Position numbers and translations under genes: made by a program
From: a virus
DNA: 64,000 nucleotides
Virus record (IMG/VR): IMGVR_UViG_3300019776_000461
Location: 1-64,000 of that record
Direction: 5' to 3' (one strand)
Shown: piece by piece, positions 1 to 64,000 of the stretch
Numbering within the stretch: position 1 is the first letter of the stretch
Layout of the letters: each line of letters opens with the position of its first letter
Notes under the pieces: generated by a model
What the model was told of the DNA's origin: nothing
The model's input: only the letters and a program-made list of their open reading frames with translations
Database searches by the model: none

Positions 1-1605
1 AATCCCCACAAGCAACTTATCAAAGAAAACCGTCAAATTGTTAACAAATGGTCAAAGACAGGTTTACTTGATAACTTAAACAATGACTATGAAAAGAACT
101 CTATTGCGGTTCTTTTAGAAAACCAAGCAAAACAACTTATCGATGAATCAAACCGTACAGGTACAGCAGCAGGCTCTGAAGAATGGGCAGGTGTTGCACT
201 TCCATTGGTTCGCCGTATTTTCTCTGAAATTGCTGCGAAAGATTTTGTTTCTGTTCAACCAATGAACTTACCTTCTGGTCTTGTATTCTTCTTAGATTTT
301 AAATACGGTACAGCACAACCTGGATTCACTTCCGCACAAGGTAAAGATACACAAACTGATTCTGTATTTGGTGTGACAGGTAAAGAAGCAAAAGACGCTG
401 ATCCTTCAGGCGGTCTTTATGGTGCAGGTCGTTTTGGTTATTCAATCAATGAAGCAAGCATTGTATCTACAAAAGCAGCTGCATTGTCTTCAACAGAATT
501 CGTAACTGGCTCTGTATCATCAGCAACACCATCACTTTATCAACATGACACAGAATTCCAAAATGCTTACTCTGCATCTCTTGCAGCAGGTAAGATTATC
601 ACAATTACTGTTCAATCTGCATCATTATCAACACCTGATTTTGAAGCAGTTCGTGCTTTCAAAGTTAGTGGTTCAACAATTTTAGGCTATTTCCCACAAT
701 ACACATATACAGCAATTGACAATTCAACAATTACATTTGTTGTTTCTGCTTCTGCTGCTCCTGCAACAGTTGGTATTTCATATGAAAAACAACCTACTGC
801 AACATCTCGTGGTGACTTTGAAGATGGTTTAGCAGGTGCAAACCTTGATATTCCAGAAATCAACTTAGAATTACGTTCAGAATCCATCGTTGCTAAAACA
901 CGTAAGTTGAAAGCAGTATGGACACCTGAATTCGCACAAGACTTGAATGCATATCACTCAATCGATGCAGAAGCTGAATTAACTTCTATGTTGTCTGAGT
1001 ATATCTCTCAAGAAATTGACTTAGAAATTCTTGACATGTTGATTAAGAACGCACAAACAACAGAAAGATGGTCAGCACGTATTGGTCGTACTTATGATGC
1101 TGCTACAAGTACATTTGCAGATTATTCAACAGCACAAGGTGCAGCATCTGCATTTAACCAACAAACTTGGTTCCAGACATTAGGTACAAAGATTCAAAAA
1201 GTATCCAACATTATTCATCAGAAAACATTACGTGGTGGTGCAAACTTCTTAGTATGTTCTCCACAAGTTGCTACTCTTCTTGAATCAATGCCTGGCTATG
1301 CAGTTGATGGTGAAGGTATGAAATTCGCTATGGGTGTACAAAAAGTTGGTCAATTAAATGGTCGTATCACAGTTTACAAGAACCCATATATGTTAGAAAA
1401 CCAAATGTTAGTTGGTTTCCGTGGAACACAATTCCTCGAAACTGGCGCGGTTTATGCACCATATATTCCACTTGTAATGACACCGTTAGTATATGACCCA
1501 ACAAACTTTACACCACGTAAAGGGGTAATGACACGCTACGCTAAGAAAATTGTCCGTCCTGAATTCTACGGTTTAATTCAAATCGATTCTTTAGGTGACA
1601 TCTAG
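1..1605 (+). CDS. 23: Major capsid protein, gp23 family (5' end outside window)
   Basis: This is the T4-type major head protein that forms the capsid hexamers. The frame is open from base 1, so the gene begins upstream; the first in-window ATG (205) is internal. Residues read at the left edge include GVALPLVRRIFSEIAAKDFVSVQPM, shown here only as the segments AGVALPLVRR and AKDFVSVQPM, which are hallmark gp23 sequence. The C-terminal part (MTRYAKKIVRPEFYGLIQID) is also typical. The N-terminal propeptide that the prohead protease removes would lie outside the window. A strong terminator follows the stop. Family assignment is firm; only the length is unknown. Confidence 0.95.
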   Translation, partial: NPHKQLIKENRQIVNKWSKTGLLDNLNNDYEKNSIAVLLENQAKQLIDESNRTGTAAGSEEWAGVALPLVRRIFSEIAAKDFVSVQPMNLPSGLVFFLDFKYGTAQPGFTSAQGKDTQTDSVFGVTGKEAKDADPSGGLYGAGRFGYSINEASIVSTKAAALSSTEFVTGSVSSATPSLYQHDTEFQNAYSASLAAGKIITITVQSASLSTPDFEAVRAFKVSGSTILGYFPQYTYTAIDNSTITFVVSASAAPATVGISYEKQPTATSRGDFEDGLAGANLDIPEINLELRSESIVAKTRKLKAVWTPEFAQDLNAYHSIDAEAELTSMLSEYISQEIDLEILDMLIKNAQTTERWSARIGRTYDAATSTFADYSTAQGAASAFNQQTWFQTLGTKIQKVSNIIHQKTLRGGANFLVCSPQVATLLESMPGYAVDGEGMKFAMGVQKVGQLNGRITVYKNPYMLENQMLVGFRGTQFLETGAVYAPYIPLVMTPLVYDPTNFTPRKGVMTRYAKKIVRPEFYGLIQIDSLGDI

Positions 1606-1632
1606 TATTAGATAGTTAGTTGAAAAATGAAA

Positions 1633-1661
1633 GGAGTGAGATTTTTCTCACTCCTTTTTTA
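1633..1661 (+). terminator. Rho-independent terminator after the capsid gene
   Basis: GGAGTGAGA and TCTCACTCC flank a short T-rich loop and are followed by a run of six T. It lies 28 nt after the capsid stop codon. Confidence 0.9.
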
Positions 1662-1670
1662 TTTTGTTTT

Positions 1671-1679
1671 ATATTTATT
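1671..1679 (+). promoter_or_regulatory. Late-promoter-like box (ATATTTATT)
   Basis: This is a one-mismatch copy of the ATATTTATA box that precedes many virion genes here. It lies 54 nt before the ATG at 1734, farther than most copies. Confidence 0.5.
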
Positions 1680-1733
1680 TACGAGTGTTCAAACAGAATA
1701 CACTCTTTTTAATATTTAATATTTTGAAAAATA

Positions 1734-2738
1734 ATGGGAAACAGTATGAAAACGAGTAAGGGAAGAAGAAATCTGTTTGAAGACGATGAAGTATTTGGTA
1801 CAACAGATGCAATACCATTAAGTAAAGTTCCTGCTGATGCAGCAAAAGCTGCATATAAAGGTGGTAAGAAAGATGGTGAAGATGGAGATGACCAAGTTCC
1901 TTCAAAAAAAGTATCGGTTGCTGCAGCTAAATTAAAACCCTCACAAAAAGAAGTTGTTCCTCAGAAGGCAGTTGAATTTGCATTTTCTGCAATCATGAAA
2001 ATTAATCCTATGCCAAGTGGTCCAGGTGGAGATTTACAAGCAATTATTTCAAATGATAATTTTATCATGGATGGACACCACCGTTGGGCTGCAACGTTCT
2101 TAGTTGACCCGTCTGCTGCATTAGAAGCAACTCAGATTGACTTACCAGGTGCTGCACTTGTAACAGCGTTGAATGTTGTAACTAAGGGATTGGGTAGAGG
2201 TGGAAATACAGGTAAAGGTGATATTTCTAAATTCGGTGGTAAACCAATCGAAGACGCTATTGATGCAGTTTTGACAAATGGTTATTGGGCAGAAAAAGAC
2301 CCTGAAAAATGTAAAAAAGCATTTGAAGAATGGGGTGGTGGTTCAGTAGAAGCAGGAAAGAAAAAAATGGTTGCTAATGCAGCTAAAATGCCAAAATCAA
2401 TTCCAGGATGGGCTCCGAATCGTGTTGACATGCCAGTTATTAATGCACCCGAAGTTGCAACCGTAGCTAAAGCTATTGCAGCAGGTGCAGTCGATATTAA
2501 AGCACCATACGGTCCAGATGTCAAAGGAGCTATGGAATCTTATTATCAAATGAGAAGAGGACAAAAACCATTATCAGAAAACATAATGAAAAAACTCCGT
2601 CAGTATAATAAGGTAAATCAAAAGAGACTTCAAGAATCATACGCTAAAAAAGTTAGAAAACAAAAATTACAAGAAAAACTTATTAGTGCATTGCGTCCAT
2701 TAGTTAAAGAAGCAATTAAAAAAATGATAAATAAATAA
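1734..2738 (+). CDS. ParB-like domain protein, probable head-associated protein
   Basis: This is a 334-aa protein whose middle contains DNFIMDGHHRWAAT (about residues 105-118), the DGHHRW signature of the ParB/sulfiredoxin-like fold, preceded by LKPSQKEVVP, which resembles the ParB PSQ motif. The N-terminus is basic and low in complexity, and the last 60 residues are a long Lys/Arg-rich helix (LRQYNKVNQKRLQESYAKK). A second gene at 34889 has the same motif order. The position directly after the capsid gene and the late-type box suggest a virion protein made late. Starts at 1734 or 1746 are both possible. Whether it cuts or binds DNA, or uses CTP, is not shown by the sequence. Confidence 0.6.
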   Translation: MGNSMKTSKGRRNLFEDDEVFGTTDAIPLSKVPADAAKAAYKGGKKDGEDGDDQVPSKKVSVAAAKLKPSQKEVVPQKAVEFAFSAIMKINPMPSGPGGDLQAIISNDNFIMDGHHRWAATFLVDPSAALEATQIDLPGAALVTALNVVTKGLGRGGNTGKGDISKFGGKPIEDAIDAVLTNGYWAEKDPEKCKKAFEEWGGGSVEAGKKKMVANAAKMPKSIPGWAPNRVDMPVINAPEVATVAKAIAAGAVDIKAPYGPDVKGAMESYYQMRRGQKPLSENIMKKLRQYNKVNQKRLQESYAKKVRKQKLQEKLISALRPLVKEAIKKMINK

Positions 2739-2764
2739 GTTAAAAAAATAATAATACATGATAG

Positions 2765-2797
2765 AACCCAATATGATAATATTGGGTTTTTATTTTT
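2765..2797 (+). terminator. Rho-independent terminator
   Basis: ACCCAATAT and ATATTGGGT form a stem with a GATA loop, followed by TTTTTATTTTT. Confidence 0.9.
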
Positions 2798-2802
2798 ATT
2801 AT

Positions 2803-2811
2803 ATATTTATA
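2803..2811 (+). promoter_or_regulatory. Late-type promoter box ATATTTATA
   Basis: Exact copy of the recurrent box, ending 31 nt before the ATG at 2843 and just after a terminator. Confidence 0.7.
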
Positions 2812-2842
2812 TAAAAATGATTTGTATATACATGGAACAAAT

Positions 2843-4135
2843 ATGACTAACAAAAATCAAACTTCGTTAAAATCAATTATGAATCAACTTTTATCTGAAA
2901 AGAAAATGGTTCGTACATTGGATAAAACTACAAATAAAGCAATTTCTTTGGATGAAACTGCAATAGATTCATTGCTAAATTCAGACATTTTTACTGTTAG
3001 AGAATCCAAAGCACTAAAGATATTGTTTGGTAAAACAAAAACAAATTCATTGAATGAAGTAACTATTAAACGATTGGATAAACAAGTAAAAATTATATCG
3101 GAATTAAAAGATGGACATATTAAATTATCCGAAGGATTTTTCGGTGATATGTGGAGTGGCTTAAAAAGTCTTGGAGATAAGGCGAAAGAAGCAGTTGTAG
3201 GTGGTTGGAACAAAATGAAAGCAATTTGGAGTGAATTCAAAGAGTTGGTTCAAGAAGTTATTAATTCTGCAAAAAATGGATTATTGAAATTGTGTAATAT
3301 CGGTGCTAATGTTGGAAATGCTGGTGCAGAAATTATGGGTAAAGTTAAAGACAAGAAATTAACTGCTGATCCAGATTTCGTAAAAGAATTAAAACAATTA
3401 GGTGAAACTGGCAATTGGTGGAAATCATCATGGTTTCAGAAATGGATAGTAAGTCCTTTTTGGGAAAAAGATGTATTAGCAGGAAACGGTACTGTTGATG
3501 AAGAACCTAAAGTTGACCCTAAAGCAGCAGAACAAGGGTTACAAGCAATACCTGCATTAGAAAGTTTAATTAGTAAAAGAAATAATCTTTTATCAGATTA
3601 TCAGGTGGTTAATGAATTATTAAATAGAAGTGAAAGAAAAGCAAATTTAAGAGAAGGTCACTCAGTTGAACACTTAGATGACGCAATTAAAAATCCAGCG
3701 TTAAAAAAAGTTGTTCATTATGCAATAGAGTTAATACAATGGGTGTTCATGCCATTTGCTAAATTGGGTCAAGTTATTGCAAAAGCAGCTGGTCCTAAGT
3801 TACTTGCTTCTTTTTCAAATGTAACAAAATCAGTTGGTGGTCCAGGTGCTTACACATTTGAGTTAGTTGGGACATTATTTGGTGAATTTGTGGAAATTTT
3901 TATAAAGAAAAAGATGGGAGAGGTGCAAGTTGAGATGGTTGCAAAAGTATTATTTCCTGGAATTGGTGTGGGAATTGATATTGTACATGGTATTCATACT
4001 GCACTATTCTGTTGGACTATTGCTAATATAGTTATAAACTTGGTTGATGTTGTAAACAAAGAAAAAACTGAATCTTATTCCCCAACTGTTGAATTTAAAA
4101 TGCAGAACGGTAACTTATTATTTATTAAAGAATAA
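2843..4135 (+). CDS. Putative internal head protein with cleavable propeptide
   Basis: The function is not recognised. The 430-aa protein shares its plan with the next gene: an N-terminal region of about 95 residues, then IKLSE-GFFGDMW (residues 93-103), an amphipathic Lys-rich helical region (about 100-155), a middle domain, a hydrophobic helix pair near the C-terminus and a matching tail (VEFKMQNGNLLFIKE). LSE followed by G fits the (L/I)xE-(A/G) site cut by the T4 prohead protease gp21, so the first 97 residues may be a capsid-targeting propeptide (inference). I chose the ATG at 2843 over an in-frame TTG at 2822 because it fits the upstream late box spacing. A membrane-active, injected protein is possible. 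Confidence 0.55.
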   Translation: MTNKNQTSLKSIMNQLLSEKKMVRTLDKTTNKAISLDETAIDSLLNSDIFTVRESKALKILFGKTKTNSLNEVTIKRLDKQVKIISELKDGHIKLSEGFFGDMWSGLKSLGDKAKEAVVGGWNKMKAIWSEFKELVQEVINSAKNGLLKLCNIGANVGNAGAEIMGKVKDKKLTADPDFVKELKQLGETGNWWKSSWFQKWIVSPFWEKDVLAGNGTVDEEPKVDPKAAEQGLQAIPALESLISKRNNLLSDYQVVNELLNRSERKANLREGHSVEHLDDAIKNPALKKVVHYAIELIQWVFMPFAKLGQVIAKAAGPKLLASFSNVTKSVGGPGAYTFELVGTLFGEFVEIFIKKKMGEVQVEMVAKVLFPGIGVGIDIVHGIHTALFCWTIANIVINLVDVVNKEKTESYSPTVEFKMQNGNLLFIKE

Positions 4136-4146
4136 TTGAATACGAA

Positions 4147-5448
4147 ATGAAACATAAGAATAAAATACATAACAAATTTCATCTAACTAAATTGATTAAT
4201 GAAATAAAATTAGAACAGAAAAAACAATTAAATAAAGTTATGTCTTACGCTTTCTTAGATGAATTCGCAATAAATAACATATTGAACTCTGATGTTTTAA
4301 CAGAAACTCAGAGTTTAGTTGTTCGTTATTATCTAAAATATAAAGGTATTAAAACCATAAATGAAAATACAATTCGTTCTATTGATAAGAAAATTCTCTC
4401 CGAAGGTCTTTTAACCGAAGGGTTTACTGATTTTATTAAGAAATCATGGGATGCTGCAGCAGACAAAGTAACTGACGTTGGTGCTAAAGTAAAAGATGCT
4501 TTTGTTAAAGGATGGGAAGGTGTAAAAACAATTTGGGCAAACTTCTCTGATATGATTAAAGAATTAGTTGACAAAGTTAAATCCGCTTTTAATAAAATGT
4601 TGAATTTCATTAAAACAAAAATAGAAGAAGTTGGTACTAAACTTATAGATAAAATGGATGCAGCATGGATTAAAGTATTTAAGGAAAAGCACCCACACAA
4701 ACACGAGGATGCAAAGAAAGACTTTGATGACGCTAAATCAATACATTCACATTTAACAACTTACTTCAGTCAGAAATTAGTTGCTGGTGGTTTATTTGAA
4801 AAGCAAGTGATGAGTGGTGAGTTCACACCAAAAGATACAAAGGGTATTTCTAGTGATGAAGTAGAAAAATCAATGGAAGATATTGCAGAAGCATATAAAT
4901 CTATATTTTCAAATAAACAATATATTAAAGAATTATTAAACTTAAATGAAGCGGATATAACCAATGTTCTTATAAAGAATCCAATGGGAAGAAAAGTTGC
5001 AGATTATGCAATTCTTGGTATAAAAGCAATATTTCATCCTTTAGCAACTCTCATAGAAGTTGTATCAGAACAAGCAGCAGAGAAATTATTACCAGTTGCT
5101 TCAAAAATATCATCTAAATTAAATGGTCCTGGTCCATTTGCTTTTCCAATATTATCGTATATTGTTGCAGAAACGTATCAGATATGGGCGTATGGGATAA
5201 AAGGTACATTTTCTTTTGAAACTGTATTTGATATAGTAAAACCTTTCTTAGTTCCTTTTGGTGACGCATTATCAGTTGTTATACAGATAGCGCATGCAAT
5301 TGTATTAGCGTGGGCGATAGTTGCTGTAATACAACACATACGTTCATTCTTTGATCAAAATTTTGGTGGTGAACAAGTATCTGATGGATATATACCAAAT
5401 GGTAAATTTAAAATAGAAAATGGAAACTTGGTGTTTAGAAATGGATAA
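4147..5448 (+). CDS. Paralogue of the preceding putative internal head protein
   Basis: This 433-aa protein is related to its upstream neighbour along its length. The shared features are a leader with FHLTKLINEIKLE, an AINNILNSDVLTE segment matching AIDSLLNSDIFTV in the neighbour, ILSE-GLLTE-GFTDF at residues 83-95 (two possible (L/I)xE-G sites), an amphipathic stretch of Lys-rich helices, a hydrophobic C-terminal segment (about 360-415) and the tail GKFKIENGNLVFRNG. The pair probably arose by tandem duplication. The gene starts 11 nt after the previous stop and overlaps the next gene by 8 nt, so the three are likely co-translated. No enzymatic motif is seen. Confidence 0.55.
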   Translation: MKHKNKIHNKFHLTKLINEIKLEQKKQLNKVMSYAFLDEFAINNILNSDVLTETQSLVVRYYLKYKGIKTINENTIRSIDKKILSEGLLTEGFTDFIKKSWDAAADKVTDVGAKVKDAFVKGWEGVKTIWANFSDMIKELVDKVKSAFNKMLNFIKTKIEEVGTKLIDKMDAAWIKVFKEKHPHKHEDAKKDFDDAKSIHSHLTTYFSQKLVAGGLFEKQVMSGEFTPKDTKGISSDEVEKSMEDIAEAYKSIFSNKQYIKELLNLNEADITNVLIKNPMGRKVADYAILGIKAIFHPLATLIEVVSEQAAEKLLPVASKISSKLNGPGPFAFPILSYIVAETYQIWAYGIKGTFSFETVFDIVKPFLVPFGDALSVVIQIAHAIVLAWAIVAVIQHIRSFFDQNFGGEQVSDGYIPNGKFKIENGNLVFRNG

Positions 5449-5977
5449 AACGAATATAAAATTAAAGAAACTCCTCGATGAAATAAAAGCAGAGGAATCT
5501 ACTAATGTAGTTAAGGAATTTTCACTTGACCCATTAGAAGTTACCGCAGTTGCTCTTTCTGCTCCTGATGTTGCAAGAGTTGCTGCTGAAGGTATAGACT
5601 TTATTTCAAAAGAAATTGGTATGGGTGATAAAACTAAAACCGCAGAATTACTGAGGACGGGTGCAGATAAATTGCATAAATTTTATATAAATGATATTAT
5701 GAGAATGTTGAACGTTGGTGTACCTGGTTTTAGTAAAGTTCCAATGGATAAAAAACAAAAAATAGCTAATTCTGTATTTGCTGTTATTATAACTTCAATT
5801 GGATTTCATGTAACAATGGACGCTCCAGGTTTATTCGCAGCATTCATGCGATTAAAGCACATTTGGTGGGACAGTAATATTAGAGAAAAAATAAAAAATA
5901 TTTTATACTCTATTAAGTTTGGAAACCTTGGTGCTTTCTTTAAAAAAGAACTTGACACTATATTTTCACAAAATTAA
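5441..5977 (+). CDS. Hypothetical protein with helical leader, third of the head-protein cluster
   Basis: This 178-aa protein is not recognised. The N-terminus (MDKTNIKLKKLLDEIKAEE) resembles the short leaders found on other accessory proteins of this phage, with LDE and KAE as possible protease sites. The rest is predicted helical, with a moderately hydrophobic stretch (FAVIITSIGFHVTMDAPGLF) near residues 110-130. The ATG at 5441 overlaps the previous stop by 8 nt; an upstream in-frame ATG at 5420 would add seven residues inside the previous gene and is less likely. A terminator follows directly. Confidence 0.5.
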   Translation: MDKTNIKLKKLLDEIKAEESTNVVKEFSLDPLEVTAVALSAPDVARVAAEGIDFISKEIGMGDKTKTAELLRTGADKLHKFYINDIMRMLNVGVPGFSKVPMDKKQKIANSVFAVIITSIGFHVTMDAPGLFAAFMRLKHIWWDSNIREKIKNILYSIKFGNLGAFFKKELDTIFSQN

Positions 5978-5997
5978 TTGATAAAATTAAATTTTAC

Positions 5998-6025
5998 AAA
6001 GGTAACTAATTCGTTACCTTTTTTT
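5998..6025 (+). terminator. Rho-independent terminator
   Basis: GGTAAC and GTTACC pair across a TAATTC loop, preceded by AAA and followed by seven T. Confidence 0.88.
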
Positions 6026-6048
6026 ATGCTTAATTCTATTTATTACAA

Positions 6049-6648
6049 ATGGAAACTAACACTCAATATATAGACATTTTAAAATTGATACTACCAAGTG
6101 CAGCAACTCTCCTTGGTGTAGTGCTTTCTTGGTTTCTTAAATACAAATACGGTGAATATAAGCAAAAGAAAATTGACCGCGAATTAACCCATTCCAAATT
6201 AATACAAACAATATTAGACCAATTATTAGTTGAATACAGATGCCAACGTGCATTTGTATTTCAGCGCCATAACGGTGGAAAATATCATACTGGTAAATCA
6301 ATGACAAAACTTTCTACTTCATTTGAAGCATTGGAGGAAGGAGTTAGTACAGAATTTACTAAGTACCAAAACTTACCTATGTCATTATATACAAATTTCG
6401 TGGAGGATGTACTTACTCATAAAGCTGTTTACCCATCCGTTGAGGATATTAGTGATTTAATAACAAAAGCCTTTTTCACACAGAGAGGATCAAAATCAGC
6501 AGTTGTATATCCAATTAGAAAAAATAATGAACTTATAGCTTTGGTTGGATTTGAATGGACACATAAACCTGAAAAATTAGATAGCCTTTTATTAAAAATA
6601 GAAGAAGACCTAAATACAACGAGCGAAACTCTCTCCAAATTATTATAG
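6049..6648 (+). CDS. Membrane-anchored protein with a GAF-like soluble domain
   Basis: This 199-aa protein has one predicted membrane helix at about residues 10-30 (ILPSAATLLGVVLSWFLKYK), followed by a basic stretch and a soluble domain. Segments such as RAFVFQRHNGGKYHTG and the C-terminal ALVGFEWTH are reminiscent of GAF/PAS-like sensor folds, but the assignment is weak. It lies 9 nt upstream of phoH. It could sit in the host inner membrane during infection; no catalytic motif is visible. Confidence 0.5.
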   Translation: METNTQYIDILKLILPSAATLLGVVLSWFLKYKYGEYKQKKIDRELTHSKLIQTILDQLLVEYRCQRAFVFQRHNGGKYHTGKSMTKLSTSFEALEEGVSTEFTKYQNLPMSLYTNFVEDVLTHKAVYPSVEDISDLITKAFFTQRGSKSAVVYPIRKNNELIALVGFEWTHKPEKLDSLLLKIEEDLNTTSETLSKLL

Positions 6649-6656
6649 GAGTTGAT

Positions 6657-7403
6657 ATGGACTTAAACCATAACGAAACAAACGACGCTAAAGAAGTTTT
6701 GTTAAATGAAGAAGTTGTAGGATTAGATAATTCTGGTATAAAGAAAGGAAGGAAAACAATAAAAAATAAAATCGGATTTCATCTATCCTTAAATGAAGAA
6801 CAAAAGTCCGTTAAATCAAACGCACTAGCAGACACAGTTTCCGTATTTTTAGGTAAGGCTGGTTCTGGAAAAACCCTATTGGCAACACAAATAGCATTGG
6901 AACATCTTTATTATAAAGAAGTAGATAAAATAATAATTACAAGACCTACTGTATCAAATGAAGATTTAGGATTCTTACCAGGAAATATAAAAGAAAAGAT
7001 GGACCCATGGTTATCTCCTATTCATGCTAATATGGCGATGTTATCTGGTAAAGAAAAAGTAGATAAATTAATACAAGAAGATAAAATTGAAATTGCTCCT
7101 ATAAGTTTTCTACGTGGTAGAACATTTGTAAAGTCATGCGTAATAGTAGATGAATGTCAGAACGTAACAAGAACACAATTAGAAATGATTCTTTCAAGAC
7201 TTGGTGTAAATTCTAAAATGATTCTTACAGGTGATGGTGCTCAAATTGATTTGAAAAACAAGAAAGATTCTGGATTACCATATTTATATAATATGAAAGA
7301 TAAAATCAATGGGTTGGGGGTTTATGAATTATTGACAAACCACCGTCATCCAATTGTTGATAGTATATTACAATATTTTGATGAAACAAAAACTGAGAAG
7401 TAA
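6657..7403 (+). CDS. phoH: PhoH-like ATPase
   Basis: This is a PhoH-family P-loop ATPase, common in T4-like marine phages; its phage role is unsettled (RNA metabolism and phosphate stress have both been suggested). The Walker A motif is GKAGSGKT at residues 66-73, ITRPTV and LGFLPGNIKEKMDPW are family signatures, and the Walker B region is VIVDECQN near 161-168. At 248 aa it is close to the core ATPase length, with a 45-residue N-terminal extension. It sits between head-associated and neck genes, which suggests late expression. The stop is immediately followed by the ATG of the next gene. Confidence 0.93.
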   Translation: MDLNHNETNDAKEVLLNEEVVGLDNSGIKKGRKTIKNKIGFHLSLNEEQKSVKSNALADTVSVFLGKAGSGKTLLATQIALEHLYYKEVDKIIITRPTVSNEDLGFLPGNIKEKMDPWLSPIHANMAMLSGKEKVDKLIQEDKIEIAPISFLRGRTFVKSCVIVDECQNVTRTQLEMILSRLGVNSKMILTGDGAQIDLKNKKDSGLPYLYNMKDKINGLGVYELLTNHRHPIVDSILQYFDETKTEK

Positions 7404-8534
7404 ATGACAGACATTCCAATTTGGCCAGGTAGTTCATCGTTCACAACTGGTAGTACACCGTTTGGATATTTTGATTCTGAAACATCTTTTCAAATAGATG
7501 CAGACAAAGTAGCGAATTGGTGTGCTAAAAGACTCGGTTATCCGTTGGTTGATGTGGAATTACAATCAGTAAACTTTTATGCTTGTTTTGAAGAAGCAGT
7601 TGCTGAATATTCAAATCATGTTAATCAATATAATATTCAACAGAATTTATTGAGTATCATGGGTTCTCCAACTGCATCTAATCTAACCCATAGAAACATT
7701 TCAACAAACATGGGTGGTCTTGTACAATTAGGAACTGAGTATGGGAGTGAAACATTCACTAACGGTAATATTTCATTTTACACTGCTTCTATTAATTGTG
7801 TAACAGGCGTACAGCGATACAACTTAGACACACTTATTCGTGATATAAAAGCACCAACACAAAATATAGAAATTAAGAAAGTTCATCACTATGGTCCACC
7901 TGCTTCTATTCGTTTTTATGATCCTTATTTGGGTAATCAAGCGATGTTAGATACTTTCGGATTTGGTGCGTATTCAACTGGTGTTTCATTTATGTTGATG
8001 CCTATGTATGCGGATTTGTTGCGTATTCAGGCAATTGAGTTTAATGACTTAATGAGAAAATCTGCATATACATTTGAATTAATAAATAATGAGTTGAAGA
8101 TATTCCCTGTACCAGTTAAAGATTTCAAACTTTGGATTGAGTATATTATAAAAGAAGAGCGTTCAAATCCATTAAAATATCCAAATGGAACTGTTTCTGA
8201 TATGTCAAACGCTCCATATAGTTTAATGAAGTATTCTCATATAAATTCACCTGGTCATCAATGGATATTTAACTTTACACTTGCATTAGTAAAAGAAATG
8301 TTAGGATATGTTCGTGGTAAGTATGGAAATATACCAATACCAAACGGTGAAACAACATTAAATGCTGCAGATTTACTCTCTGCTGCAACAAATGAAAAGC
8401 AAGCACTTGTAACAGAACTTCGTACTATGTTAGAAAACATGACACGTGCAAAATTATTAGAGGCAAAAAGAGCAGAAACGGAACATTTGAATGTTAGTTT
8501 GAATGGTACTCCACTTTCAATTTATATAGGATAA
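7404..8534 (+). CDS. 13: Neck protein, gp13-like
   Basis: This 376-aa protein is a probable head-completion (neck) protein that helps join head to tail. The support is the segment ANWCAKRLGYPLVDVELQ (about 37-54), which resembles the gp13 N-terminal pattern of a Cys/Lys/Leu-Gly-Tyr-Pro helix-strand, followed by a predicted helix with EEAVAEYSNH, and the gene order 13-14-15-18-19 that it opens. It is longer than T4 gp13 (309 aa). It directly abuts phoH. I have not aligned it, so the call rests on motif resemblance and synteny. Confidence 0.7.
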   Translation: MTDIPIWPGSSSFTTGSTPFGYFDSETSFQIDADKVANWCAKRLGYPLVDVELQSVNFYACFEEAVAEYSNHVNQYNIQQNLLSIMGSPTASNLTHRNISTNMGGLVQLGTEYGSETFTNGNISFYTASINCVTGVQRYNLDTLIRDIKAPTQNIEIKKVHHYGPPASIRFYDPYLGNQAMLDTFGFGAYSTGVSFMLMPMYADLLRIQAIEFNDLMRKSAYTFELINNELKIFPVPVKDFKLWIEYIIKEERSNPLKYPNGTVSDMSNAPYSLMKYSHINSPGHQWIFNFTLALVKEMLGYVRGKYGNIPIPNGETTLNAADLLSAATNEKQALVTELRTMLENMTRAKLLEAKRAETEHLNVSLNGTPLSIYIG

Positions 8535-8538
8535 ACAA

Positions 8539-9063
8539 ATGCCATTATTTCATGGAACGCGAGATGCAGGTCTTGTGCATAAATTCAATATGGAATTGAT
8601 TGCAGATATTATAGATACTGAGGTTGCTGTTTATAAACTTTCATTGGAAGATACAAAAACAAATATGTATAATGAATCCGATAAGAAGGTTTACTTTAGT
8701 CCAATAAAAGTTGCAGCGTTGATTAATCGTCAACCACAAACATATGAAGGTTCTGAGTTTGGTCAAGATTATCAACAAACTTCTGAGTTTGGTTTTATTC
8801 GTGAATTATTAAAAGAAGTTGAAATATTTGTTGAAGTCGGTGATGTTATTGAATATAACGGTGAATGGTGGGAGGTTGACTCTGTACAAGAGAATCAGTA
8901 TTTCGGTGGTAAAAATCCCGATTACGCTTTCTCTGGTGATAAGTGGGGACATAATGTTTCTATTATTGCTGCAACTCACTTAACAAGACGTTCAAGAATT
9001 CACGTAGAAGAATTCAGACCAAGTATAGAAAACAATTTGAATGATTTACCGAGCAATATATAA
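8539..9063 (+). CDS. 14: Neck protein, gp14-like
   Basis: This 174-aa protein probably completes the neck. The centre reads EVGDVIEYNGEWWEVDSVQE, the same kind of 'GD-x-I-x-(Y/F)...-(F/W)E-(I/V)' segment found in T4 gp14, and it has a beta-rich outline. It is shorter than T4 gp14 (256 aa). It starts 4 nt after the gp13-like stop, and its final base overlaps the next start (TAATG). Assignment is by synteny and partial resemblance. Confidence 0.65.
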   Translation: MPLFHGTRDAGLVHKFNMELIADIIDTEVAVYKLSLEDTKTNMYNESDKKVYFSPIKVAALINRQPQTYEGSEFGQDYQQTSEFGFIRELLKEVEIFVEVGDVIEYNGEWWEVDSVQENQYFGGKNPDYAFSGDKWGHNVSIIAATHLTRRSRIHVEEFRPSIENNLNDLPSNI

Positions 9064-10205
9064 TGCAAAATTCTTCCAGATATAGAAAACCACCATTAAA
9101 AAGAACTCATGATAGTTTTATAGATGATAAAAATTCGGTAGAAAATCCAAGGATAGATTTTGGGCAGGCTCGTAGTACACAAATACGTAGAGATAAGGAT
9201 AAAACAAGAAACCTTGGTGTTACATTATATGATGTTGATTTTGCCATAAAGTCATTCATAGACCAAAGTATGAAATTGAAAGTTGAAGATAATGGTGAAT
9301 TTATACAAGTTCCAACTATATACGCTAATTCAGAAAAGTGGGCTTCAATTCAAAAAGATGGATTTCTAAAAGATAAAAAAGGAAAAACAATAGCACCACT
9401 CATAACTTTTAGACGTTCAAACGTTACAATGAAAAGTGAATTAAAAAGGAACAAAGTAGCTTCTATAAATCAAGGTATTGCATATGTTATGCGTCAAAAG
9501 TATAATACATCAGCACCATATGATAAGTTTTCTGCAATGTATGAGAAAAAAAGACCAAGTGAATATTTCTTAACTCCAATTCCAGATTATGTGGATATAA
9601 GTTATGATTTTATAGTATGGTGTGAATATCAAAATCAATTGAATTTTTTGATAGAAAACTTTATTTACTTTTCTGGACAAACATTTGGTGATAGAAATTT
9701 CTTCAAATTTTCTACAAATATGGATAGTGTTAGTATTGAAGACAGTAATACAACTGGACAAGACCGTGTGGTTAGGGCTTCATTCTCAATTATAGCACAC
9801 GCTTATTTAATACCAAAAGAAATAGCAAATCAAGCATCGATGCAAAGAACTGTTACTGCTAATAAATTGTCTTTTGGATTTGAATCAATCGGTTCACTTT
9901 CTAGTTTATATAATAATAGTGCTGTTAATGGTACTACAAATAGACAAATAGATAGATATACCGATGAAAATGGAATAGGTGGGGCAGTCGGTGGACCAGG
10001 TGGAAGTGGGGTATATGGTGCAAGGGGTGGTGTCAATGGTGCTGGCGCAGGTGGTGGCGGTACTTCTAACTTCAGAGGATTAAATCAGAAAGGGGATGAA
10101 TCAAATCTTGCTTATTATAGAAGAAAAGCTCAAGAGTTTATTGATGTATCTCAAAATCAAGAACCTGGAGTATATCCAAAAGAAAATGATTTTACAGATA
10201 AATAA
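9063..10205 (+). CDS. 15: Tail sheath stabiliser / tail terminator, gp15-like
   Basis: In T4, gp15 caps the tail and contacts the neck. The 380-aa protein contains EFIQVPTIYANSEKW (compare FIRVPITYASKEHF in T4 gp15), a strand-rich centre with YDFIVWCEYQNQLNFLIE (about 180-198; the T4 counterpart has an IFTRYEDDMFQIVEQI-like helix), and VRASFSIIAHAYLIPKE near 240-255. The C-terminal 80 residues are a Gly-rich linker (GGPGGSGVYGARGGVNGAG) followed by a short helix, absent from T4 gp15, which makes it about 100 residues longer than T4's (272). Confidence 0.75.
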   Translation: MQNSSRYRKPPLKRTHDSFIDDKNSVENPRIDFGQARSTQIRRDKDKTRNLGVTLYDVDFAIKSFIDQSMKLKVEDNGEFIQVPTIYANSEKWASIQKDGFLKDKKGKTIAPLITFRRSNVTMKSELKRNKVASINQGIAYVMRQKYNTSAPYDKFSAMYEKKRPSEYFLTPIPDYVDISYDFIVWCEYQNQLNFLIENFIYFSGQTFGDRNFFKFSTNMDSVSIEDSNTTGQDRVVRASFSIIAHAYLIPKEIANQASMQRTVTANKLSFGFESIGSLSSLYNNSAVNGTTNRQIDRYTDENGIGGAVGGPGGSGVYGARGGVNGAGAGGGGTSNFRGLNQKGDESNLAYYRRKAQEFIDVSQNQEPGVYPKENDFTDK

Positions 10206-10208
10206 TTG

Positions 10209-10217
10209 ATATTTATA
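10209..10217 (+). promoter_or_regulatory. Late-type promoter box ATATTTATA
   Basis: Exact copy, ending 34 nt before the ATG at 10252. Confidence 0.7.
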
Positions 10218-10251
10218 TATGTTATATTTTTAATTTTTAAAAGAGGTTTTT

Positions 10252-10551
10252 ATGGCAGAGAATGTTGTTGAACAAACAAATGAAAAGGAATTTTCCCAAG
10301 AGGATATTTCTTCGGTAAAAGATTTACAAACTGGTTATGCAAGAGTTGCCGCTCAAATTGGTCAAACCGAAATTGAGTTACATTTATTAAAGCAAAGATT
10401 AGAAAAATTCACAGAGTTTAGAGGTAGACTATTTGAAGAGTATGCTAAACTACAAACACAAGAACAAGAACTAATTGATTCTTTAAATTCAAAGTATGGT
10501 GATGGCGTTTTGGATTTAGATTCTGGTAAATTTATTCCAACTAAATCTTAA
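10252..10551 (+). CDS. Small coiled-coil protein between gp15 and gp18
   Basis: This 99-aa protein is not recognised. It is acidic and mostly helical; residues 20-85 form a predicted coiled coil (IELHLLKQRLEKFTEFRGRL, then LQTQEQELIDSL). It has its own late-type box and an upstream AGAGG ribosome-binding site. The position between the tail terminator and the sheath suggests a tail assembly factor or minor virion part, but no homologue is identified. Confidence 0.55.
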   Translation: MAENVVEQTNEKEFSQEDISSVKDLQTGYARVAAQIGQTEIELHLLKQRLEKFTEFRGRLFEEYAKLQTQEQELIDSLNSKYGDGVLDLDSGKFIPTKS

Positions 10552-10568
10552 TTTGGTTTTTTTGTTTC

Positions 10569-10577
10569 ATATTTATA
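10569..10577 (+). promoter_or_regulatory. Late-type promoter box ATATTTATA
   Basis: Exact copy, ending 35 nt before the GTG start of the sheath gene at 10613. Confidence 0.75.
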
Positions 10578-10612
10578 TGAAGACTTAATTCTATAATTTT
10601 TTGGAGATAATA

Positions 10613-13054
10613 GTGGCTAATGAAAGAATTGTAAGTCCTGGTGTCTTTACCAACGAAAATGACCTATCGTTCCTTCAACAAGGGATAGGACAAATTGGTG
10701 CTGCACTTATTGGACCAACTTTGAAGGGACCAGCTTTCGTCCCAACACTTGTTCAAGGATACAGCGATTTTGTTACAAAATTTGGCGGTACTTACGAACA
10801 GTCATATTTACCATACACAGCAAAAAACTACTTAAATAATGCAGGTAGTGCTACAATTGTTCGTGTACTTGGTTCTGGCGGATATTCACTTAAACACCCA
10901 ATTGCTCTTGTAGCAAGTGGTTCTGGACAAGGTAAAAAATTAATATCCATGTTGCATCCAACATTTGTTGTAACAAGTGGTGATTCTACTTCATTATTTG
11001 CAAATTCAAGAGTTACATCAGCGGGTACAGGTAGTTTTGTATTAACTGTTTCTGGTGGATTTGTAACAGATACTTCTACATTCACAAACGCAACAAATGA
11101 AAACGGTACTCCTTTTAGTTCATCAATTAATCCAGAAGATAGTTCATATATCGGTGATTTATATGGTTATAATCCTTATGGAACACATGCAGTTTATAAT
11201 TACGTAAACTTCAAAAAACAAGCATCTGCTTCTTTAGCAGCAGATACAAATGTTGTTATTTCTATTGAAACTGGTTCTGCTGGTTCTCCATGGGACTTTA
11301 CAGATGATTATCTTGAAGCAACAACTCCATGGGTAACTTCTCAGAAAATAGGTGCAATAAAATCTGACTTGTTTAAGTTCCATACTTTATCACATGGTAT
11401 TCATTCCAATTATGAAGTAAAAGTTGGTATTTCAAATATACGTCCTGCTGGCACGATTGCTGGTTCTGAATACGGTGATTTCGATATTATTGTTAGATTT
11501 GTTGATCAATCTAAATTACCACAGACACCATTCAATTCACAAGACGAAGATATTCGCCCAACAATAGTTGAACAATTCAAGTGTAACCTTGATCCAAATT
11601 CTCCTAAATATATTTCAAGAGTTATTGGTGATAGATACATTACAGTTGACGATGACGGTAAAGTTATTGTAAACGGTGATTATTCTAATAAATCAAAATA
11701 TATTCGTGTAGAAACAACAGAAGCAGTAACAAACGGTGCAGTTTCTCCAAACTTAGTACCATTCGGTTTCCGTGCTCCTGTTACTCCAATACCAAGTGCA
11801 TTCACTCAACCTCCTGCTTGTTCTTATGTAACTGACCAAGTTTCTGGTGGTTCATATAACAGAAGAGTGTTCTGGGGATTCTCTTATGACTTCTCTAACA
11901 CAGATAACTTTAATTACTTACGTCCATTACCAATTGCAGCAAATCAATCAACTGGCTCTAACGTAGATTTCTACTTAGGTGACTATTCTCAAAATGCTGC
12001 AGCTAATTTCCCATCATCTGCAACAGCTTATACTGGGTATATTGACTTAACTACAAATACTGCTCTTGATTCACGTAAATTTATGTTACCGTTCCAAGGT
12101 GGATTTGATGGCCATAAGCCAAACTTACAAAAGAAATTGGGTTCTTATATATTAGCAGGTAACACACAAGGCTTTGATATTTCATCAAACTCTTCAGCTG
12201 GTTACACTTCTTATAAGAAAGCAGTTGATGCTATTTCTAATGCAGATGAATTTGATATTAACTTAGTTGTAACACCAGGTGTTCTTCATTCAGTTCACTC
12301 TGCAATTACAACACACGTAATTGATGTTTGTGAAGACCGTGGTGATTGTTTCTTTGTAATGGATAACTCACAAATTTCTGATAACATTGCAACAGCGGTA
12401 TCTGCACTCGAAGGTTTAGATACAAACTATGCAGCAACATATTATCCTTGGGTTAAAATTCTTGATTTCGATAGAAACAAACCAGTCTGGGTTCCACCTT
12501 CAGTAGTTCTTCCTGGTGTAATAGCATTCAATGACCGTGTGTCTGCTGAATGGTTTGCTCCTGCAGGTTTGAATCGTGGTGGTTTAACAGAAGTTGTTGA
12601 AGTTAAAACAAGATTAACACACGCAGAACGTGACACATTATATGAAGGTCGTATTAATCCTATCGCAGTATTCCCATCAACTGGTGTATGTGTATGGGGA
12701 CAAAAGACACTTCAAGGTCGTCCATCTGCTCTTGACCGTATTAATGTTCGTCGTTTGTTAATTGCAGCTAAGAAGTACATTGCTTCTTCTACAAGATACT
12801 TAGTGTTTGAACAAAACACATCACAAACAAGAACTCGCTTCTTGAACATCGTGAACCCATATCTTGAGTCAATACAACAACGTCAAGGTTTATACGCATT
12901 CCGTGTTATCATGGATGAAAGCAACAACACACCTGATATTATAGATCGTAACATATTGTACGGACAATTGTTCTTACAACCTGCAAAAACTGCTGAATTC
13001 ATTATTCTTGATTTCAACATTCAATCAACAGGTGCTGCGTTCCCAGGTGCTTAA
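10613..13054 (+). CDS. 18: Tail sheath protein, gp18
   Basis: This is the contractile sheath subunit. The N-terminus (ERIVSPGVFTNENDLSFLQQ) is the standard phage sheath start, and the C-terminal domain contains WGQKTLQGRPSALDRINVRR and FLNIVNPYLESIQQRQGLY, conserved in T4 gp18 and related sheaths. I place the start at GTG 10613, behind GGAG at 10603-10606, rather than an in-frame TTG at 10601 that lies on the ribosome-binding site. At 813 aa it is longer than T4 gp18 (659); the extra length lies in the surface-exposed middle region (about 120-450). A terminator follows. Confidence 0.96.
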   Translation: MANERIVSPGVFTNENDLSFLQQGIGQIGAALIGPTLKGPAFVPTLVQGYSDFVTKFGGTYEQSYLPYTAKNYLNNAGSATIVRVLGSGGYSLKHPIALVASGSGQGKKLISMLHPTFVVTSGDSTSLFANSRVTSAGTGSFVLTVSGGFVTDTSTFTNATNENGTPFSSSINPEDSSYIGDLYGYNPYGTHAVYNYVNFKKQASASLAADTNVVISIETGSAGSPWDFTDDYLEATTPWVTSQKIGAIKSDLFKFHTLSHGIHSNYEVKVGISNIRPAGTIAGSEYGDFDIIVRFVDQSKLPQTPFNSQDEDIRPTIVEQFKCNLDPNSPKYISRVIGDRYITVDDDGKVIVNGDYSNKSKYIRVETTEAVTNGAVSPNLVPFGFRAPVTPIPSAFTQPPACSYVTDQVSGGSYNRRVFWGFSYDFSNTDNFNYLRPLPIAANQSTGSNVDFYLGDYSQNAAANFPSSATAYTGYIDLTTNTALDSRKFMLPFQGGFDGHKPNLQKKLGSYILAGNTQGFDISSNSSAGYTSYKKAVDAISNADEFDINLVVTPGVLHSVHSAITTHVIDVCEDRGDCFFVMDNSQISDNIATAVSALEGLDTNYAATYYPWVKILDFDRNKPVWVPPSVVLPGVIAFNDRVSAEWFAPAGLNRGGLTEVVEVKTRLTHAERDTLYEGRINPIAVFPSTGVCVWGQKTLQGRPSALDRINVRRLLIAAKKYIASSTRYLVFEQNTSQTRTRFLNIVNPYLESIQQRQGLYAFRVIMDESNNTPDIIDRNILYGQLFLQPAKTAEFIILDFNIQSTGAAFPGA

Positions 13055-13067
13055 TTAAATTAAAAAA

Positions 13068-13098
13068 GGGGAGATGAAATACTCTCCCCACTTTTTTT
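13068..13098 (+). terminator. Rho-independent terminator after the sheath gene
   Basis: GGGGAG and CTCCCC pair around TGAAATACT, followed by ACTTTTTTT. Confidence 0.88.
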
Positions 13099-13107
13099 GA
13101 AATTGAT

Positions 13108-13116
13108 ATATTTATA
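13108..13116 (+). promoter_or_regulatory. Late-type promoter box ATATTTATA
   Basis: Exact copy, ending 32 nt before the tube gene ATG at 13149 and placed after a terminator, so the tube can be expressed independently of the sheath. Confidence 0.8.
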
Positions 13117-13148
13117 CTTAAAAGGATATTTTAAAATTGGAGATATAA

Positions 13149-13637
13149 ATGGCTGAATTACTTGACCCCACGGAAATATTTTTTACCCCGTTTGAGCCAA
13201 AGTTACAAAACCGATTTATTTTGTACATTGAGGGTGTTCCTGCTTATTTAGTGAAAGGTGCTGGCAGACCTAACATCAGCTTTAACCCTATCACTCTCGA
13301 TCACATTAATATTAAACGTAAAGTAAAAGGTAAGGGCGAATGGCAAGATATTTCTATTAAATTATATGACCCTATTGTTCCTTCTGCTGCACAAGCAGTA
13401 ATGGAATGGGTTCGTTTATCACACGAATCTGTAACAGGCCGTGATGGTTACTCTGACTTCTACAAGAAAGATTTAACACTTCATGTACTTGGTCCAGTTG
13501 GTGATAAGATTGAAGAATGGACTATTAAAGGTGCATTTATCACCGCAACTACATTTGGTGATATGGATTGGGCAAACGATGCATTTGTTGAGATTTCTCT
13601 AACATTAGCATACGATTACGCTATCCTTCAATACTAA
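13149..13637 (+). CDS. 19: Tail tube protein, gp19
   Basis: This is the subunit of the inner tail tube. Its 162 aa match T4 gp19 (163). Typical features are LQNRFILYIEGVPAYLVKGA near the N-terminus, FNPITLDHINIKRKVKGKGEW, a central WVRLSHESVTGRDGY helix, and the closing strand WANDAFVEISLTLAYDYAIL. It has its own late-type box, with terminators on both sides, so it is probably transcribed as a single-gene unit, fitting the need for many copies. Confidence 0.95.
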   Translation: MAELLDPTEIFFTPFEPKLQNRFILYIEGVPAYLVKGAGRPNISFNPITLDHINIKRKVKGKGEWQDISIKLYDPIVPSAAQAVMEWVRLSHESVTGRDGYSDFYKKDLTLHVLGPVGDKIEEWTIKGAFITATTFGDMDWANDAFVEISLTLAYDYAILQY

Positions 13638-13663
13638 TTTAATATTAGAACTAAAAGAAATTA

Positions 13664-13709
13664 CCCCATATTTATTAATAGAAATATTAGTGAATATGGG
13701 GATTTTTTA
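13664..13709 (+). terminator. Terminator-like hairpin after the tube gene, overlapping a possible ORF start
   Basis: CCCCATATT and AATATGGGG pair across a 20-nt loop and are followed by ATTTTTT. The loop side contains a near-copy of the late box (ATATTTATT). The 3' arm contains the ATG at 13696 discussed for the FeoA-like frame. Confidence 0.75.
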
Positions 13710-13942
13710 TCAAACACTTTTGTAGTTTACATAAAGACTCCATTGCAACCATTGTATATTATGGAAGCAATACACCATTCATCCGACGTTTACAAGAACT
13801 CGGATTAATTGTTGGTACAACATTTACTGTTATTAGAAAAGCACCGTTTGGTGGACCAATTGAAATTCATTACGGTTATACAAGATTGGCAATTAGACCA
13901 GACCCAAAAGTAGATATTATTATGGTTGATGAAGAATGGTAG
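13696..13942 (+). pseudogene. FeoA-like small protein, frame broken at a T6 run near the start
   Basis: The only gene-like content between 13638 and 14011. In the frame ending at TAG 13940-13942 the translation includes LQELGLIVGTTFTVIRKAPF and GGPIEIHYGYTRLAIRP, a close match to the FeoA SH3-like domain (LGL-x-x-G-x-x-(V/F)-x-V-x-(R/K)-x-APxGxP...G-x-x-LA-(I/L)-R). No ATG, GTG or TTG opens this frame upstream of the domain. The ATG at 13696 reads MGIF and then goes out of frame in TTTTTT at 13703-13708; one T fewer (or a +1 slip) would give an intact protein of about 81 aa. It may be a real gene with a sequencing error, a frameshifted gene, or a decaying host-derived fragment. Confidence 0.6.
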
Positions 13943-13958
13943 TTTTTCTAAGTTAATC

Positions 13959-13967
13959 ATATTTATA
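13959..13967 (+). promoter_or_regulatory. Late-type promoter box ATATTTATA
   Basis: Exact copy, ending 44 nt before the ATG at 14012. Confidence 0.65.
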
Positions 13968-14011
13968 AGTGTATAAAAATTGTTTTATTATGAATTGTTA
14001 TAGGATTAGTT

Positions 14012-14878
14012 ATGACTAAAATTCCAACCGGCTACGATGTTGGTCAACAAGAAATTACTTCTGATGCTGACATTAAAGCCCAATTACTATCTGAGCATAG
14101 AGTTTCAGATGTTAAACGTACAAACTTTCCAACTGAAATTATCCCTTTACCTTCAAAAGGTCTTATATATCCGTTAGGTCATCCACTTGAAAGTGGCGTG
14201 ATTGAAATGAAGTATATGACTGCGAGGGAAGAAGATATTTTAACATCACAGAACCTTATTAAACAAGGTGTTGTGTTAGACAAATTGTTTGAGTCTTTGA
14301 TTGTTACTCCTGTTAATTATAACGATTTATATATGGGTGACAAGAACGCAATTATGGTTGCAGCGAGAATATTGGGTTACGGTAAAGATTATCAAGTCGA
14401 AGTTGATGACCCATTCTCTCCTGGAACAAAACAAAAAGTAACAATAGATTTAACTCAAATTGAGCACAAGGAGGTCGATTACAGCTTATTTGAGAGGAGA
14501 GTAAACGAATTTGATTACGAACTACCTAATTCAAAACGAGTAGTAACATTTCGTTTAATGACTCACGCTTTGGAGAAAGACATCCAAGCAGAATTAAAAA
14601 CAATGAATAAGACATTAGTAAGAACTGGAATTGACAAGGAACTTACAACAAGACTCAAACATATTATTACTTCCGTAGACGGTGAAAGTGGTAGAGCAAC
14701 GGTAAATAATTTTGTGGATAACGAACTATTTGCAGCAGATTCACGTGCTTTAAGACAATATATTAAATCAATATCACCTGACCTTGATTTAACATACACT
14801 TTTATTTCAGATGCAACTGGTGAGGTGAAGGAGTTAGAAATACCTATGGGTGTTTCATTTTTTTGGCCTGGGAACTGA
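14012..14878 (+). CDS. 26: Baseplate hub / tape-measure chaperone candidate, gp26-like
   Basis: This 288-aa protein contains IPLPSKGLIYPLGHPLESG and MKYMTAREEDILTSQNLIKQ (about 45-95), which resemble the conserved core of the T4 gp26 (baseplate hub subunit) family, and it ends in SFFWPGN. It lies directly upstream of the tape-measure gene, the place where tail assembly chaperones are found in many phages, and overlaps a small downstream ORF in the +1 frame at a T7 run. It may act as a chaperone rather than as a virion part; T4 gp26 itself is needed only for hub assembly. Confidence 0.65.
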   Translation: MTKIPTGYDVGQQEITSDADIKAQLLSEHRVSDVKRTNFPTEIIPLPSKGLIYPLGHPLESGVIEMKYMTAREEDILTSQNLIKQGVVLDKLFESLIVTPVNYNDLYMGDKNAIMVAARILGYGKDYQVEVDDPFSPGTKQKVTIDLTQIEHKEVDYSLFERRVNEFDYELPNSKRVVTFRLMTHALEKDIQAELKTMNKTLVRTGIDKELTTRLKHIITSVDGESGRATVNNFVDNELFAADSRALRQYIKSISPDLDLTYTFISDATGEVKELEIPMGVSFFWPGN

Positions 14879-15086
14879 TTATAAAATAGGTTTACACGAA
14901 GAGTTATTTGTGTTATGTTATAGAGGACAGGGCGGGTGGACATGGAGTGAAGTTTATGATTTACCAATACACCTTAGAAGATTCTATATAAAACAAGTTG
15001 CTAAAGCAGTTGAAGAGCACAATAAACAATATGAAGAGCCAAATAAATCTAAATCTCCAGCAATGCCTACATTTAGACCGAAATAA
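14850..15086 (+). CDS. Small tail assembly protein overlapping the gp26-like gene (gp51-like position)
   Basis: This 78-aa ORF starts at GTG 14850 within the end of the gp26-like gene, in the +1 frame, and reads FHFFGLGTDYKIGLHEELF, then GGWTWSEVYDLPIHLRRFYI. The shared stretch includes TTTTTTT (14858-14864); a +1 slip there would fuse both proteins through FF-GLGTDYK. Independent initiation at the GTG is equally possible. The position matches the small hub-assembly factor (gp51) or the second half of a G/GT-type chaperone pair. Function is inferred from position only. Confidence 0.6.
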   Translation: MFHFFGLGTDYKIGLHEELFVLCYRGQGGWTWSEVYDLPIHLRRFYIKQVAKAVEEHNKQYEEPNKSKSPAMPTFRPK

Positions 15087-15087
15087 T

Positions 15088-15121
15088 CAAAGTCCGTATA
15101 TTTATCTATACGGACTTTTTG
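15088..15121 (+). terminator. Terminator hairpin whose loop carries a late-box-like sequence
   Basis: AAGTCCGTATA and TATACGGACTT pair perfectly and are followed by TTTTG. The loop-side sequence ATATTTATC (15098-15106) is the late box with its last base changed and sits 33 nt before the ATG at 15139, the usual distance. One site may end one transcript and begin the next. Confidence 0.75.
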
Positions 15122-15138
15122 TTTAATTAAACTGTGAC

Positions 15139-18100
15139 ATGATGGCTAAAGAAGACAAGAAAGAATCAGAAGAGTTACGTGACCTCCGCAGACAAGAAGC
15201 AGAAATCACGCGTGAAATTATTGACCTTAGAGAAAAACTCGTTGAATTATCTAAATCAGATAGTATCAATTTACGAGAGGTTCAGAAGGTTCAAGAAAGT
15301 CTATTGGGCTTAGAAAAGCAAAAGCAAGGAGTTCAGGGAGAGATATATAATCAATACGGTGAAATACTTAAAAGTGAACAAAATCATTTAGATAGTGTTA
15401 GACAAATAGTAGAGACACAAGAAGAGCTAAAAGATTTAACAGAAGAAACAAACGAGGAATATAGAAAATCTCGTGCTGTTAAAATGGAACTTCTTGATCT
15501 TGAAGATGAACTTAAAACAAAATATGATGATTTGCAAAAGGGCGTTGCTGGCAACATTGTAAATACAAAAGAATGGCAATTTGCATCTGATTTAGTGGCT
15601 CAAACAACAGCAGCAATAGAAGAACGTGTACATGGTTCAAGTAAAGAAATGATTGCGTTGGGTGATGCAACTCGTAAAAATCTTTATACTAATATTGATT
15701 TAGTTGATACGTTACAAGATATGGATGCTTCTTCAAAAGCAGTTCGTGAAGGTAAGTTTATTGAGTTGAGTGCTTACCGTGAAGAATTGGGATTGAAAAA
15801 AACAGGCAGAATGCTTGATATGTTAAGAGAAGATTTTGAGCGTGGTTCAATAAAAGATGCTCAAGGTAAAACTAAATATTCTCAACAAGATTTAGAATTC
15901 ATTCAAAAGCAAATTGGTATATATGAAAACCAACAAGATGCATTACAAACTATGGTTGATCTTAAACAAAAAGCAAATGTTGAAAATAAAGAAGAAGCAA
16001 AAAAGCAAGCTGAGATTATAGAAAGAACAGACAGAATAAAAGATACAATAGGGACAACTAAATTTGGAGCAATATTCGATGGTGTTGAGGGTGCAATAAA
16101 GAAAATACCTGGCGGCTCTACACTTGTTAAAGCACTCGGATTTGATAAATTTAAGAAGACTATACAAGAAAATCTTGGTGGTGCATTAACCAAAGTAGTT
16201 GTTGGGTTTCAAGGTGGATTTGCTAATGGTATGAAAGCGGCAGGGCAAGCTGTAATGGGACTTGGCAAAACATTATTGATGGGACCACAAGCAGTTATAT
16301 TCGGATTACTTGCAGCAGTAGGTGCTCTTGCAGCATTGTTTGTATCATTGGACGGTGGAGTATCTGAGGTTCAAAAAGAACTCGGTGGAACAAAAAAAGA
16401 AGCACTTGCAGCGCATGAAGCAGCACATGACATGGCTCATGAAATGGGACTTGTTGGTGTAAATACAGAACAAGTAGTTAAAGGGATGAAAACTGTATCG
16501 AATATCATGGGTGGTATTGATGTTAAGAAAATGATGAAAATTCCAAGTATGGCTAACACAGTTCAAGACGCAACTTTGTTAAGTGAAAAATTTGGATTAG
16601 CTGAGGATGAAATTGCAAATGTTCATTCTCTTTCGATAATGAGTGGTAAATCAATGGCAACTCTATCTGGCGAAGCAATTAAAGTTGCGGGTGGAGTTAT
16701 GAGTTCTAAGAATGCTGTTAAACTTCTTGCTGGTATTTCAAAAGAAGTCGCAGTAGCATTCAAAGGTACTACAAAAGAACTTATCGCTGCAGCAGCAAAA
16801 GCCAAATTGTTGGGTACAGACTTAAAGGCAATTCAAAATTCTGGCATGGGGATGTTAGATATTGAATCTTCACTTGCAAAAGAAATGGAAGCGAGGGTTC
16901 TTCTTGGTAGAAATATTAATTTAGATAATGCAAGAGCCGCAGCATTGAATGGTGATGTTGCAACGCTTCAAGAAGAAATTCTAAAAAATGCAGGTAGTCT
17001 TGACCAGTTTCAAAAGTCAGGTCCATTGAAACAAAAAGCACTTGCAGATGCAATGAATATGAGTGTTGAAGAAATGACTACTATGTTGACTAAAGCAGAG
17101 GAAATGAAGACACTTGGATTGGATAAACAACTACAAGAGAATTTAGCAAATGCAACTGCCGAAGAACGTTCTAAGATATATGCCACCCAAGCAGAAAAAT
17201 TAAAGAAACAAGGTAACGAAAAAGCAGCACAATTAGCTTATGAAAAAGCAGCACAGGAAGAACAAGCAAGTGCTGCAGAAAAGTTTGGTGATATTATGAC
17301 CAAAGTAAAAGAAATTCTCACTAAGTTGGCAACTCCTATACTCGAAATGGTTCATGGTTTACTTGAGGGTGCAAGTGCAGGTGGTGGTATGATGGAAGTG
17401 TTTGATGATGTAGTTCATTCTATAAAACCAATTGTAACTATACTTGTTGGTATTGTTAAAATAATTTTAGGTGGTTTGATTCCTGCATTCAAATTCACAT
17501 TTGGTATTATATCCATGCTCATTAAACCACTTTCATGGATTGCTTCATTATTTGGTAGTGTAGAAGAAAAAACAGACAAGGTTGAAAAAACTGTGAAGGG
17601 TGTAACCGATGGTGTACATAAAGTAACTAAACCAGTTAAAGAAGTAGAATCAGGATTTGGTGGTGTTCTAAAGTTGGTTGGATTAATAGGTGCAGCTTTT
17701 GCAGGTAAAGCATTGATTGGAAAAGGGTTAGACTTAGTTAAAGATAAAGCGGTGGATTTAGGTAAAACATTGATGGGTAAAGTTGGTGGTGTTGCAAGTA
17801 AAGTCACGGGAAAAATAGGCGGAAAGATGGGTGGATTTGCAGGAAAGGCATTGGGTAAACTCACAGGTAAAGGTGCAGCATCAGTAGCATCTGTTGGTGG
17901 TGGTGATGCCACAAGTAAAATGTTAGATACACAGTCTGCTTCTCTTGATAAAACAAATAAATTAGCAGACGGTGCTAAATCGGTTGGAAGTAAAATTGCA
18001 GACTTTGGTAAAGGATTAGGTAGTGCTATAAAATCAATCGGGAAAGGTGTTGGTGCTGCATTTGAAGCGATACTAAAAGGACTGGGTAAAGGATTAGAAG

Positions 18101-19638
18101 GATTAGGTCAATCATTGGCAACTATGACTCCTATTGGTCCAGTTGCCGTTGCAGTTGGTTTATTCTTTCTTGCATTGGGTGCTTCACTACTTATGGCCAC
18201 ACCTGCATTAAAAGCAATTGCTCCTGTATTGATGAAGTTTGCCGAAGTTATCGGTGGAGTATTGGTTGCTGCCATTCAAGAAGCAGGTCCAATAATACAA
18301 AAAGTAATAGAAACAGTCGGTGTAGTTTTAACCGCTTTTATGCCAGTATTGATTAGAGTTGCTGAAGTTCTTGGTACAGTATTTATTGCCGCAATAAAAG
18401 AAATTGGTCCAATTGTAAAAACTGTGTTTGAGGGTATTGCAACAGTAATGAGTACGATAGGTCAGCAGATAGTTGATATAGTAAATGCCATTGGTGATAA
18501 TATTATAAAAATAGTCGATAAACTTATGGCTATAACTGGAATTGATCCATTAAGATTAATGGCAATTGCAGGGGGTATAGTTATGTTGGGAGTTGCTCTT
18601 GCAGGATTCGGTGCAGGTTCGGGTGCAGGTGCATTATTTGATGGTCTTGGTAAATTAGTCGGTGGTGATAGTCCAATAGACCAATTAATAAAAATTTTAG
18701 ATAAGGTTGACCCAAAAACAATAGGTGCTGTTGTTGCTGGTATTGCAGGTATCGGTGCTGCTATGAAAACCATGGCAGAACATTTGGGTAGTATTGATGC
18801 AAGTAAACTAGAAGAATTTGGTAATGCATTAAGTGGGTTGATGAAAAACATGGGTGGCGGACTTGCGGAAGGACTTAGTAGTTTAACAGGCGGTAAAAGT
18901 CCATTAGAGCAAATGAGTGAACTCGTAACCAAGTTAAATCCAGAAAAAATATCAGGTGCAGCAAAAGCATTTACTCAAATATCAGATTCACTAAAAAAAC
19001 TTTCCGATACTATTTCAAATCTTGATGTTGATAAATTATCTAAAGTTATGGATAAAGTTGGTGGTGGTGGAGGTGGAAGTGTTTCTAAAGTAGTTGGTTC
19101 TATCATGGGAGGAATAACTTCATTCTTTGGTGGTGGTGCTGAAGAAAAGAAACCTACAACTGCAACTGCATCCACAGGTGGTGGAATACTATCAAGTTTA
19201 TTTGGTGGTGGTGAGGAAAAGAAAACTACAACTGCTGTTGCAGCTGCTGGTGGAATGTTATCGAGTGTTGGTGGTAGTGGTGAGTCTAAACCAAAGTCCG
19301 CAGCAGAAAAAGCAAACGAATATACATCAAAACCAACAACCGCAACAATGAAAAGTATACCACAAACTACTACACCAGCTACAACAGCAGCACCACCAAC
19401 AGTTACAGGTGGAACTCCTGGTGGAACTCCTGGTGGAGCACCTAGTAAAGCTAAGGGTGGTGAAGGAGATGGTTTAGGTGCAAAATTAGATAGATTAATT
19501 TCTATAATGGAAAGTATGGCAAGTCAACCAACTATAATAAAGTTCGGTGAAAAAACAGTTGAAGAGATACAAGGTAAAATTGATTTCAAAAAAGCGTATA
19601 ATATAGCAATCGATAATACATACGGCCGTAGAATTTAA
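15139..19638 (+). CDS. 29: Tail tape measure protein
   Basis: This 1499-aa protein sets tail length and is expelled on contraction. The N-terminal 130 residues are coiled coil, followed by helical segments, hydrophobic stretches near 375-405, 755-790 (IVTILVGIVKIILGGLIPAF) and 995-1015 (VAVAVGLFFLALGASLLM), Gly/Ala-rich amphipathic repeats with AFAGKALIGKG-type segments, and a Gly/Thr/Pro/Ala-rich region near 1320-1450. By the usual rule of about 0.15 nm per residue the tail would be roughly 220 nm, about twice that of T4 (gp29 has 590 aa). Position between the chaperone candidates and the tube-initiator candidate supports the call. Confidence 0.85.
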   Translation: MMAKEDKKESEELRDLRRQEAEITREIIDLREKLVELSKSDSINLREVQKVQESLLGLEKQKQGVQGEIYNQYGEILKSEQNHLDSVRQIVETQEELKDLTEETNEEYRKSRAVKMELLDLEDELKTKYDDLQKGVAGNIVNTKEWQFASDLVAQTTAAIEERVHGSSKEMIALGDATRKNLYTNIDLVDTLQDMDASSKAVREGKFIELSAYREELGLKKTGRMLDMLREDFERGSIKDAQGKTKYSQQDLEFIQKQIGIYENQQDALQTMVDLKQKANVENKEEAKKQAEIIERTDRIKDTIGTTKFGAIFDGVEGAIKKIPGGSTLVKALGFDKFKKTIQENLGGALTKVVVGFQGGFANGMKAAGQAVMGLGKTLLMGPQAVIFGLLAAVGALAALFVSLDGGVSEVQKELGGTKKEALAAHEAAHDMAHEMGLVGVNTEQVVKGMKTVSNIMGGIDVKKMMKIPSMANTVQDATLLSEKFGLAEDEIANVHSLSIMSGKSMATLSGEAIKVAGGVMSSKNAVKLLAGISKEVAVAFKGTTKELIAAAAKAKLLGTDLKAIQNSGMGMLDIESSLAKEMEARVLLGRNINLDNARAAALNGDVATLQEEILKNAGSLDQFQKSGPLKQKALADAMNMSVEEMTTMLTKAEEMKTLGLDKQLQENLANATAEERSKIYATQAEKLKKQGNEKAAQLAYEKAAQEEQASAAEKFGDIMTKVKEILTKLATPILEMVHGLLEGASAGGGMMEVFDDVVHSIKPIVTILVGIVKIILGGLIPAFKFTFGIISMLIKPLSWIASLFGSVEEKTDKVEKTVKGVTDGVHKVTKPVKEVESGFGGVLKLVGLIGAAFAGKALIGKGLDLVKDKAVDLGKTLMGKVGGVASKVTGKIGGKMGGFAGKALGKLTGKGAASVASVGGGDATSKMLDTQSASLDKTNKLADGAKSVGSKIADFGKGLGSAIKSIGKGVGAAFEAILKGLGKGLEGLGQSLATMTPIGPVAVAVGLFFLALGASLLMATPALKAIAPVLMKFAEVIGGVLVAAIQEAGPIIQKVIETVGVVLTAFMPVLIRVAEVLGTVFIAAIKEIGPIVKTVFEGIATVMSTIGQQIVDIVNAIGDNIIKIVDKLMAITGIDPLRLMAIAGGIVMLGVALAGFGAGSGAGALFDGLGKLVGGDSPIDQLIKILDKVDPKTIGAVVAGIAGIGAAMKTMAEHLGSIDASKLEEFGNALSGLMKNMGGGLAEGLSSLTGGKSPLEQMSELVTKLNPEKISGAAKAFTQISDSLKKLSDTISNLDVDKLSKVMDKVGGGGGGSVSKVVGSIMGGITSFFGGGAEEKKPTTATASTGGGILSSLFGGGEEKKTTTAVAAAGGMLSSVGGSGESKPKSAAEKANEYTSKPTTATMKSIPQTTTPATTAAPPTVTGGTPGGTPGGAPSKAKGGEGDGLGAKLDRLISIMESMASQPTIIKFGEKTVEEIQGKIDFKKAYNIAIDNTYGRRI

Positions 19639-19654
19639 TAATCTACTTAGAGTT

Positions 19655-19663
19655 ATATTTATA
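19655..19663 (+). promoter_or_regulatory. Late-type promoter box ATATTTATA
   Basis: Exact copy, ending about 18 nt before the double ATG at 19681/19684, closer than the other copies. Confidence 0.65.
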
Positions 19664-19680
19664 TGAAATAATTAGGATAC

Positions 19681-22600
19681 ATGATGTCATTAGTAGATTT
19701 ACAATCAGACTTATCAAAATTTAGATCAAACTCTGTAAAGCAAGAAAAAACCACGCCTGCTTCTTCAAAAGCTAAGGATGGTAACAATTTTGCTAATGTA
19801 ACGCCTGTTACTGATAATCTTAAAACTATGTCTCCCAATGTAAATCCACTAGAACAAAGTAATTTAGAAGGAATGATGAGTTCAACTAAATTAGACGATA
19901 TAAATAAATTTCAAACAAAACCAATATCTGAACTACTCGGTAAAACTAAATTAGACGATATAAAGAAATTAAATTCAAAACCATTGTCTGGACTACTTGG
20001 TAAAACTAAATTAGACGATATAAAGAAGTTCAAAACAAAACCAATAACAGATTTGTTGGGTAAATCTAAGTTAGATGATACTAAGGCGTTTAATACAAAA
20101 CCAATTGAAAGTAGATTGGATGGAACTAAGTTAGATGATATTAACGCTTTTAACACGAAGTCTATTGAAAGCAGATTGGAAGGAACTAAATTAGATGATA
20201 TAAATCCATTTACAACTACACCAATAGAAAAAAGATTAGAAATTTCTAAATTAGATGATATTGTAAAAAAAGTTTTTGAAGAAGGTTTAGTAAACTCTGT
20301 TTCAAAGTATTCAGCTATTAATACTAATTTAGAAACAACTCCAATAAGTAACGTATCAACCGAAAATGTAATTTCAGAATTGGGTAATGTTCGTAGAGAA
20401 TTGTTTTCAAGTAAATTAGATAAGTCTGAAACTGAAGTAAGTAGAGTGTCTGTTGGACAAAACAACTTAAAATCAAATATAAATGTTGCAGATTCACAGT
20501 TAACATTTGATAGAAAAAACTCTACACCTAATATAGATACCGAATTAAATAATCAAACGAACAATATAACAGATCCAAAAATTGGAATAACTCCATCTAC
20601 GTTATTTACAGATAGAACAAAACAATCTGCCATAATAGCAACTAAAAATTTGATATTACCAAATGACGATGTTGTAAACCCAGATGTTGTTATTTCTAGC
20701 AAACCTTTGTTTAATGACTTAAAACCACAATCGGTTTTAATAAATAAAGGTTTAGTATCCCCATTGAATAATATAGTTAATCCAGATATTGCTTTAGAGC
20801 GGTCTGTTTTATCCTTTGAAAGAGCAACAGAATCACCAGAACTTGTAACTGATATACCAACAACCGATTACGTTACTATACCAGATACAAAGGTTTTTAG
20901 AGTTGATTTAAAATCAAAATTAGAAAAAGATATAAGTGATTTGAATGTTGATGGAATACCTACAAAATATGTTCCTGTTTCAAAATTAATGGAAATGACT
21001 CCAACTCAAATAGTTGATACCATTAGATACGACTTACAGTCATTGCAATTAGAAGACAACAGTAAATACAATTTGGATAAAGTTTTAAAAACTATACCAT
21101 CTGGTAGAAATGAAAATCCAGAAAAATCAAAATATTCTGTTATAGGAACTCAAGAATCTAATTTCTTTTCTAATGATTTTGCAGAAGGATTTACTGCAAG
21201 ACAACAATTCGGTGATAGTAAATATGTTGGTGATTCAGCGTTTGGATGGCAAGGAAAAGCAAATGCAGCACCTGCCGTTAATTTTATACAAGACGTTAAT
21301 AGTCAAGGATTTCAAACATTTGCTCAGAACGGAAAAACTGCTTTCATTCTTAATAGTTCAAAATATGGTTTTGTAAATATACCAGAAACAGACTTTTTTG
21401 ATGAAAATAACTTATATACAAAAGAAGGGTTCAAATCTTTTACGAGAAATTATGAATCTGCTTTTATAGAGAACTCATCTATATTCTCTTGGGATGGTAA
21501 AAAAGATAAAGCACCAGAAGTAAATTATTTTGATATAGGTGGAATTAATACAACATCTGGCTTTACTAAATTAGCACAATTATATAATACCAATTATGTG
21601 TTAGAATCTTCTCAATTTGATTGGGACGGAACTGCACCTGCTGTAAATTATTTTGATATTACAAATCAATACACTACTGATGGTTTTAAAACTTTATCTC
21701 AACCATTTATATCGAGTTATATTCCTGACTCTTCTCAATATGATTGGGACGGAACACGTGATCAATCACCTGAAGTAAATTATTTTGATTTAATCGGTAG
21801 ATATACTACTGCCGGATTTACAAAATTCGCACAGAACTATGACAGTAAATATATCCAAGATGCTTCACAATTCGACTGGGACGGTTCAAAAGAGCAGGTG
21901 CCAGTTGTAAACTACTTTGATATATCAAACGCCAATACAACCGATGGGTTTACGAAATTTGCACAAAATTTAGATACTAAATATATACCAGATTCTTCTA
22001 TATTCGATTGGGATGGCGCAAGAGCAGATGTTCCTGTTGTAAATTATTTTGACTTGACTAACACTTATACAAACGATGGATTTACTTCTTTCTCAAATTT
22101 GTATGATAGTAAGTATATTCAAGATTCTTCACAATTCGACTGGAATGGTAAACGAGAAAATGTTCCAACTGTAAATTATTTTGATTTAACAAACGCACAC
22201 ACTAATATTGGTTTTCATTCGTTTGCGGCTAAATTAGATTCTAAGTACATTAAAGAATCTTCTCAATTTGATTGGGATGGAACACGAGTTAAAGCACCGG
22301 CTGTTGATTACTTTGATTTAACAAAGAGAAACACAACATCTGGGTTCACAACATTTCATCAGCTGAATGATTCAAAATATGTAAAAGAATCTTCAATATT
22401 CGATTGGGACGGTGTTCGTTCACAAGCACCTGCGGTAAACTATTTAGATTTATTGAAACAATATACAACCGAAGGATTCAACACCTTTACTCAGTTTGAA
22501 ATAACAAAATATATTCCTGATTCTTCTCAATTTGATTGGAATGGAACACGCTCAGATGCTCCAGCTGTGGATTACTTTGATGTTTCCAAAAAGAATACAA

Positions 22601-25600
22601 CAGTTGGTTTCCATACGTTCGCAAGAAAATATGAGAGCAAATACGTACCAGAATCATCAGAATTTGATTGGGACGGAACAAAACAAAAAGCACCAGCGGT
22701 TGATTACTTTGACTTAACTAAGAAATTTACTACGGTGGGTTTCCATACGTTTGCAAGAAAATTAGAAACAAAATATATACCAGAATCATCTGAGTTTGAT
22801 TGGGATGGTAAGAAGCAAAAAGCTCCTGCGGTTAATTACTTTGACTTGAATAAAAGAAACACAACAATAGGGTTTCACACATTCGCACAACAGTATGATA
22901 CAAAGTATATACCAGAATCTTCAATATTCGATTGGGATGGAAATAGAGGTAAAGCACCTGCTGTAAATTATTTTGATTTATCAAATATTGCAACATCAAA
23001 GGGTTTTCATATATTAGCACAACAACAAGAACCAACATCATATCAAACAACTGGTACTCGATTGAAAGATGGTGCATCTCGTTTTGATTGGGATGGTACA
23101 CGAGATAAAGCACCCGAAGTAAATTATTTTGACGCTAATAAAATTGTAACTTCTAAAGGTTTCCATAAGTTTGCTGCCCCACTTGAACCAACAAAATATC
23201 AAAACGATGGTAAGTCATTGAAAGATGATGCTACTATTTTTGATTGGGATGGTTTACGTGATAAAGCAAATGAAATTGATTTTTTTGATTCAACTAAAAG
23301 ATTTACTAAAAAAGGTTTTCATAGGTTAGCACAACAGTTAGAACCAACCCAATACAATCACGAGGCTTCCGACTATACCTTTAAGGGAACTAAACCAGAA
23401 ACTGGTATTAACTATTTTGACTCTAATACAAGAAATGCATCTGGTTTCACACAAAAGGCAGAACCATTACAGACTGAATATAAGCACGAGTCTTCAAATT
23501 TTGGATTTACAGGTAAATTACCAAATCCGATTGATTTCTTTGATAACAAAGATTCAGATGGTTTTGTGTTAAATACAGAACCACTTCAAAGTAAATTTAA
23601 GGAAGACACTAGTAGGTTTACATTTGTAGGAAAAAGAAGTAATGCACCTGCAATTGATTATATAGAAAATAAAAATGCTCCAGGATTTAAGTCATTTCCT
23701 GCATTACTTGAATCTAACTATGATTTAGATTCTACACAATTTGGTTGGAGAGGTGGACGTATAAATGCACCAGAAGTAGATTTCTTAGATAATGCTGCTT
23801 CGAGTGGTTTTACAACATTCGCACAGACATATCAAAGTTTTTATACTGAAGATTTTGGTAAATATAATTGGAAAGGAGCACGTTCAGAAGCACCAAATGT
23901 TAGTTGGTTTGGTATTACGCCAAAAAGAAAAATGCAACTACCAGATTTGGATTCTGCTACTCGTAGTGTTATGACTGACCAAGGGTTTAAAACTTTCTTT
24001 GAAAATAAAGAAAATACAAACTTAGCGTCAAGTTATTCAACACTATCAACTGAAAATGGACAAAATAAATCTGCGATTAATAATATTCCTATGACCAATT
24101 TCTTTGGTTATACTCCTTCTACAAGAAATGGCTTTATGATAAAAATGTCATCAACTAGTGATACTATGTACCCAATAGTTTCACCTATGATGAAATATGA
24201 TTTACAGATTCAACAAAGAACTCCTATTCAAATATCAAGAGGTGAACTACAAGGTGGACTTGTTAAAGATAGAGAATTGTATGCACCTAACGCTTTTGGT
24301 AAAAAAATAGTAGGTTCAACTACATCTGGTAAATTGGCTTCATTGCAAAACCAAGTACCAGATTCTAAAGTTAAAACTGATGCTTCTTACTATGGAAGAA
24401 CATACGAAGAAAATGTAAGAAATTTTACTGATAAACAAGGTTATGTAAGTAAATGGGCATTAAAACGTAACTCACCGTCACCGTTGGATTTACAATACTC
24501 TAAGTTTAATTTAAGAGCGGATGCTTATAATCCAGACTTCTTAGGTTCAGCAGACCAACCATTCGTGTTGAGAGATATTGGACAGAGATGGGGATTTGGT
24601 GCAAACTTTGATGAAGGACTCGTTCGTGGTGGTGCTGTTACAATGGCAGACCGTATTCTCAATGACGTAATACGTGTTGGTAAATTCTTGGTAACGGGTA
24701 AAGGTTTACTGTTCTTAGCAAAACAAGTTGGTTTACAATTAATGAATCCGAATGTAGATGAAAGACCAGCGAACGGTATTATCGATTCATTAGCTTCAGC
24801 AACTTCATTTGGAATGTCACCAACACAAATTTTCAATCCTGCTGCTTTAATTGCAAATACAGGTGGTGCACCAATTGGTTTAAGATTACCAAGACATAGT
24901 TTGTTGGGTGCTTTAGATTCATCGATGTTGAACAGATACGGTGATACTGCTATAAAAAGAGAATTTTTAGCTGATGGTACGCCTGCTGGTTCAAATTTCA
25001 AAGGATTAGAAGTACCAGAAAGTGATGGTGATCAAACAGATTACAGTAGATTAATCGGATTGATGAAAGAATTATTACCTAATTCATTCAAACCAAATGT
25101 TTCTGGTTTAACATTTGATCATGAACATTCAAAAATATACAGAGTTTCAAGTGGATTTGGTGGACCAGGTGCTCCATTGGGAATCGGTGGTACAAAAATA
25201 AGAAGAGCGAGACATCCGTACCTTACTTATTATACAACTAATGCGTTATTAACCGAACAACCTACACCACCACCATCAACATCAACAACGTCAGGTGGAG
25301 GTGCAGGTGCTGCAGCAGCAGCCGCAGCAGGAACAGCCGCAGCAGCAGCAGGTGTGGCATCCGTTGCAGGACTTGGGGCAAGTGGTAATCCAGCATACCA
25401 AACAACTGCTTTAAGAAATCAATTTTATAGTTTGTCAGATAAAGAAGGTAATTCTTCTCCAGGTGGTTCTTATTCCGCTGAATTGTTGAGAGAGTATACT
25501 CAAAATGATAGAAAGATATTTGGTATGCTCCGAGGACTTGCAAACATGTTACCGAATGGTCCAAGTGAAACTGTAAGTGCAGCAGGTGGAACACCAACAA

Positions 25601-27480
25601 GTGCATCATCAGCACCATCTATGTCATTACACACTCAAACTATAACAAGAATTGGTGGTATGAATACTTTCAATCCTACCACTAAAATATTTTCAAGTAG
25701 GATAAAACCATCAGATTTTAGTGCTGCTGCAAACAACAATGAGTTTCCTTTGGAGAGAAATAATCCAAATGAAACCGATCCATTGAAGAAGTATTTAACT
25801 GCAACTTATAGCAATTTAAGAAAGGCGGATGTTGGTAGTATATCCCGTTCTCGTAAGTACAATGATTTTAGATTTGATTTGTACAATAATCCAGTTGGTG
25901 CTGCTTCTGGTAGTACCGAAGTTGGAGACCAATTAAAGACACGTGAATATGTTATGAGTGACCCAAAATATGTTAATTATGATAAATTAAATTTAGAAAG
26001 AAATTTTGGAATGGGTTCTCATGGTGAGCCAGGCACTCAAAGAAATTTACCATTTATAACAAATGTTCAATATAAAAAACACAAATTGACTGGTGCTACT
26101 GTTCCAACGGTAAAACCTGGTAGACAATTTAGAGGTGACCGAATAAACATAATTGATTATAAACGAGTATCAAAAGCAATTAGTAAAAATTTAGTATATG
26201 AGAAAGGGCAATACGGAGATGGTTCAGTTCCAGGCTCTGATGATTTAGTAGAATTTTACTTCACAGGTTTGAAAATTAGAGCAGGTGGTGTTAATAAACC
26301 TGCTGAAATTATAGCGTTTCGTGCTACATTTGATAATATTCAAGATACACATAGTCCAAAATGGAATGCCATAAAATACATGGGTAGAGGAGACCCACTC
26401 TATACTTACGATGGTTATGAAAGAAGTATTTCATTTGGATTTACTGTGCACATTGGTTCTCGTGATGAAATGAAAGCATCATGGAGGAAGTTGAATTATC
26501 TTGCATCATGGACTGCTCCTGAATATACATCCGCTGGTTTAATACGTGGACCTGTTGTTCGTTTGAATATTGGCCATTTGTATCGTAAAATGCCAGGATT
26601 TATAAGTTCATTATCATATACTTTTGACAATGCAGGTGGTGTATGGGAAACAGCAAACTTATCACAAGATAAGAATTTGAAAGTAAAGTCTGCTCCAAAT
26701 GATGCAAATCCTAATGTATTGCTTTCTTCACCTGGTGTCTTACAATTACCTAAAACTGTTCAAGTATCTGTTGGATTTACTCCGTTTGGTGTATATCGTC
26801 CAGAATACAATGGTGTTATGTACTCATTGTATGACGATGGTAATAGTACAGGTGATTCACCAGAGAGTGGATTGATGCCAACATCTAATACTAAGGTAAA
26901 TTACTTCAGAGCGTTTGACGCAGATGACGCTGGTAATGTAGTTGACGCATTGGATCCAGATAATGTAGTTCTATTGAATTCACCTAAACCAGACGGTAAA
27001 GAAGCAGAATTGGTAGAAGTTGTTACCGAGAAGCGAGATAATTTAACTGAAGCAGAAGATGATCCATCTACGAATCCAAAATCTCCAACAACAGTTGGAA
27101 GTGGTACAAATAATGCAGCACCAGCAACAACACCGGGTTCAGGTGTTCTGGCATCAGCAGCTAATCCAGAAAATACAACTCCTGATACAAATACACTATC
27201 TGCAAATAATTTAACTGGATTAGGAGCAACTTCACCAAATCCATTTACTCCTCAACCATTTAGAGTAGTACCAACAACTGCACCTGCTAACGTACCAACT
27301 CCAACAACTGGTTGGGAAAGTCTAAATAAGACTGGACAAACAAACTTACCAGTTGCTGGTTCTAATGCAACAGGTGGTACTGAACTCGGACTTGATTATC
27401 AAGATTTATATAAAAATGTAGGCGCTACTTCTGGATCTAGTGATAAGAAAGTAAGTAAAAAGAAGAAAAAGCGTGGATAA
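19681..27480 (+). CDS. Giant repeat-rich baseplate / tail-tube-initiator protein (2599 aa)
   Basis: The largest gene here. Residues about 69-195 are seven 20-residue repeats built on TKLDDIKKF-x-TKPI. Residues about 520-1410 are about 21 repeats of roughly 44 residues with the core FDWDG-x-R-x-x-AP-x-VNYFD and GF-x-x-FA. A conserved region follows with RILNDVIRVGKFLVTGKGLL and LRLPRHSLLGALD, then an Ala/Gly-rich linker (about 1865-1900). The C-terminal third (about 2160-2390) contains FRATFDNIQDTHSPKWNAIK, PVVRLNIGHLYRKMPGFIS and LPKTVQVSVGFTPFGVYRPE, which look like the tube-like baseplate proteins (gp48/gp54 class). Its place after the tape measure agrees with T4 order 29-48-54. The role of the repeats is unknown. 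ATG 19684 is the better spaced start behind AGGA. Confidence 0.65.
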   Translation: MMSLVDLQSDLSKFRSNSVKQEKTTPASSKAKDGNNFANVTPVTDNLKTMSPNVNPLEQSNLEGMMSSTKLDDINKFQTKPISELLGKTKLDDIKKLNSKPLSGLLGKTKLDDIKKFKTKPITDLLGKSKLDDTKAFNTKPIESRLDGTKLDDINAFNTKSIESRLEGTKLDDINPFTTTPIEKRLEISKLDDIVKKVFEEGLVNSVSKYSAINTNLETTPISNVSTENVISELGNVRRELFSSKLDKSETEVSRVSVGQNNLKSNINVADSQLTFDRKNSTPNIDTELNNQTNNITDPKIGITPSTLFTDRTKQSAIIATKNLILPNDDVVNPDVVISSKPLFNDLKPQSVLINKGLVSPLNNIVNPDIALERSVLSFERATESPELVTDIPTTDYVTIPDTKVFRVDLKSKLEKDISDLNVDGIPTKYVPVSKLMEMTPTQIVDTIRYDLQSLQLEDNSKYNLDKVLKTIPSGRNENPEKSKYSVIGTQESNFFSNDFAEGFTARQQFGDSKYVGDSAFGWQGKANAAPAVNFIQDVNSQGFQTFAQNGKTAFILNSSKYGFVNIPETDFFDENNLYTKEGFKSFTRNYESAFIENSSIFSWDGKKDKAPEVNYFDIGGINTTSGFTKLAQLYNTNYVLESSQFDWDGTAPAVNYFDITNQYTTDGFKTLSQPFISSYIPDSSQYDWDGTRDQSPEVNYFDLIGRYTTAGFTKFAQNYDSKYIQDASQFDWDGSKEQVPVVNYFDISNANTTDGFTKFAQNLDTKYIPDSSIFDWDGARADVPVVNYFDLTNTYTNDGFTSFSNLYDSKYIQDSSQFDWNGKRENVPTVNYFDLTNAHTNIGFHSFAAKLDSKYIKESSQFDWDGTRVKAPAVDYFDLTKRNTTSGFTTFHQLNDSKYVKESSIFDWDGVRSQAPAVNYLDLLKQYTTEGFNTFTQFEITKYIPDSSQFDWNGTRSDAPAVDYFDVSKKNTTVGFHTFARKYESKYVPESSEFDWDGTKQKAPAVDYFDLTKKFTTVGFHTFARKLETKYIPESSEFDWDGKKQKAPAVNYFDLNKRNTTIGFHTFAQQYDTKYIPESSIFDWDGNRGKAPAVNYFDLSNIATSKGFHILAQQQEPTSYQTTGTRLKDGASRFDWDGTRDKAPEVNYFDANKIVTSKGFHKFAAPLEPTKYQNDGKSLKDDATIFDWDGLRDKANEIDFFDSTKRFTKKGFHRLAQQLEPTQYNHEASDYTFKGTKPETGINYFDSNTRNASGFTQKAEPLQTEYKHESSNFGFTGKLPNPIDFFDNKDSDGFVLNTEPLQSKFKEDTSRFTFVGKRSNAPAIDYIENKNAPGFKSFPALLESNYDLDSTQFGWRGGRINAPEVDFLDNAASSGFTTFAQTYQSFYTEDFGKYNWKGARSEAPNVSWFGITPKRKMQLPDLDSATRSVMTDQGFKTFFENKENTNLASSYSTLSTENGQNKSAINNIPMTNFFGYTPSTRNGFMIKMSSTSDTMYPIVSPMMKYDLQIQQRTPIQISRGELQGGLVKDRELYAPNAFGKKIVGSTTSGKLASLQNQVPDSKVKTDASYYGRTYEENVRNFTDKQGYVSKWALKRNSPSPLDLQYSKFNLRADAYNPDFLGSADQPFVLRDIGQRWGFGANFDEGLVRGGAVTMADRILNDVIRVGKFLVTGKGLLFLAKQVGLQLMNPNVDERPANGIIDSLASATSFGMSPTQIFNPAALIANTGGAPIGLRLPRHSLLGALDSSMLNRYGDTAIKREFLADGTPAGSNFKGLEVPESDGDQTDYSRLIGLMKELLPNSFKPNVSGLTFDHEHSKIYRVSSGFGGPGAPLGIGGTKIRRARHPYLTYYTTNALLTEQPTPPPSTSTTSGGGAGAAAAAAAGTAAAAAGVASVAGLGASGNPAYQTTALRNQFYSLSDKEGNSSPGGSYSAELLREYTQNDRKIFGMLRGLANMLPNGPSETVSAAGGTPTSASSAPSMSLHTQTITRIGGMNTFNPTTKIFSSRIKPSDFSAAANNNEFPLERNNPNETDPLKKYLTATYSNLRKADVGSISRSRKYNDFRFDLYNNPVGAASGSTEVGDQLKTREYVMSDPKYVNYDKLNLERNFGMGSHGEPGTQRNLPFITNVQYKKHKLTGATVPTVKPGRQFRGDRINIIDYKRVSKAISKNLVYEKGQYGDGSVPGSDDLVEFYFTGLKIRAGGVNKPAEIIAFRATFDNIQDTHSPKWNAIKYMGRGDPLYTYDGYERSISFGFTVHIGSRDEMKASWRKLNYLASWTAPEYTSAGLIRGPVVRLNIGHLYRKMPGFISSLSYTFDNAGGVWETANLSQDKNLKVKSAPNDANPNVLLSSPGVLQLPKTVQVSVGFTPFGVYRPEYNGVMYSLYDDGNSTGDSPESGLMPTSNTKVNYFRAFDADDAGNVVDALDPDNVVLLNSPKPDGKEAELVEVVTEKRDNLTEAEDDPSTNPKSPTTVGSGTNNAAPATTPGSGVLASAANPENTTPDTNTLSANNLTGLGATSPNPFTPQPFRVVPTTAPANVPTPTTGWESLNKTGQTNLPVAGSNATGGTELGLDYQDLYKNVGATSGSSDKKVSKKKKKRG
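19885..20260 (+). repeat. Seven in-frame 60-bp tandem repeats (TKLDDI units)
   Basis: Units begin at 19885, 19945, 20005, 20065, 20125, 20185 and 20245 with an exact 60-nt period, each encoding about 20 residues with the core KLDDI-x-x-F-x-TKPI. Adjacent units share long DNA identity, pointing to recent tandem duplication. Confidence 0.93.
21241..23913 (+). repeat. About 21 in-frame repeats of about 132 bp (FDWDG units)
   Basis: Each unit encodes about 44 residues with an invariant aromatic-acidic core, F/Y-D-W-D/N-G, then AP-x-V-N/D-Y-FD, TT-x-GF and a DSKYI-x-x-SS end. Three units (about 23000-23300) carry a short insertion and the last five are degenerate. All stay in frame, so the array is protein structure and not a CRISPR or a DNA-level element. 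Confidence 0.93.
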
Positions 27481-27482
27481 AG

Positions 27483-27491
27483 ATATTTATA
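27483..27491 (+). promoter_or_regulatory. Late-type promoter box ATATTTATA
   Basis: Exact copy directly after the giant gene, ending 37 nt before the ATG at 27529. Confidence 0.7.
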
Positions 27492-27528
27492 TATAATTAG
27501 TTTTATCTATAATCGTATTAGAGGATTT

Positions 27529-27864
27529 ATGTCAAAGCGATATAACGGAACGTACATAGTTAACAATGCAAGAAAAGAAGACTCGGATGGTAAAGTTCGC
27601 CTTATTAGGAGACTTTCTACTGTTTTTTATCCAAATTTTTCTAAAGCAGAAGATACACAAATTCTTTCACAAGAAGGTGATAGACTTGATATTATAGCTA
27701 AAGAATATTATGGTGATGAATCTCTTTGGTTTGTTATTGCTAAAGTAAATAATCTTGGAAAAGGTAGTTTAAATGTTCCAGCTGGTACAATTTTAAGAAT
27801 ACCATATTACCAAGAAGACACAGGAATAGTATCGTTACTGAATAATTACAACAGTTGGAGATAA
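27529..27864 (+). CDS. 53: Baseplate wedge protein with LysM domain, gp53-like
   Basis: This 111-aa protein contains a LysM-like fold: GDRLDIIAKEYYGDESLWFV (about 53-72), then AKVNNLGKGSLNVPAGTILR. T4 gp53 is a wedge protein built on a LysM domain, and LysM-only tail proteins serve similar roles in other contractile tails. It lies 4 nt upstream of the hub candidate. The N-terminus (KRYNGTYIVNNARKEDSDGK) fits the short extended arm of gp53-type proteins. The LysM domain is firm; the gp53 label is by role and position. Confidence 0.75.
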   Translation: MSKRYNGTYIVNNARKEDSDGKVRLIRRLSTVFYPNFSKAEDTQILSQEGDRLDIIAKEYYGDESLWFVIAKVNNLGKGSLNVPAGTILRIPYYQEDTGIVSLLNNYNSWR

Positions 27865-27868
27865 TATT

Positions 27869-29869
27869 ATGCCAACTTGGGGTGGAACATACGAAAATCC
27901 TTTCTACCATAACGTTAGAGGAAATGTAAAGGGTGAATTAAATGCAAGAGCAAAACATTACGGAACACGAGTAAGAGCAGGAAAAACTAATACATCATTA
28001 GAATGGTCTTATGGAAAAACAGCATATGGTCATGTAAAAGGTGCATCAGGAGTTACACTTGGTTTCCCTGGTGCAAAAGTTATGTCTGATATGAGTGGTA
28101 ATATTAAATTATATAATTCAAGAAATGTACCGAAGTTTCCACTTTTACAATCGATTGATGTTACAAACGATGGTACTGTTGGTTCTTTATTGCGTGGTAA
28201 ATTTGTATTTACATATTTTCCAGAACTTGGCTCTGGTGGATTTAATATGTCTGGTTTAGATAAAGCGTTCTTCACACCAGGCGTGGAAGTAAGTCTTTCT
28301 TGGGGTTGGAGTTATGGTGGACCATCTTGTAGACAATCATTTACAGGTATAGTAAATAACTTCAATTGGTCTTTTAATCCAGACCTTTCAATGACGGCTG
28401 ACTGTTCTGTTGTTTCCGCAGCAACACTCGCACTTGGTTTATCTGGTGATCAATCAATTAACATGGAAAATACAGGAACATCAACTGAGGTGAAAGATCC
28501 AGCAGAAGTACCCATTCAAGCAAGTAATCTTGCTTCTGTTATTGATGTGGATTTGGGATTGGGTAATAAGGATGAAGAGAAAACAGATTCCGAACAAACA
28601 CCACCACCACCACCCGATGCAAGTGCCGGAGGTGGAGGAGTTGTAACATGGGAAGCAGTTAAAGCTGGTGATATTACTACGATACCTGCTGGAAGTACAA
28701 TAAACAAACTTTTAGATTATATAGGGATAGGTTGGCCATTCCAAGAAGAATCACCCGAAGAAGAAGAAGTTGATGGTAAAAAAGAAGAAACACCACCAGA
28801 GGGTGAAGCTCCTGTAAAAACATTTTGGTATATTACAATTGACTCACTTGTTGATTTTGGTAATAAACTCATAAAGGCTTTTGAAAAAGGTGGGAAGGGG
28901 TTGAGTCAAGTATTTACTTTACAAGTTGAAGGGAATTACACTTGTCTTGTGGATATACAATCAGCATACCCAATGGACGTAATATTTCCAAGTGCAACGA
29001 TGGGTGTATATGGTGACTGCGCTCCAGCATATCCATTCCAATGGGATTCGAGTGGTAAAGGAGAAATTGGTAAAATTTTATTAGGCGTTGACCATGTAAA
29101 AAAGAGTTATAAAGAATTTGTAGCAGAAAATACTGCAAATATACCTTATAAGAATATAACTAAGTTTTTTGAAACTATATTGAAACAAGTAAACATTGCG
29201 TCAGGTGATATGTACCAGATAAGTGCTGTTTTATGTGAACCACCTTCAAACTTTGATGGAAATGTAGAATCAAAGTTAGCAAAATCGGTGGTATCAATTG
29301 AAGATAGTAATTTATGTAAAACATATACTGATAGTGTTAAACCATTAAAGTTTGAAGCAACTATATTCAAACCACTAATAAAATCTGTTAGTATATCATC
29401 AAAACCACCTGCTGCAATGACTGCTGCAGCGTATGTTCAACAAAGAGGTAATGCACCATCAAATACGGAAAATAAAGCAGACGCACCAAAGGGAGCGGAG
29501 GGTGAATTGACAAAAGCAAAAGACTCACGAACTAAAGCAGTTGAGAACTTTACTAAAACTGGTTTTAATCTAGCTTGGTGTGAAGGATTCCGTGGTATTC
29601 TAACTACAATTAAAAAAAATTCAAGTAACCCTAAAGATGCACATTGGTTAAATCAAGCACTTTATCCAATAGACTTTACAGTTACGATAGATGGTGTAAG
29701 TGGATTTAGATTTGGCGATGTTGTTTCAACTTCACTCGTTCCAACTTCTTATATTAGAGCATCATTAGTTTTTGTTGTTACTAAAATAGATCATAAAATA
29801 ACAGCAGCGGCATGGGAAACAACATTACATACTGCTGCAAGAATTGCAATGGATGGAAGTACACTTTAA
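27869..29869 (+). CDS. Baseplate hub protein (gp27/gpD-like class)
   Basis: This 666-aa protein probably forms the central hub at the end of the tube. The N-terminal third contains GKFVFTYFPELGSGGFNMSG and TPGVEVSLSWGWS, and then FTGIVNNFNWSFNPDLSMTA, a pattern typical of hub domains that mimic the tube ring. A Pro/Glu-rich, poorly conserved insertion (about 235-310) follows, and the C-terminal 60 residues (PIDFTVTIDGVSGFRFGDVV ... FVVTKIDHKI) form a closing beta domain. No lysozyme or needle domain like T4 gp5 is visible. Gene order and domain style support the call; it has not been aligned. Confidence 0.65.
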   Translation: MPTWGGTYENPFYHNVRGNVKGELNARAKHYGTRVRAGKTNTSLEWSYGKTAYGHVKGASGVTLGFPGAKVMSDMSGNIKLYNSRNVPKFPLLQSIDVTNDGTVGSLLRGKFVFTYFPELGSGGFNMSGLDKAFFTPGVEVSLSWGWSYGGPSCRQSFTGIVNNFNWSFNPDLSMTADCSVVSAATLALGLSGDQSINMENTGTSTEVKDPAEVPIQASNLASVIDVDLGLGNKDEEKTDSEQTPPPPPDASAGGGGVVTWEAVKAGDITTIPAGSTINKLLDYIGIGWPFQEESPEEEEVDGKKEETPPEGEAPVKTFWYITIDSLVDFGNKLIKAFEKGGKGLSQVFTLQVEGNYTCLVDIQSAYPMDVIFPSATMGVYGDCAPAYPFQWDSSGKGEIGKILLGVDHVKKSYKEFVAENTANIPYKNITKFFETILKQVNIASGDMYQISAVLCEPPSNFDGNVESKLAKSVVSIEDSNLCKTYTDSVKPLKFEATIFKPLIKSVSISSKPPAAMTAAAYVQQRGNAPSNTENKADAPKGAEGELTKAKDSRTKAVENFTKTGFNLAWCEGFRGILTTIKKNSSNPKDAHWLNQALYPIDFTVTIDGVSGFRFGDVVSTSLVPTSYIRASLVFVVTKIDHKITAAAWETTLHTAARIAMDGSTL

Positions 29870-29877
29870 TAAGAATT

Positions 29878-30573
29878 ATGCCAAGAAAAAAAATATATTA
29901 CCCAGATGAACAGATTCAAAAAAACCTTTTTACAGAAGGTAGAGAATACATGTTCTTAGATGATTGGCAAGAATATACTGGTTATTACCATAAATATTCT
30001 ACTGGTGAGGTATATACTGAAAAAGAATGGGATGCTCAAAAGTCAAAGAGATTAATCAGATTCAAAGCAGGTAGTGATAGTTATTTCAAATATTTAGATT
30101 TGAAGCAATTTACCGTATTTCAAAACGGTGACAAGAAAAAAATAGCAGGTGGTGCTCAAAATCAATATTACAGATACGCTTCTCCTCGTGTTGTTAAAAT
30201 AGTACCAAATCAGTCTGAATTAAATACTGGACTTGTAATGCGATACTTTGTTTATAAAAGAAATGAACCAGAGCGTGTGTTTTTTGAGATAGATAAAAAA
30301 CAAGTTAAAGATTATAAATCTACAAACAGAGGAATTAACCATTTATTGTATGGGGTGATTACAATAGGTTGGAAAACGGGTGGACCAGAGTATGATGTAT
30401 ATGATGGTGATATATTGGTTACACCAGGAGTTGTTGATACTAATAAAAGAATTATTAAGAGATATTCAAAAAAATTCCCTATGTTAGCTAAATTCATAAC
30501 CAATTACAGAAAATTCTCAAAGTATGATACAGGATTTTCAAATTTAACTACTGGTTGCATTAATTGTAAATAA
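29878..30573 (+). CDS. Hypothetical protein downstream of the hub gene
   Basis: This 231-aa protein is not recognised. I use ATG 29878 (MPRKKIYYPDEQIQKNLFTE), 9 nt after the hub stop; a longer in-frame start at 29812 lies inside the hub gene and is unlikely. The sequence is rich in Tyr and Lys and beta-prone (EYTGYYHKYSTGEVYTEKEW). The C-terminus has a CINCK pair of cysteines. The position in the baseplate block suggests a tail or baseplate part. Confidence 0.5.
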   Translation: MPRKKIYYPDEQIQKNLFTEGREYMFLDDWQEYTGYYHKYSTGEVYTEKEWDAQKSKRLIRFKAGSDSYFKYLDLKQFTVFQNGDKKKIAGGAQNQYYRYASPRVVKIVPNQSELNTGLVMRYFVYKRNEPERVFFEIDKKQVKDYKSTNRGINHLLYGVITIGWKTGGPEYDVYDGDILVTPGVVDTNKRIIKRYSKKFPMLAKFITNYRKFSKYDTGFSNLTTGCINCK

Positions 30574-30579
30574 AATATT

Positions 30580-31800
30580 ATGTTTCAAAATAAACCATGC
30601 GTTTGTGTTCCACTATTTTCAAATGTGAACAAACATTCATCGGATACAGCAATAATAGGTATGTATTTTCTATTTACCGATGGAACTGATAGATATATAA
30701 ACTTTACGCATCCCGATGAACTTGAATCCGATATTGATTTATTGGAAATTAAGTTAACCCCAACTTCTCTTGTGTTTAATAAGAAAGGTATGCTTTATCA
30801 TGGGTTCAATGAAGGAATTGACTTGAATTCATACTTACATTATTATATGAGTGATAATATAAATTCAAGAGAATTTTATCCAAAGGGTATGGAGATTTTA
30901 TCCACCAAGTTCTTTAGAATAGAAGATTTAGGCCATGTTATACCGTTGGCAAATCAATTAGAGTGGGCAAAGAAGATTGGGGAATATGTTTTACAATTTA
31001 ACCCATTCGGTGATGATAAAGTAATAACCGAACAATGTATTGATTATTGCAATGACTTTACGAATGTTTTTTACCAAATAGAAAAGAATGAAATTCTTGT
31101 TGGTGATGAACGTAAAAAGCAAAACTATATGTGGTACACCGCAACAAGTAGACCGAGTAATGCTTGGAACAACTTTAACTTCTCAGCATTAAATAAAAAA
31201 GACGGTACAAGAAATAAAATTCATTCAAGATTTGAAGGTGGTAAGATTGTTCAATTTGACTATGACGCTTTCCATATTAAACTATTAGCAAAAATGTTGG
31301 ATTATACATTCGACTACCACCCGTATGAACAAATAAAAAATGAATTGGGAATTGATGGGGAGTATGACGCATTCAAAACAAAAGTGTTCCAAAACATTTA
31401 CGGTAGAATAACACCTGACTTTATTCAACATCCATTCTTTCAAAGTGTACAAGCGGTTATAGATGAGTTGTGGGAAGGGTATGAAAAGGATGGTTATGTT
31501 AATTCACATTTCTATGGTAAACTATTCAGAGGTATTCAAGATCCAACACCGAATAAAGTATTTAATTATATACTTCAATCGTTGGAAACTGAATATAATG
31601 TGAAAAAGATTAAAAATGTTTTACCTGTTATTAACGATAAAAAGTCCATTTTCTCTATGTATTTGTACGATGCGTTCGTGTTTGATATACATCCAGACGA
31701 AGAAAACCTAATAAATTTATTAAAAAATATTTTTGAAACTGATGAAATGACAGTAAAAGTTTATGTTGGTGACGACTTTGGTGCTATTAAAAGAATTTAA
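30580..31800 (+). CDS. Divergent family A DNA-polymerase-like protein
   Basis: This 406-aa protein shows an ordered set of family A polymerase palm/fingers motifs. Pre-motif A is TSRPSNAWNNFNFSALNKKD, motif A is GGKIVQFDYDAFHIKLLAK (compare the E. coli Pol I segment VSADYSQIELR), a fingers-like helix is FKTKVFQNIYG (compare KAINFGLIYG), and motif C is SMYLYDAFVFDIHPDE (compare MQVHDELVFEVHKDD). The motif A and motif C aspartates are present, but the Pol I Glu of motif A is His and motif C HDE is YDA. At 406 aa it is short; the N-terminal 170 residues show no clear exonuclease motifs. It lies in the tail block, while the replicative polymerase is the family B gp43 at 53693. Confidence 0.6.
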   Translation: MFQNKPCVCVPLFSNVNKHSSDTAIIGMYFLFTDGTDRYINFTHPDELESDIDLLEIKLTPTSLVFNKKGMLYHGFNEGIDLNSYLHYYMSDNINSREFYPKGMEILSTKFFRIEDLGHVIPLANQLEWAKKIGEYVLQFNPFGDDKVITEQCIDYCNDFTNVFYQIEKNEILVGDERKKQNYMWYTATSRPSNAWNNFNFSALNKKDGTRNKIHSRFEGGKIVQFDYDAFHIKLLAKMLDYTFDYHPYEQIKNELGIDGEYDAFKTKVFQNIYGRITPDFIQHPFFQSVQAVIDELWEGYEKDGYVNSHFYGKLFRGIQDPTPNKVFNYILQSLETEYNVKKIKNVLPVINDKKSIFSMYLYDAFVFDIHPDEENLINLLKNIFETDEMTVKVYVGDDFGAIKRI

Positions 31801-31804
31801 TTTG

Positions 31805-31813
31805 ATATTTATG
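31805..31813 (+). promoter_or_regulatory. Late-type promoter box (ATATTTATG)
   Basis: One mismatch to ATATTTATA; it ends 35 nt before the TTG start at 31849. Confidence 0.6.
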
Positions 31814-31848
31814 TAAGTACAATTTATGTAAAAATCGAGAGAGAATTA

Positions 31849-32238
31849 TTGAAAACACAGTTAGTATGTACTTTTGCTAAAAAATATCAAATAGAAAGAA
31901 CGCTGGATAACATAAAAGAAAATTTTAATGTATTAAACAACAAAGTTTTCTTATTCCGTTCTTTTGATGTTAAAGATGAATGCATCCTTTCTTATAATAT
32001 TATAATGGATACATACAAAAAGTTTTTACCCAATTCAATCATGGTTCATCAGAAGAAAGAAACAAATACGATATATACGATAAATGCCTTAAATGAACTG
32101 ATTATGAACTTAAATAATGGTGTATTGGATAAAAAGTACCCTATTGAATGGGAAAGATATAGAAATTGTGCTTTGTTGAAAAATAAAGACGGTTTCAAGG
32201 TTGTTAAAATAATACTAGTTAATATATATAATTTATAA
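31849..32238 (+). CDS. Hypothetical protein, TTG start
   Basis: This 129-aa protein is not recognised. The only start that fits the late-type box is TTG 31849, preceded by GAGAG. The protein is a mixed alpha/beta domain (LVCTFAKKYQIERTLDNIKE ... IEWERYRNCALLKNKDGFK) of basic character. It is the first gene of a run of small accessory genes. Confidence 0.45.
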   Translation: MKTQLVCTFAKKYQIERTLDNIKENFNVLNNKVFLFRSFDVKDECILSYNIIMDTYKKFLPNSIMVHQKKETNTIYTINALNELIMNLNNGVLDKKYPIEWERYRNCALLKNKDGFKVVKIILVNIYNL

Positions 32239-32244
32239 ACAATT

Positions 32245-32253
32245 ATATTTATA
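32245..32253 (+). promoter_or_regulatory. Late-type promoter box ATATTTATA
   Basis: Exact copy, ending 33 nt before the ATG at 32287. Confidence 0.7.
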
Positions 32254-32286
32254 GTATATGTATTACATTATATATTAGAAGAAAAT

Positions 32287-32604
32287 ATGAAAAAAGAAGA
32301 ACTTGTAGAAGTAATTACACAGAGAGTGATTGAAAAGCTCAACGAACGAATTTCATTATTGGAATCGAGCGGATTTGATATTATATTCAGTTCTCTTAGA
32401 AAAGAGTTGAATAAAATAGCTATATTACCAGATAATGTAATTGACGCAAGTCAGTATAAAGAACACGAAATAGTCGATGCTTTGAAGAAAATTGGTTATG
32501 AGTATAAAAAACCAATGGGTAATAAACTACATTTTTTTAATAAAAAAACAAGTATAAGTCTTTATCTAATTCAGAAAACTTTGAAAATAACACTTATGCC
32601 ATAA
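32287..32604 (+). CDS. Small hypothetical protein, helical N-terminus
   Basis: This 105-aa protein is not recognised. Residues 1-45 are an amphipathic helix (ELVEVITQRVIEKLNERISL), followed by a small alpha/beta part (IVDALKKIGYEYKKPMGNKL). It is 10 nt upstream of the next gene and shares its late-type promoter. Confidence 0.45.
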   Translation: MKKEELVEVITQRVIEKLNERISLLESSGFDIIFSSLRKELNKIAILPDNVIDASQYKEHEIVDALKKIGYEYKKPMGNKLHFFNKKTSISLYLIQKTLKITLMP

Positions 32605-32614
32605 GAGACATTAA

Positions 32615-33535
32615 ATGAAAAAAACACAGACTAACAAAGTAAGTATTATTAAAGAAGATGTTTCTTCTGCAAATATAAGCCCCATAAGTTACATGGTGTT
32701 TATAGATATTTCTAGTTATCTATCAAAAGGGCGTGGTTTATTAAGTTCTATGTTTGCCGCTAAACCAAGTGAATCTATTACAAAATGGTTTGGTAAAGTA
32801 AAAGAAGATGAAACTTATAAGGAAAATGAAGAGGCATTCAAAGCTATTTCTTCAAGATTTATGGGCAATCCTATTTTGAAAAAACTTTATAGTTCAATAG
32901 ACAAACTTAAAACTGTTTCAACAGGGGAAACAGATCAAAGTGAAAGAGATAAAGATATTGAAAAATTATTGGGTAAAATTAGTTTATTTATTAAAAATAG
33001 ACTTACAAAAAAAGAAAGGGAACTTATTGGTAAAATGTCAACCGTAGTTAATTCAATTGGTAATAATATTTCCTCTGCAATAAAATCAGACTTAGAAGCA
33101 ATGGCAAAAGCAGAAGAACCAGAAAAACCAAAAGAAGAACCGAAGGAAGAACCCAAGAAAGAACCAGTAAAACCAATTGAAGCTCCAAAAGTAGAAGGAA
33201 AAGTAAATGAGCGATTGAAAAATAAAATTCAACCTACGAATGAAAACTTTCCAGGTCCAGGAGAAATAGTAGGTGCTAAGGATCTAGATTATGATATGTT
33301 GAGTTATTTTAATAGAATGAATAAAAAATTATCAATAGATACCAAGACCAAGAAAGGAATCTACGGTTCAGTTGCCAAGATGTATGGCAATTTTGTTTTC
33401 AATGGAGATACCATAGATAAAAAAGATATATTACAAGTAAAGATACTAGAGTCTAATGTAAATGAGCGATTGAAGAACAAACTTCGTAAGAAAATCAAAG
33501 AAATAATTAGAACACATATTATTAAATTAAAGTAA
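32615..33535 (+). CDS. Hypothetical protein with Glu/Pro-rich linker and repeated VNERLKNK
   Basis: This 306-aa protein has a leader with VSIIKED, a helical domain (about 45-165), a low-complexity linker of KPKEEPKEEPKKEPVKP type (about 168-190) and two copies of VNERLKNK (about 197 and 282). The second copy lies in a basic C-terminal helix (LRKKIKEIIRTHI). A 17-bp direct DNA repeat (33203-33219 and 33458-33474) underlies the two copies. It may be a head-packaged protein like its neighbours; no enzymatic motif is seen. Confidence 0.45.
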   Translation: MKKTQTNKVSIIKEDVSSANISPISYMVFIDISSYLSKGRGLLSSMFAAKPSESITKWFGKVKEDETYKENEEAFKAISSRFMGNPILKKLYSSIDKLKTVSTGETDQSERDKDIEKLLGKISLFIKNRLTKKERELIGKMSTVVNSIGNNISSAIKSDLEAMAKAEEPEKPKEEPKEEPKKEPVKPIEAPKVEGKVNERLKNKIQPTNENFPGPGEIVGAKDLDYDMLSYFNRMNKKLSIDTKTKKGIYGSVAKMYGNFVFNGDTIDKKDILQVKILESNVNERLKNKLRKKIKEIIRTHIIKLK

Positions 33536-33551
33536 ATTTGGAGTTTTTAAA

Positions 33552-34244
33552 ATGAAAAAGCAAAAAGACTTGGTAAACGAAGGTAGAAGAATCCAAGAAA
33601 CTTTTTTGAAAAAAGTTAATGAGGGGTTTTTTGACAAAATAAAAGATGTATTCAGAGATTCAGAAGATTTTACAGCATTGATAAAGCAGTTTGCACCACT
33701 TGACAGAGAAAAGGTGTTGAAAAAATCAGATGGTACAGTTGATGTTGCAGATAACTTTTGGGTTGATGGTACTAAAGAATGGATGGACGCTGACAAAAAA
33801 GGTTTAGCACTTGCAGTTAATAAAATTTTAAATAAAGGAATTTTACACATAATGAATATTACAGGACAACCAACTCTTTTCAAATTAGAAAGATGGCCAA
33901 AAATATGTTCTGAAGTTAAGATTAGTAAATGTGACTTGGTTAGTTTTGAGGGATTTTCAATTCAACTTGAAGGTGGCGGTAAGGTAGAAGTAACTGAATG
34001 TGATAATTTAAAATCTTTAAAAGGTCTTCCGTCATCACTAAAAGACTTCAGTTTTGGGTATGGTCTTTTCAAAAATTTTGAAGATTTTGGTGATGTTAAG
34101 CCAGCTCGAATAGTAACTTTACCTGGTACAACTAAGATGGCGGTTGAAGCATTAAAAGCAAGTAACAATGATGTTAAGGCAGCAGAAGCGGCGTTAAAGA
34201 AACAAACAGGTATAACAATCAGTCTTCTTGTTCCTAAACAATAA
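33552..34244 (+). CDS. Hypothetical protein with capsid-targeting-like leader and LRR-like stretch
   Basis: This 230-aa protein begins KKQKDLVNEG and has a second VNE-GFFDKIKDVF at residues 22-34, close to the LSE-GFFGDMW site in the gene at 2843. After residue 110 it has leucine-rich-repeat-like sequence (CDLVSFEGFSIQ, then CDNLKSLKGLPSSLKDF). The C-terminus (NNDVKAAEAALKKQTG) looks like a UBA-type three-helix element. It may be a packaged internal protein (inference). Confidence 0.5.
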   Translation: MKKQKDLVNEGRRIQETFLKKVNEGFFDKIKDVFRDSEDFTALIKQFAPLDREKVLKKSDGTVDVADNFWVDGTKEWMDADKKGLALAVNKILNKGILHIMNITGQPTLFKLERWPKICSEVKISKCDLVSFEGFSIQLEGGGKVEVTECDNLKSLKGLPSSLKDFSFGYGLFKNFEDFGDVKPARIVTLPGTTKMAVEALKASNNDVKAAEAALKKQTGITISLLVPKQ

Positions 34245-34250
34245 CTGTAC

Positions 34251-34880
34251 GTGATAAAGTTAATAGATATATTAAAAGAAATGGGTATCGATAAAGGCGC
34301 ATTTCATGGATTTGGAATGAAGCCAAAAGATATGAGGGTTGATACTTGTAATGTTGAATGGACAAGTCCAGACCAAGATACAGGCTGCCCTGCATTTTCT
34401 GATTCAACTAAGATAACAGAAGAGGATATTACTAAGGCTATTGAATATCTAAATGAAGAAAAATTGAAAACATTAATAGCATATTCAAGAGGTGGTGCAA
34501 TATTATTACAAGCGTTATCGATGGGAGCTATGAAACCATCTACGGTTTATTTGGTAGCACCTGCTTGGAATAGACAATGGCCAACTGTTTCATTAACAGG
34601 TGGAGAAGTGAATGGTAGTGGAGCTATAATACACGGTGGTAGTGATAATATAGTTCCACTAAAACATTCTGTAATTTTGTCCAAAGCAAGTGGTATGCCG
34701 TTGTATGTGTTCCCTGGAATGAATCATGTTAATATATTAAAAAATAAAGATAATCCAACTTCTGGAATACTATTGAAAAACTTAGAAGATGCCATGGGAG
34801 TTTTACCAGATTGGGGTGAAAGTGGAAAAGCAACGGAGGAAGAGTTAAAAATGCAAGAAGAGTTTGTAAATAATATTTGA
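34251..34880 (+). CDS. Alpha/beta-hydrolase-like protein with a short leader
   Basis: This 209-aa protein starts at GTG 34251. After the leader IKLIDILKE come elements of an alpha/beta-hydrolase fold: IAYSRGGAILLQAL (nucleophile elbow, Ser near residue 83, as S-x-G-G), GAIIHGGSDNIVPLKHS (acid Asp near 130) and FPGMNHVNIL (His near 160). All three catalytic positions are in the expected order, so activity is plausible, but the substrate is unknown. The leader ends in LKE, a possible prohead-protease site, so the enzyme may be packaged. Confidence 0.6.
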   Translation: MIKLIDILKEMGIDKGAFHGFGMKPKDMRVDTCNVEWTSPDQDTGCPAFSDSTKITEEDITKAIEYLNEEKLKTLIAYSRGGAILLQALSMGAMKPSTVYLVAPAWNRQWPTVSLTGGEVNGSGAIIHGGSDNIVPLKHSVILSKASGMPLYVFPGMNHVNILKNKDNPTSGILLKNLEDAMGVLPDWGESGKATEEELKMQEEFVNNI

Positions 34881-34888
34881 GAAACAGG

Positions 34889-35788
34889 ATGAGTAAATTA
34901 AGTGTATTATTGGATGAAGTTAGAGATTTCAAAAAAAATGCAATATACAATGCTAAACTTCGTCTTAGAGAAACACTCATTAACGAAGAGGGTGAAGATG
35001 AAGCACAAGATGAAATAAAAGCAATTCTTAAAAAAGATTACTCTACATTTGTTAAAGAGTTGGGTGACAATATAAAAGATGAAAAATTTCTAAATGCTAT
35101 AAAATCACTTTCTGATAAACAACCTGTTAAAGTATCAGGAATGTCTCCAGGAGTTACAGATTTACAACCAACACAGAATGAAGTTGTAATGGATAAATCT
35201 TTAAGTTATCCGCTAACAGATGTACCAAGTGCTGAACAATACTTAAAAGGCGGAGTTGTTGCAGTTGCAGGAAAATCAATTATAACATCAGGCGGTGGCA
35301 AGTATGTAATAGATGGACACCACAGATGGTCACAAGTTTTGTGTATTAATCCCGATGCTAAAATTAAAGCGTTAGATTTAACAGACATTAAAAATCCGAT
35401 TGACGCATTAAAAGCAACACAGATTGGAATAGCTGCACAAGCAGGTACAGTTCCAACCGCAGCAGGTGGTGGTGTAAATCTCTTCACAGTTAGTGAAGGT
35501 GAGTTAAAAAAATATGTTCTTGATAAAATAAAAGAGCCAGTTGTTGCTGTATTTGAAAAATATGGTAAAGGTGATACACCAGAAGCAATTGCAGATTATA
35601 TTTGGGAAAATGTTCAGGTACTTAAAAAACAATCTCCGCCAGTAGCAGGTGCACCTAAGCGCGATGTGATGCCACAAACAGATGATGCACCACAATGGGT
35701 TGATAATACTTTCAATGTAGAAAAATTACCTGAAGAATTAACTAATCGCTTCAAAGAACTATTACGATATAACAACAGAGATAAATAA
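34889..35788 (+). CDS. ParB-like domain protein with leader (second copy)
   Basis: This 299-aa protein contains LQPTQNEVVMDKSLSYPL (ParB PTQ-E segment) and KYVIDGHHRWSQVL (DGHHRW, about 140-153), the same order as the gene at 1734. Both also share a downstream D-L ... A-L-x-A-T-Q type stretch. The leader is SKLSVLLDEVRDFKKN, followed by LRETLINEEGE. I prefer ATG 34889 over the in-frame TTG 34877. The C-terminus is acidic. A terminator follows, closing the accessory block before the replication genes. Confidence 0.6.
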   Translation: MSKLSVLLDEVRDFKKNAIYNAKLRLRETLINEEGEDEAQDEIKAILKKDYSTFVKELGDNIKDEKFLNAIKSLSDKQPVKVSGMSPGVTDLQPTQNEVVMDKSLSYPLTDVPSAEQYLKGGVVAVAGKSIITSGGGKYVIDGHHRWSQVLCINPDAKIKALDLTDIKNPIDALKATQIGIAAQAGTVPTAAGGGVNLFTVSEGELKKYVLDKIKEPVVAVFEKYGKGDTPEAIADYIWENVQVLKKQSPPVAGAPKRDVMPQTDDAPQWVDNTFNVEKLPEELTNRFKELLRYNNRDK

Positions 35789-35794
35789 AAATAC

Positions 35795-35822
35795 TGGGGA
35801 CAAACGTCCCCATATTTATTTT
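35795..35822 (+). terminator. Terminator between late accessory genes and replication genes
   Basis: TGGGGAC and GTCCCCA pair across AAAC and are followed by TATTTATTTT. The T-tract is imperfect. Confidence 0.7.
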
Positions 35823-35830
35823 ATATAAAA

Positions 35831-35862
35831 TTTGAATATTAAACATTAAAACATTATATTTG
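35831..35862 (+). promoter_or_regulatory. Bacteroidetes-type promoter (TTTG, 20 nt, TATATTTG) for gene 32
   Basis: TTTG at 35831-35834 and TATATTTG at 35855-35862 are separated by exactly 20 nt, matching the known Bacteroidetes -33/-7 consensus. The ATG of gene 32 follows 60 nt later. Confidence 0.8.
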
Positions 35863-35922
35863 TACTAACATATTGAACGATATGAGTTCAACATTATTTA
35901 TTATTTATTAAGGAGTTACATC

Positions 35923-36696
35923 ATGGCTATCAATCTTGATGCAATTAAAAATCGTTTGTCTTCATTAAAAAACACAAACAATCGTGTTTCAAACATTTGG
36001 AAACCAGAACCAGGTGAACATCAAATTAGAATTGTTCCCTACGTTCACAACTTAGAAAATCCATTCATTGACCTTTACTTTCATTACAACATAGGGAAGC
36101 GTTCAGTTCTTTCTCCTGTAACATACGGTCGTCCTGACCCTATCCTTGAGTTTGCTGAGAAGTTAAAACAAACAGGTGACAAAGAAGATTGGCTAATGGG
36201 GAGAAAACTTGAACCAAAAATGAGAACATATTTACCAGTTATTATTCGTGGGCAAGAATCAGAGGGTGTAAAGTTTTGGGGATTCGGTAAACAAATTTAT
36301 GAAGAATTATTAACATTCTTCGCTGATGAAGATTACGGTGATTTATCAGATCCTAAAAGTGGCCGTGATATTGTAGTTACTGTTAAGTCAGCGGAAGAAG
36401 TCGGTAAGTCTTATGCAGAAACATCTATTCGTGTTAAACCAAAACAAACACCACTTACAGAAAATCCTGCAGTCCTTGAAAAAGTTAAACAGCAACCAAA
36501 AATGACTGAACTTTATCCAGAGCCTTCTTATGATGAACTTAAATCACAACTTCATTCTTGGATGGGTTCTAACCAAGAAGAATCAGAAGACGTTGTAAAA
36601 AAATCTACAAAAAGTACACAAACTAAATCTGTAACTGGTGATGAACCTGTAAAGGCAACTGCTAGTGTTGCTTCTTCTTTTGATGACTTATTTTAA
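35923..36696 (+). CDS. 32: Single-stranded DNA-binding protein, gp32
   Basis: This protein coats ssDNA in replication and recombination. The 257-aa protein has the gp32 layout: a basic N-terminus, a core beginning NIWKPEPGEHQIRIVPYVHN, FHYNIGKRSVLSP, and an acidic tail ending SSFDDLF, the interaction tail of phage SSBs. The protein has no cysteine at all, so the zinc-binding Cys residues of T4 gp32 are missing. It heads a replication gene cluster (32, uvsX, RNase H, 41) behind a host-type promoter, with an AAGGAG ribosome-binding site. Confidence 0.92.
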   Translation: MAINLDAIKNRLSSLKNTNNRVSNIWKPEPGEHQIRIVPYVHNLENPFIDLYFHYNIGKRSVLSPVTYGRPDPILEFAEKLKQTGDKEDWLMGRKLEPKMRTYLPVIIRGQESEGVKFWGFGKQIYEELLTFFADEDYGDLSDPKSGRDIVVTVKSAEEVGKSYAETSIRVKPKQTPLTENPAVLEKVKQQPKMTELYPEPSYDELKSQLHSWMGSNQEESEDVVKKSTKSTQTKSVTGDEPVKATASVASSFDDLF

Positions 36697-36710
36697 TAGG
36701 GATACACGTT

Positions 36711-37856
36711 ATGGCAAAATCAAAGAGTGATTTATCCGATGAACTCGGTGGAGTCATTGCAGAAACAATAAATAAAAAGTTCAAAGAACAAAACTACAAG
36801 ACTGCTTATTTTCTTGAGGGTGATAGTGACGCACCTACAATTGTAAAAGAGTGGGTTGGAACTGGTTCAACAATTCTTGATTTGGCAATTTCAAATCGTA
36901 AGAATGGTGGATTTCCAGTCGGTAGAGTGTGTGAAATAACAGGACTTGAGCAATCAGGTAAATCATTGTTAGCAGCACATGCATTACTAAACACTCAAAG
37001 AAAAGGCGGACTTGCTGTTTACATAGATACAGAAAATGCTATCTCTACTGAATATCTAACCGCAATTGGTTTGAACCTTAAAGATATGCTCTACATTCCA
37101 TTGGAAACCGTAGAGGATGTGTTTGAAGCAGTTGAGGTTATTATTGAGAAGGTTCGTTCTTCCGATAAAAATAAATTGGTTACGATAGTTATTGATTCTA
37201 TTGCAGGTGCATCTACTAAAACAGAGATGGCTGCAGATTTTGATAAAGATGGTTATGCTACGGCAAAGGCACTTATCATTTCAAAAGCAATGAGAAAAAT
37301 AACAAATTTAATCGGTAGAGAACGCATTTGTCTTATTATCACAAATCAACTTCGTCAAAAACTAAATGCTCCTGCATTCTCTGACCCATGGACAACACCA
37401 GGTGGTAAAGGCATTCCTTTCCATGCTTCTGTTCGTCTTCGTCTTTCATCAGTCGGTGCTATTAAAGCTAAGATTGAAGGACACGATGAAGTAGTGGGTT
37501 CGAGAGTAAAAGCAAAATTAGTAAAGAACAGAGTTGGTCCACCATTACGAGAATGTGAATATGAGATTTATTTTGATTCGGGTATTGACGATTATAGCAG
37601 TTGGCTTACTACGATGAAGGATTATAATCTTGTTGCACAAGCAGGTGCTTGGTATTCATGGACAAACAAAGAAACGGGTGAAGTTATTAAATTTCAATCG
37701 AAAGACTTTGTTGAAAAAATCATGAACGTTCCAAAATTAAAGGAAATGGTTTATGATGAAATTGCCGAGAAGGTAATTATGAAATACCAACAACTCGATG
37801 CTGCTCGTATTGATGAAGTAGTTATTTCAAATCAATCAATTGATGATGAAATATAA
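36711..37856 (+). CDS. uvsX: UvsX, RecA-like recombinase
   Basis: This is a strand-exchange ATPase used for recombination and origin-independent replication. Walker A is GLEQSGKS at 78-85, Walker B lies in LVTIVIDSIAG near 158-168, and ICLIITNQLRQK and TTPGGKGIPFHASVRLRL match the L2 and core regions of UvsX/RecA. At 381 aa it is close to T4 UvsX (391). The last base of its stop overlaps the next ATG (TAATG), so the two are translationally coupled. Confidence 0.96.
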   Translation: MAKSKSDLSDELGGVIAETINKKFKEQNYKTAYFLEGDSDAPTIVKEWVGTGSTILDLAISNRKNGGFPVGRVCEITGLEQSGKSLLAAHALLNTQRKGGLAVYIDTENAISTEYLTAIGLNLKDMLYIPLETVEDVFEAVEVIIEKVRSSDKNKLVTIVIDSIAGASTKTEMAADFDKDGYATAKALIISKAMRKITNLIGRERICLIITNQLRQKLNAPAFSDPWTTPGGKGIPFHASVRLRLSSVGAIKAKIEGHDEVVGSRVKAKLVKNRVGPPLRECEYEIYFDSGIDDYSSWLTTMKDYNLVAQAGAWYSWTNKETGEVIKFQSKDFVEKIMNVPKLKEMVYDEIAEKVIMKYQQLDAARIDEVVISNQSIDDEI

Positions 37857-38899
37857 TGAACAAGTATCAGAAACTACTTCAAGAAATTGAAACCGAGAAA
37901 GAACTACAAGATAGTTTACACCGTGATAGTAAGGTTTTGATCGTAGATGGAATGAACTTATTTATAAGAACATTCTCAGCTATTCCTACTCTTAACGAGG
38001 ATGGGCAACACATTGGCGGTCTCTCTGGTTTTCTCCAATCATTGGCTGCAACAGTCCGCATGGTTAATCCCACGCGGGTTGTTGTAGTGTTTGATGGGAA
38101 GGGTGGTTCACAAAGAAGAAAGAAAATATATTCAAATTACAAGGAAGGCAGGGCAATCAAATCTAAATTGAATAGGGTTGCGGGTTTTGAGAATCTTGAG
38201 GATGAACAAAAGTCTATGAGGTTTCAGCTGTTTCGTCTGTTTTCATATTTACAGAATTTGCCATTAACCATTATATCGATGGATAATATTGAGGCGGATG
38301 ATGTGATTGCTTACCTTTCCTTTTATTTCAAAGAAAAATCTATTATATTATCGAACGATAGAGATTTTTTACAGTTGGTATCGGAACAAGTTTCTGTTTA
38401 TTTACCAACGAAAAAAAAGTTATATACACCAGAAAATCTGTTAGAAGAAACTGGAGTATGGTGTGAGAATTTTATTTTATTCAAAGCATTATTAGGTGAT
38501 AAAAGCGATAACATTAAAGGTATTAATGGACTCGGTGAAAAAACAATATTGAAACATTTTCCAATGCTTTCAGAAAAAAGAAAAATTGATTTAGATATGT
38601 TCGTAGAATTTTGTAAATTGTATGATAATAAATCTAAAGCAATCAATGAACTCAAGAATAATATTAGTATATTAGAAACTAACTATGAGATTATGCAATT
38701 ACATGATGTTGATATTTCACAAAGTTTCAAATCATCTATACGTGGCATGGTTGATGGAGAAATCCAAGTACTAAATAAAATTGAGTTAGATAAATTATTT
38801 ATAGCAGATAAATTATACGCTGCTATACCTAATTTTGAATATTGGTTACAAAGAAATTTTGGAAATCTAAATACGATTCGGAATATATATGCAGGATAA
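37856..38899 (+). CDS. rnh: RNase H / 5'-3' exonuclease of the FEN family
   Basis: This enzyme removes RNA primers and flaps. The acidic metal-binding motifs are SKVLIVDGMNLFIRTF (about 25-40), VVVVFDGKGGSQRRK (about 74-88), DNIEADDVIAYLSF (about 142-155) and IILSNDRDFLQL (about 162-173), followed by a helix-hairpin-helix region with LLGDKSDNIKGINGLGEKT. At 347 aa it is similar in size to T4 RNase H (305) and belongs with gp32 and gp41 in function. It overlaps the helicase gene by 11 nt. Confidence 0.92.
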   Translation: MNKYQKLLQEIETEKELQDSLHRDSKVLIVDGMNLFIRTFSAIPTLNEDGQHIGGLSGFLQSLAATVRMVNPTRVVVVFDGKGGSQRRKKIYSNYKEGRAIKSKLNRVAGFENLEDEQKSMRFQLFRLFSYLQNLPLTIISMDNIEADDVIAYLSFYFKEKSIILSNDRDFLQLVSEQVSVYLPTKKKLYTPENLLEETGVWCENFILFKALLGDKSDNIKGINGLGEKTILKHFPMLSEKRKIDLDMFVEFCKLYDNKSKAINELKNNISILETNYEIMQLHDVDISQSFKSSIRGMVDGEIQVLNKIELDKLFIADKLYAAIPNFEYWLQRNFGNLNTIRNIYAG

Positions 38900-40241
38900 T
38901 TTATCCCAATACGGTCAAACATTTCAAACTAAAGTAATTATATCACTATTAAAAGACAGAGAATTCCTACAACAAGTGTCAGACCTTATAGATCCAACTT
39001 ATTTTGAATCACAGGCAAACTCTTGGTTGGTTGAGAAGATTATTTCTTATTATGAGAAATATAAAAGTCCACCAACATCAGATGTATTCAAGTCTGAATT
39101 ACTAACGGTAGACGATAAAATATTGAAAACAACGGTAGTTGATGCACTTAAACAGGTAAAAAAGTACACAGACAATTCCGATGATGAATATGTTAAAAAT
39201 ACCGTACTTGAATTTTGTAAAAATCAAAAGATGAAAATAGCGATATTAGAATCAGTTGATTTGTTAAGAAGTGGTAAGTATGATTTGATTAAAAAGAAAG
39301 TTGATAATGCACTCAAAGCAGGTGCTGATAAAGATATTGGACATGAGTATAAGATAGATGTTATATCTCGCTATGCAGAAGGTGCAAGAGAATGTATTAA
39401 AACTGGTTGGAATGTTATTGATGACATTATGAGTGGTGGATTGGCAGCAGGAGAACTTGGTGTGTTAGTTGCTCCAGCAGGTGGTGGTAAGTCATGGGGC
39501 TTAGTAAGTTTGGCTGCAAACGCTGTGAAGAACGGTAAGCGTGTTATTTACTATACACTTGAACTGAATCAACATTATGTTGCAAGAAGATTCGATGCTT
39601 ACTTCACAAAGATTGCTTTCCAAAACTTAGGTGAAGAACACGCACAAGAAAAAATTAAAACGGCTATGGAGAACTTAGCAGGTGAATTAGTTGTTAAGTA
39701 TTATCCAACAAAAACACCGTCAATCAATACACTAACTTCTCATATTGAGAAATGTATCAGTCAAGGTAAACCACCTGATTTGATTATTATTGATTATGCA
39801 GACTTGATTAAACCAGCAAAAGCAGGCGATAAGAGATTAGAACTGAATGATATTTACGAAGATATACGTGGTATTGCAGGTTTATATAAAATTCCAATTT
39901 GGACTGCTTCACAAGCAAATCGTTCTTCATTAGAAGACGATGTTATTGAAGGCGGTAAAGTTTCAGAATCATATAATAAAATGATGATTGCTGACTTTGT
40001 AATGTCATTGTCAAGAAAGTTGGATGATAAAGTTGGTGGCACAGGTAGATGGCATATTATTAAAAATAGATTTGGTCCAGATGGAATGACGTTTCCAAGT
40101 AAGGTAAATACAATGACTGGCCACATAGATATATACGAACCGAACTCTGATATGGGTAAAACGGTAACGGTTACTATGAAAGGCGAAAAGAATGTAAAGA
40201 AAGCACTTTCACAAAAATTCAAAGAATTAGAAGGATTCTAA
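38889..40241 (+). CDS. 41: Replicative DNA helicase, gp41 (DnaB family)
   Basis: This hexameric 5'-3' helicase works at the fork. The N-terminal DnaB-like domain (about 1-150) is followed by the RecA-like motor: VLVAPAGGGKSWGLVSL (Walker A near 195-202), DLIIIDYADLIKPA (Walker B near 300), and WTASQANRSS (sensor motif). At 450 aa it matches T4 gp41 (475). No primase (gp61) gene is seen in this window. It ends the gp32-led operon. Confidence 0.93.
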   Translation: MQDNLSQYGQTFQTKVIISLLKDREFLQQVSDLIDPTYFESQANSWLVEKIISYYEKYKSPPTSDVFKSELLTVDDKILKTTVVDALKQVKKYTDNSDDEYVKNTVLEFCKNQKMKIAILESVDLLRSGKYDLIKKKVDNALKAGADKDIGHEYKIDVISRYAEGARECIKTGWNVIDDIMSGGLAAGELGVLVAPAGGGKSWGLVSLAANAVKNGKRVIYYTLELNQHYVARRFDAYFTKIAFQNLGEEHAQEKIKTAMENLAGELVVKYYPTKTPSINTLTSHIEKCISQGKPPDLIIIDYADLIKPAKAGDKRLELNDIYEDIRGIAGLYKIPIWTASQANRSSLEDDVIEGGKVSESYNKMMIADFVMSLSRKLDDKVGGTGRWHIIKNRFGPDGMTFPSKVNTMTGHIDIYEPNSDMGKTVTVTMKGEKNVKKALSQKFKELEGF

Positions 40242-40295
40242 TACTTATATAACGCAATCGTTTTATATTCATGTTTCGTTGTTACGAATAATAAC

Positions 40296-40898
40296 ATGAT
40301 TATTCACAAACGAGAGTTGAGAATGAAAACAAAAATAAGTCATGTAAACGGTAAGTATGACTTAGAAAGTGGCTCCGCCTTATGCGAAGTGTTTTGTTTT
40401 CCAAATGGGGAATCCCATCAAGAATTGTTTGAAAATGGTTGGTTACCAACCCGTGATGGAAAGTGGTATCAGTCTAGATCATCGAGAGTAAAAATCGAAC
40501 CTATTTCTGGCAACAGAAGGCGTAAGTTGAAAAAGATAAACATATCAACTAACGGTGATTATAAACAGATATTAGAAAGATGTAAACATTTATACCCTGC
40601 TGTAATCTTAGATGAGGTAGCGTATACTGTTTCATTTCCACACGAAATATATTATTTCAACGATTCTGTTTTTGCGATATTGCTTTGGTTTGATAATATA
40701 CCATTCGTATCTACCTTAATTGGTGGTCGATTGGATAAGAACGGTGTTACACCGATGGTTCATTACTTCTTCTTGGAGAAGTTACGTGAGCATTCTTATC
40801 CATATATGTACATTTCAGAGTGGTATGATGAATTCGCATATAAGGCAGAATTGCCTGGTTTTGAGTGGTGGGACGGTGAAAAATGGGTTATAAAATAA
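40296..40898 (+). CDS. GNAT-fold protein resembling the C-terminal half of arginyl-tRNA protein transferase
   Basis: This 200-aa protein has no certain assignment. The C-terminal part reads YFFLEKLREHSYPYMYIS, then EWYDEFAYKAELPGFEWW and DGEKWV, which is similar in order to the ATE/Bpt aminoacyl-transferase signature (Y-x-x-L...YKA-x-F-x-P-x-E...W). This points to a GNAT-type acyl-transfer fold, perhaps acting on protein N-termini. The N-terminal Cys cluster of true ATE1 proteins is missing. An alternative start is ATG 40323 (MKTKISHVNGKYD). It is followed by a terminator. Confidence 0.45.
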   Translation: MIIHKRELRMKTKISHVNGKYDLESGSALCEVFCFPNGESHQELFENGWLPTRDGKWYQSRSSRVKIEPISGNRRRKLKKINISTNGDYKQILERCKHLYPAVILDEVAYTVSFPHEIYYFNDSVFAILLWFDNIPFVSTLIGGRLDKNGVTPMVHYFFLEKLREHSYPYMYISEWYDEFAYKAELPGFEWWDGEKWVIK

Positions 40899-40925
40899 TT
40901 TTGTTAAAACCCAATTTTTTTAATC

Positions 40926-40963
40926 AAAACCATATACTTATTTGTGTATGGTTTTGTTTTTTA
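40926..40963 (+). terminator. Rho-independent terminator
   Basis: AAAACCATA and TATGGTTTT pair across about 12 nt and are followed by GTTTTTT. Confidence 0.82.
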
Positions 40964-41006
40964 CAATAAAAATGACGTTTTCAATAAAAAAATGATGGAG
41001 ATAAAA

Positions 41007-42860
41007 ATGGATATTAGTAATCGAATTCTTTCTGAAATAACTGTGTATATGAAATACGCTCGTTATTTACCAGAATTGAATAGAAGAGAAACTTGGAATG
41101 AGTTAGTAACAAGAAACAAAGAAATGCACCAACGTAAGTACCCACAGTTAGTAGACGAAATTGAAAACGTCTATAAGTTCGTTTACGATAAAAAGGTACT
41201 TCCATCAATGCGTTCACTTCAGTTTGGTGGTAAACCAATTGAAATTTCACCTAATCGTATTTACAATTGTGCTTATTTGCCTATTGATGATTGGCGTGCA
41301 TTCGGTGAAGTAATGTTTCTTTTACTCGGTGGAACTGGCGTAGGTTACTCAGTTCAAAAGCACCACGTAGAACAACTTCCACCTATCCATAAACCAAAAT
41401 CCAAAGAACGTCGTTATCTTATTGGAGATTCAATTGAAGGTTGGGCAGATGCAGTTAAAGCACTTGTTAAGTCTTATTTCACAGGTGGTTCATCGATTCA
41501 CTTTGATTATTCAGATATTCGTCAGAAAGGTTCTCGTTTAATTACAAGTGGTGGTAAAGCTCCTGGTCCAGAACCGCTTCGTATTTGTATTGAGAAAATT
41601 CGTGCTATTCTTGACTTGAAAGGCGATGGTGAACAACTTTCACCGATTGAAGTACATGATATTGTTTGTCATGTTGCAGACGCAGTTCTTGCAGGTGGTA
41701 TTCGTCGTGCTGCTCTCATTTCTCTTTTCTCTGCTGATGATGACGATATGATTTCATGTAAGTTTGGAAATTGGTGGGAATTGAATCCGCAACGTGGTAG
41801 AGCAAATAATTCAGCAGTTCTTCTTCGTAGTAAAGTATCTGAAGAATTTTTCAAATCACTTTGGAAGAAAATAGAATTATCTAATGCAGGTGAACCTGGT
41901 ATTTATCTTTCAAACGATAAAGATTGGGGAACAAACCCATGTTGTGAAATTGCACTTCGTCCATTTCAATTTTGTAACTTATGTGAAGTAAATGTATCAG
42001 ATGTTGTTGACCAAGAAGATTTAGAAGCAAGAGTTCGTGCTGCTACATTCATTGGTACACTTCAAGCTGGTTATACAGACTTCCATTATCTTCGCCCTAT
42101 TTGGCAAAGAACTACCGAGAAAGACGCATTACTTGGAGTTGGTATGACAGGTATTGGTTCTGGTAAAGTAATGAAAATGGATTTAAAAGCAGCAACTAAA
42201 GTATCAAGAGAAGAAAATGAAAGAGTTGCTTCCATACTTGGTATTAACAAATCTGCTCGTACAACTACAATTAAACCAGCAGGTACATCATCTTTAACTC
42301 TTGGGTGTTCATCTGGTATTCATGCATGGCACAATGATTTTTATTTACGTAGAGTTCGTGTTGGAAAGAATGAATCAATTTATTCTTATCTTGCAATCAA
42401 TCACCCAGAGTTGGTTGAAGATGAATACTTCCGTCCACACGATACTGCGGTAATTGGTGTTCCACAAAAAGCCCCCGAACACTCAATACTTCGTAGTGAA
42501 TCACCATTACAATTATTAGAAAGAGTAAAATGGTTTAACCAAAATTGGATTAAGCCAGGTCATCGCACTGGTATGAACACTCATAATATTTCTGCAACAG
42601 TTTCTATTCGTGAACATGAATGGGATGCGGTAGGTAATTGGATGTGGGAAAACAAAGAACACTTCAACGGTTTATCAGTATTACCATATGATGGTGGAAC
42701 ATATATTCAAGCTCCTTTTGAAGATATTACAAAAGAAGAGTACGAAAGATTATTAGAAACTTTACATGATGTTGATTTATCAAAGATTGTAGAAATGGAT
42801 GATAATACTGATTTGTCTGGCGAACTTGCTTGTGCAGGTGGTGCGTGTGAAATTAAATAG
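41007..42860 (+). CDS. nrdJ: Adenosylcobalamin-dependent (class II) ribonucleoside-triphosphate reductase
   Basis: This enzyme makes deoxynucleotides for phage DNA with a B12 radical, in place of the iron-dependent NrdAB used by T4. Visible features: RIYNCAYLPIDDW (first active-site Cys near 87), LLLGGTGVGYSVQ, GTNPCCEIALRPFQFCNLCE (thiyl Cys region near 310), TTTIKPAGTSSLTLGCSSG, and the C-terminal redox pair CAGGAC (C-x4-C near 611-616), the same spacing as in the L. leichmannii enzyme. The 617-aa length suits a monomeric class II enzyme. I chose ATG 41007, behind GGAG at 40997-41000, over an upstream in-frame start at 40944. Confidence 0.9.
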   Translation: MDISNRILSEITVYMKYARYLPELNRRETWNELVTRNKEMHQRKYPQLVDEIENVYKFVYDKKVLPSMRSLQFGGKPIEISPNRIYNCAYLPIDDWRAFGEVMFLLLGGTGVGYSVQKHHVEQLPPIHKPKSKERRYLIGDSIEGWADAVKALVKSYFTGGSSIHFDYSDIRQKGSRLITSGGKAPGPEPLRICIEKIRAILDLKGDGEQLSPIEVHDIVCHVADAVLAGGIRRAALISLFSADDDDMISCKFGNWWELNPQRGRANNSAVLLRSKVSEEFFKSLWKKIELSNAGEPGIYLSNDKDWGTNPCCEIALRPFQFCNLCEVNVSDVVDQEDLEARVRAATFIGTLQAGYTDFHYLRPIWQRTTEKDALLGVGMTGIGSGKVMKMDLKAATKVSREENERVASILGINKSARTTTIKPAGTSSLTLGCSSGIHAWHNDFYLRRVRVGKNESIYSYLAINHPELVEDEYFRPHDTAVIGVPQKAPEHSILRSESPLQLLERVKWFNQNWIKPGHRTGMNTHNISATVSIREHEWDAVGNWMWENKEHFNGLSVLPYDGGTYIQAPFEDITKEEYERLLETLHDVDLSKIVEMDDNTDLSGELACAGGACEIK

Positions 42861-42866
42861 TTAAAG

Positions 42867-42879
42867 GTGTTATAGTTCT
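42867..42879 (+). repeat. Left arm of a 13-bp inverted repeat
   Basis: GTGTTATAGTTCT at 42867-42879 is the exact reverse complement of 43202-43214. The arms flank the small gene at 42904. Each lies about 24-29 nt before a start codon, so they may be regulatory sites. Confidence 0.6.
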
Positions 42880-42903
42880 TTGGAATAATGAAGGAGTATA
42901 GTT

Positions 42904-43176
42904 ATGGATATTACATCATTTTTTATGGGTATATGTGCAGTTACAGTTTTAACAGCAGTTGCAGTTGTAGTTGTGGGTATGTTCAGAATAAACAAAACAA
43001 ACAAAGAACTAAATGATTTAGTTAGAAACCAAGATACGATGGATAGAATTATTGTTGATAATGAAAGAGAAATCAGAAGAACAATAGATTCCAGAATTGA
43101 CAGTTTCGGTTCAAAGATTGAAAAAGAAATAAAATTCTTACATGAAAGAATTGATGGATTGAATAAAGTAAAATAA
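42904..43176 (+). CDS. Small membrane protein with coiled coil
   Basis: This 90-aa protein has an N-terminal membrane helix (SFFMGICAVTVLTAVAVVVV, residues 5-24), then a charged helical part with heptad character (RRTIDSRIDSFGSKIEKEIK). It is probably anchored in the inner membrane with the coiled coil in the cytoplasm. It has a GGAG ribosome-binding site. A spanin-, Rz- or exclusion-type role is possible but not supported further. Confidence 0.5.
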   Translation: MDITSFFMGICAVTVLTAVAVVVVGMFRINKTNKELNDLVRNQDTMDRIIVDNEREIRRTIDSRIDSFGSKIEKEIKFLHERIDGLNKVK

Positions 43177-43201
43177 ATAATAATTTTTAAAATGAATCCA
43201 T

Positions 43202-43214
43202 AGAACTATAACAC
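43202..43214 (-). repeat. Right arm of a 13-bp inverted repeat
   Basis: AGAACTATAACAC, the exact reverse complement of 42867-42879. It lies 29 nt before the ATG at 43244. Confidence 0.6.
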
Positions 43215-43243
43215 ACATTTTTTTATAAGTTAGGAGACTTGTT

Positions 43244-43429
43244 ATGACTAAACAAGAATTGTTTGAACAGATTTCAAATTTGTTCAATGAGTTTGTGGTA
43301 GCCCACAACTCAACAAAAAAGAAAGACGCTGCGATTGCTCGTAAAGCAGCAGGTGGGATTAAGAAATTAATTACACCTTATAATCAAGCTTCTGTGGCGG
43401 AAGCCAAAGAAGCAAAATCATCTAATTAA
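43244..43429 (+). CDS. Histone H1-like (Hc1-type) small basic protein
   Basis: This 61-aa basic protein reads ELFEQISNLFNEFVVAHNST, then KDAAIARKAAGGIKKLI and TPYNQASVAEAKE. The pattern of an N-terminal helix, AA-x-x-ARKA, KL and a Y...S-x-x-EAK end resembles the short Hc1-type H1-like proteins common in Bacteroidetes. It may bind host or phage DNA. The TAGGAG ribosome-binding site is good. The call rests on pattern only. Confidence 0.5.
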   Translation: MTKQELFEQISNLFNEFVVAHNSTKKKDAAIARKAAGGIKKLITPYNQASVAEAKEAKSSN

Positions 43430-43461
43430 TTTTTTCAATGTTATTTTAGGAGGTTGTTATT

Positions 43462-43878
43462 ATGTTAACCAATTCAATTCTTAAACGAGAGAATGATTTG
43501 TTTAATGAACTCGTGAACAGTTTATCTCGTCCAGTTAGTTTACTACACACAGGAAAAGGATTAAAATCATCCGTTGATTTTAATAATTGGACACACGCTA
43601 TTGCCAATGAAAACTCATTGGATATTTATGCAGAAGTTCCTGGCTTCTCAAAGGAAGACATTAGTATTACTGTAAAAGAAAAGCTGCTTCGCATCGAAGG
43701 TAAAAGAAAAGGAGTAAATCAATTTGTTACAGAGAAAACTCTAAAATTGAATTATGAACTTTCTAAACCATACGATGTAAAAGGTATTACCGCATCAGTT
43801 GAAAACGGTATTCTTCATGTTTCTGTTCCAAATATAAAACCGGCAGAGCCCGAAGAAGTAACTATTAAAATTAAATAA
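43462..43878 (+). CDS. hsp20: Hsp20-type small heat shock protein
   Basis: This 138-aa alpha-crystallin-type chaperone holds unfolding proteins. The crystallin domain runs from about residue 40 to 130: NSLDIYAEVPGFSKEDISIT, EKLLRIEGKRKG, LNYELSKPYD and ASVENGILHVSVPN (the conserved GIL signature). Hsp20 genes occur in many T4-like phages of aquatic bacteria. It has a full AGGAGG site at 43448-43453, and a terminator follows. Confidence 0.95.
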   Translation: MLTNSILKRENDLFNELVNSLSRPVSLLHTGKGLKSSVDFNNWTHAIANENSLDIYAEVPGFSKEDISITVKEKLLRIEGKRKGVNQFVTEKTLKLNYELSKPYDVKGITASVENGILHVSVPNIKPAEPEEVTIKIK

Positions 43879-43895
43879 GGTTAGATGAAACAAAT

Positions 43896-43928
43896 GGGGT
43901 GGTGGAAACATCACCCTTTTTTATTTAT
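43896..43928 (+). terminator. Rho-independent terminator after hsp20
   Basis: GGGTGGTG and CATCACCC (one G-T pair) form a stem with a GAAA loop, followed by TTTTTT. Confidence 0.88.
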
Positions 43929-43931
43929 TCC

Positions 43932-43940
43932 ATATTTATA
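43932..43940 (+). promoter_or_regulatory. Late-type promoter box ATATTTATA
   Basis: Exact copy just after the hsp20 terminator. It is 49 nt before ATG 43990 and 36 nt before the alternative ATG 43977. Confidence 0.7.
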
Positions 43941-43989
43941 TTTACAATAGTATTTTTCACATCAAGGCAAATATAAATGGGATGGCGTA

Positions 43990-44196
43990 ATGTCAGGAAA
44001 AAAACAAAGAGAATACAGAAGTGTATTGGCAAAAATATGTTTAGTACTTGGGACATTCTTCAATCCTCTTGGATTCGATGCGGCATTTGCTTTAGTGATG
44101 AAATTTACAGAGAGCTACATACTTACCGATATTATATTTTACTCGGTAGCTCTATTATTTTTTGGACTTTATTTTATCTTATCTCGTAGGAGTTAA
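43990..44196 (+). CDS. Small two-helix membrane protein (holin-size)
   Basis: This 68-aa protein starts with a basic cytoplasmic segment (SGKKQREYRSVLAK), followed by a first hydrophobic segment (ICLVLGTFFNPLGFDAAFALV) and a second (TDIIFYSVALLFFGLYFILS) ending in basic residues. Size and topology would suit a holin, but nothing else supports that. A second ORF at 43977 in another frame covers the same bases; the 43990 frame gives the more protein-like sequence. It ends 2 nt before the next gene. Confidence 0.5.
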   Translation: MSGKKQREYRSVLAKICLVLGTFFNPLGFDAAFALVMKFTESYILTDIIFYSVALLFFGLYFILSRRS

Positions 44197-44198
44197 AA

Positions 44199-44552
44199 AT
44201 GAACATATCATCAAGAAAACAACTGTTAGCAGAAGCAGGTGATGTATTAAAACAGATTCGTGAAGAAGTTGAAGGCATCGATAAAAAAGTAGAAACTGCT
44301 GTTAAAAAAATGACTAAGTGCTGTGAAGAAGACAAAGATTTAGTATCTGGCTTAGTTGAACTTGCAAAATTAGTTGGTGATAAAAAATACCAAAAAGTAT
44401 TAGAAGCTATAAAAGATATTGAAAAAGCAGAAGAAGGTAGACACTATTTCATAGATCAATACATAGCAGAGATTCAAAAGATCTTATTATCTACTGCAAA
44501 AGAACAATTTAGCTCACAAGAGTTCGGTGTAATATATTCTGCAATCGGTTAA
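44199..44552 (+). CDS. Hypothetical helical protein with LLAE-A leader
   Basis: This 117-aa protein is not recognised. It begins MNISSRKQLLAEAGDVLKQI, where LAE-A matches the (L/I)xE-(A/G) prohead-protease consensus at residue 12. The rest is almost entirely helical and acidic, with one Cys pair (KCCEED). It lies in a late transcription unit between the membrane protein and a large virion protein. Confidence 0.45.
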   Translation: MNISSRKQLLAEAGDVLKQIREEVEGIDKKVETAVKKMTKCCEEDKDLVSGLVELAKLVGDKKYQKVLEAIKDIEKAEEGRHYFIDQYIAEIQKILLSTAKEQFSSQEFGVIYSAIG

Positions 44553-44588
44553 GTACAAATCGTTACATTATAAAACAATAGGATAACA

Positions 44589-47285
44589 ATGGCAAGACGT
44601 AAGGTTATATATGCAAATGGAGTTCAAGTTGAAGAAGAATTCTTACCCCAAGGTCCAAATGGTGCTGTGCTTTGGAATGGGAAAGAATATGGTACTGCAG
44701 AAAAAACAGGTATGCAAGCACTCAATGAAAAGGGTGAGTTAGTTGATGTATATAACATAACTGATATACCATCGTGTGATACAACTCTTTGGAAACAAGT
44801 AAGTAAGACATATAGACAGGATGTACTTAAAGATAGACCAGTTGGTTTCTTTAAGTATAGACTAAAACTCATATATGATAAAGCTAATCAGAGACTAAAA
44901 GAAACTCCAAACTATCCATTGAATATTGACTTCACACAACCTACCGCTCAAATAAAACAAGTTATACTTATAGATAATCTACGTGAAACCGCTTTAATTG
45001 AGGGGTTTCACTATACAGTTTCAGGAAGGGGATATGTTTGGTTTAATGGTACTTGGCCTTATCCAGAAATAAAAATGATGGTTGACTGGATAGATACAAC
45101 TACTAAAGAAGCGAAAACATCAGAGTACATAACAAACCCAGTTTTAGATAATGGATATGGTGGTGCAGCAGAGAAACGAAGTAACACATTCACAATAACT
45201 CAAAGCGGTCAGTCAGCCTTATTTTCTGAGAACTTAAATTTTGTTGCAAGTTTATATGGAACTCCTGGAATAAATTCAATTATTTCAAGTAACCCACTCG
45301 GTATGTGGAAAGAACCACTTATATATACTATCAATGAAGGCGAGTGTTTTGTTGAAGTTGACATAGACGGTACATTAAAGTATTTTGATTCAGACATGAT
45401 TGAAACAACCGCACAAGAAATATTAGATAATAGTAGGTATGGTAATTCGCTTGCAACTGGTTTGAATCTTAATCATAAGAGTGTAACGGAGTTTAAAACT
45501 GGAGAATATATATCTGGTAAGCCTGCGATTGGTTTATTTCAAGTTGTTATTCCCGATGAACCAAGACTAAATTTTAATATTAAAAACAGTAATTTAACCG
45601 CATTATCTGGTATAGAATATGTAACTGTAAAACCAAAAGGTTCTGCTTTCAGAACATATTTATCCATACCAGTTAACACACCAGATACCGCTCTTGATGT
45701 TGGTACAACATTTTATGTTGATAACAGAAGAATAGAACCAGTTCCATATAGAAGATGTTTTGAAGGACTTAGAACTGAGTATGTTATACGAGAAGAATTT
45801 GAAGTGTTGTGGGAAAGAGAACAACCATGTATTTCTGATATAGCAAATCCACCTGTTATGCAATATTCTTCTAGTATAGAAACGGAAGAAATTTTAATAG
45901 TTGATTGGGAAGGACAACGTGCAAATAGAGAATTACCAGATTGTGAATGTTTACAAGTAAGAGTATTAAAAGAACCAGTTGAGGAACAAAATGATCAATG
46001 TGGTTGTAGGCAAATAACACGTGCAGACATATACACGATTTGTCCAGATACTATGAATGAAACTTTATACGCTCAATATGAATCTCGCATTAGAGTTGAT
46101 GGTGGAACTACATTTTTAATTCCACCGCCTAATATGAGTCCAACACTAACGAGAATAGAAAAAGTAGAAAAATGTAAAGATAAACCAATGGACGAGCGAA
46201 CTGAATTCGCATATCATAAAATTGATGCTAAAGATATTTTAATCGGTAATATGGAAAATGTTGTAACTGGTTTATTTAATATTTCTGGATCATTAGATTG
46301 TTATGTAACTAATTCAATACAAACTGGATCAACGGATTATTACTATAATATAACAGGGTGTGATACTTGTGGAAGTGGTTCTTACTTTGCAGTTTCTTAT
46401 GGTCACTATCAAGGTTCTGGATCAACATACGATTCTCAATACCAATATGAGTCACCATCAAAAGTAGTATACAGTCAGAATAAATTGATAGCCTTAGAGG
46501 ATACTGAAACTAAATTCACTTTTTATAATACTGGTAGTGTTGAAACACCAAAAGATGTTTACTTCATAAGATTTTATCGTGAATCGTTTGATGATAGTTT
46601 AGACCCAGGTAACTTTGAATTTTCATTACGAGAGTTAAATGGGAAGTTATACGCTAATAATGTTTATACTGGTAGTAATGTTGCAGTAAGTTCTTCTAAT
46701 AAAATTATAACTCTTATAGATAACTCCGCTTATATTAATGAAAACATTTGTAAAGAAGACCCATATGCTTCTTATGATTTGGTGAGTGGTAGTTTAAGTA
46801 ACGGTGCTTATATAACTGGCACTGGCAGTTTAGAAACAAACGCACAATATACGGTATATGGTAAAGTATATCCATCGCTTGGCTTAATAGCTTTGAACGG
46901 AAATAGATTGAATCAGGAATTATCATTTAATAGTGTGAGTGGTAGTAATGTTGTTGGAGACAATTCATACAAATTATTTACTGCAATAAGTGGTGCTGCT
47001 TCTCTTGGTTATTCAATGAAGGCACGAAAAGTAAGAGATTATGGTGTATCCCATTATTTAATTAGAGTTCCACATTCTGAAGCAACTTTTACTAATAACC
47101 CAAGTTCACTAACAACAAATGGACGATTAAAATTTGAATGTATGGCACAAAATCCAACAACATACATTTCATCAATTGGTTTATATAATGACAATAAAGA
47201 ATTATTAGCTATTGCTAAATTCAATAGACCAGTTAGAAAAGAATACGATGATGATTTGTTTATAAAAATAAAAATGGCTAAATAA
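44589..47285 (+). CDS. Large virion structural protein (tail/baseplate or fibre class)
   Basis: This 898-aa protein is not assigned to a named family. It is beta-rich, with short Gly/Ser-rich turns (SGSGSYFAVSYGHYQGSGS type) and a cluster of cysteines around residues 455-480 (DCECLQV, DQCGCRQ). The C-terminus (TTYISSIGLYNDNKELLAIA ... FNRPVRKEYDDDLFIKIKMAK) resembles the last domain of large T4-like phage structural proteins. It is the last gene of the late unit that starts at 43932. The receptor-binding region, if any, cannot be located. Confidence 0.55.
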   Translation: MARRKVIYANGVQVEEEFLPQGPNGAVLWNGKEYGTAEKTGMQALNEKGELVDVYNITDIPSCDTTLWKQVSKTYRQDVLKDRPVGFFKYRLKLIYDKANQRLKETPNYPLNIDFTQPTAQIKQVILIDNLRETALIEGFHYTVSGRGYVWFNGTWPYPEIKMMVDWIDTTTKEAKTSEYITNPVLDNGYGGAAEKRSNTFTITQSGQSALFSENLNFVASLYGTPGINSIISSNPLGMWKEPLIYTINEGECFVEVDIDGTLKYFDSDMIETTAQEILDNSRYGNSLATGLNLNHKSVTEFKTGEYISGKPAIGLFQVVIPDEPRLNFNIKNSNLTALSGIEYVTVKPKGSAFRTYLSIPVNTPDTALDVGTTFYVDNRRIEPVPYRRCFEGLRTEYVIREEFEVLWEREQPCISDIANPPVMQYSSSIETEEILIVDWEGQRANRELPDCECLQVRVLKEPVEEQNDQCGCRQITRADIYTICPDTMNETLYAQYESRIRVDGGTTFLIPPPNMSPTLTRIEKVEKCKDKPMDERTEFAYHKIDAKDILIGNMENVVTGLFNISGSLDCYVTNSIQTGSTDYYYNITGCDTCGSGSYFAVSYGHYQGSGSTYDSQYQYESPSKVVYSQNKLIALEDTETKFTFYNTGSVETPKDVYFIRFYRESFDDSLDPGNFEFSLRELNGKLYANNVYTGSNVAVSSSNKIITLIDNSAYINENICKEDPYASYDLVSGSLSNGAYITGTGSLETNAQYTVYGKVYPSLGLIALNGNRLNQELSFNSVSGSNVVGDNSYKLFTAISGAASLGYSMKARKVRDYGVSHYLIRVPHSEATFTNNPSSLTTNGRLKFECMAQNPTTYISSIGLYNDNKELLAIAKFNRPVRKEYDDDLFIKIKMAK

Positions 47286-47316
47286 AAATAGACGGTAATA
47301 TCTAAAATATTTTTCG

Positions 47317-47324
47317 TATATTTG
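47317..47324 (+). promoter_or_regulatory. Bacteroidetes-type -7 box TATATTTG upstream of thioredoxin
   Basis: TATATTTG followed by TA, 73 nt before ATG 47398. No clear TTTG lies 20 nt upstream. A perfect hairpin (CCGTGACA/TGTCACGG, 47346-47364) sits in the resulting leader. Confidence 0.6.
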
Positions 47325-47397
47325 TATAAATAATTGATTTTCAACCCGTGACAATTTGTCACGGTTTCACTACCATCTATTTTCTTAAAGGACGGAC

Positions 47398-47655
47398 ATG
47401 ATTACCGTTAAACATTACACAGCTTCTTGGTGTATGCCATGTAAACAACTTAAACCCATTATGAGTGAAATATTACTTAAACGGCCAAACATAAATTACA
47501 AACTTATTGATGTGGATAATGATCCAGATGAAGCATCGATGTATGGTGTTCGTGGAGTTCCTACTGTGATATTTATGAAAGATGGTGTTGAAGTAAATAG
47601 AATTACTGGTTTGGTTTCAAGAAAAAATTACGAAATGGCAATTGATAATTTATAA
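47398..47655 (+). CDS. Thioredoxin
   Basis: This 85-aa thioredoxin has the active site WCMPC (Cys12 and Cys15) and the cis-proline segment GVRGVPTVIFMKDG near 50-62. It is shorter than bacterial thioredoxin (about 108) and close to phage NrdC/glutaredoxin size. It could reduce the class II ribonucleotide reductase encoded at 41007. It is the first gene of a nucleotide-metabolism run behind a host-type promoter. Confidence 0.93.
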   Translation: MITVKHYTASWCMPCKQLKPIMSEILLKRPNINYKLIDVDNDPDEASMYGVRGVPTVIFMKDGVEVNRITGLVSRKNYEMAIDNL

Positions 47656-47664
47656 TGGTGAAGT

Positions 47665-48363
47665 ATGACAGTTATAGAAGCGGTTTCTCCCGGTGACGCT
47701 TGGGTAAAAGTTTCTAAGCATTTGTTAGAGAAAGGGGAAAAAGTCGGTGAACTAATTGAAGAATTAAATGTAATGATGGAAATTACTCAGTTTGAAAGTG
47801 ATGATTGGTTTGATTCACACTTCAGAGAAGTAATGGGTGATGATAGAATTGATTTTGCTTCTTCTGTTACTTTCGTAGAACCTAAACCAAAAAAACCAAT
47901 TAACGATTTCTTTCAAGTAGAAGAAGGATTGGAATACCAATTCATTAAAGATCATTGGCATCAGTCCTATTGGGGAAGAATGATTAGTTGGCAAGGTACA
48001 TTTAATCAAGTAGAAAACGTTATTAAAATTTTGAAACAAGGTAAAGCAGTTAAACGTTGTGAGTTAATTATATTTGACCCATCACGTGATTCACGCAATC
48101 CATATTCTCAACCTTGTATGTTGATGATTGACTTGAAGCCACGTAATGGTAAGTTGTATTTAACTTCTGTTCTACGTTCTAATCGTGTTTCTAAAAGTGG
48201 TTATGCTGATTATTCTGCTTTAGTTAATATGGGTAAGTTCTTAGCTAAAGAAAGTGATTTAGAGTTGGGAAAGGTTAGTGTATTAGCTTGTTCCTGCCAC
48301 ATCGGTAAGATGAACAATGAACTTAAAAAAACAAAAGAATTGTTAAACATACTCAATAAATAA
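47665..48363 (+). CDS. Thymidylate-synthase-fold protein (TS / dCMP hydroxymethylase superfamily)
   Basis: This 232-aa protein follows the ThyA fold: YWGRMISWQGTFNQVENVIK, RRCEL-like region, YSQPCMLMIDLKPRNGKLYL (nucleophile Cys151), VLRSNRVSKSGYADYSALV (RSxxV, residues 171-175) and VSVLACSCHIG (His212). ThyA's RS-x-D Asp is Arg174, and the HIY Tyr is Gly. Asp182 lies at or next to ThyA Asn177; Asp at that site is the hallmark of dCMP hydroxymethylases. The protein lacks about 30 residues at the N-terminus relative to ThyA. It may act on dUMP or dCMP to make an unusual deoxynucleotide. One base separates it from the next ATG. Confidence 0.7.
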   Translation: MTVIEAVSPGDAWVKVSKHLLEKGEKVGELIEELNVMMEITQFESDDWFDSHFREVMGDDRIDFASSVTFVEPKPKKPINDFFQVEEGLEYQFIKDHWHQSYWGRMISWQGTFNQVENVIKILKQGKAVKRCELIIFDPSRDSRNPYSQPCMLMIDLKPRNGKLYLTSVLRSNRVSKSGYADYSALVNMGKFLAKESDLELGKVSVLACSCHIGKMNNELKKTKELLNILNK

Positions 48364-48364
48364 T

Positions 48365-49870
48365 ATGTGCGGTATAATAGCAACCGTCGGTTATACTAAA
48401 ACTGACGTTGATAATATGTTGGAAACCATCGCTCACCGTGGTAAAGATAACCGTGGTATAAAAGAATTTTCTTGGGGCGATAGAAAAGTTATACTCGGAC
48501 ACAATCGCCTTGCTATTAACGATACTTCTGCTGCAGGAAATCAACCGATGGAATGGGAAGGTATTCACTTAGTAGTTAACGGTGAAATATGGAATTATCC
48601 CGAACTAAGAAAAGAATACGAAGAAAGAGGATATGAGTTCAAATCAAATTCAGATTCAGAACTTATACTGTTTGTGTACAAAGAACAAGAATTGAAAAGA
48701 CTTAACGGTATGTTTTCTTTTGTTATTTGGGATAACGGAAAGCTAATTCTTTCTCGTGATTGGGTTGGTAAGTTACCGCTCTATATTTTTAACAATAACA
48801 CTTACATTATTGCAAGTGAAATAAAATCTATTGTTGAACAATTACCCAATGCTGAAATTAAATTTGTACCGAAAAATTCTTTGATTGAAATAGATGTAAG
48901 TACAGATAAAATAACAGTTCATAAAGATTACTATTTTAACTTTTCAAATGAAACAACTTCACCTGAAACACATGAAGAATGCAGTATAACCACGTACAAT
49001 CTACTGGAGAACGCGGTAAGTAAAAGATTGTTATCTGATGTACCTATTGCAACTTCGTTGAGTGGTGGGATTGATTCCGCTGTTATAACGTATTTATTAT
49101 CTACTAAAATACCGAACTTAAAAGCATATACAATTGCTTTTGATGAAGATTCGCCTGACTTGAAGTACGCAAGAATAGTTGCAAAACATTTGGGTATTCA
49201 ATTAGTTGAAGTTTTAGTTCCAAGAAATGTAGAACTATTAAAACAAAGATTTTTGGAATCGATAAGAGTTATTGAATATCCATCTACCGTTCAAATGCAA
49301 GTTGGTATTCTACAATCGTTTATAGCAGAACAGATGGCAAAGGATGGAATAAAAGTTGCTTTTAGTGGTGAAGGTTCTGATGAAGCATACGGTTCTTATG
49401 GAATGATAAGAATGTTCAGTAAGAAACCAGACTGGTCGGATATTAGAAAGAAATTATTTGAAAAGCAATACTATGGTAATTTATTACGCGGTAATACTAT
49501 TTTCATGTATTATGGAACAATAGAATTACGTTGTCCGTTTTTCGATATTGATTTTCTAAATTACACTACTAACTTAACGAACGAATTTCTATCTGATAAA
49601 TCTCAATGGAAACTTCCACTTGCAGATGCATTCAGACCGTACTTGCCTAAAGAAGTTATTGAACAAGAGAAACGTGCTTTTCAAAAAGGTACAAACTTCA
49701 AAGGATATATTGAAGATATAATTCTAAATGATAAAGAAATAAACTTTCGTAATAGAAAAAAGATGCTTCATGTAATTGGTGATAACTTTGAAAAGATTCA
49801 TGGATTCTCACATAAGAAGATGAAGGGCGAACTTATTGGTAATAATGGTGGAATATTCAAATGGATTTAA
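48365..49870 (+). CDS. asnB: Glutamine-hydrolysing asparagine-synthetase-like amidotransferase
   Basis: This 501-aa protein has two domains. The N-terminal Ntn glutaminase begins MCGIIATVGY with Cys2 as nucleophile, and shows AHRGKDNRG, GHNRLAIND and LVVNGEIWNYPELR. The synthetase domain has the PP-loop SLSGGIDSAV near 230-240 and the SGEGSDEAYGSY signature near 338. E. coli AsnB has 554 aa, so this is slightly short. It could make asparagine, but the position between a TS-fold enzyme and a PLP-fold protein suggests that it may amidate a modified nucleotide or DNA base (inference). It overlaps the next gene by 10 nt. Confidence 0.85.
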   Translation: MCGIIATVGYTKTDVDNMLETIAHRGKDNRGIKEFSWGDRKVILGHNRLAINDTSAAGNQPMEWEGIHLVVNGEIWNYPELRKEYEERGYEFKSNSDSELILFVYKEQELKRLNGMFSFVIWDNGKLILSRDWVGKLPLYIFNNNTYIIASEIKSIVEQLPNAEIKFVPKNSLIEIDVSTDKITVHKDYYFNFSNETTSPETHEECSITTYNLLENAVSKRLLSDVPIATSLSGGIDSAVITYLLSTKIPNLKAYTIAFDEDSPDLKYARIVAKHLGIQLVEVLVPRNVELLKQRFLESIRVIEYPSTVQMQVGILQSFIAEQMAKDGIKVAFSGEGSDEAYGSYGMIRMFSKKPDWSDIRKKLFEKQYYGNLLRGNTIFMYYGTIELRCPFFDIDFLNYTTNLTNEFLSDKSQWKLPLADAFRPYLPKEVIEQEKRAFQKGTNFKGYIEDIILNDKEINFRNRKKMLHVIGDNFEKIHGFSHKKMKGELIGNNGGIFKWI

Positions 49871-50700
49871 TACAAACACCCATTGAAGAATATGAACTCA
49901 AAGGAAAAAAAGTTTGGGTTAAACGTGATGATTTAGTAGGTGATGGAATAAATTATCCAAGGTGGGCAAAGATAGAAGGAATTAAACAAATTCTAAGAAG
50001 CCCTGCCATTGATAAAAACAAACCATTAACGCACCTTTCAGTATATGGTAGTTGGACAGGTTGGGTTTTATCTAAACTCTGTAAAGAAGAAGGTATAGAA
50101 TTTATTTCTTCTTATCCAGATACAAAGAAATTCCCAGTGAGTTTAATTGAAAGAGTAATGATAAATGGTGGAAAATTAAATCCACTAAAACCAAATATAA
50201 TGGCGATACTAAATAATCGTGTAAAGAAACAAGCAATGGAAAACGGGTGGCAAATGTTACCGTATGCGTTCAATCATCCAATGTATATTGCATACATGGG
50301 TAGTAGAATGAAACAAGTATTGGAGGATAATGATTTTAACCACTTAGTTGTTTCGATGGGAAGCGGTGTAACGTGTTCTGGACTTATAAATTCATTCTTA
50401 CATTATACAGATTGGCGAGATGTTGTTAGTAACAGACGGCAAGTTCATGGCATTACAATGTCATCGATAAAATCAACGAGAAAAATATTAGAACAAAATG
50501 GAGCAGGTGGTAATAATAATATTCACATTTATAAATCGCCATTTGCTTTTGACGATATGATGTTGGATTATTCAGTACCGTTTGATTGTAATGAGTTTTG
50601 GGATAAAAAAATGTGGTTCTGGTTAGAAGAAAACATTGAGAAATTAGACGGAAAAGTATTATTTTGGAATATTGGTGGTTCATATTTACAATCGATTTAA
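49861..50700 (+). CDS. PLP-fold (ACC deaminase / D-cysteine desulfhydrase-like) protein
   Basis: This 279-aa protein has the fold-type II layout: KKVWVKRDDLVGDGINYPRW, LSVYGSWTGWVLSKLCKEEG (compare GG-x-QSNH...AA), and VVSMGSGVTCSGLI (compare the GSGGT phosphate loop). The family's catalytic Lys sits in GGNK-x-RKLE; here the segment reads INYPRWAKIE, so by a simple alignment the Lys is Arg34, with Lys37 nearby. It may be inactive, use another Lys, or have a changed chemistry. The gene overlaps the asnB-like gene, indicating a shared pathway. Confidence 0.6.
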   Translation: MDLIQTPIEEYELKGKKVWVKRDDLVGDGINYPRWAKIEGIKQILRSPAIDKNKPLTHLSVYGSWTGWVLSKLCKEEGIEFISSYPDTKKFPVSLIERVMINGGKLNPLKPNIMAILNNRVKKQAMENGWQMLPYAFNHPMYIAYMGSRMKQVLEDNDFNHLVVSMGSGVTCSGLINSFLHYTDWRDVVSNRRQVHGITMSSIKSTRKILEQNGAGGNNNIHIYKSPFAFDDMMLDYSVPFDCNEFWDKKMWFWLEENIEKLDGKVLFWNIGGSYLQSI

Positions 50701-50722
50701 TATAAATAAAGGAGTTATGAAA

Positions 50723-51229
50723 ATGGCACAGACGTGGCATAGAAGATGGGATGATAGTTATGCTGAGGAAGCATTCAAGAACAGATTAAATTTACCTATT
50801 AAGTATGTAAAGTTAAGTAAAGACGCAGTTAAACCAGAATACTCACAAGACGGTGATGCTGGTATGGACTTAACAGCGACTTCATTTAGAGTTACAGATA
50901 CTTTCATGGAATTTGGAACTGGTATTGCGGTACAGATTCCAGAGAATCATGTTGGACTTTTATTTCCAAGAAGTTCAATTACAAAATCTTCACCAGGCGT
51001 TTCTCTAAAAAATTCAGTTGGTGTTATAGATTCAAATTATCGTGGTGAAATTCTTGTGAGATTTGAATTACCTTACTCAGGAGAGGTGGGTGAAAATATT
51101 CCAGTTGTTGGTGATAGAGTTGCACAATTGGTTATTATTCCATACCCAAGAGTGAAATTCGTAGAAGTAGAGAAACTACCCGATACAAACCGTGGTCAAG
51201 GCGGATTTGGTTCAACAGATAAACAGTAA
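50723..51229 (+). CDS. dut: dUTPase
   Basis: This 168-aa trimeric dUTP diphosphatase shows all five motifs: DGDAGMDL (about 44-51), FPRSSITK (about 80-87), GVIDSNYRGEI (about 97-107), GDRVAQLVI (about 128-136) and RGQGGFGST (about 156-164). It keeps uracil out of DNA and supplies dUMP to the TS-fold enzyme upstream. I use ATG 50723, 8 nt after GGAG; ATG 50717 is too close. A TATAAATA sequence lies at 50701-50708, but its spacing does not match the late promoters. Confidence 0.95.
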   Translation: MAQTWHRRWDDSYAEEAFKNRLNLPIKYVKLSKDAVKPEYSQDGDAGMDLTATSFRVTDTFMEFGTGIAVQIPENHVGLLFPRSSITKSSPGVSLKNSVGVIDSNYRGEILVRFELPYSGEVGENIPVVGDRVAQLVIIPYPRVKFVEVEKLPDTNRGQGGFGSTDKQ

Positions 51230-51234
51230 CTTAT

Positions 51235-51243
51235 ATATTTATA
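51235..51243 (+). promoter_or_regulatory. Late-type promoter box ATATTTATA
   Basis: Exact copy, ending 33 nt before ATG 51277. It is the only late-type box in the replication half, and its gene carries a packaging-like leader. Confidence 0.7.
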
Positions 51244-51276
51244 GTAAACAAATTCGTTTACTTATAGAGAAGCACA

Positions 51277-51906
51277 ATGTCAAAATTAACTAATATATTA
51301 AAAGAAAGTGGTTTATCGAGATTGGTTTACCACATGGAAATGCACGATTGCGGTACAATTACAGCCTTCCGTTCTAAAGAAGGCTGTGGTTTACCTGAAG
51401 ATTTACCGTACGCTCTACAAGATAACAAAAAAAGAAATGCTCAATTAAAAGCAAAACTTGAAATGATGGGGTACGGAACAACCGCAGTTAAAGGTGCTTA
51501 TATTGAAAACTACGGAACACCTGAAGCAATTGAAGTACGTGAAGATGTTTTCTTTGTTGTGGATTTACAAGACAAAGGAAACCTTGAAGCAGATTTAAGA
51601 AGATTAGGTGAAGAGTATATGCAAGATTCTATTTTGTTTATACCAAGAGGTGGTAGAGGTTCTGTTCTCATCGGTACAAACCATTGTTCAGATTATCCAG
51701 GATATGGCAGAACAATGCAATTCAATGATAGACAAATGGGCAAAGGTGGTCAGTTCATGACAAAAGTAAATGGTAGACCTTTTATATTTGAATCTAATTT
51801 ACTTGAACAAGTTGGAAACCATAACTATTATAGTGTTGCAAACAACATGGGTAAGTGGGCAATGAAAACTATTGCAAATAAAGATTGGAAAGATATTGAA
51901 ATTTAA
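51277..51906 (+). CDS. DUF3293-like protein with capsid-targeting-like leader
   Basis: This 209-aa protein has the leader MSKLTNILKE, then GTITAFRSKEG, a helix NKKRNAQLKAKLEMMGYGTT, EVREDVFFVVDLQD, a second helix LEADLRRLGEEYMQDSILFI and GSVLIGTN. This order resembles bacterial DUF3293 proteins (ITA-F-R, N-x-x-L-x-x-x-L, E-x-SF-V, helix, strand). The function of that family is unknown to me. A late-type promoter sits upstream although neighbours are nucleotide genes, which fits a late-made, packaged protein. Confidence 0.55.
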   Translation: MSKLTNILKESGLSRLVYHMEMHDCGTITAFRSKEGCGLPEDLPYALQDNKKRNAQLKAKLEMMGYGTTAVKGAYIENYGTPEAIEVREDVFFVVDLQDKGNLEADLRRLGEEYMQDSILFIPRGGRGSVLIGTNHCSDYPGYGRTMQFNDRQMGKGGQFMTKVNGRPFIFESNLLEQVGNHNYYSVANNMGKWAMKTIANKDWKDIEI

Positions 51907-51928
51907 TTTTAATCGTAAAGGTATTATT

Positions 51929-52213
51929 ATGAGTCGTTCATATAGAAAAACTTCCATAATTGGAAATGCTGGTTCTTCTGAAAAAATGGATAAAATTATA
52001 GCTCATCGTAAGAGTAGAAAATATATTAAAGACCACATTACTGCTACTCATGGTGATTTGGAATTGTTAGAAGAAATTCTAATGCCAAAAGAAGATGAAA
52101 TATCTGATAATTGGAATACATCGAAAGATGGAAAAACTTATTGGAATACAAATGAAAATGAAAATGATTCAGATTGGTTAAAGCGATTTAAGAAAAAAAT
52201 GATGAGGAAATAA
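51929..52213 (+). CDS. Small hypothetical protein of the SRSYRKT family
   Basis: This 94-aa protein begins SRSYRKTSIIGNAGSSEKMD and continues KIIAHRKSRKYIK. Short proteins starting 'MSRSYR(K/H)TPI-G-SE--DK' occur widely in bacteria without a known function. The rest is acidic with a basic end. I chose ATG 51929; a longer in-frame start lies inside the previous gene. Confidence 0.55.
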   Translation: MSRSYRKTSIIGNAGSSEKMDKIIAHRKSRKYIKDHITATHGDLELLEEILMPKEDEISDNWNTSKDGKTYWNTNENENDSDWLKRFKKKMMRK

Positions 52214-52218
52214 ATGTT

Positions 52219-52518
52219 ATGGACGTTTTATTAGTAGAACCAAAAACAAATAAGTTTACCGCTTATTTATACGATGGCACAACAGCAGCAGCGAATGAAG
52301 CATGCTCAAAGTGGCCATGCATTATGACTGCAAGTAACAGTTATAAGGATAAGTGGGTTTTGAAGTTTGAAGCATCGAAAGAAGAGTGCTTACCTGGCCA
52401 ATATATTGTTAACGAAAGTAAGGGGTATTCCATTTATACTCAAGCGGAATTCTTAGAAAAGTATGATGTAGTTTACGATAACCGAAACAAAATCGGTAAT
52501 TTTTTATCCGAAGATTAA
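52219..52518 (+). CDS. Small hypothetical protein
   Basis: This 99-aa protein is not recognised (MDVLLVEPKTNKFTAYLYDG, then KDKWVLKFEASKEECLPGQY). It is an alpha/beta protein with three cysteines. It lies 5 nt after the previous stop and 12 nt before the methyltransferase, so it is probably part of the same operon. Confidence 0.45.
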   Translation: MDVLLVEPKTNKFTAYLYDGTTAAANEACSKWPCIMTASNSYKDKWVLKFEASKEECLPGQYIVNESKGYSIYTQAEFLEKYDVVYDNRNKIGNFLSED

Positions 52519-52530
52519 TTTAGGAATGTT

Positions 52531-53691
52531 ATGTATTTAGATTACTTTGACAAGTTCAAAGGAATGAGTCCTTACCTTGCGATTGATGAAATAGAATGGA
52601 AGTATATTCAAGAAACATTTGAGAAGGAAGATGTTTTAGAATCGATGGCAACACTTTTAATGACTTATGATTTACCATACGCTGACATTTCTATTGAAGA
52701 TACAACTTCTGAGTTTCAAAAGTTGAAGGCGATTAAGTGGAAAGAAATGTTAAAAGAAGGTAAGTGGAAAGCCAGACATAGTTACAATTTAGATTTTGAA
52801 TGGAACGGAAAACCATTATTCTTTTCAAGAAGTAATGTAGGTAACTCTGCATCAAATTACTTTCAACAGGTAAACCGTTGGAAAGTTGATGCTGCATACT
52901 CACCTGGTCCAGCAAGAAGTTGGACTTCTCTTCGTTCTATGATTTCTATATCAAAAGCGTTCTATACATTGAAATTTAAAAAGATTGATAAAGCAGCAGT
53001 TCGTTCTGCACTAAGTCTTAGAAAATATGTTTGCTCTCAATTCAAACCAAATGTTGCAAAGGCATTATACGATATGTATGGTGCTAAAACAATATTAGAC
53101 TTCTCGGCAGGATGGGGTGATAGATTATGTGGATTCTATGCATCGGATAAAGCAGAAACATATATTGGAATAGACCCTGCTCCAAATAATCATTCTGTTT
53201 ATCATGAACAAGCAGATTTTTATTCTAAACAATTAGGTTGGTTTGATACGAAAAAATCAGTACATTTATACGAAGCACCCGCGGAAGATTGGGATAATTC
53301 AGAGTGGATAGGTAAAGTTGATTTAATATTTACATCGCCTCCTTACTTTGATACCGAACGATATTCAAACGATGATAAACAAAGTTGGGTTAGGTACAAG
53401 AATATAGATTCTTGGAACAAAGACTTTTTACATAAGGCATTGGATAATGTATGGGAAACTCTTAAATCTGGTGGTACAATGATTATAAACATTGCAGACA
53501 TTTATAATAGACCAGCAAAATCATATTTGAAAATATGTGAACCTATGGTAGAATACATGAAAGAAAAAGTGGATTGTATATACGAAGGTGCGATGGGTAT
53601 GGAAATGGCAGTACGGCCGTCCGATACTGGAATAGATTATGATGATAAAGCAAAATTTGCAGAACCAATGTGGGTATTCAAAAAGGCATAA
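52531..53691 (+). CDS. DNA methyltransferase, SPPY type, paralogue 1
   Basis: This 386-aa S-adenosylmethionine-dependent methyltransferase is related to the genes at 56977 and 58613. The SAM-binding motif is ILDFSAGWGDRLCGFYASD near 187-205 with YIGIDPAPNN following; the catalytic motif is IFTSPPYFDTERYSNDDKQS near 265-284. SPPY is typical of N4-cytosine and some N6-adenine enzymes. The N-terminal 180 residues may hold target recognition (VNRWKVDAAYSPGPARSW). No restriction nuclease accompanies it. It ends just before gene 43. Confidence 0.85.
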   Translation: MYLDYFDKFKGMSPYLAIDEIEWKYIQETFEKEDVLESMATLLMTYDLPYADISIEDTTSEFQKLKAIKWKEMLKEGKWKARHSYNLDFEWNGKPLFFSRSNVGNSASNYFQQVNRWKVDAAYSPGPARSWTSLRSMISISKAFYTLKFKKIDKAAVRSALSLRKYVCSQFKPNVAKALYDMYGAKTILDFSAGWGDRLCGFYASDKAETYIGIDPAPNNHSVYHEQADFYSKQLGWFDTKKSVHLYEAPAEDWDNSEWIGKVDLIFTSPPYFDTERYSNDDKQSWVRYKNIDSWNKDFLHKALDNVWETLKSGGTMIINIADIYNRPAKSYLKICEPMVEYMKEKVDCIYEGAMGMEMAVRPSDTGIDYDDKAKFAEPMWVFKKA

Positions 53692-53692
53692 A

Positions 53693-56209
53693 ATGTATCA
53701 AAATATATTTGTTAAAACAAACACAAAAGAAGCATGGGTATGGGATGATACTAAAGGACTTTTGTATTTTAATTATACTCCATACGCTTACCGTAGAGAT
53801 TCAAACGGTAAGTTTGTTTCGTTATATGGAGACAAATTATCTAAGGTAACTGAATTCACAAAGAATGATCCAGACTTATTTGAATCTGATGTTGCTGAAA
53901 CTACACGCATTCTTGTTGATATGTACCATGAATCCGATATTCCATCGAAAGCGATTGTTACAATGGCGTTCGATATTGAGGTTGAAATGATTACAGGTAC
54001 GCCAGATCCAACCGAAGGTAACAATGAAATAACTTCTATCGCTTATCATGATTCAGCAACTAACCACTACACTATGTTGGTGTTGGATAAACAGAAGCGA
54101 TTGAAAAATAGAACTACGGATAATAAAACAATAGTTTCTTGTCCAGATGAAAAAACACTTCTACTTAAATTCTTAGCAGGTATAGAAGAAATTCAACCGC
54201 ATATTATGACTGGTTGGAATTGTGATGCATTCGATATTCCATATTTGTATAATAGAATAAAGAGAGTTCTTGGTAAGAAGCAAGCACATCGTATGTCACC
54301 TATAAATGAAATGTTTTTTTCTCCTTATAGAAATCGATGGAGTATTGCTGGTATTTCTGTATTGGATTACATGACTGTTTATAAAAAGTTCTCATATAAA
54401 GAGTTACCATCGTACGCACTTAATGCAGTTTGTATGACCGAGTTAGGTCGTGGTAAGGTTGAGTATGAAGGTAACTTAGATGATTTGATGGAAAACGATA
54501 TTGAAACGTTTATCGAATACAATATAACTGACGTTGAACTTGTTCTTGAATTAGACAAGAAGTTGCAGTATATAGACTTAGTGCGTGGTATTTGCCACGT
54601 TGGTCATGTTCCATACGAGGATTTTGTTTACTCTTCAAAGTATCTTGAGGGTGCTTTGTTATCGTACCTTAAAAATGTTGGAGGTATAGTTGCACCAAAT
54701 AAACCAGCTGATAGACAAGAAAAAATGGCAGAGTTACGAGAGAGCGGTGAACAAGGATTCATTGGTGCTTTCGTTAAAGACCCAATTCCTGGCCGTTACG
54801 AGTGGATGTATGACTTAGATTTAACTTCTCTGTATCCATCTATTATTATGACTTTGAATATTTCTCCTGAAACAAAGATTGCTAAAATAGATAACTGGTC
54901 TGCTGAGGATTTTATTCGTGGTAAGAATGATGAATATTTCGTTGCAGGTGAAATGGTTTCAAAAGAAAAGTTAAAAGCGTTTTTGGATAAATACAAATAC
55001 ACCGTTGCTTCCAATGGTGTGATGTATAGTTCCGATAAGGTTGGATTGATTCCTGCTATTCTAAACGATTGGTTTGATAAACGTGTTCAGTATAAAGATG
55101 AAATGAAAAAATGGGGTAAAGAAGGCGATACAGAGAAGTATGAGTTCTATAAGAAAAGACAACTTGTTCAAAAGATTCTTCTTAATTCATTGTATGGTGT
55201 ATTAGGTTTACCTGCATTTCGTTTCTATGATATTGATAATGCAGAAGCGGTTACACTTTCTGGTCAAACTGTAATTAAGAAAACAGAAGCAGCGATTAAC
55301 ATGAAGTATAATAAAGAGTTGGGTTCAGACAATGTTGATTACGTACAATATGTTGATACCGATTCTGTGTTTGTTTCTTGTTTACCGTTGGTAAAGAATA
55401 GATTTCCTGGTATTGATACTAACAATATTGAGTTGATGACTCCAAAGATTTACGAGATTGCAACGGAAGTACAAGATTATGTAAATGAGTTCTACAATAT
55501 ATTTGCAAAGAAAGTATTCAACACAGACAAACATCGCTTAGAAATTAAACAAGAGATGATTGGACGTACAGGTTTTTGGCAAAAGAAAAAAAGATATGCA
55601 TTATGGATTATTTCTGACAACGGTGTTCAGATGGATAAGTTGGAAGTTAAAGGGTTGGACATTGTTCGCTCTTCATTTCCAAAATCATTTCAGAAGTTTA
55701 TGAAGGCGGTACTAATTGATATTCTGAAAGGTAGAGAAAAAGTAGAATTAGATGAAGATATTCTAAAATTCAAACGAGACTTAGGTACAGTTCTATATGC
55801 TGAATTGGCTAAGAACTCTTCTATAAAAGACATTAAAAAATATCAAGAGCGTTTAACAGTTGATGTGTTAGGTAAGTTTGGTAAAGGAACGCCTGCTCAT
55901 ATTAAAGCAGCGATGAATTACAATAACCTATTAAAGTTATTTAATTGTCCACCGAAGTTTCCAGCAATTAAAAACGGTGATAAGGTTAAAGTTGTTTACT
56001 TGAAAAACAATCGGTACGGTTTAGAAGAGCTAGCATTCAGAGGAGATTCAGATCCAGAAGAAATTATAGAATTTATCAAGGAGAACTTTGATGCTGACGA
56101 GTTGTTTATGTCAGAATTGGATTCAAAGTTACGTGGGTTCTATGAATCAATGAAGTGGGAGTTCCCAACGGAAAGTAAAAAGGTTGCACAGAAGTTTTTT
56201 TCTTTCTAA
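53693..56209 (+). CDS. 43: Replicative DNA polymerase, gp43 (family B)
   Basis: This 838-aa polymerase copies the phage genome and proofreads. The exonuclease motif is MAFDIEVE near 91-98 (Asp94, Glu96), with Exo II in MTGWNCDAFDIPYLYNR. Polymerase motif A is DLDLTSLYPSIIM near 373-385, motif B KKRQLVQKILLNSLYGVLG near 482-500 and motif C YVDTDSVFVS near 551-560. Length is near T4 gp43 (898). ATG 53693 follows the methyltransferase stop by 1 nt. Confidence 0.96.
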   Translation: MYQNIFVKTNTKEAWVWDDTKGLLYFNYTPYAYRRDSNGKFVSLYGDKLSKVTEFTKNDPDLFESDVAETTRILVDMYHESDIPSKAIVTMAFDIEVEMITGTPDPTEGNNEITSIAYHDSATNHYTMLVLDKQKRLKNRTTDNKTIVSCPDEKTLLLKFLAGIEEIQPHIMTGWNCDAFDIPYLYNRIKRVLGKKQAHRMSPINEMFFSPYRNRWSIAGISVLDYMTVYKKFSYKELPSYALNAVCMTELGRGKVEYEGNLDDLMENDIETFIEYNITDVELVLELDKKLQYIDLVRGICHVGHVPYEDFVYSSKYLEGALLSYLKNVGGIVAPNKPADRQEKMAELRESGEQGFIGAFVKDPIPGRYEWMYDLDLTSLYPSIIMTLNISPETKIAKIDNWSAEDFIRGKNDEYFVAGEMVSKEKLKAFLDKYKYTVASNGVMYSSDKVGLIPAILNDWFDKRVQYKDEMKKWGKEGDTEKYEFYKKRQLVQKILLNSLYGVLGLPAFRFYDIDNAEAVTLSGQTVIKKTEAAINMKYNKELGSDNVDYVQYVDTDSVFVSCLPLVKNRFPGIDTNNIELMTPKIYEIATEVQDYVNEFYNIFAKKVFNTDKHRLEIKQEMIGRTGFWQKKKRYALWIISDNGVQMDKLEVKGLDIVRSSFPKSFQKFMKAVLIDILKGREKVELDEDILKFKRDLGTVLYAELAKNSSIKDIKKYQERLTVDVLGKFGKGTPAHIKAAMNYNNLLKLFNCPPKFPAIKNGDKVKVVYLKNNRYGLEELAFRGDSDPEEIIEFIKENFDADELFMSELDSKLRGFYESMKWEFPTESKKVAQKFFSF

Positions 56210-56218
56210 ATAATTTAG

Positions 56219-56226
56219 TATATTTG
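56219..56226 (+). promoter_or_regulatory. Bacteroidetes-type -7 box TATATTTG upstream of gene 45
   Basis: TATATTTG, ending 31 nt before ATG 56258. The -33 region holds a T-run instead of a clear TTTG. Confidence 0.65.
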
Positions 56227-56257
56227 TGGAAATTATTATTATAAAAGGATTCGTGTT

Positions 56258-56977
56258 ATGGAAAAATCAAAGTTATTAAACTTCATTAGCAAATATCACT
56301 TGGGTAAATTAGTTCAATCTGTTGCTTGGAATGCAAACGGTGGATTAACAACTCGTTTTATTTCTGATGACAAATGTGTTGTGGGAGAAATTAAACTAAA
56401 AAGTTTCAGCGGTCAAGTAGCAAAGTTTGGTGTGTACGATACAAACTTACTTACAAGTCTTCTTGGTGTTCTTGGTAACACTATTGACTTCAAAATTAAC
56501 GGTGCAGACGATAAAGCATTCGCTTTAACATTAAGTGATAAATCTACAACTGTTAATTATATGTTAGCTGATTTGGCAGTAATTCCACCTGCACCAGAGT
56601 TGAAAGAACTTCCACCATTTGAATTAGAAATGTCAATTACAAAAGATTTTATTGATAAGTTTATCAAAGCTAAATCTGCTTTATCTGATATTGAAAAGTT
56701 TACTATTCTTAAAAACGGTAAGACTGATAAATGGCAAATTGTAATTGGTTATGCTAATACAAACTCTAATAGAATTTCAATCGATATTGATTGTACTTGC
56801 GAACAAGATTTTGAACCAATTTCTTTTTCAGCAAAGTATTTCAAAGAAATTCTATCGGCAAATAAAGATTTGAACGGTGGTTCAATGAAAGTTTCCTCAC
56901 AAGGTTTAGCAAAAGTTGAATTTGATATTGACGATTTTGAATCAAGATATTTCTTAGTAAAATTGGAAAACAACTAA
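56258..56977 (+). CDS. 45: Sliding clamp, gp45
   Basis: This 239-aa protein is the polymerase processivity ring, which in T4 also activates late transcription together with the late sigma. Length matches T4 gp45 (228), and VYDTNLLTSLLGVLGNTIDF, then YMLADLAVIPPAPELKELPP fit its layout of two beta-alpha-beta domains. Gene order with gp44 and gp62 nearby confirms it. It overlaps the next gene by one base. Confidence 0.88.
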   Translation: MEKSKLLNFISKYHLGKLVQSVAWNANGGLTTRFISDDKCVVGEIKLKSFSGQVAKFGVYDTNLLTSLLGVLGNTIDFKINGADDKAFALTLSDKSTTVNYMLADLAVIPPAPELKELPPFELEMSITKDFIDKFIKAKSALSDIEKFTILKNGKTDKWQIVIGYANTNSNRISIDIDCTCEQDFEPISFSAKYFKEILSANKDLNGGSMKVSSQGLAKVEFDIDDFESRYFLVKLENN

Positions 56978-58611
56978 TGAAAAAGTATTTCTATGAAAAA
57001 AGTGATATTCTGTCCTGGCCATCGAACATAACGTATGGCGAACTGGTTACGTTTGACGATAACAGGTTTTATGAATGGGCAGAAGATTTACGAATGAGGA
57101 TTCTAACTGATTGGGATAATAATGGGAAACCACCAGTCGTTGGAAGAACTGAGGAAGAGATTAATCAATCATTCTCGAAACTCCGTCAGTTTAACGCTTC
57201 ATCTATTTTTCATAGTGTGGAAGATGGCAATGACTCTGACATGATTGGAGTCATTGCTAATTTCACAAAAGTTGGTTCTGCTGCAAATCAATTCTTTCCA
57301 ACAATGCTAAAAACTAAAATTGCATCTGGCATGGGAAGTGATTCTGGTAAATCGATTTACGATTATTTTACAGACTCTATGAAAGAAACATTTCATCATA
57401 TTATGAAGAGAAGTGTTTACAACGATTCTATGTATTTGTACAGTAAGTCTTTATCTTCAAATCAAGTAAAGAATCCTTACTTCAAAGAAGGTGAAACTCT
57501 TCGTGATTTCTTCATGGCGTATAAAAATGGTGATGGAAGATTCGATGGACAAGGTGTTCGTATTTCTAAAATATCGTGCACTCTACAAACTCAAAGTAAG
57601 AAATATAAAAAGTATTTAACTATAAAGGCAGATGAGATTAGACAGTTCTTAGCGGAAGGTTTGATTGATGACTTCATGTTATTTACTTTGGGTAATCCAG
57701 AAGATTTAACTGATACATTTAATATACAAAAAGAAGGTTCTGAACCGAGGGCAAATGTTTATATTGTTCGTGTTTACGAAAAGAATATAAAACTATTTCC
57801 AAGTGCAATACAAGTATTTCGTATGTCATTCTGTCAGCCAGCGGTAAACTTTCCGCCTATGACCGCAAAGTTTCTTTATGAACACTTTACACAACATATA
57901 CCTGCAAGTGAAACAGTAACAGTATATGACCCAAGTTCTGGCTGGGGTGGTCGTATTTTAGGTGCAATGTCTGTTGGTCGCCCAATACATTATGTTGGAA
58001 CAGACCCAAATACAGATAACTTTATTGATGAATTAGGAATAAGTCGTTATGAATACCTTGCAGACTTTTTTCTAAAATCAATAGGCGAGCGAGGTACAAA
58101 TGTATCTTCAAAGTTTTTTGTTACAAATGAAAATCATACATACGAACTTTTCCAAGATGGTTCGGAAACAATTCAATTTAATCCTAAATTTCAAAAGTAT
58201 AAAGGTAAGTTAGATTTTGTTTTTACTTCACCTCCATACTTTAATAGAGAAATGTATTCTGATGATGCAACTCAATCGTATAAAGCACATAGTGAGTATG
58301 CTGATTGGCGTGATAACTTTTTACGCCCAACATTAGAAACAGCGGTTGCTTATTTGAAATCAGATCGTTATCTTTGTTGGAATATAGCTGATATTAGAAT
58401 TTCAACTAACAAAATAGTTCACCTTGAAAAAGATTCAATTGATATATTAGAATCATTGGGAATGGAGTATGTAGGTAAATTTGGAATGGCAATGGGTAGA
58501 ATGATTGGTAACTCAGACCAAGAAAAATTGGCTGAAAGAACTTCTAATAAAGTTTTTCACAAAGGTCAATGGTGGAAACAAGAACCTATTTTTATATTTA
58601 AAAAACCATAA
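56977..58611 (+). CDS. DNA methyltransferase, SPPY type, paralogue 2 (long form)
   Basis: This 544-aa protein shows the same core as its paralogues: VYDPSSGWGGRILGAMSVG near 316-334, HYVGTDPNTDN, and FTSPPYFNREMYSDDATQS near 414-432, ending EPIFIFKKP. The N-terminal 310 residues are specific and may contain the target-recognition region (KISCTLQTQSKKYKKYL). It starts on the last base of gene 45 and ends 1 nt before paralogue 3. Confidence 0.82.
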   Translation: MKKYFYEKSDILSWPSNITYGELVTFDDNRFYEWAEDLRMRILTDWDNNGKPPVVGRTEEEINQSFSKLRQFNASSIFHSVEDGNDSDMIGVIANFTKVGSAANQFFPTMLKTKIASGMGSDSGKSIYDYFTDSMKETFHHIMKRSVYNDSMYLYSKSLSSNQVKNPYFKEGETLRDFFMAYKNGDGRFDGQGVRISKISCTLQTQSKKYKKYLTIKADEIRQFLAEGLIDDFMLFTLGNPEDLTDTFNIQKEGSEPRANVYIVRVYEKNIKLFPSAIQVFRMSFCQPAVNFPPMTAKFLYEHFTQHIPASETVTVYDPSSGWGGRILGAMSVGRPIHYVGTDPNTDNFIDELGISRYEYLADFFLKSIGERGTNVSSKFFVTNENHTYELFQDGSETIQFNPKFQKYKGKLDFVFTSPPYFNREMYSDDATQSYKAHSEYADWRDNFLRPTLETAVAYLKSDRYLCWNIADIRISTNKIVHLEKDSIDILESLGMEYVGKFGMAMGRMIGNSDQEKLAERTSNKVFHKGQWWKQEPIFIFKKP

Positions 58612-58612
58612 A

Positions 58613-59698
58613 ATGAAAATTGATATTGAAAGTTTTGGAAAATTTATAAATGCTGACCCACTTGAAATTCGTTTGTGGAAAGAAACAGATGAATTTTTTA
58701 GTGACAAGCGTACGTTAGATGATACAATAGATTGTGTTTTTCAGTATTACCGTAAACATGGTTATCCATATATGAGTATTACTGATGAAGAAAAACATGA
58801 ACACATGAAGAAACTTCAAAAATATGACTACGATAAACTGTTTAAGAATAATGATATTATTCAAACAATGCATGGACTTCGCTTGGCTTGGTCTTATTTT
58901 CCACATGGAATGGAAGTGAAATGTGGTAATTCTAAAATGTCTCCTATGGATAATTTTTTGAATGACCATACATTTAAGATGACAATACGTAAGTGCTTGA
59001 AATGGTTATATAAGCACACGGGCAATGGAAGTTGGCAAGAAAACCGTTTACGTCAATCATTAAAAATATATTCTGGTGTTCAAGGTGTTTCAAACTTTAG
59101 ACCAACTGCTGCAGGTGCTATATATAAAAGATTTGGTGGCAATGGTGTAATGTGGGATATGTCATGTGGTTGGGGTGGTAGATTAGTTGGTGCATTAGCA
59201 TCACCGTATATCGAAACATATATTGGAACAGAACCATCAACGAAAACATTTGAAGGACTTTGTAAACTACGTGATGATTTCTCGTATCTTGGTAAAGATA
59301 TTCAACTACACATGATGGGTTCAGAAGATTTTATTCCAGAGAAAGAAAGTTTAGATTTGTGTTTTACTTCACCACCATATTTCGATACAGAAAAATATGC
59401 AGATGAAGAAACTCAATCGTATAACAAGTTTCCAACTCGTGATACTTGGGGTTCTGGCTTTCTTTTTGGAACATTTAAGAATTGTTTCCATGGGTTGAAG
59501 CCAGGTGGTTATATGTTAATAAACATTGCTAATACACCGAAGTATAAAGACTTAGAAGAAATGACAATTCATTATGCAAAAGAAGCTGGATTTATTGAAG
59601 AAAATACTATAAATCTTATTCTTTCTTCTGTAATGGGTGCTGGTTATAAAAGAGAACCTATTTTTATATTTCGGAAGCCGTTGGTAGATAAGGAATAA
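58613..59698 (+). CDS. DNA methyltransferase, SPPY type, paralogue 3
   Basis: This 361-aa protein has MWDMSCGWGGRLVGALASP near 179-197, YIGTEPSTKTF, and CFTSPPYFDTEKYADEETQ near 250-268, ending EPIFIFRKPLVDKE like paralogue 2. The first 175 residues differ from the other copies, which suggests a different target. ATG 58613 follows the previous stop by 1 nt; a longer in-frame start lies inside the previous gene. The three copies suggest protection against several host nucleases. Confidence 0.83.
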   Translation: MKIDIESFGKFINADPLEIRLWKETDEFFSDKRTLDDTIDCVFQYYRKHGYPYMSITDEEKHEHMKKLQKYDYDKLFKNNDIIQTMHGLRLAWSYFPHGMEVKCGNSKMSPMDNFLNDHTFKMTIRKCLKWLYKHTGNGSWQENRLRQSLKIYSGVQGVSNFRPTAAGAIYKRFGGNGVMWDMSCGWGGRLVGALASPYIETYIGTEPSTKTFEGLCKLRDDFSYLGKDIQLHMMGSEDFIPEKESLDLCFTSPPYFDTEKYADEETQSYNKFPTRDTWGSGFLFGTFKNCFHGLKPGGYMLINIANTPKYKDLEEMTIHYAKEAGFIEENTINLILSSVMGAGYKREPIFIFRKPLVDKE

Positions 59699-59711
59699 GT
59701 TCGTATATTTG
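59681..59711 (+). promoter_or_regulatory. Bacteroidetes-type promoter (TTG, 20 nt, TATATTTG) for gene 44
   Basis: TTG at 59681-59683 and TATATTTG at 59704-59711 are 20 nt apart, a consensus match, ending 32 nt before ATG 59744. Confidence 0.78.
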
Positions 59712-59743
59712 TAGAAATTAATTATTAAAAATATAGGTTATGT

Positions 59744-60688
59744 ATGTTTAACACATCTCATACAATTTGGAACGAGAAGTATCGTCCCGAAACACTTGAA
59801 ACTTACGTTGGGAATCCAACAGTTAAAGAAACTTTTCAACAATATATTAAAACAAATGATGTACCGCACTTACTTTTACATGGTGATGCTGGTAGCGGTA
59901 AAACAACTCTTGCTAAAATTGTTGCTAACACCATCGCAAAAGATAACTACATTTATATCAACGCATCAGATGAAAACTCAGTAGATACTGTTCGTGATAA
60001 GATTAAACAGTTTGCTTCTTCAATTGGATTTGGTGGATTAAAACTTATTATTCTTGATGAGTGTGATTACATGACACCGAATGCACAAGCAGCGTTACGG
60101 AATGTTATTGAAACATTTAGTAAAACTACTCGTTTCATTTTAACTTGCAACTATGTTGAAAAGATTATTGACCCGATTCAATCTCGTTGTCAGATATTTA
60201 ACATAGTACCACCATCGAAGAAAGAAGTTGCACAACACCTCGTAAATATTTTGGAGAGCGAGAAAGTTACATACAACAAAGAACATCTTGTTAGTATTAT
60301 CAATTCAAACTATCCTGATATTCGTAGAGTTATTAATACAACTCAACGATGCGTAATCGATGGTAAACTGAAATTAGATGAATCAACATTAGTGGAAACT
60401 AACTACTTTTCAACTATTGTTGATTTATTGAAATCAGATAAAAACAAAAGAGAGAAGTTTGAAGGTATTCGTCAGATACTTGCAGACAATCATGCGAGAG
60501 ATTTTAATCAACTGTTTCGTTATCTCTATGATAATGTAGATAGTTACGCAAGCGGTTTCGTATCAACTATTATTTTAATCATTGCAGAAACACAATATAA
60601 AGATAGTTTTGTGGTTGACCACGAAATAAATGCAATGGCAATGTTTATTCAAATTATTATGGAAATTGAACAAAGGAGGAAAGGATGA
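59744..60688 (+). CDS. 44: Clamp loader large subunit, gp44
   Basis: This 314-aa AAA+ ATPase opens the gp45 ring. Key features are WNEKYRPETLETYVGNP, Walker A GDAGSGKT at 47-54, Walker B LIILDECDYM near 101-110 and the SRC arginine-finger motif (PIQSRCQIF) near 147. T4 gp44 has 319 aa. It overlaps the next gene by 4 nt (ATGA). Confidence 0.95.
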   Translation: MFNTSHTIWNEKYRPETLETYVGNPTVKETFQQYIKTNDVPHLLLHGDAGSGKTTLAKIVANTIAKDNYIYINASDENSVDTVRDKIKQFASSIGFGGLKLIILDECDYMTPNAQAALRNVIETFSKTTRFILTCNYVEKIIDPIQSRCQIFNIVPPSKKEVAQHLVNILESEKVTYNKEHLVSIINSNYPDIRRVINTTQRCVIDGKLKLDESTLVETNYFSTIVDLLKSDKNKREKFEGIRQILADNHARDFNQLFRYLYDNVDSYASGFVSTIILIIAETQYKDSFVVDHEINAMAMFIQIIMEIEQRRKG

Positions 60689-60954
60689 GTGTATTTGATA
60701 TTAATGGAGGTGGGCAACCATCAGGACAAGAACCACAGAGAGTTAATGTTGACTTGAATCAAGCAAGTGATATTGTTTGTTCAAATTGTGGCGGAAAGTT
60801 TTTTCATGAAGTAACATTCTTCAAAAAGATTTCTGCACTACTTTCTCCAACAGGACAAGAAGGAATTATTCCAATTCCAACTTACGCTTGCCTTGAGTGT
60901 GGAAATATTAATGAAGAGTTTTTACCAACAAGAAGACAACAACTAAACGGTTAA
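60685..60954 (+). CDS. Small zinc-ribbon protein between gp44 and gp62
   Basis: This 89-aa protein has two Cys pairs, VCSNCGGKFF and YACLECGNI, spaced about 34 residues apart, forming a likely zinc ribbon, with an unstructured N-terminus (DINGGGQPSGQEPQRVNVDL). It is translationally coupled to gene 44 and lies just before the gp62-like gene. It may take part in replication or transcription; its specific role is unknown. Confidence 0.6.
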   Translation: MSVFDINGGGQPSGQEPQRVNVDLNQASDIVCSNCGGKFFHEVTFFKKISALLSPTGQEGIIPIPTYACLECGNINEEFLPTRRQQLNG

Positions 60955-60967
60955 TAGGATTTTAATA

Positions 60968-61423
60968 ATGGCTGCTAAGAATATATTCGACCACTTAAAA
61001 GGTGTTACACTTCGTAAAACCAAGTGGGAATCCTTATCTGAAGAAGATAAGAAGAGTTGGAACAATTATATGATTTCACGTTTCTTCTCTATGGAGATGG
61101 AACTAACGGACGTAATAAATGAGTTTCAGAAATACTCAAATGGAATATTATCATCGGAGGATTATTATAAACTATTATCGGACGCCTTACCAAAACATTC
61201 GTTCTTTCTAAAGTATGTTAAAGCTAAGAACAGAGTTGACATAGATGCAGAACTAATTACTTTATTTTGTAATCATTTCCAACTTGGAAAGAACGAAGTG
61301 TTTGAGTATATTCGTTTTCTTAAAAGAGAAAACCCAATTGAACTAACTAACATTTTGAAAAAGTACGGCACAAAAGAAGATGTAATAAAAGATTTTGAAA
61401 AGAAACTGAAGACAATTAAATGA
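60968..61423 (+). CDS. 62: Clamp loader small subunit, gp62-like
   Basis: This 151-aa helical protein contains KTKWESLSEEDKKSWNNYMI and SRFFSMEMELTDVINEFQKY, comparable in length and style to T4 gp62 (187). The position after gp44 is the expected one. Sequence similarity to T4 gp62 is not obvious by eye, so the call rests on context. Confidence 0.7.
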   Translation: MAAKNIFDHLKGVTLRKTKWESLSEEDKKSWNNYMISRFFSMEMELTDVINEFQKYSNGILSSEDYYKLLSDALPKHSFFLKYVKAKNRVDIDAELITLFCNHFQLGKNEVFEYIRFLKRENPIELTNILKKYGTKEDVIKDFEKKLKTIK

Positions 61424-61431
61424 GGAATAAA

Positions 61432-61803
61432 ATGGCTATTAAAGAAATAGATTTAGGGCGGAAACAAAATGGGGCTGTATCTGAAATTGAAGAGAAGTTT
61501 CCTAATATGACCAAGGAGTTCAAACGTATTCAACAAGAACAGTATGAACTCTTCTGTGCAAAGCAAAAGAACTATGGCCCAGATAATATTTCCATGGGAA
61601 GTAATCTCGAACGAGAAGACGATCGTAAACTTTCTTTGCAGGGTTTATTCTTTCGTATTAACGATAAGATAAACAGATACAAACAAATGATTATGTTTGG
61701 TTCACAAGACGCAGTTGGTGAATCTCTAAATGATACATTCAAAGATATTTCTGTTTATGGAATTATCGCACAACTTGTTCAATCTGGTAAATGGGGGAAA
61801 TAA
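61432..61803 (+). CDS. Nmad1 / DUF1599-like nucleotide-modification-associated protein
   Basis: This 123-aa protein contains LFCAKQKNYGPDNISMG, FFRINDKINRYKQMIMFGSQ and GESLNDTFKDISVYGIIAQL, which match the pattern of nucleotide modification associated domain 1 (K-x-x-(N/D)YG ... DK-x-x-R ... E-x-x-x-D-x-x-x-Y). Families so named are often found in phages with modified DNA bases. ATG 61432 follows GAGG; an ATG at 61420 overlapping the previous stop is the alternative. Its stop overlaps the metK start by one base. Confidence 0.65.
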   Translation: MAIKEIDLGRKQNGAVSEIEEKFPNMTKEFKRIQQEQYELFCAKQKNYGPDNISMGSNLEREDDRKLSLQGLFFRINDKINRYKQMIMFGSQDAVGESLNDTFKDISVYGIIAQLVQSGKWGK

Positions 61804-62960
61804 TGAGTATATATATTTGGACTTCGGAATATGTAAGTGAAGGTCATCCTGATAAAATAGCTGACCAAATTTCAGATGCAGTTCTTGATTGGTACTTACA
61901 AAGAGACCCAGATGCAAAGGTTGCGTGTGAGGTTATGGTAAAGGATAGTGATATTTATGTTTCTGGTGAAATAAAATCAACGGTTGATAAAGATAAAAGA
62001 ACTTTAGAATTATCACTAACTCGATTAATTAGAGGACTTATAAAAGATATTGGATACACAAAAGAAGAATCCCCTTTCTTTAATTCAGACTATTGCCGTA
62101 TTCATTTCAATATATCAACTCAATCATCAGAGATTAATCAAGCAGTTGATAAAGGAGATGTTGTTACAGCAGGAGACCAAGGTATTATGTTTGGTTATGC
62201 AACTCGTGAAACTCCAACGTATATGCCGGTAGCAATTTACTTAGCTAAAAAACTAATTGAAGTTGCAACGGATATTAGAAAGAAAGGTAGTAAACTTGGA
62301 CATGTACAAAAACTTCGTCCTGATATGAAGAGTCAGGTGTCTGTTGCGTATAGTGGTAATGAAGCAGTTGGTATTCATTCTGTTGTATTTTCAACTTGTC
62401 ATTCTGAGTTGATTTCACTTGAAGAACTTAGAAAGTATTTCCACTCTGATATTTTACCAAAGGTATTAGAAAGTATTCCAGAAGAACTTGCTAAACTGTT
62501 TACAGATAAAACTGTTTACCATATAAATCCTGCTGGTGAATGGAACATAGGTGGTCCAGTTTCTGATTGTGGATTAACTGGTAGAAAGATTGTGGTTGAC
62601 CAATATGGTGCTGATTGTGAAATTGGTGGCGGTGCTTTCTCAGGCAAAGACCCAAGTAAAGTTGATAGAAGTGCAGCATATATGGCTCGTCATATTGCCT
62701 TAAAAACACTTCATGAAAATGAAGAAGCAAATAAAATTAAAGTTCAATTAGCATATGTAATCGGTGAAGAGTTTCCTGTTTCATATCGTATATTTGACCC
62801 AACAACTGGAAAAGAATATGGACTTGGTAAATTTAGTTTCAATGATTTAACCCCAAATAAAATCATTGAAAGATTAAAATTAAAAACTCCTATTTATTTA
62901 CAGACTGCTAAGTACGGTCATTTTGGAAATAAAGATTTAGAATGGGAGAAAATTGGATGA
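61803..62960 (+). CDS. metK: S-adenosylmethionine synthetase
   Basis: This 385-aa enzyme makes SAM from methionine and ATP. Diagnostic segments are SEYVSEGHPDKIADQISDAV (about 7-26), GDQGIMFGYATRETPTYMP (about 118-136) and CEIGGGAFSGKDPSKVDRS (about 275-293). Length equals bacterial MetK (about 383). A viral SAM synthetase is unusual; three SAM-using methyltransferases are encoded nearby, which gives it a plausible use. It overlaps the next gene by 4 nt. Confidence 0.95.
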   Translation: MSIYIWTSEYVSEGHPDKIADQISDAVLDWYLQRDPDAKVACEVMVKDSDIYVSGEIKSTVDKDKRTLELSLTRLIRGLIKDIGYTKEESPFFNSDYCRIHFNISTQSSEINQAVDKGDVVTAGDQGIMFGYATRETPTYMPVAIYLAKKLIEVATDIRKKGSKLGHVQKLRPDMKSQVSVAYSGNEAVGIHSVVFSTCHSELISLEELRKYFHSDILPKVLESIPEELAKLFTDKTVYHINPAGEWNIGGPVSDCGLTGRKIVVDQYGADCEIGGGAFSGKDPSKVDRSAAYMARHIALKTLHENEEANKIKVQLAYVIGEEFPVSYRIFDPTTGKEYGLGKFSFNDLTPNKIIERLKLKTPIYLQTAKYGHFGNKDLEWEKIG

Positions 62961-63448
62961 AACTAAAAGACTTGATAATGGAAGCGTTTACTCTTAACGG
63001 TAGAGTTATGTTATATCACTTTTCAAAAGAAGATTTAGGAAATGTAGCGATTCTCGATCCAGCATTATCAAGTCAACGTCCATCCTCTTGGTCACGTAAC
63101 GATTATAAACTATCTAAAGTACCAAGAGTATTTTACTATACAGACTTAAATAAAATTGAGCGTATGGTTAAAAGTCATAATTTATATGCAGCAGAATATG
63201 ATGGTACTAGAATATTAAATGTACCGCAGGTATTGAAGGAGTATCAAACAAATCCAGATTCACTTGCTATCAAAAATCCAAACGCTTTCAAGATAATGCA
63301 ATCGTCCGTAAACCAATATGGTGCAATAGATTATGATGCAATGTTAAGAGCAGCAGGACAATTCTTTGATGGTGTATTCTACGATACTGGTAACTTACCA
63401 ATTGTCAATTTATTTGTACCATTAAGAGCAAAAAAACAAAATGTCTGA
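62957..63448 (+). CDS. Hypothetical protein with LIME-A leader
   Basis: This 163-aa protein begins MKLKDLIMEAFTLNGRVMLY, where LIME-A fits the (L/I)xE-(A/G) cleavage consensus at residue 9. The rest contains MLYHFSKEDLGN, VPRVFYYTDLNKIERM and AAEYDGTRILNVP, faintly like ADP-ribosyltransferase H-Y-type motifs, but this is speculative. ATG 62957 overlaps the metK stop (ATGA) and follows GGGAG; an ATG at 62942 in the same frame is less well placed. Confidence 0.5.
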   Translation: MKLKDLIMEAFTLNGRVMLYHFSKEDLGNVAILDPALSSQRPSSWSRNDYKLSKVPRVFYYTDLNKIERMVKSHNLYAAEYDGTRILNVPQVLKEYQTNPDSLAIKNPNAFKIMQSSVNQYGAIDYDAMLRAAGQFFDGVFYDTGNLPIVNLFVPLRAKKQNV

Positions 63449-64000
63449 TAAAAAAATATCCTTTTCACAATATCAAATGTGGAAGGGTTGCCCACACAGA
63501 TGGAAACTTGTTTACAAAGATAAGGTTGGAATTTTTTCTCCAAACATAGCAATGTTGTTTGGAACGGTAATGCATGAAGTTCTACAAGAATATGTAAAGA
63601 CTATATATGAAAAATCAATCAATGAGGCTAACGCTTTAGAATTAGATACTATGCTTCAGAATGGTTTGAAAGAACATTATAAGAAATTACTTACAGAAGC
63701 AAATGGTGTTCACTTCTCGAATCAAAATGAACTTGCTGAGTATTGTAATGACGGTATTGAGATTCTCAAATGGTTCAAAGCTCATAGAGCAGACTTCTTC
63801 TTAAAGAAAGATTATGAGTTGGTTGGAATAGAATTACCAATTAATATAATTCCACTCGAAACGCATTCAAGTGTAAGACTTGTTGGGTTTTTGGATTTGG
63901 TTATAAAGAATACAAAAACAGATGAGATTTATATTTACGATTTCAAAACAAGCACAGGTGGATGGGGTAAGTATCATAAAAATGATAGAACAAAAGTATC
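63441..64000 (+). CDS. PD-(D/E)XK nuclease of the RecB/Cas4-like class (3' end outside window)
   Basis: The frame opens at ATG 63441, overlaps the previous gene by 8 nt and remains open to the window edge (186 codons seen). It begins KISFSQYQMWKGCPHRWKLV, a typical RecB-family start (S-x-x-x-CP-x-(R/K)-(W/F)), then has GTVMHEVLQEYVK (motif with His), VGFLDLVIKN and YIYDFKTSTG (the D...DxK active site). Such enzymes process DNA ends in recombination or degrade host DNA. The C-terminus, including any iron-sulphur cysteines, is not visible. Confidence 0.82.
   Translation, partial: MSDKKISFSQYQMWKGCPHRWKLVYKDKVGIFSPNIAMLFGTVMHEVLQEYVKTIYEKSINEANALELDTMLQNGLKEHYKKLLTEANGVHFSNQNELAEYCNDGIEILKWFKAHRADFFLKKDYELVGIELPINIIPLETHSSVRLVGFLDLVIKNTKTDEIYIYDFKTSTGGWGKYHKNDRTKV

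What the first reader, a model, noticed from the sequence alone, without database searches (positions are those of the whole stretch)
13696..13942. FeoA-like gene broken by one base at a T6 run between the tube and hub-chaperone genes
A clear FeoA-type SH3 domain is coded, but its frame has no usual start codon. ATG 13696 would give an intact protein of about 81 aa if TTTTTT (13703-13708) had five T. The same T-run is the tail of a terminator hairpin. A FeoA-like protein in a phage tail module is unexpected and could relate to iron, or be a borrowed structural fold.
Basis: partly seen in the sequence, partly recalled or inferred. Interest (0 to 1): 0.6.

Follow-up and report, generated by a model that had tools for sequence, protein, structure and literature searches.

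The report
Phage FeoA gene lacking usual start
A small iron-uptake protein gene (FeoA) sits as an optional extra among a phage's tail genes; it has no normal start codon in any of nine related viruses, yet mutations in it are mostly silent, so it is probably still made by an unusual route and is not a sequencing error or a dead gene.

Summary
A FeoA domain (PF04023, 52 bits) lies in frame 13694-13942 without ATG, GTG or TTG. The hairpin, the T6 run and the missing start are the same in all eight other IMG/VR records that carry the gene (six distinct coding sequences), so T6 is not a sequencing error. Changes among them are mostly silent (13 of 24, 6.1 expected, P = 0.002), so the protein has been under selection while lacking a usual start.

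FeoA is an optional cargo gene. Relatives with a 94-95% identical tube have an empty slot, and others carry endonuclease, RmlB-like or ferritin genes there. Its leader is homologous to the leaders of endonuclease cassettes in the same slot: a terminator hairpin with an embedded promoter motif, the SD-like GGGG in the 3' arm, then the T-run and the start codon. This is the anatomy of T4 homing-endonuclease leaders. In sister cassettes AUG follows the T-run; here AUC (13709) stands there, 7 nt after GGGG.

My best reading is late, low-level translation from AUC. Slippage or +1 frameshifting from ATG 13696 is not excluded. FeoA is unlikely to be a virion part. FeoA and ferritin both occupying this tail slot is the most interesting lead.

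The parts
13149..13637 (+). tail tube gene (gp19-like), upstream border of the cargo slot
   Evidence: PF06841 E 1.5e-6 and PHROG 4542 E 7.7e-27
13664..13701 (+). 17-pair hairpin: terminator-like stem that also pairs the GGGG in front of FeoA
   Evidence: fold -22 kcal/mol, z -6.4; terminator scan; 93.5% of cells paired and 4 pairs with changes on both sides across FeoA, endonuclease and RmlB leaders, 0 of 500 shuffles reach the covariation score
13668..13675 (+). ATATTTAT, putative phage (late-type) promoter motif inside the 5' arm
   Evidence: motif 20 on + strand and 1 on - in the window; 11 lie 26-55 nt before a start, mean 0.8 for the other 55 A3T5 8-mers. Reads ATACTTAT in six of the nine records
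13698..13701 (+). GGGG, Shine-Dalgarno-like, in the 3' arm of the hairpin
   Evidence: -5.5 kcal/mol with anti-SD, stronger than 64% of 45 phage starts; 7 nt before ATC 13709
13703..13708 (+). T6 run: terminator tail
   Evidence: T6 in all nine FeoA records
13709..13711 (+). ATC, proposed start codon, at the place where sister cassettes have ATG
   Evidence: invariant in nine records; directly after the T-run, as ATG is in L047 and L049; only conserved near-cognate codon before the domain
13709..13942 (+). FeoA coding region (77 aa from ATC)
   Evidence: PF04023 52 bits; PDB FeoA 3mhx E 3.5e-6; 13 of 24 changes silent, P 0.0019
13696..13725 (+). short ATG frame (MGIFYQTLL) that would join FeoA only through loss of one U or a +1 shift
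   Evidence: no conserved SD
13959..13966 (+). ATATTTAT promoter motif of the downstream hub gene
   Evidence: 53 nt before ATG 14012; CCCATATTTAT is also present in empty slots
14012..14878 (+). T4 baseplate/hub gene (hub chaperone type), downstream border of the slot
   Evidence: PF12322 E 8.6e-8, PHROG 150 E 1.3e-11

Best explanation
This is a selected, optional FeoA cargo gene in a swap slot between the tail tube and hub genes of a T4-related phage group, expressed through a leader of the homing-endonuclease type. Shown by sequence: the slot, the shared hairpin leader, the conservation and the silent-change excess. Inferred: (1) transcripts coming from the tube gene form the hairpin, which ends most of them and hides the GGGG Shine-Dalgarno; (2) the promoter inside the 5' arm starts shorter late transcripts that lack the 5' arm, so GGGG is free; (3) ribosomes start, weakly, at AUC 13709, 7 nt further on, giving a 77-aa FeoA; (4) this protein acts late in infection on the host's FeoB ferrous-iron importer (function inferred from the FeoA family only).
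For: FeoA domain; PDB relatives. Same leader, T6 and ATC in nine records. Purifying selection: pN/pS 0.20 (tube 0.09), 13 silent of 24 changes against 6.1 expected, P 0.0019, no stop in any record. Empty slot in relatives with 94-95% identical tube. Homologous hairpin leaders in front of endonuclease (14 loci) and RmlB-like (3 loci) genes, with 14 endonuclease loci and one RmlB locus shown to follow the same tube gene. AUG follows the T-run in those cassettes, directly in L047 and L049. Promoter motif to ATC 41 nt, mode of the phage 41-46. SD. Solved FeoA chains begin opposite residues 4-8 of this frame and ATC is residue 6. T4 endonuclease leaders work in this way: PMC2988022.
Against: AUC is a very weak start codon in known bacteria (own knowledge). 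No record has ATG there, so the gain from a stronger start was not taken or not wanted. The promoter motif is ATACTTAT in six of nine records. In the predicted late transcript GGGG can pair with CUCC inside FeoA (-12.7 kcal/mol, z -1.1). All nine records are close relatives (94-98% protein identity), so the selection test rests on 24 changes. No transcription start, ribosome or peptide data exist here.
Confidence: 0.5

Rival explanations
1. FeoA is made from ATG 13696 by recoding. Either RNA polymerase drops one U at the hairpin-plus-T6 site (stem-loop-dependent slippage), or the ribosome shifts +1 at UUU_U behind the GGGG, giving an 81-aa MGIFIKHF... protein.
For: ATG, hairpin and T6 are conserved in all nine records. 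Precedents in PMC5009743: a Roseiflexus IS630 transposase needs a transcript that lacks one base next to a nascent stem-loop, and UUU_U behind an internal SD is used by a few release-factor-2 genes. GGGG AUU UUU U resembles the RF2 layout.
Against: ATG 13696 has no conserved SD (-2.3, -0.9 and +0.4 kcal/mol in three haplotypes). It is fixed by the stem and reads ATA in sister leaders. No sister cassette starts before the T-run. Transcripts started at the embedded promoter would lack the hairpin that would drive slippage. UAU follows the shift codon, not a stop.
Confidence: 0.22
2. The gene is a recent pseudogene that lost its start in the common ancestor of the nine records and is now drifting.
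For: No usual start codon in any record; the C-terminal end is altered by a small deletion in L008.
Against: The loss predates the split of all nine records, yet since then 13 of 24 changes are silent against 6.1 expected (P 0.0019) and the frame has no stop or internal frameshift. Other frames of the same DNA gain stops.
Confidence: 0.18
3. FeoA is an SH3-like fold borrowed as a tail structural part.
For: It sits between tube and hub genes in the late module.
Against: Absent in close relatives with an otherwise intact tail module; the slot holds unrelated cargo in others; it keeps the FeoA family signature.
Confidence: 0.05
4. Sequencing or assembly error in the T-run.
For: Homopolymer at the critical place.
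Against: T6 in nine contigs from several separate metagenome datasets.
Confidence: 0.01

Closest known systems
FeoA (PF04023), cytosolic partner of the FeoB ferrous-iron importer
   Same: Domain over its core (Pfam 6-64 of 74), PDB relatives 3mhx and 2k5f, usual length near 75-77 aa
   Different: Phage-borne, no feoB beside it, no usual start codon, late tail module
T4-type homing-endonuclease leaders (I-TevI, I-TevII, I-TevIII, segB, Aeh1 mobE)
   Same: Hairpin that hides the Shine-Dalgarno, with a late promoter so placed that late transcripts cannot form it (PMC2988022)
   Different: Here the hairpin is also the terminator of the tube gene, the cargo is FeoA, the start is AUC, and the promoter motif is ATATTTAT, not TATAAATA
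DUF559/MTES_1575 zinc-finger endonuclease cassettes in the same slot (L091, L101, L049)
   Same: Same insertion place and homologous hairpin leader
   Different: Start with ATG after the T-run; encode a nuclease-like protein
Stem-loop-dependent transcriptional slippage (Roseiflexus IS630)
   Same: Hairpin directly before a slippery run; loss of one base would join the frames
   Different: T6 only, no C run; the upstream ATG lies inside the stem
Phage morons / auxiliary metabolic genes
   Same: Optional gene with its own promoter and terminator signals
   Different: One shared element serves as terminator, promoter, and ribosome site; GC (34%) matches the phage

Membership tests
FeoA (PF04023) | Score above the curated Pfam cut-off over the domain core | tested here: met
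   52 bits against 23; also over cut-off in six relatives
FeoA (PF04023) | Relative with solved FeoA structure | tested here: met
   3mhx E 3.5e-6, 2k5f E 2.3e-5
FeoA (PF04023) | SH3-like fold in a model | tested here: inconclusive
   AlphaFold with six near-identical rows gave pLDDT 40
FeoA (PF04023) | Promotes Fe(II) uptake through FeoB | not testable with these tools
   needs complementation
FeoA (PF04023) | Complete gene with a usual start codon | tested here: not met
   no ATG, GTG or TTG in frame before the domain in nine records
T4 homing-endonuclease-type leader | Stable hairpin pairing the ribosome site | tested here: met
   GGGG 13698-13701 in the stem; -22 kcal/mol, z -6.4; covariation
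T4 homing-endonuclease-type leader | Late promoter placed so that late RNA lacks the 5' arm | tested here: inconclusive
   motif ATATTTAT in the 5' arm with strong positional support, but no RNA 5' ends, and ATACTTAT in six of nine records
T4 homing-endonuclease-type leader | Leader found in front of endonuclease genes | tested here: met
   14 homologous endonuclease cassettes after the same tube gene
Programmed transcriptional slippage | RNA of altered run length | not testable with these tools
   no RNA data
Phage moron / cargo gene | Present in some, absent in closely related genomes at one site | tested here: met
   tube-hub gap 378 nt with FeoA; 122-131 nt without it in relatives L010-L019

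The most novel reading that the evidence does not exclude
The tube-hub slot repeatedly collects iron-handling genes (FeoA in one lineage, ferritin in six records of other lineages) because the phage manages iron while it builds tails, for example to load tail proteins with iron. FeoA is then deliberately kept at a low, late level by an AUC start or a hairpin-driven frame change.
Probability: 0.13. Interest if true: 0.8.

Novelty: new variant of a known kind. Interest (0 to 1): 0.5.

Why it matters
A gene that evolves under protein-level constraint without any usual start codon is a clean test case for non-AUG starts or recoding in phages. It also shows a homing-endonuclease type of control element in front of a metabolic gene, and marks a tail-gene slot where unrelated cargo, including two iron-handling proteins, is swapped. 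That gives a concrete handle on the open question of whether phages manage iron for tail assembly (the 'Ferrojan horse' idea; a ferritin was reported in Vi01-like phages, in a suggested operon with a tail completion gene, PMC10892097).

Tried and rejected
Sequencing error: T6 in nine records. ATA 13694 as start: reads GTA in L001-L003. Later in-frame ATT codons: inside the first strand of the domain, no SD. Read-through from the tube gene: several stops in the FeoA frame between. Antisense RNA or a known RNA family: Rfam gave one sub-threshold miRNA match, taken as chance. FeoA hits in the phage collection (Enterococcus and gut 'phage' records, 27-41% identity, unannotated): likely bacterial DNA, not used. 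Structure model: pLDDT 40, not used, and its fold search was not collected. Genome scan for the bacterial source: only a 46% match over 39 residues in a Bacteroidales MAG, so the donor is unknown. The Tenacibaculum phage paper mentions feoA of the bacterium only. A search of the phage for an endonuclease copy that could have donated the leader found none in the FeoA phages. The FeoA leader sequence itself occurs only in front of FeoA.

Full report
OBSERVATION. The window is part of an 84.7-kb virus record. Between a gp19-like tail tube gene (13149-13637) and a T4 baseplate/hub gene (14012-14878) one frame, open from 13694 to the stop at 13940-13942, encodes a FeoA domain (PF04023, 52 bits). 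It has no ATG, GTG or TTG before the domain. A 17-pair hairpin (13664-13701, -22 kcal/mol, z -6.4) is followed by T6 (13703-13708), and ATG 13696 is one base out of frame.

NOT AN ERROR. Eight other IMG/VR contigs encode the protein at 94-98% identity (the profile scan and a leader scan returned the same eight contigs). All have the same hairpin, T6 and missing start. Six distinct coding sequences exist among the nine records.

NOT OBVIOUSLY DEAD. Among the six sequences pN/pS is 0.20 (tube gene 0.09). Of 24 single-base changes 13 are silent; random placement with the same base spectrum gives 6.1 on average, and 0.2% of simulations reach 13. There is no stop and no internal frameshift. Since all records lack a usual start, this constraint acted after the start was already missing. 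The sample is small and all records are close relatives.

AN OPTIONAL CARGO GENE. Eighty relatives of the tube gene were fetched. The nearest ones (94-95% identical tube) have an empty slot of 122-131 nt against 378 nt here. FeoA occurs in none of the other 44 records searched whole with the Pfam model. Other relatives carry other genes in the slot: zinc-finger DUF559/MTES_1575 endonuclease-like genes (14 loci, all directly after the tube gene), RmlB-like dehydratase genes (three loci), small unknown genes, and ferritin.

THE LEADER. Hairpins in front of the endonuclease and RmlB genes are homologous to the one in front of FeoA. The helix holds across them (93.5% of cells paired, 4 pairs changed on both sides, no shuffle reaches the covariation score; slid versions pair in at most 47%). 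Inside the 5' arm lies ATATTTAT, a motif found 20 times on the + strand and once on the - strand of the window, placed 26-55 nt before starts 11 times (mean 0.8 for the other 55 words of the same composition). I take it as the phage's promoter motif, by inference. In the survey of 80 loci the simple hairpin scan found embedded motifs only in L025, L031, L040, L041, L047 and L049; those examined (L025, L047, L049 and the decayed L031) hold endonuclease or RmlB cassettes, while empty slots have the motif outside a plain terminator. T4 homing-endonuclease genes are controlled by just such hairpins: long transcripts hide the ribosome site, while late transcripts starting inside cannot form the hairpin (PMC2988022).

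WHERE TRANSLATION STARTS. In sister cassettes the ATG follows the T-run: directly in L047 and L049, 3-8 nt later in others. In the FeoA leader the triplet directly after the T-run is ATC (13709), 41 nt after the promoter motif (the common distance is 41-46 nt) and 7 nt after GGGG, which pairs with the anti-SD better than 64% of 45 phage starts. ATG 13696 has a poor and unconserved ribosome site and lies inside the stem, where sister leaders read ATA. Solved FeoA proteins begin opposite residues 4-8 of this frame; ATC is residue 6 (derived). I therefore favour weak initiation at AUC. Loss of one U at a stem-loop-plus-run site has a precedent (Roseiflexus IS630) and +1 shifting at UUU_U behind an internal SD occurs in a few release-factor-2 genes (PMC5009743), so recoding from ATG 13696 remains open.

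FUNCTION. FeoA family membership is by sequence only; the action on host FeoB is inference. The tail-structure idea is unlikely, because close relatives do without the gene. A ferritin gene (PF00210, 57-69 bits) stands in the same slot in six records of other lineages, with its start 8-21 nt after the last tube codon in three of them; 57 further viral ferritin loci show no tube, hub or sheath relative nearby. Iron handling in this slot is thus recurrent, but the evidence for a link to tail assembly is circumstantial. A phage ferritin in a suggested operon with a tail completion gene was reported for Vi01-like phages, where tests with FeoB- and TonB-deficient hosts showed no clear effect (PMC10892097).

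VERDICT. The finding is real and more than chance; the one-base-break reading is replaced by a conserved cargo gene with an endonuclease-type leader and a non-AUG (AUC) start as the leading, unproven mechanism.

Noticed in passing
L146, L147, L148, L149, L151, L154 (ferritin 3001-3516 in most): Ferritin genes lie in the same tube-hub slot of other phage lineages, in three records 8-21 nt after the tube gene.
   Followed up: partly
L091, L101, L047, L049 and 11 further loci: Zinc-finger DUF559/MTES_1575 endonuclease-like cassettes repeatedly occupy this slot behind a terminator hairpin with an embedded promoter motif.
   Followed up: partly
L090, L097, L107: RmlB-like sugar dehydratase gene behind a homologous hairpin leader; L097 is shown to follow the same tail tube gene.
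   Followed up: no
15089-15118: Second hairpin in the window with ATATTTAT inside it, just before the tape-measure gene at 15139.
   Followed up: no
window, 13 sites such as 10569, 13108, 27483, 51235: ATATTTAT appears to be a strand-specific phage promoter motif, unlike T4's TATAAATA.
   Followed up: partly
L031 near 2620: Endonuclease-type leader followed by a very short, seemingly decayed reading frame.
   Followed up: no
48365-49867, 51277-51903, 61791-62957: Asparagine synthase-like, S-adenosylmethionine lyase and S-adenosylmethionine synthetase genes in the same phage.
   Followed up: no
7280: A promoter motif lies inside the gene 6657-7403.
   Followed up: no
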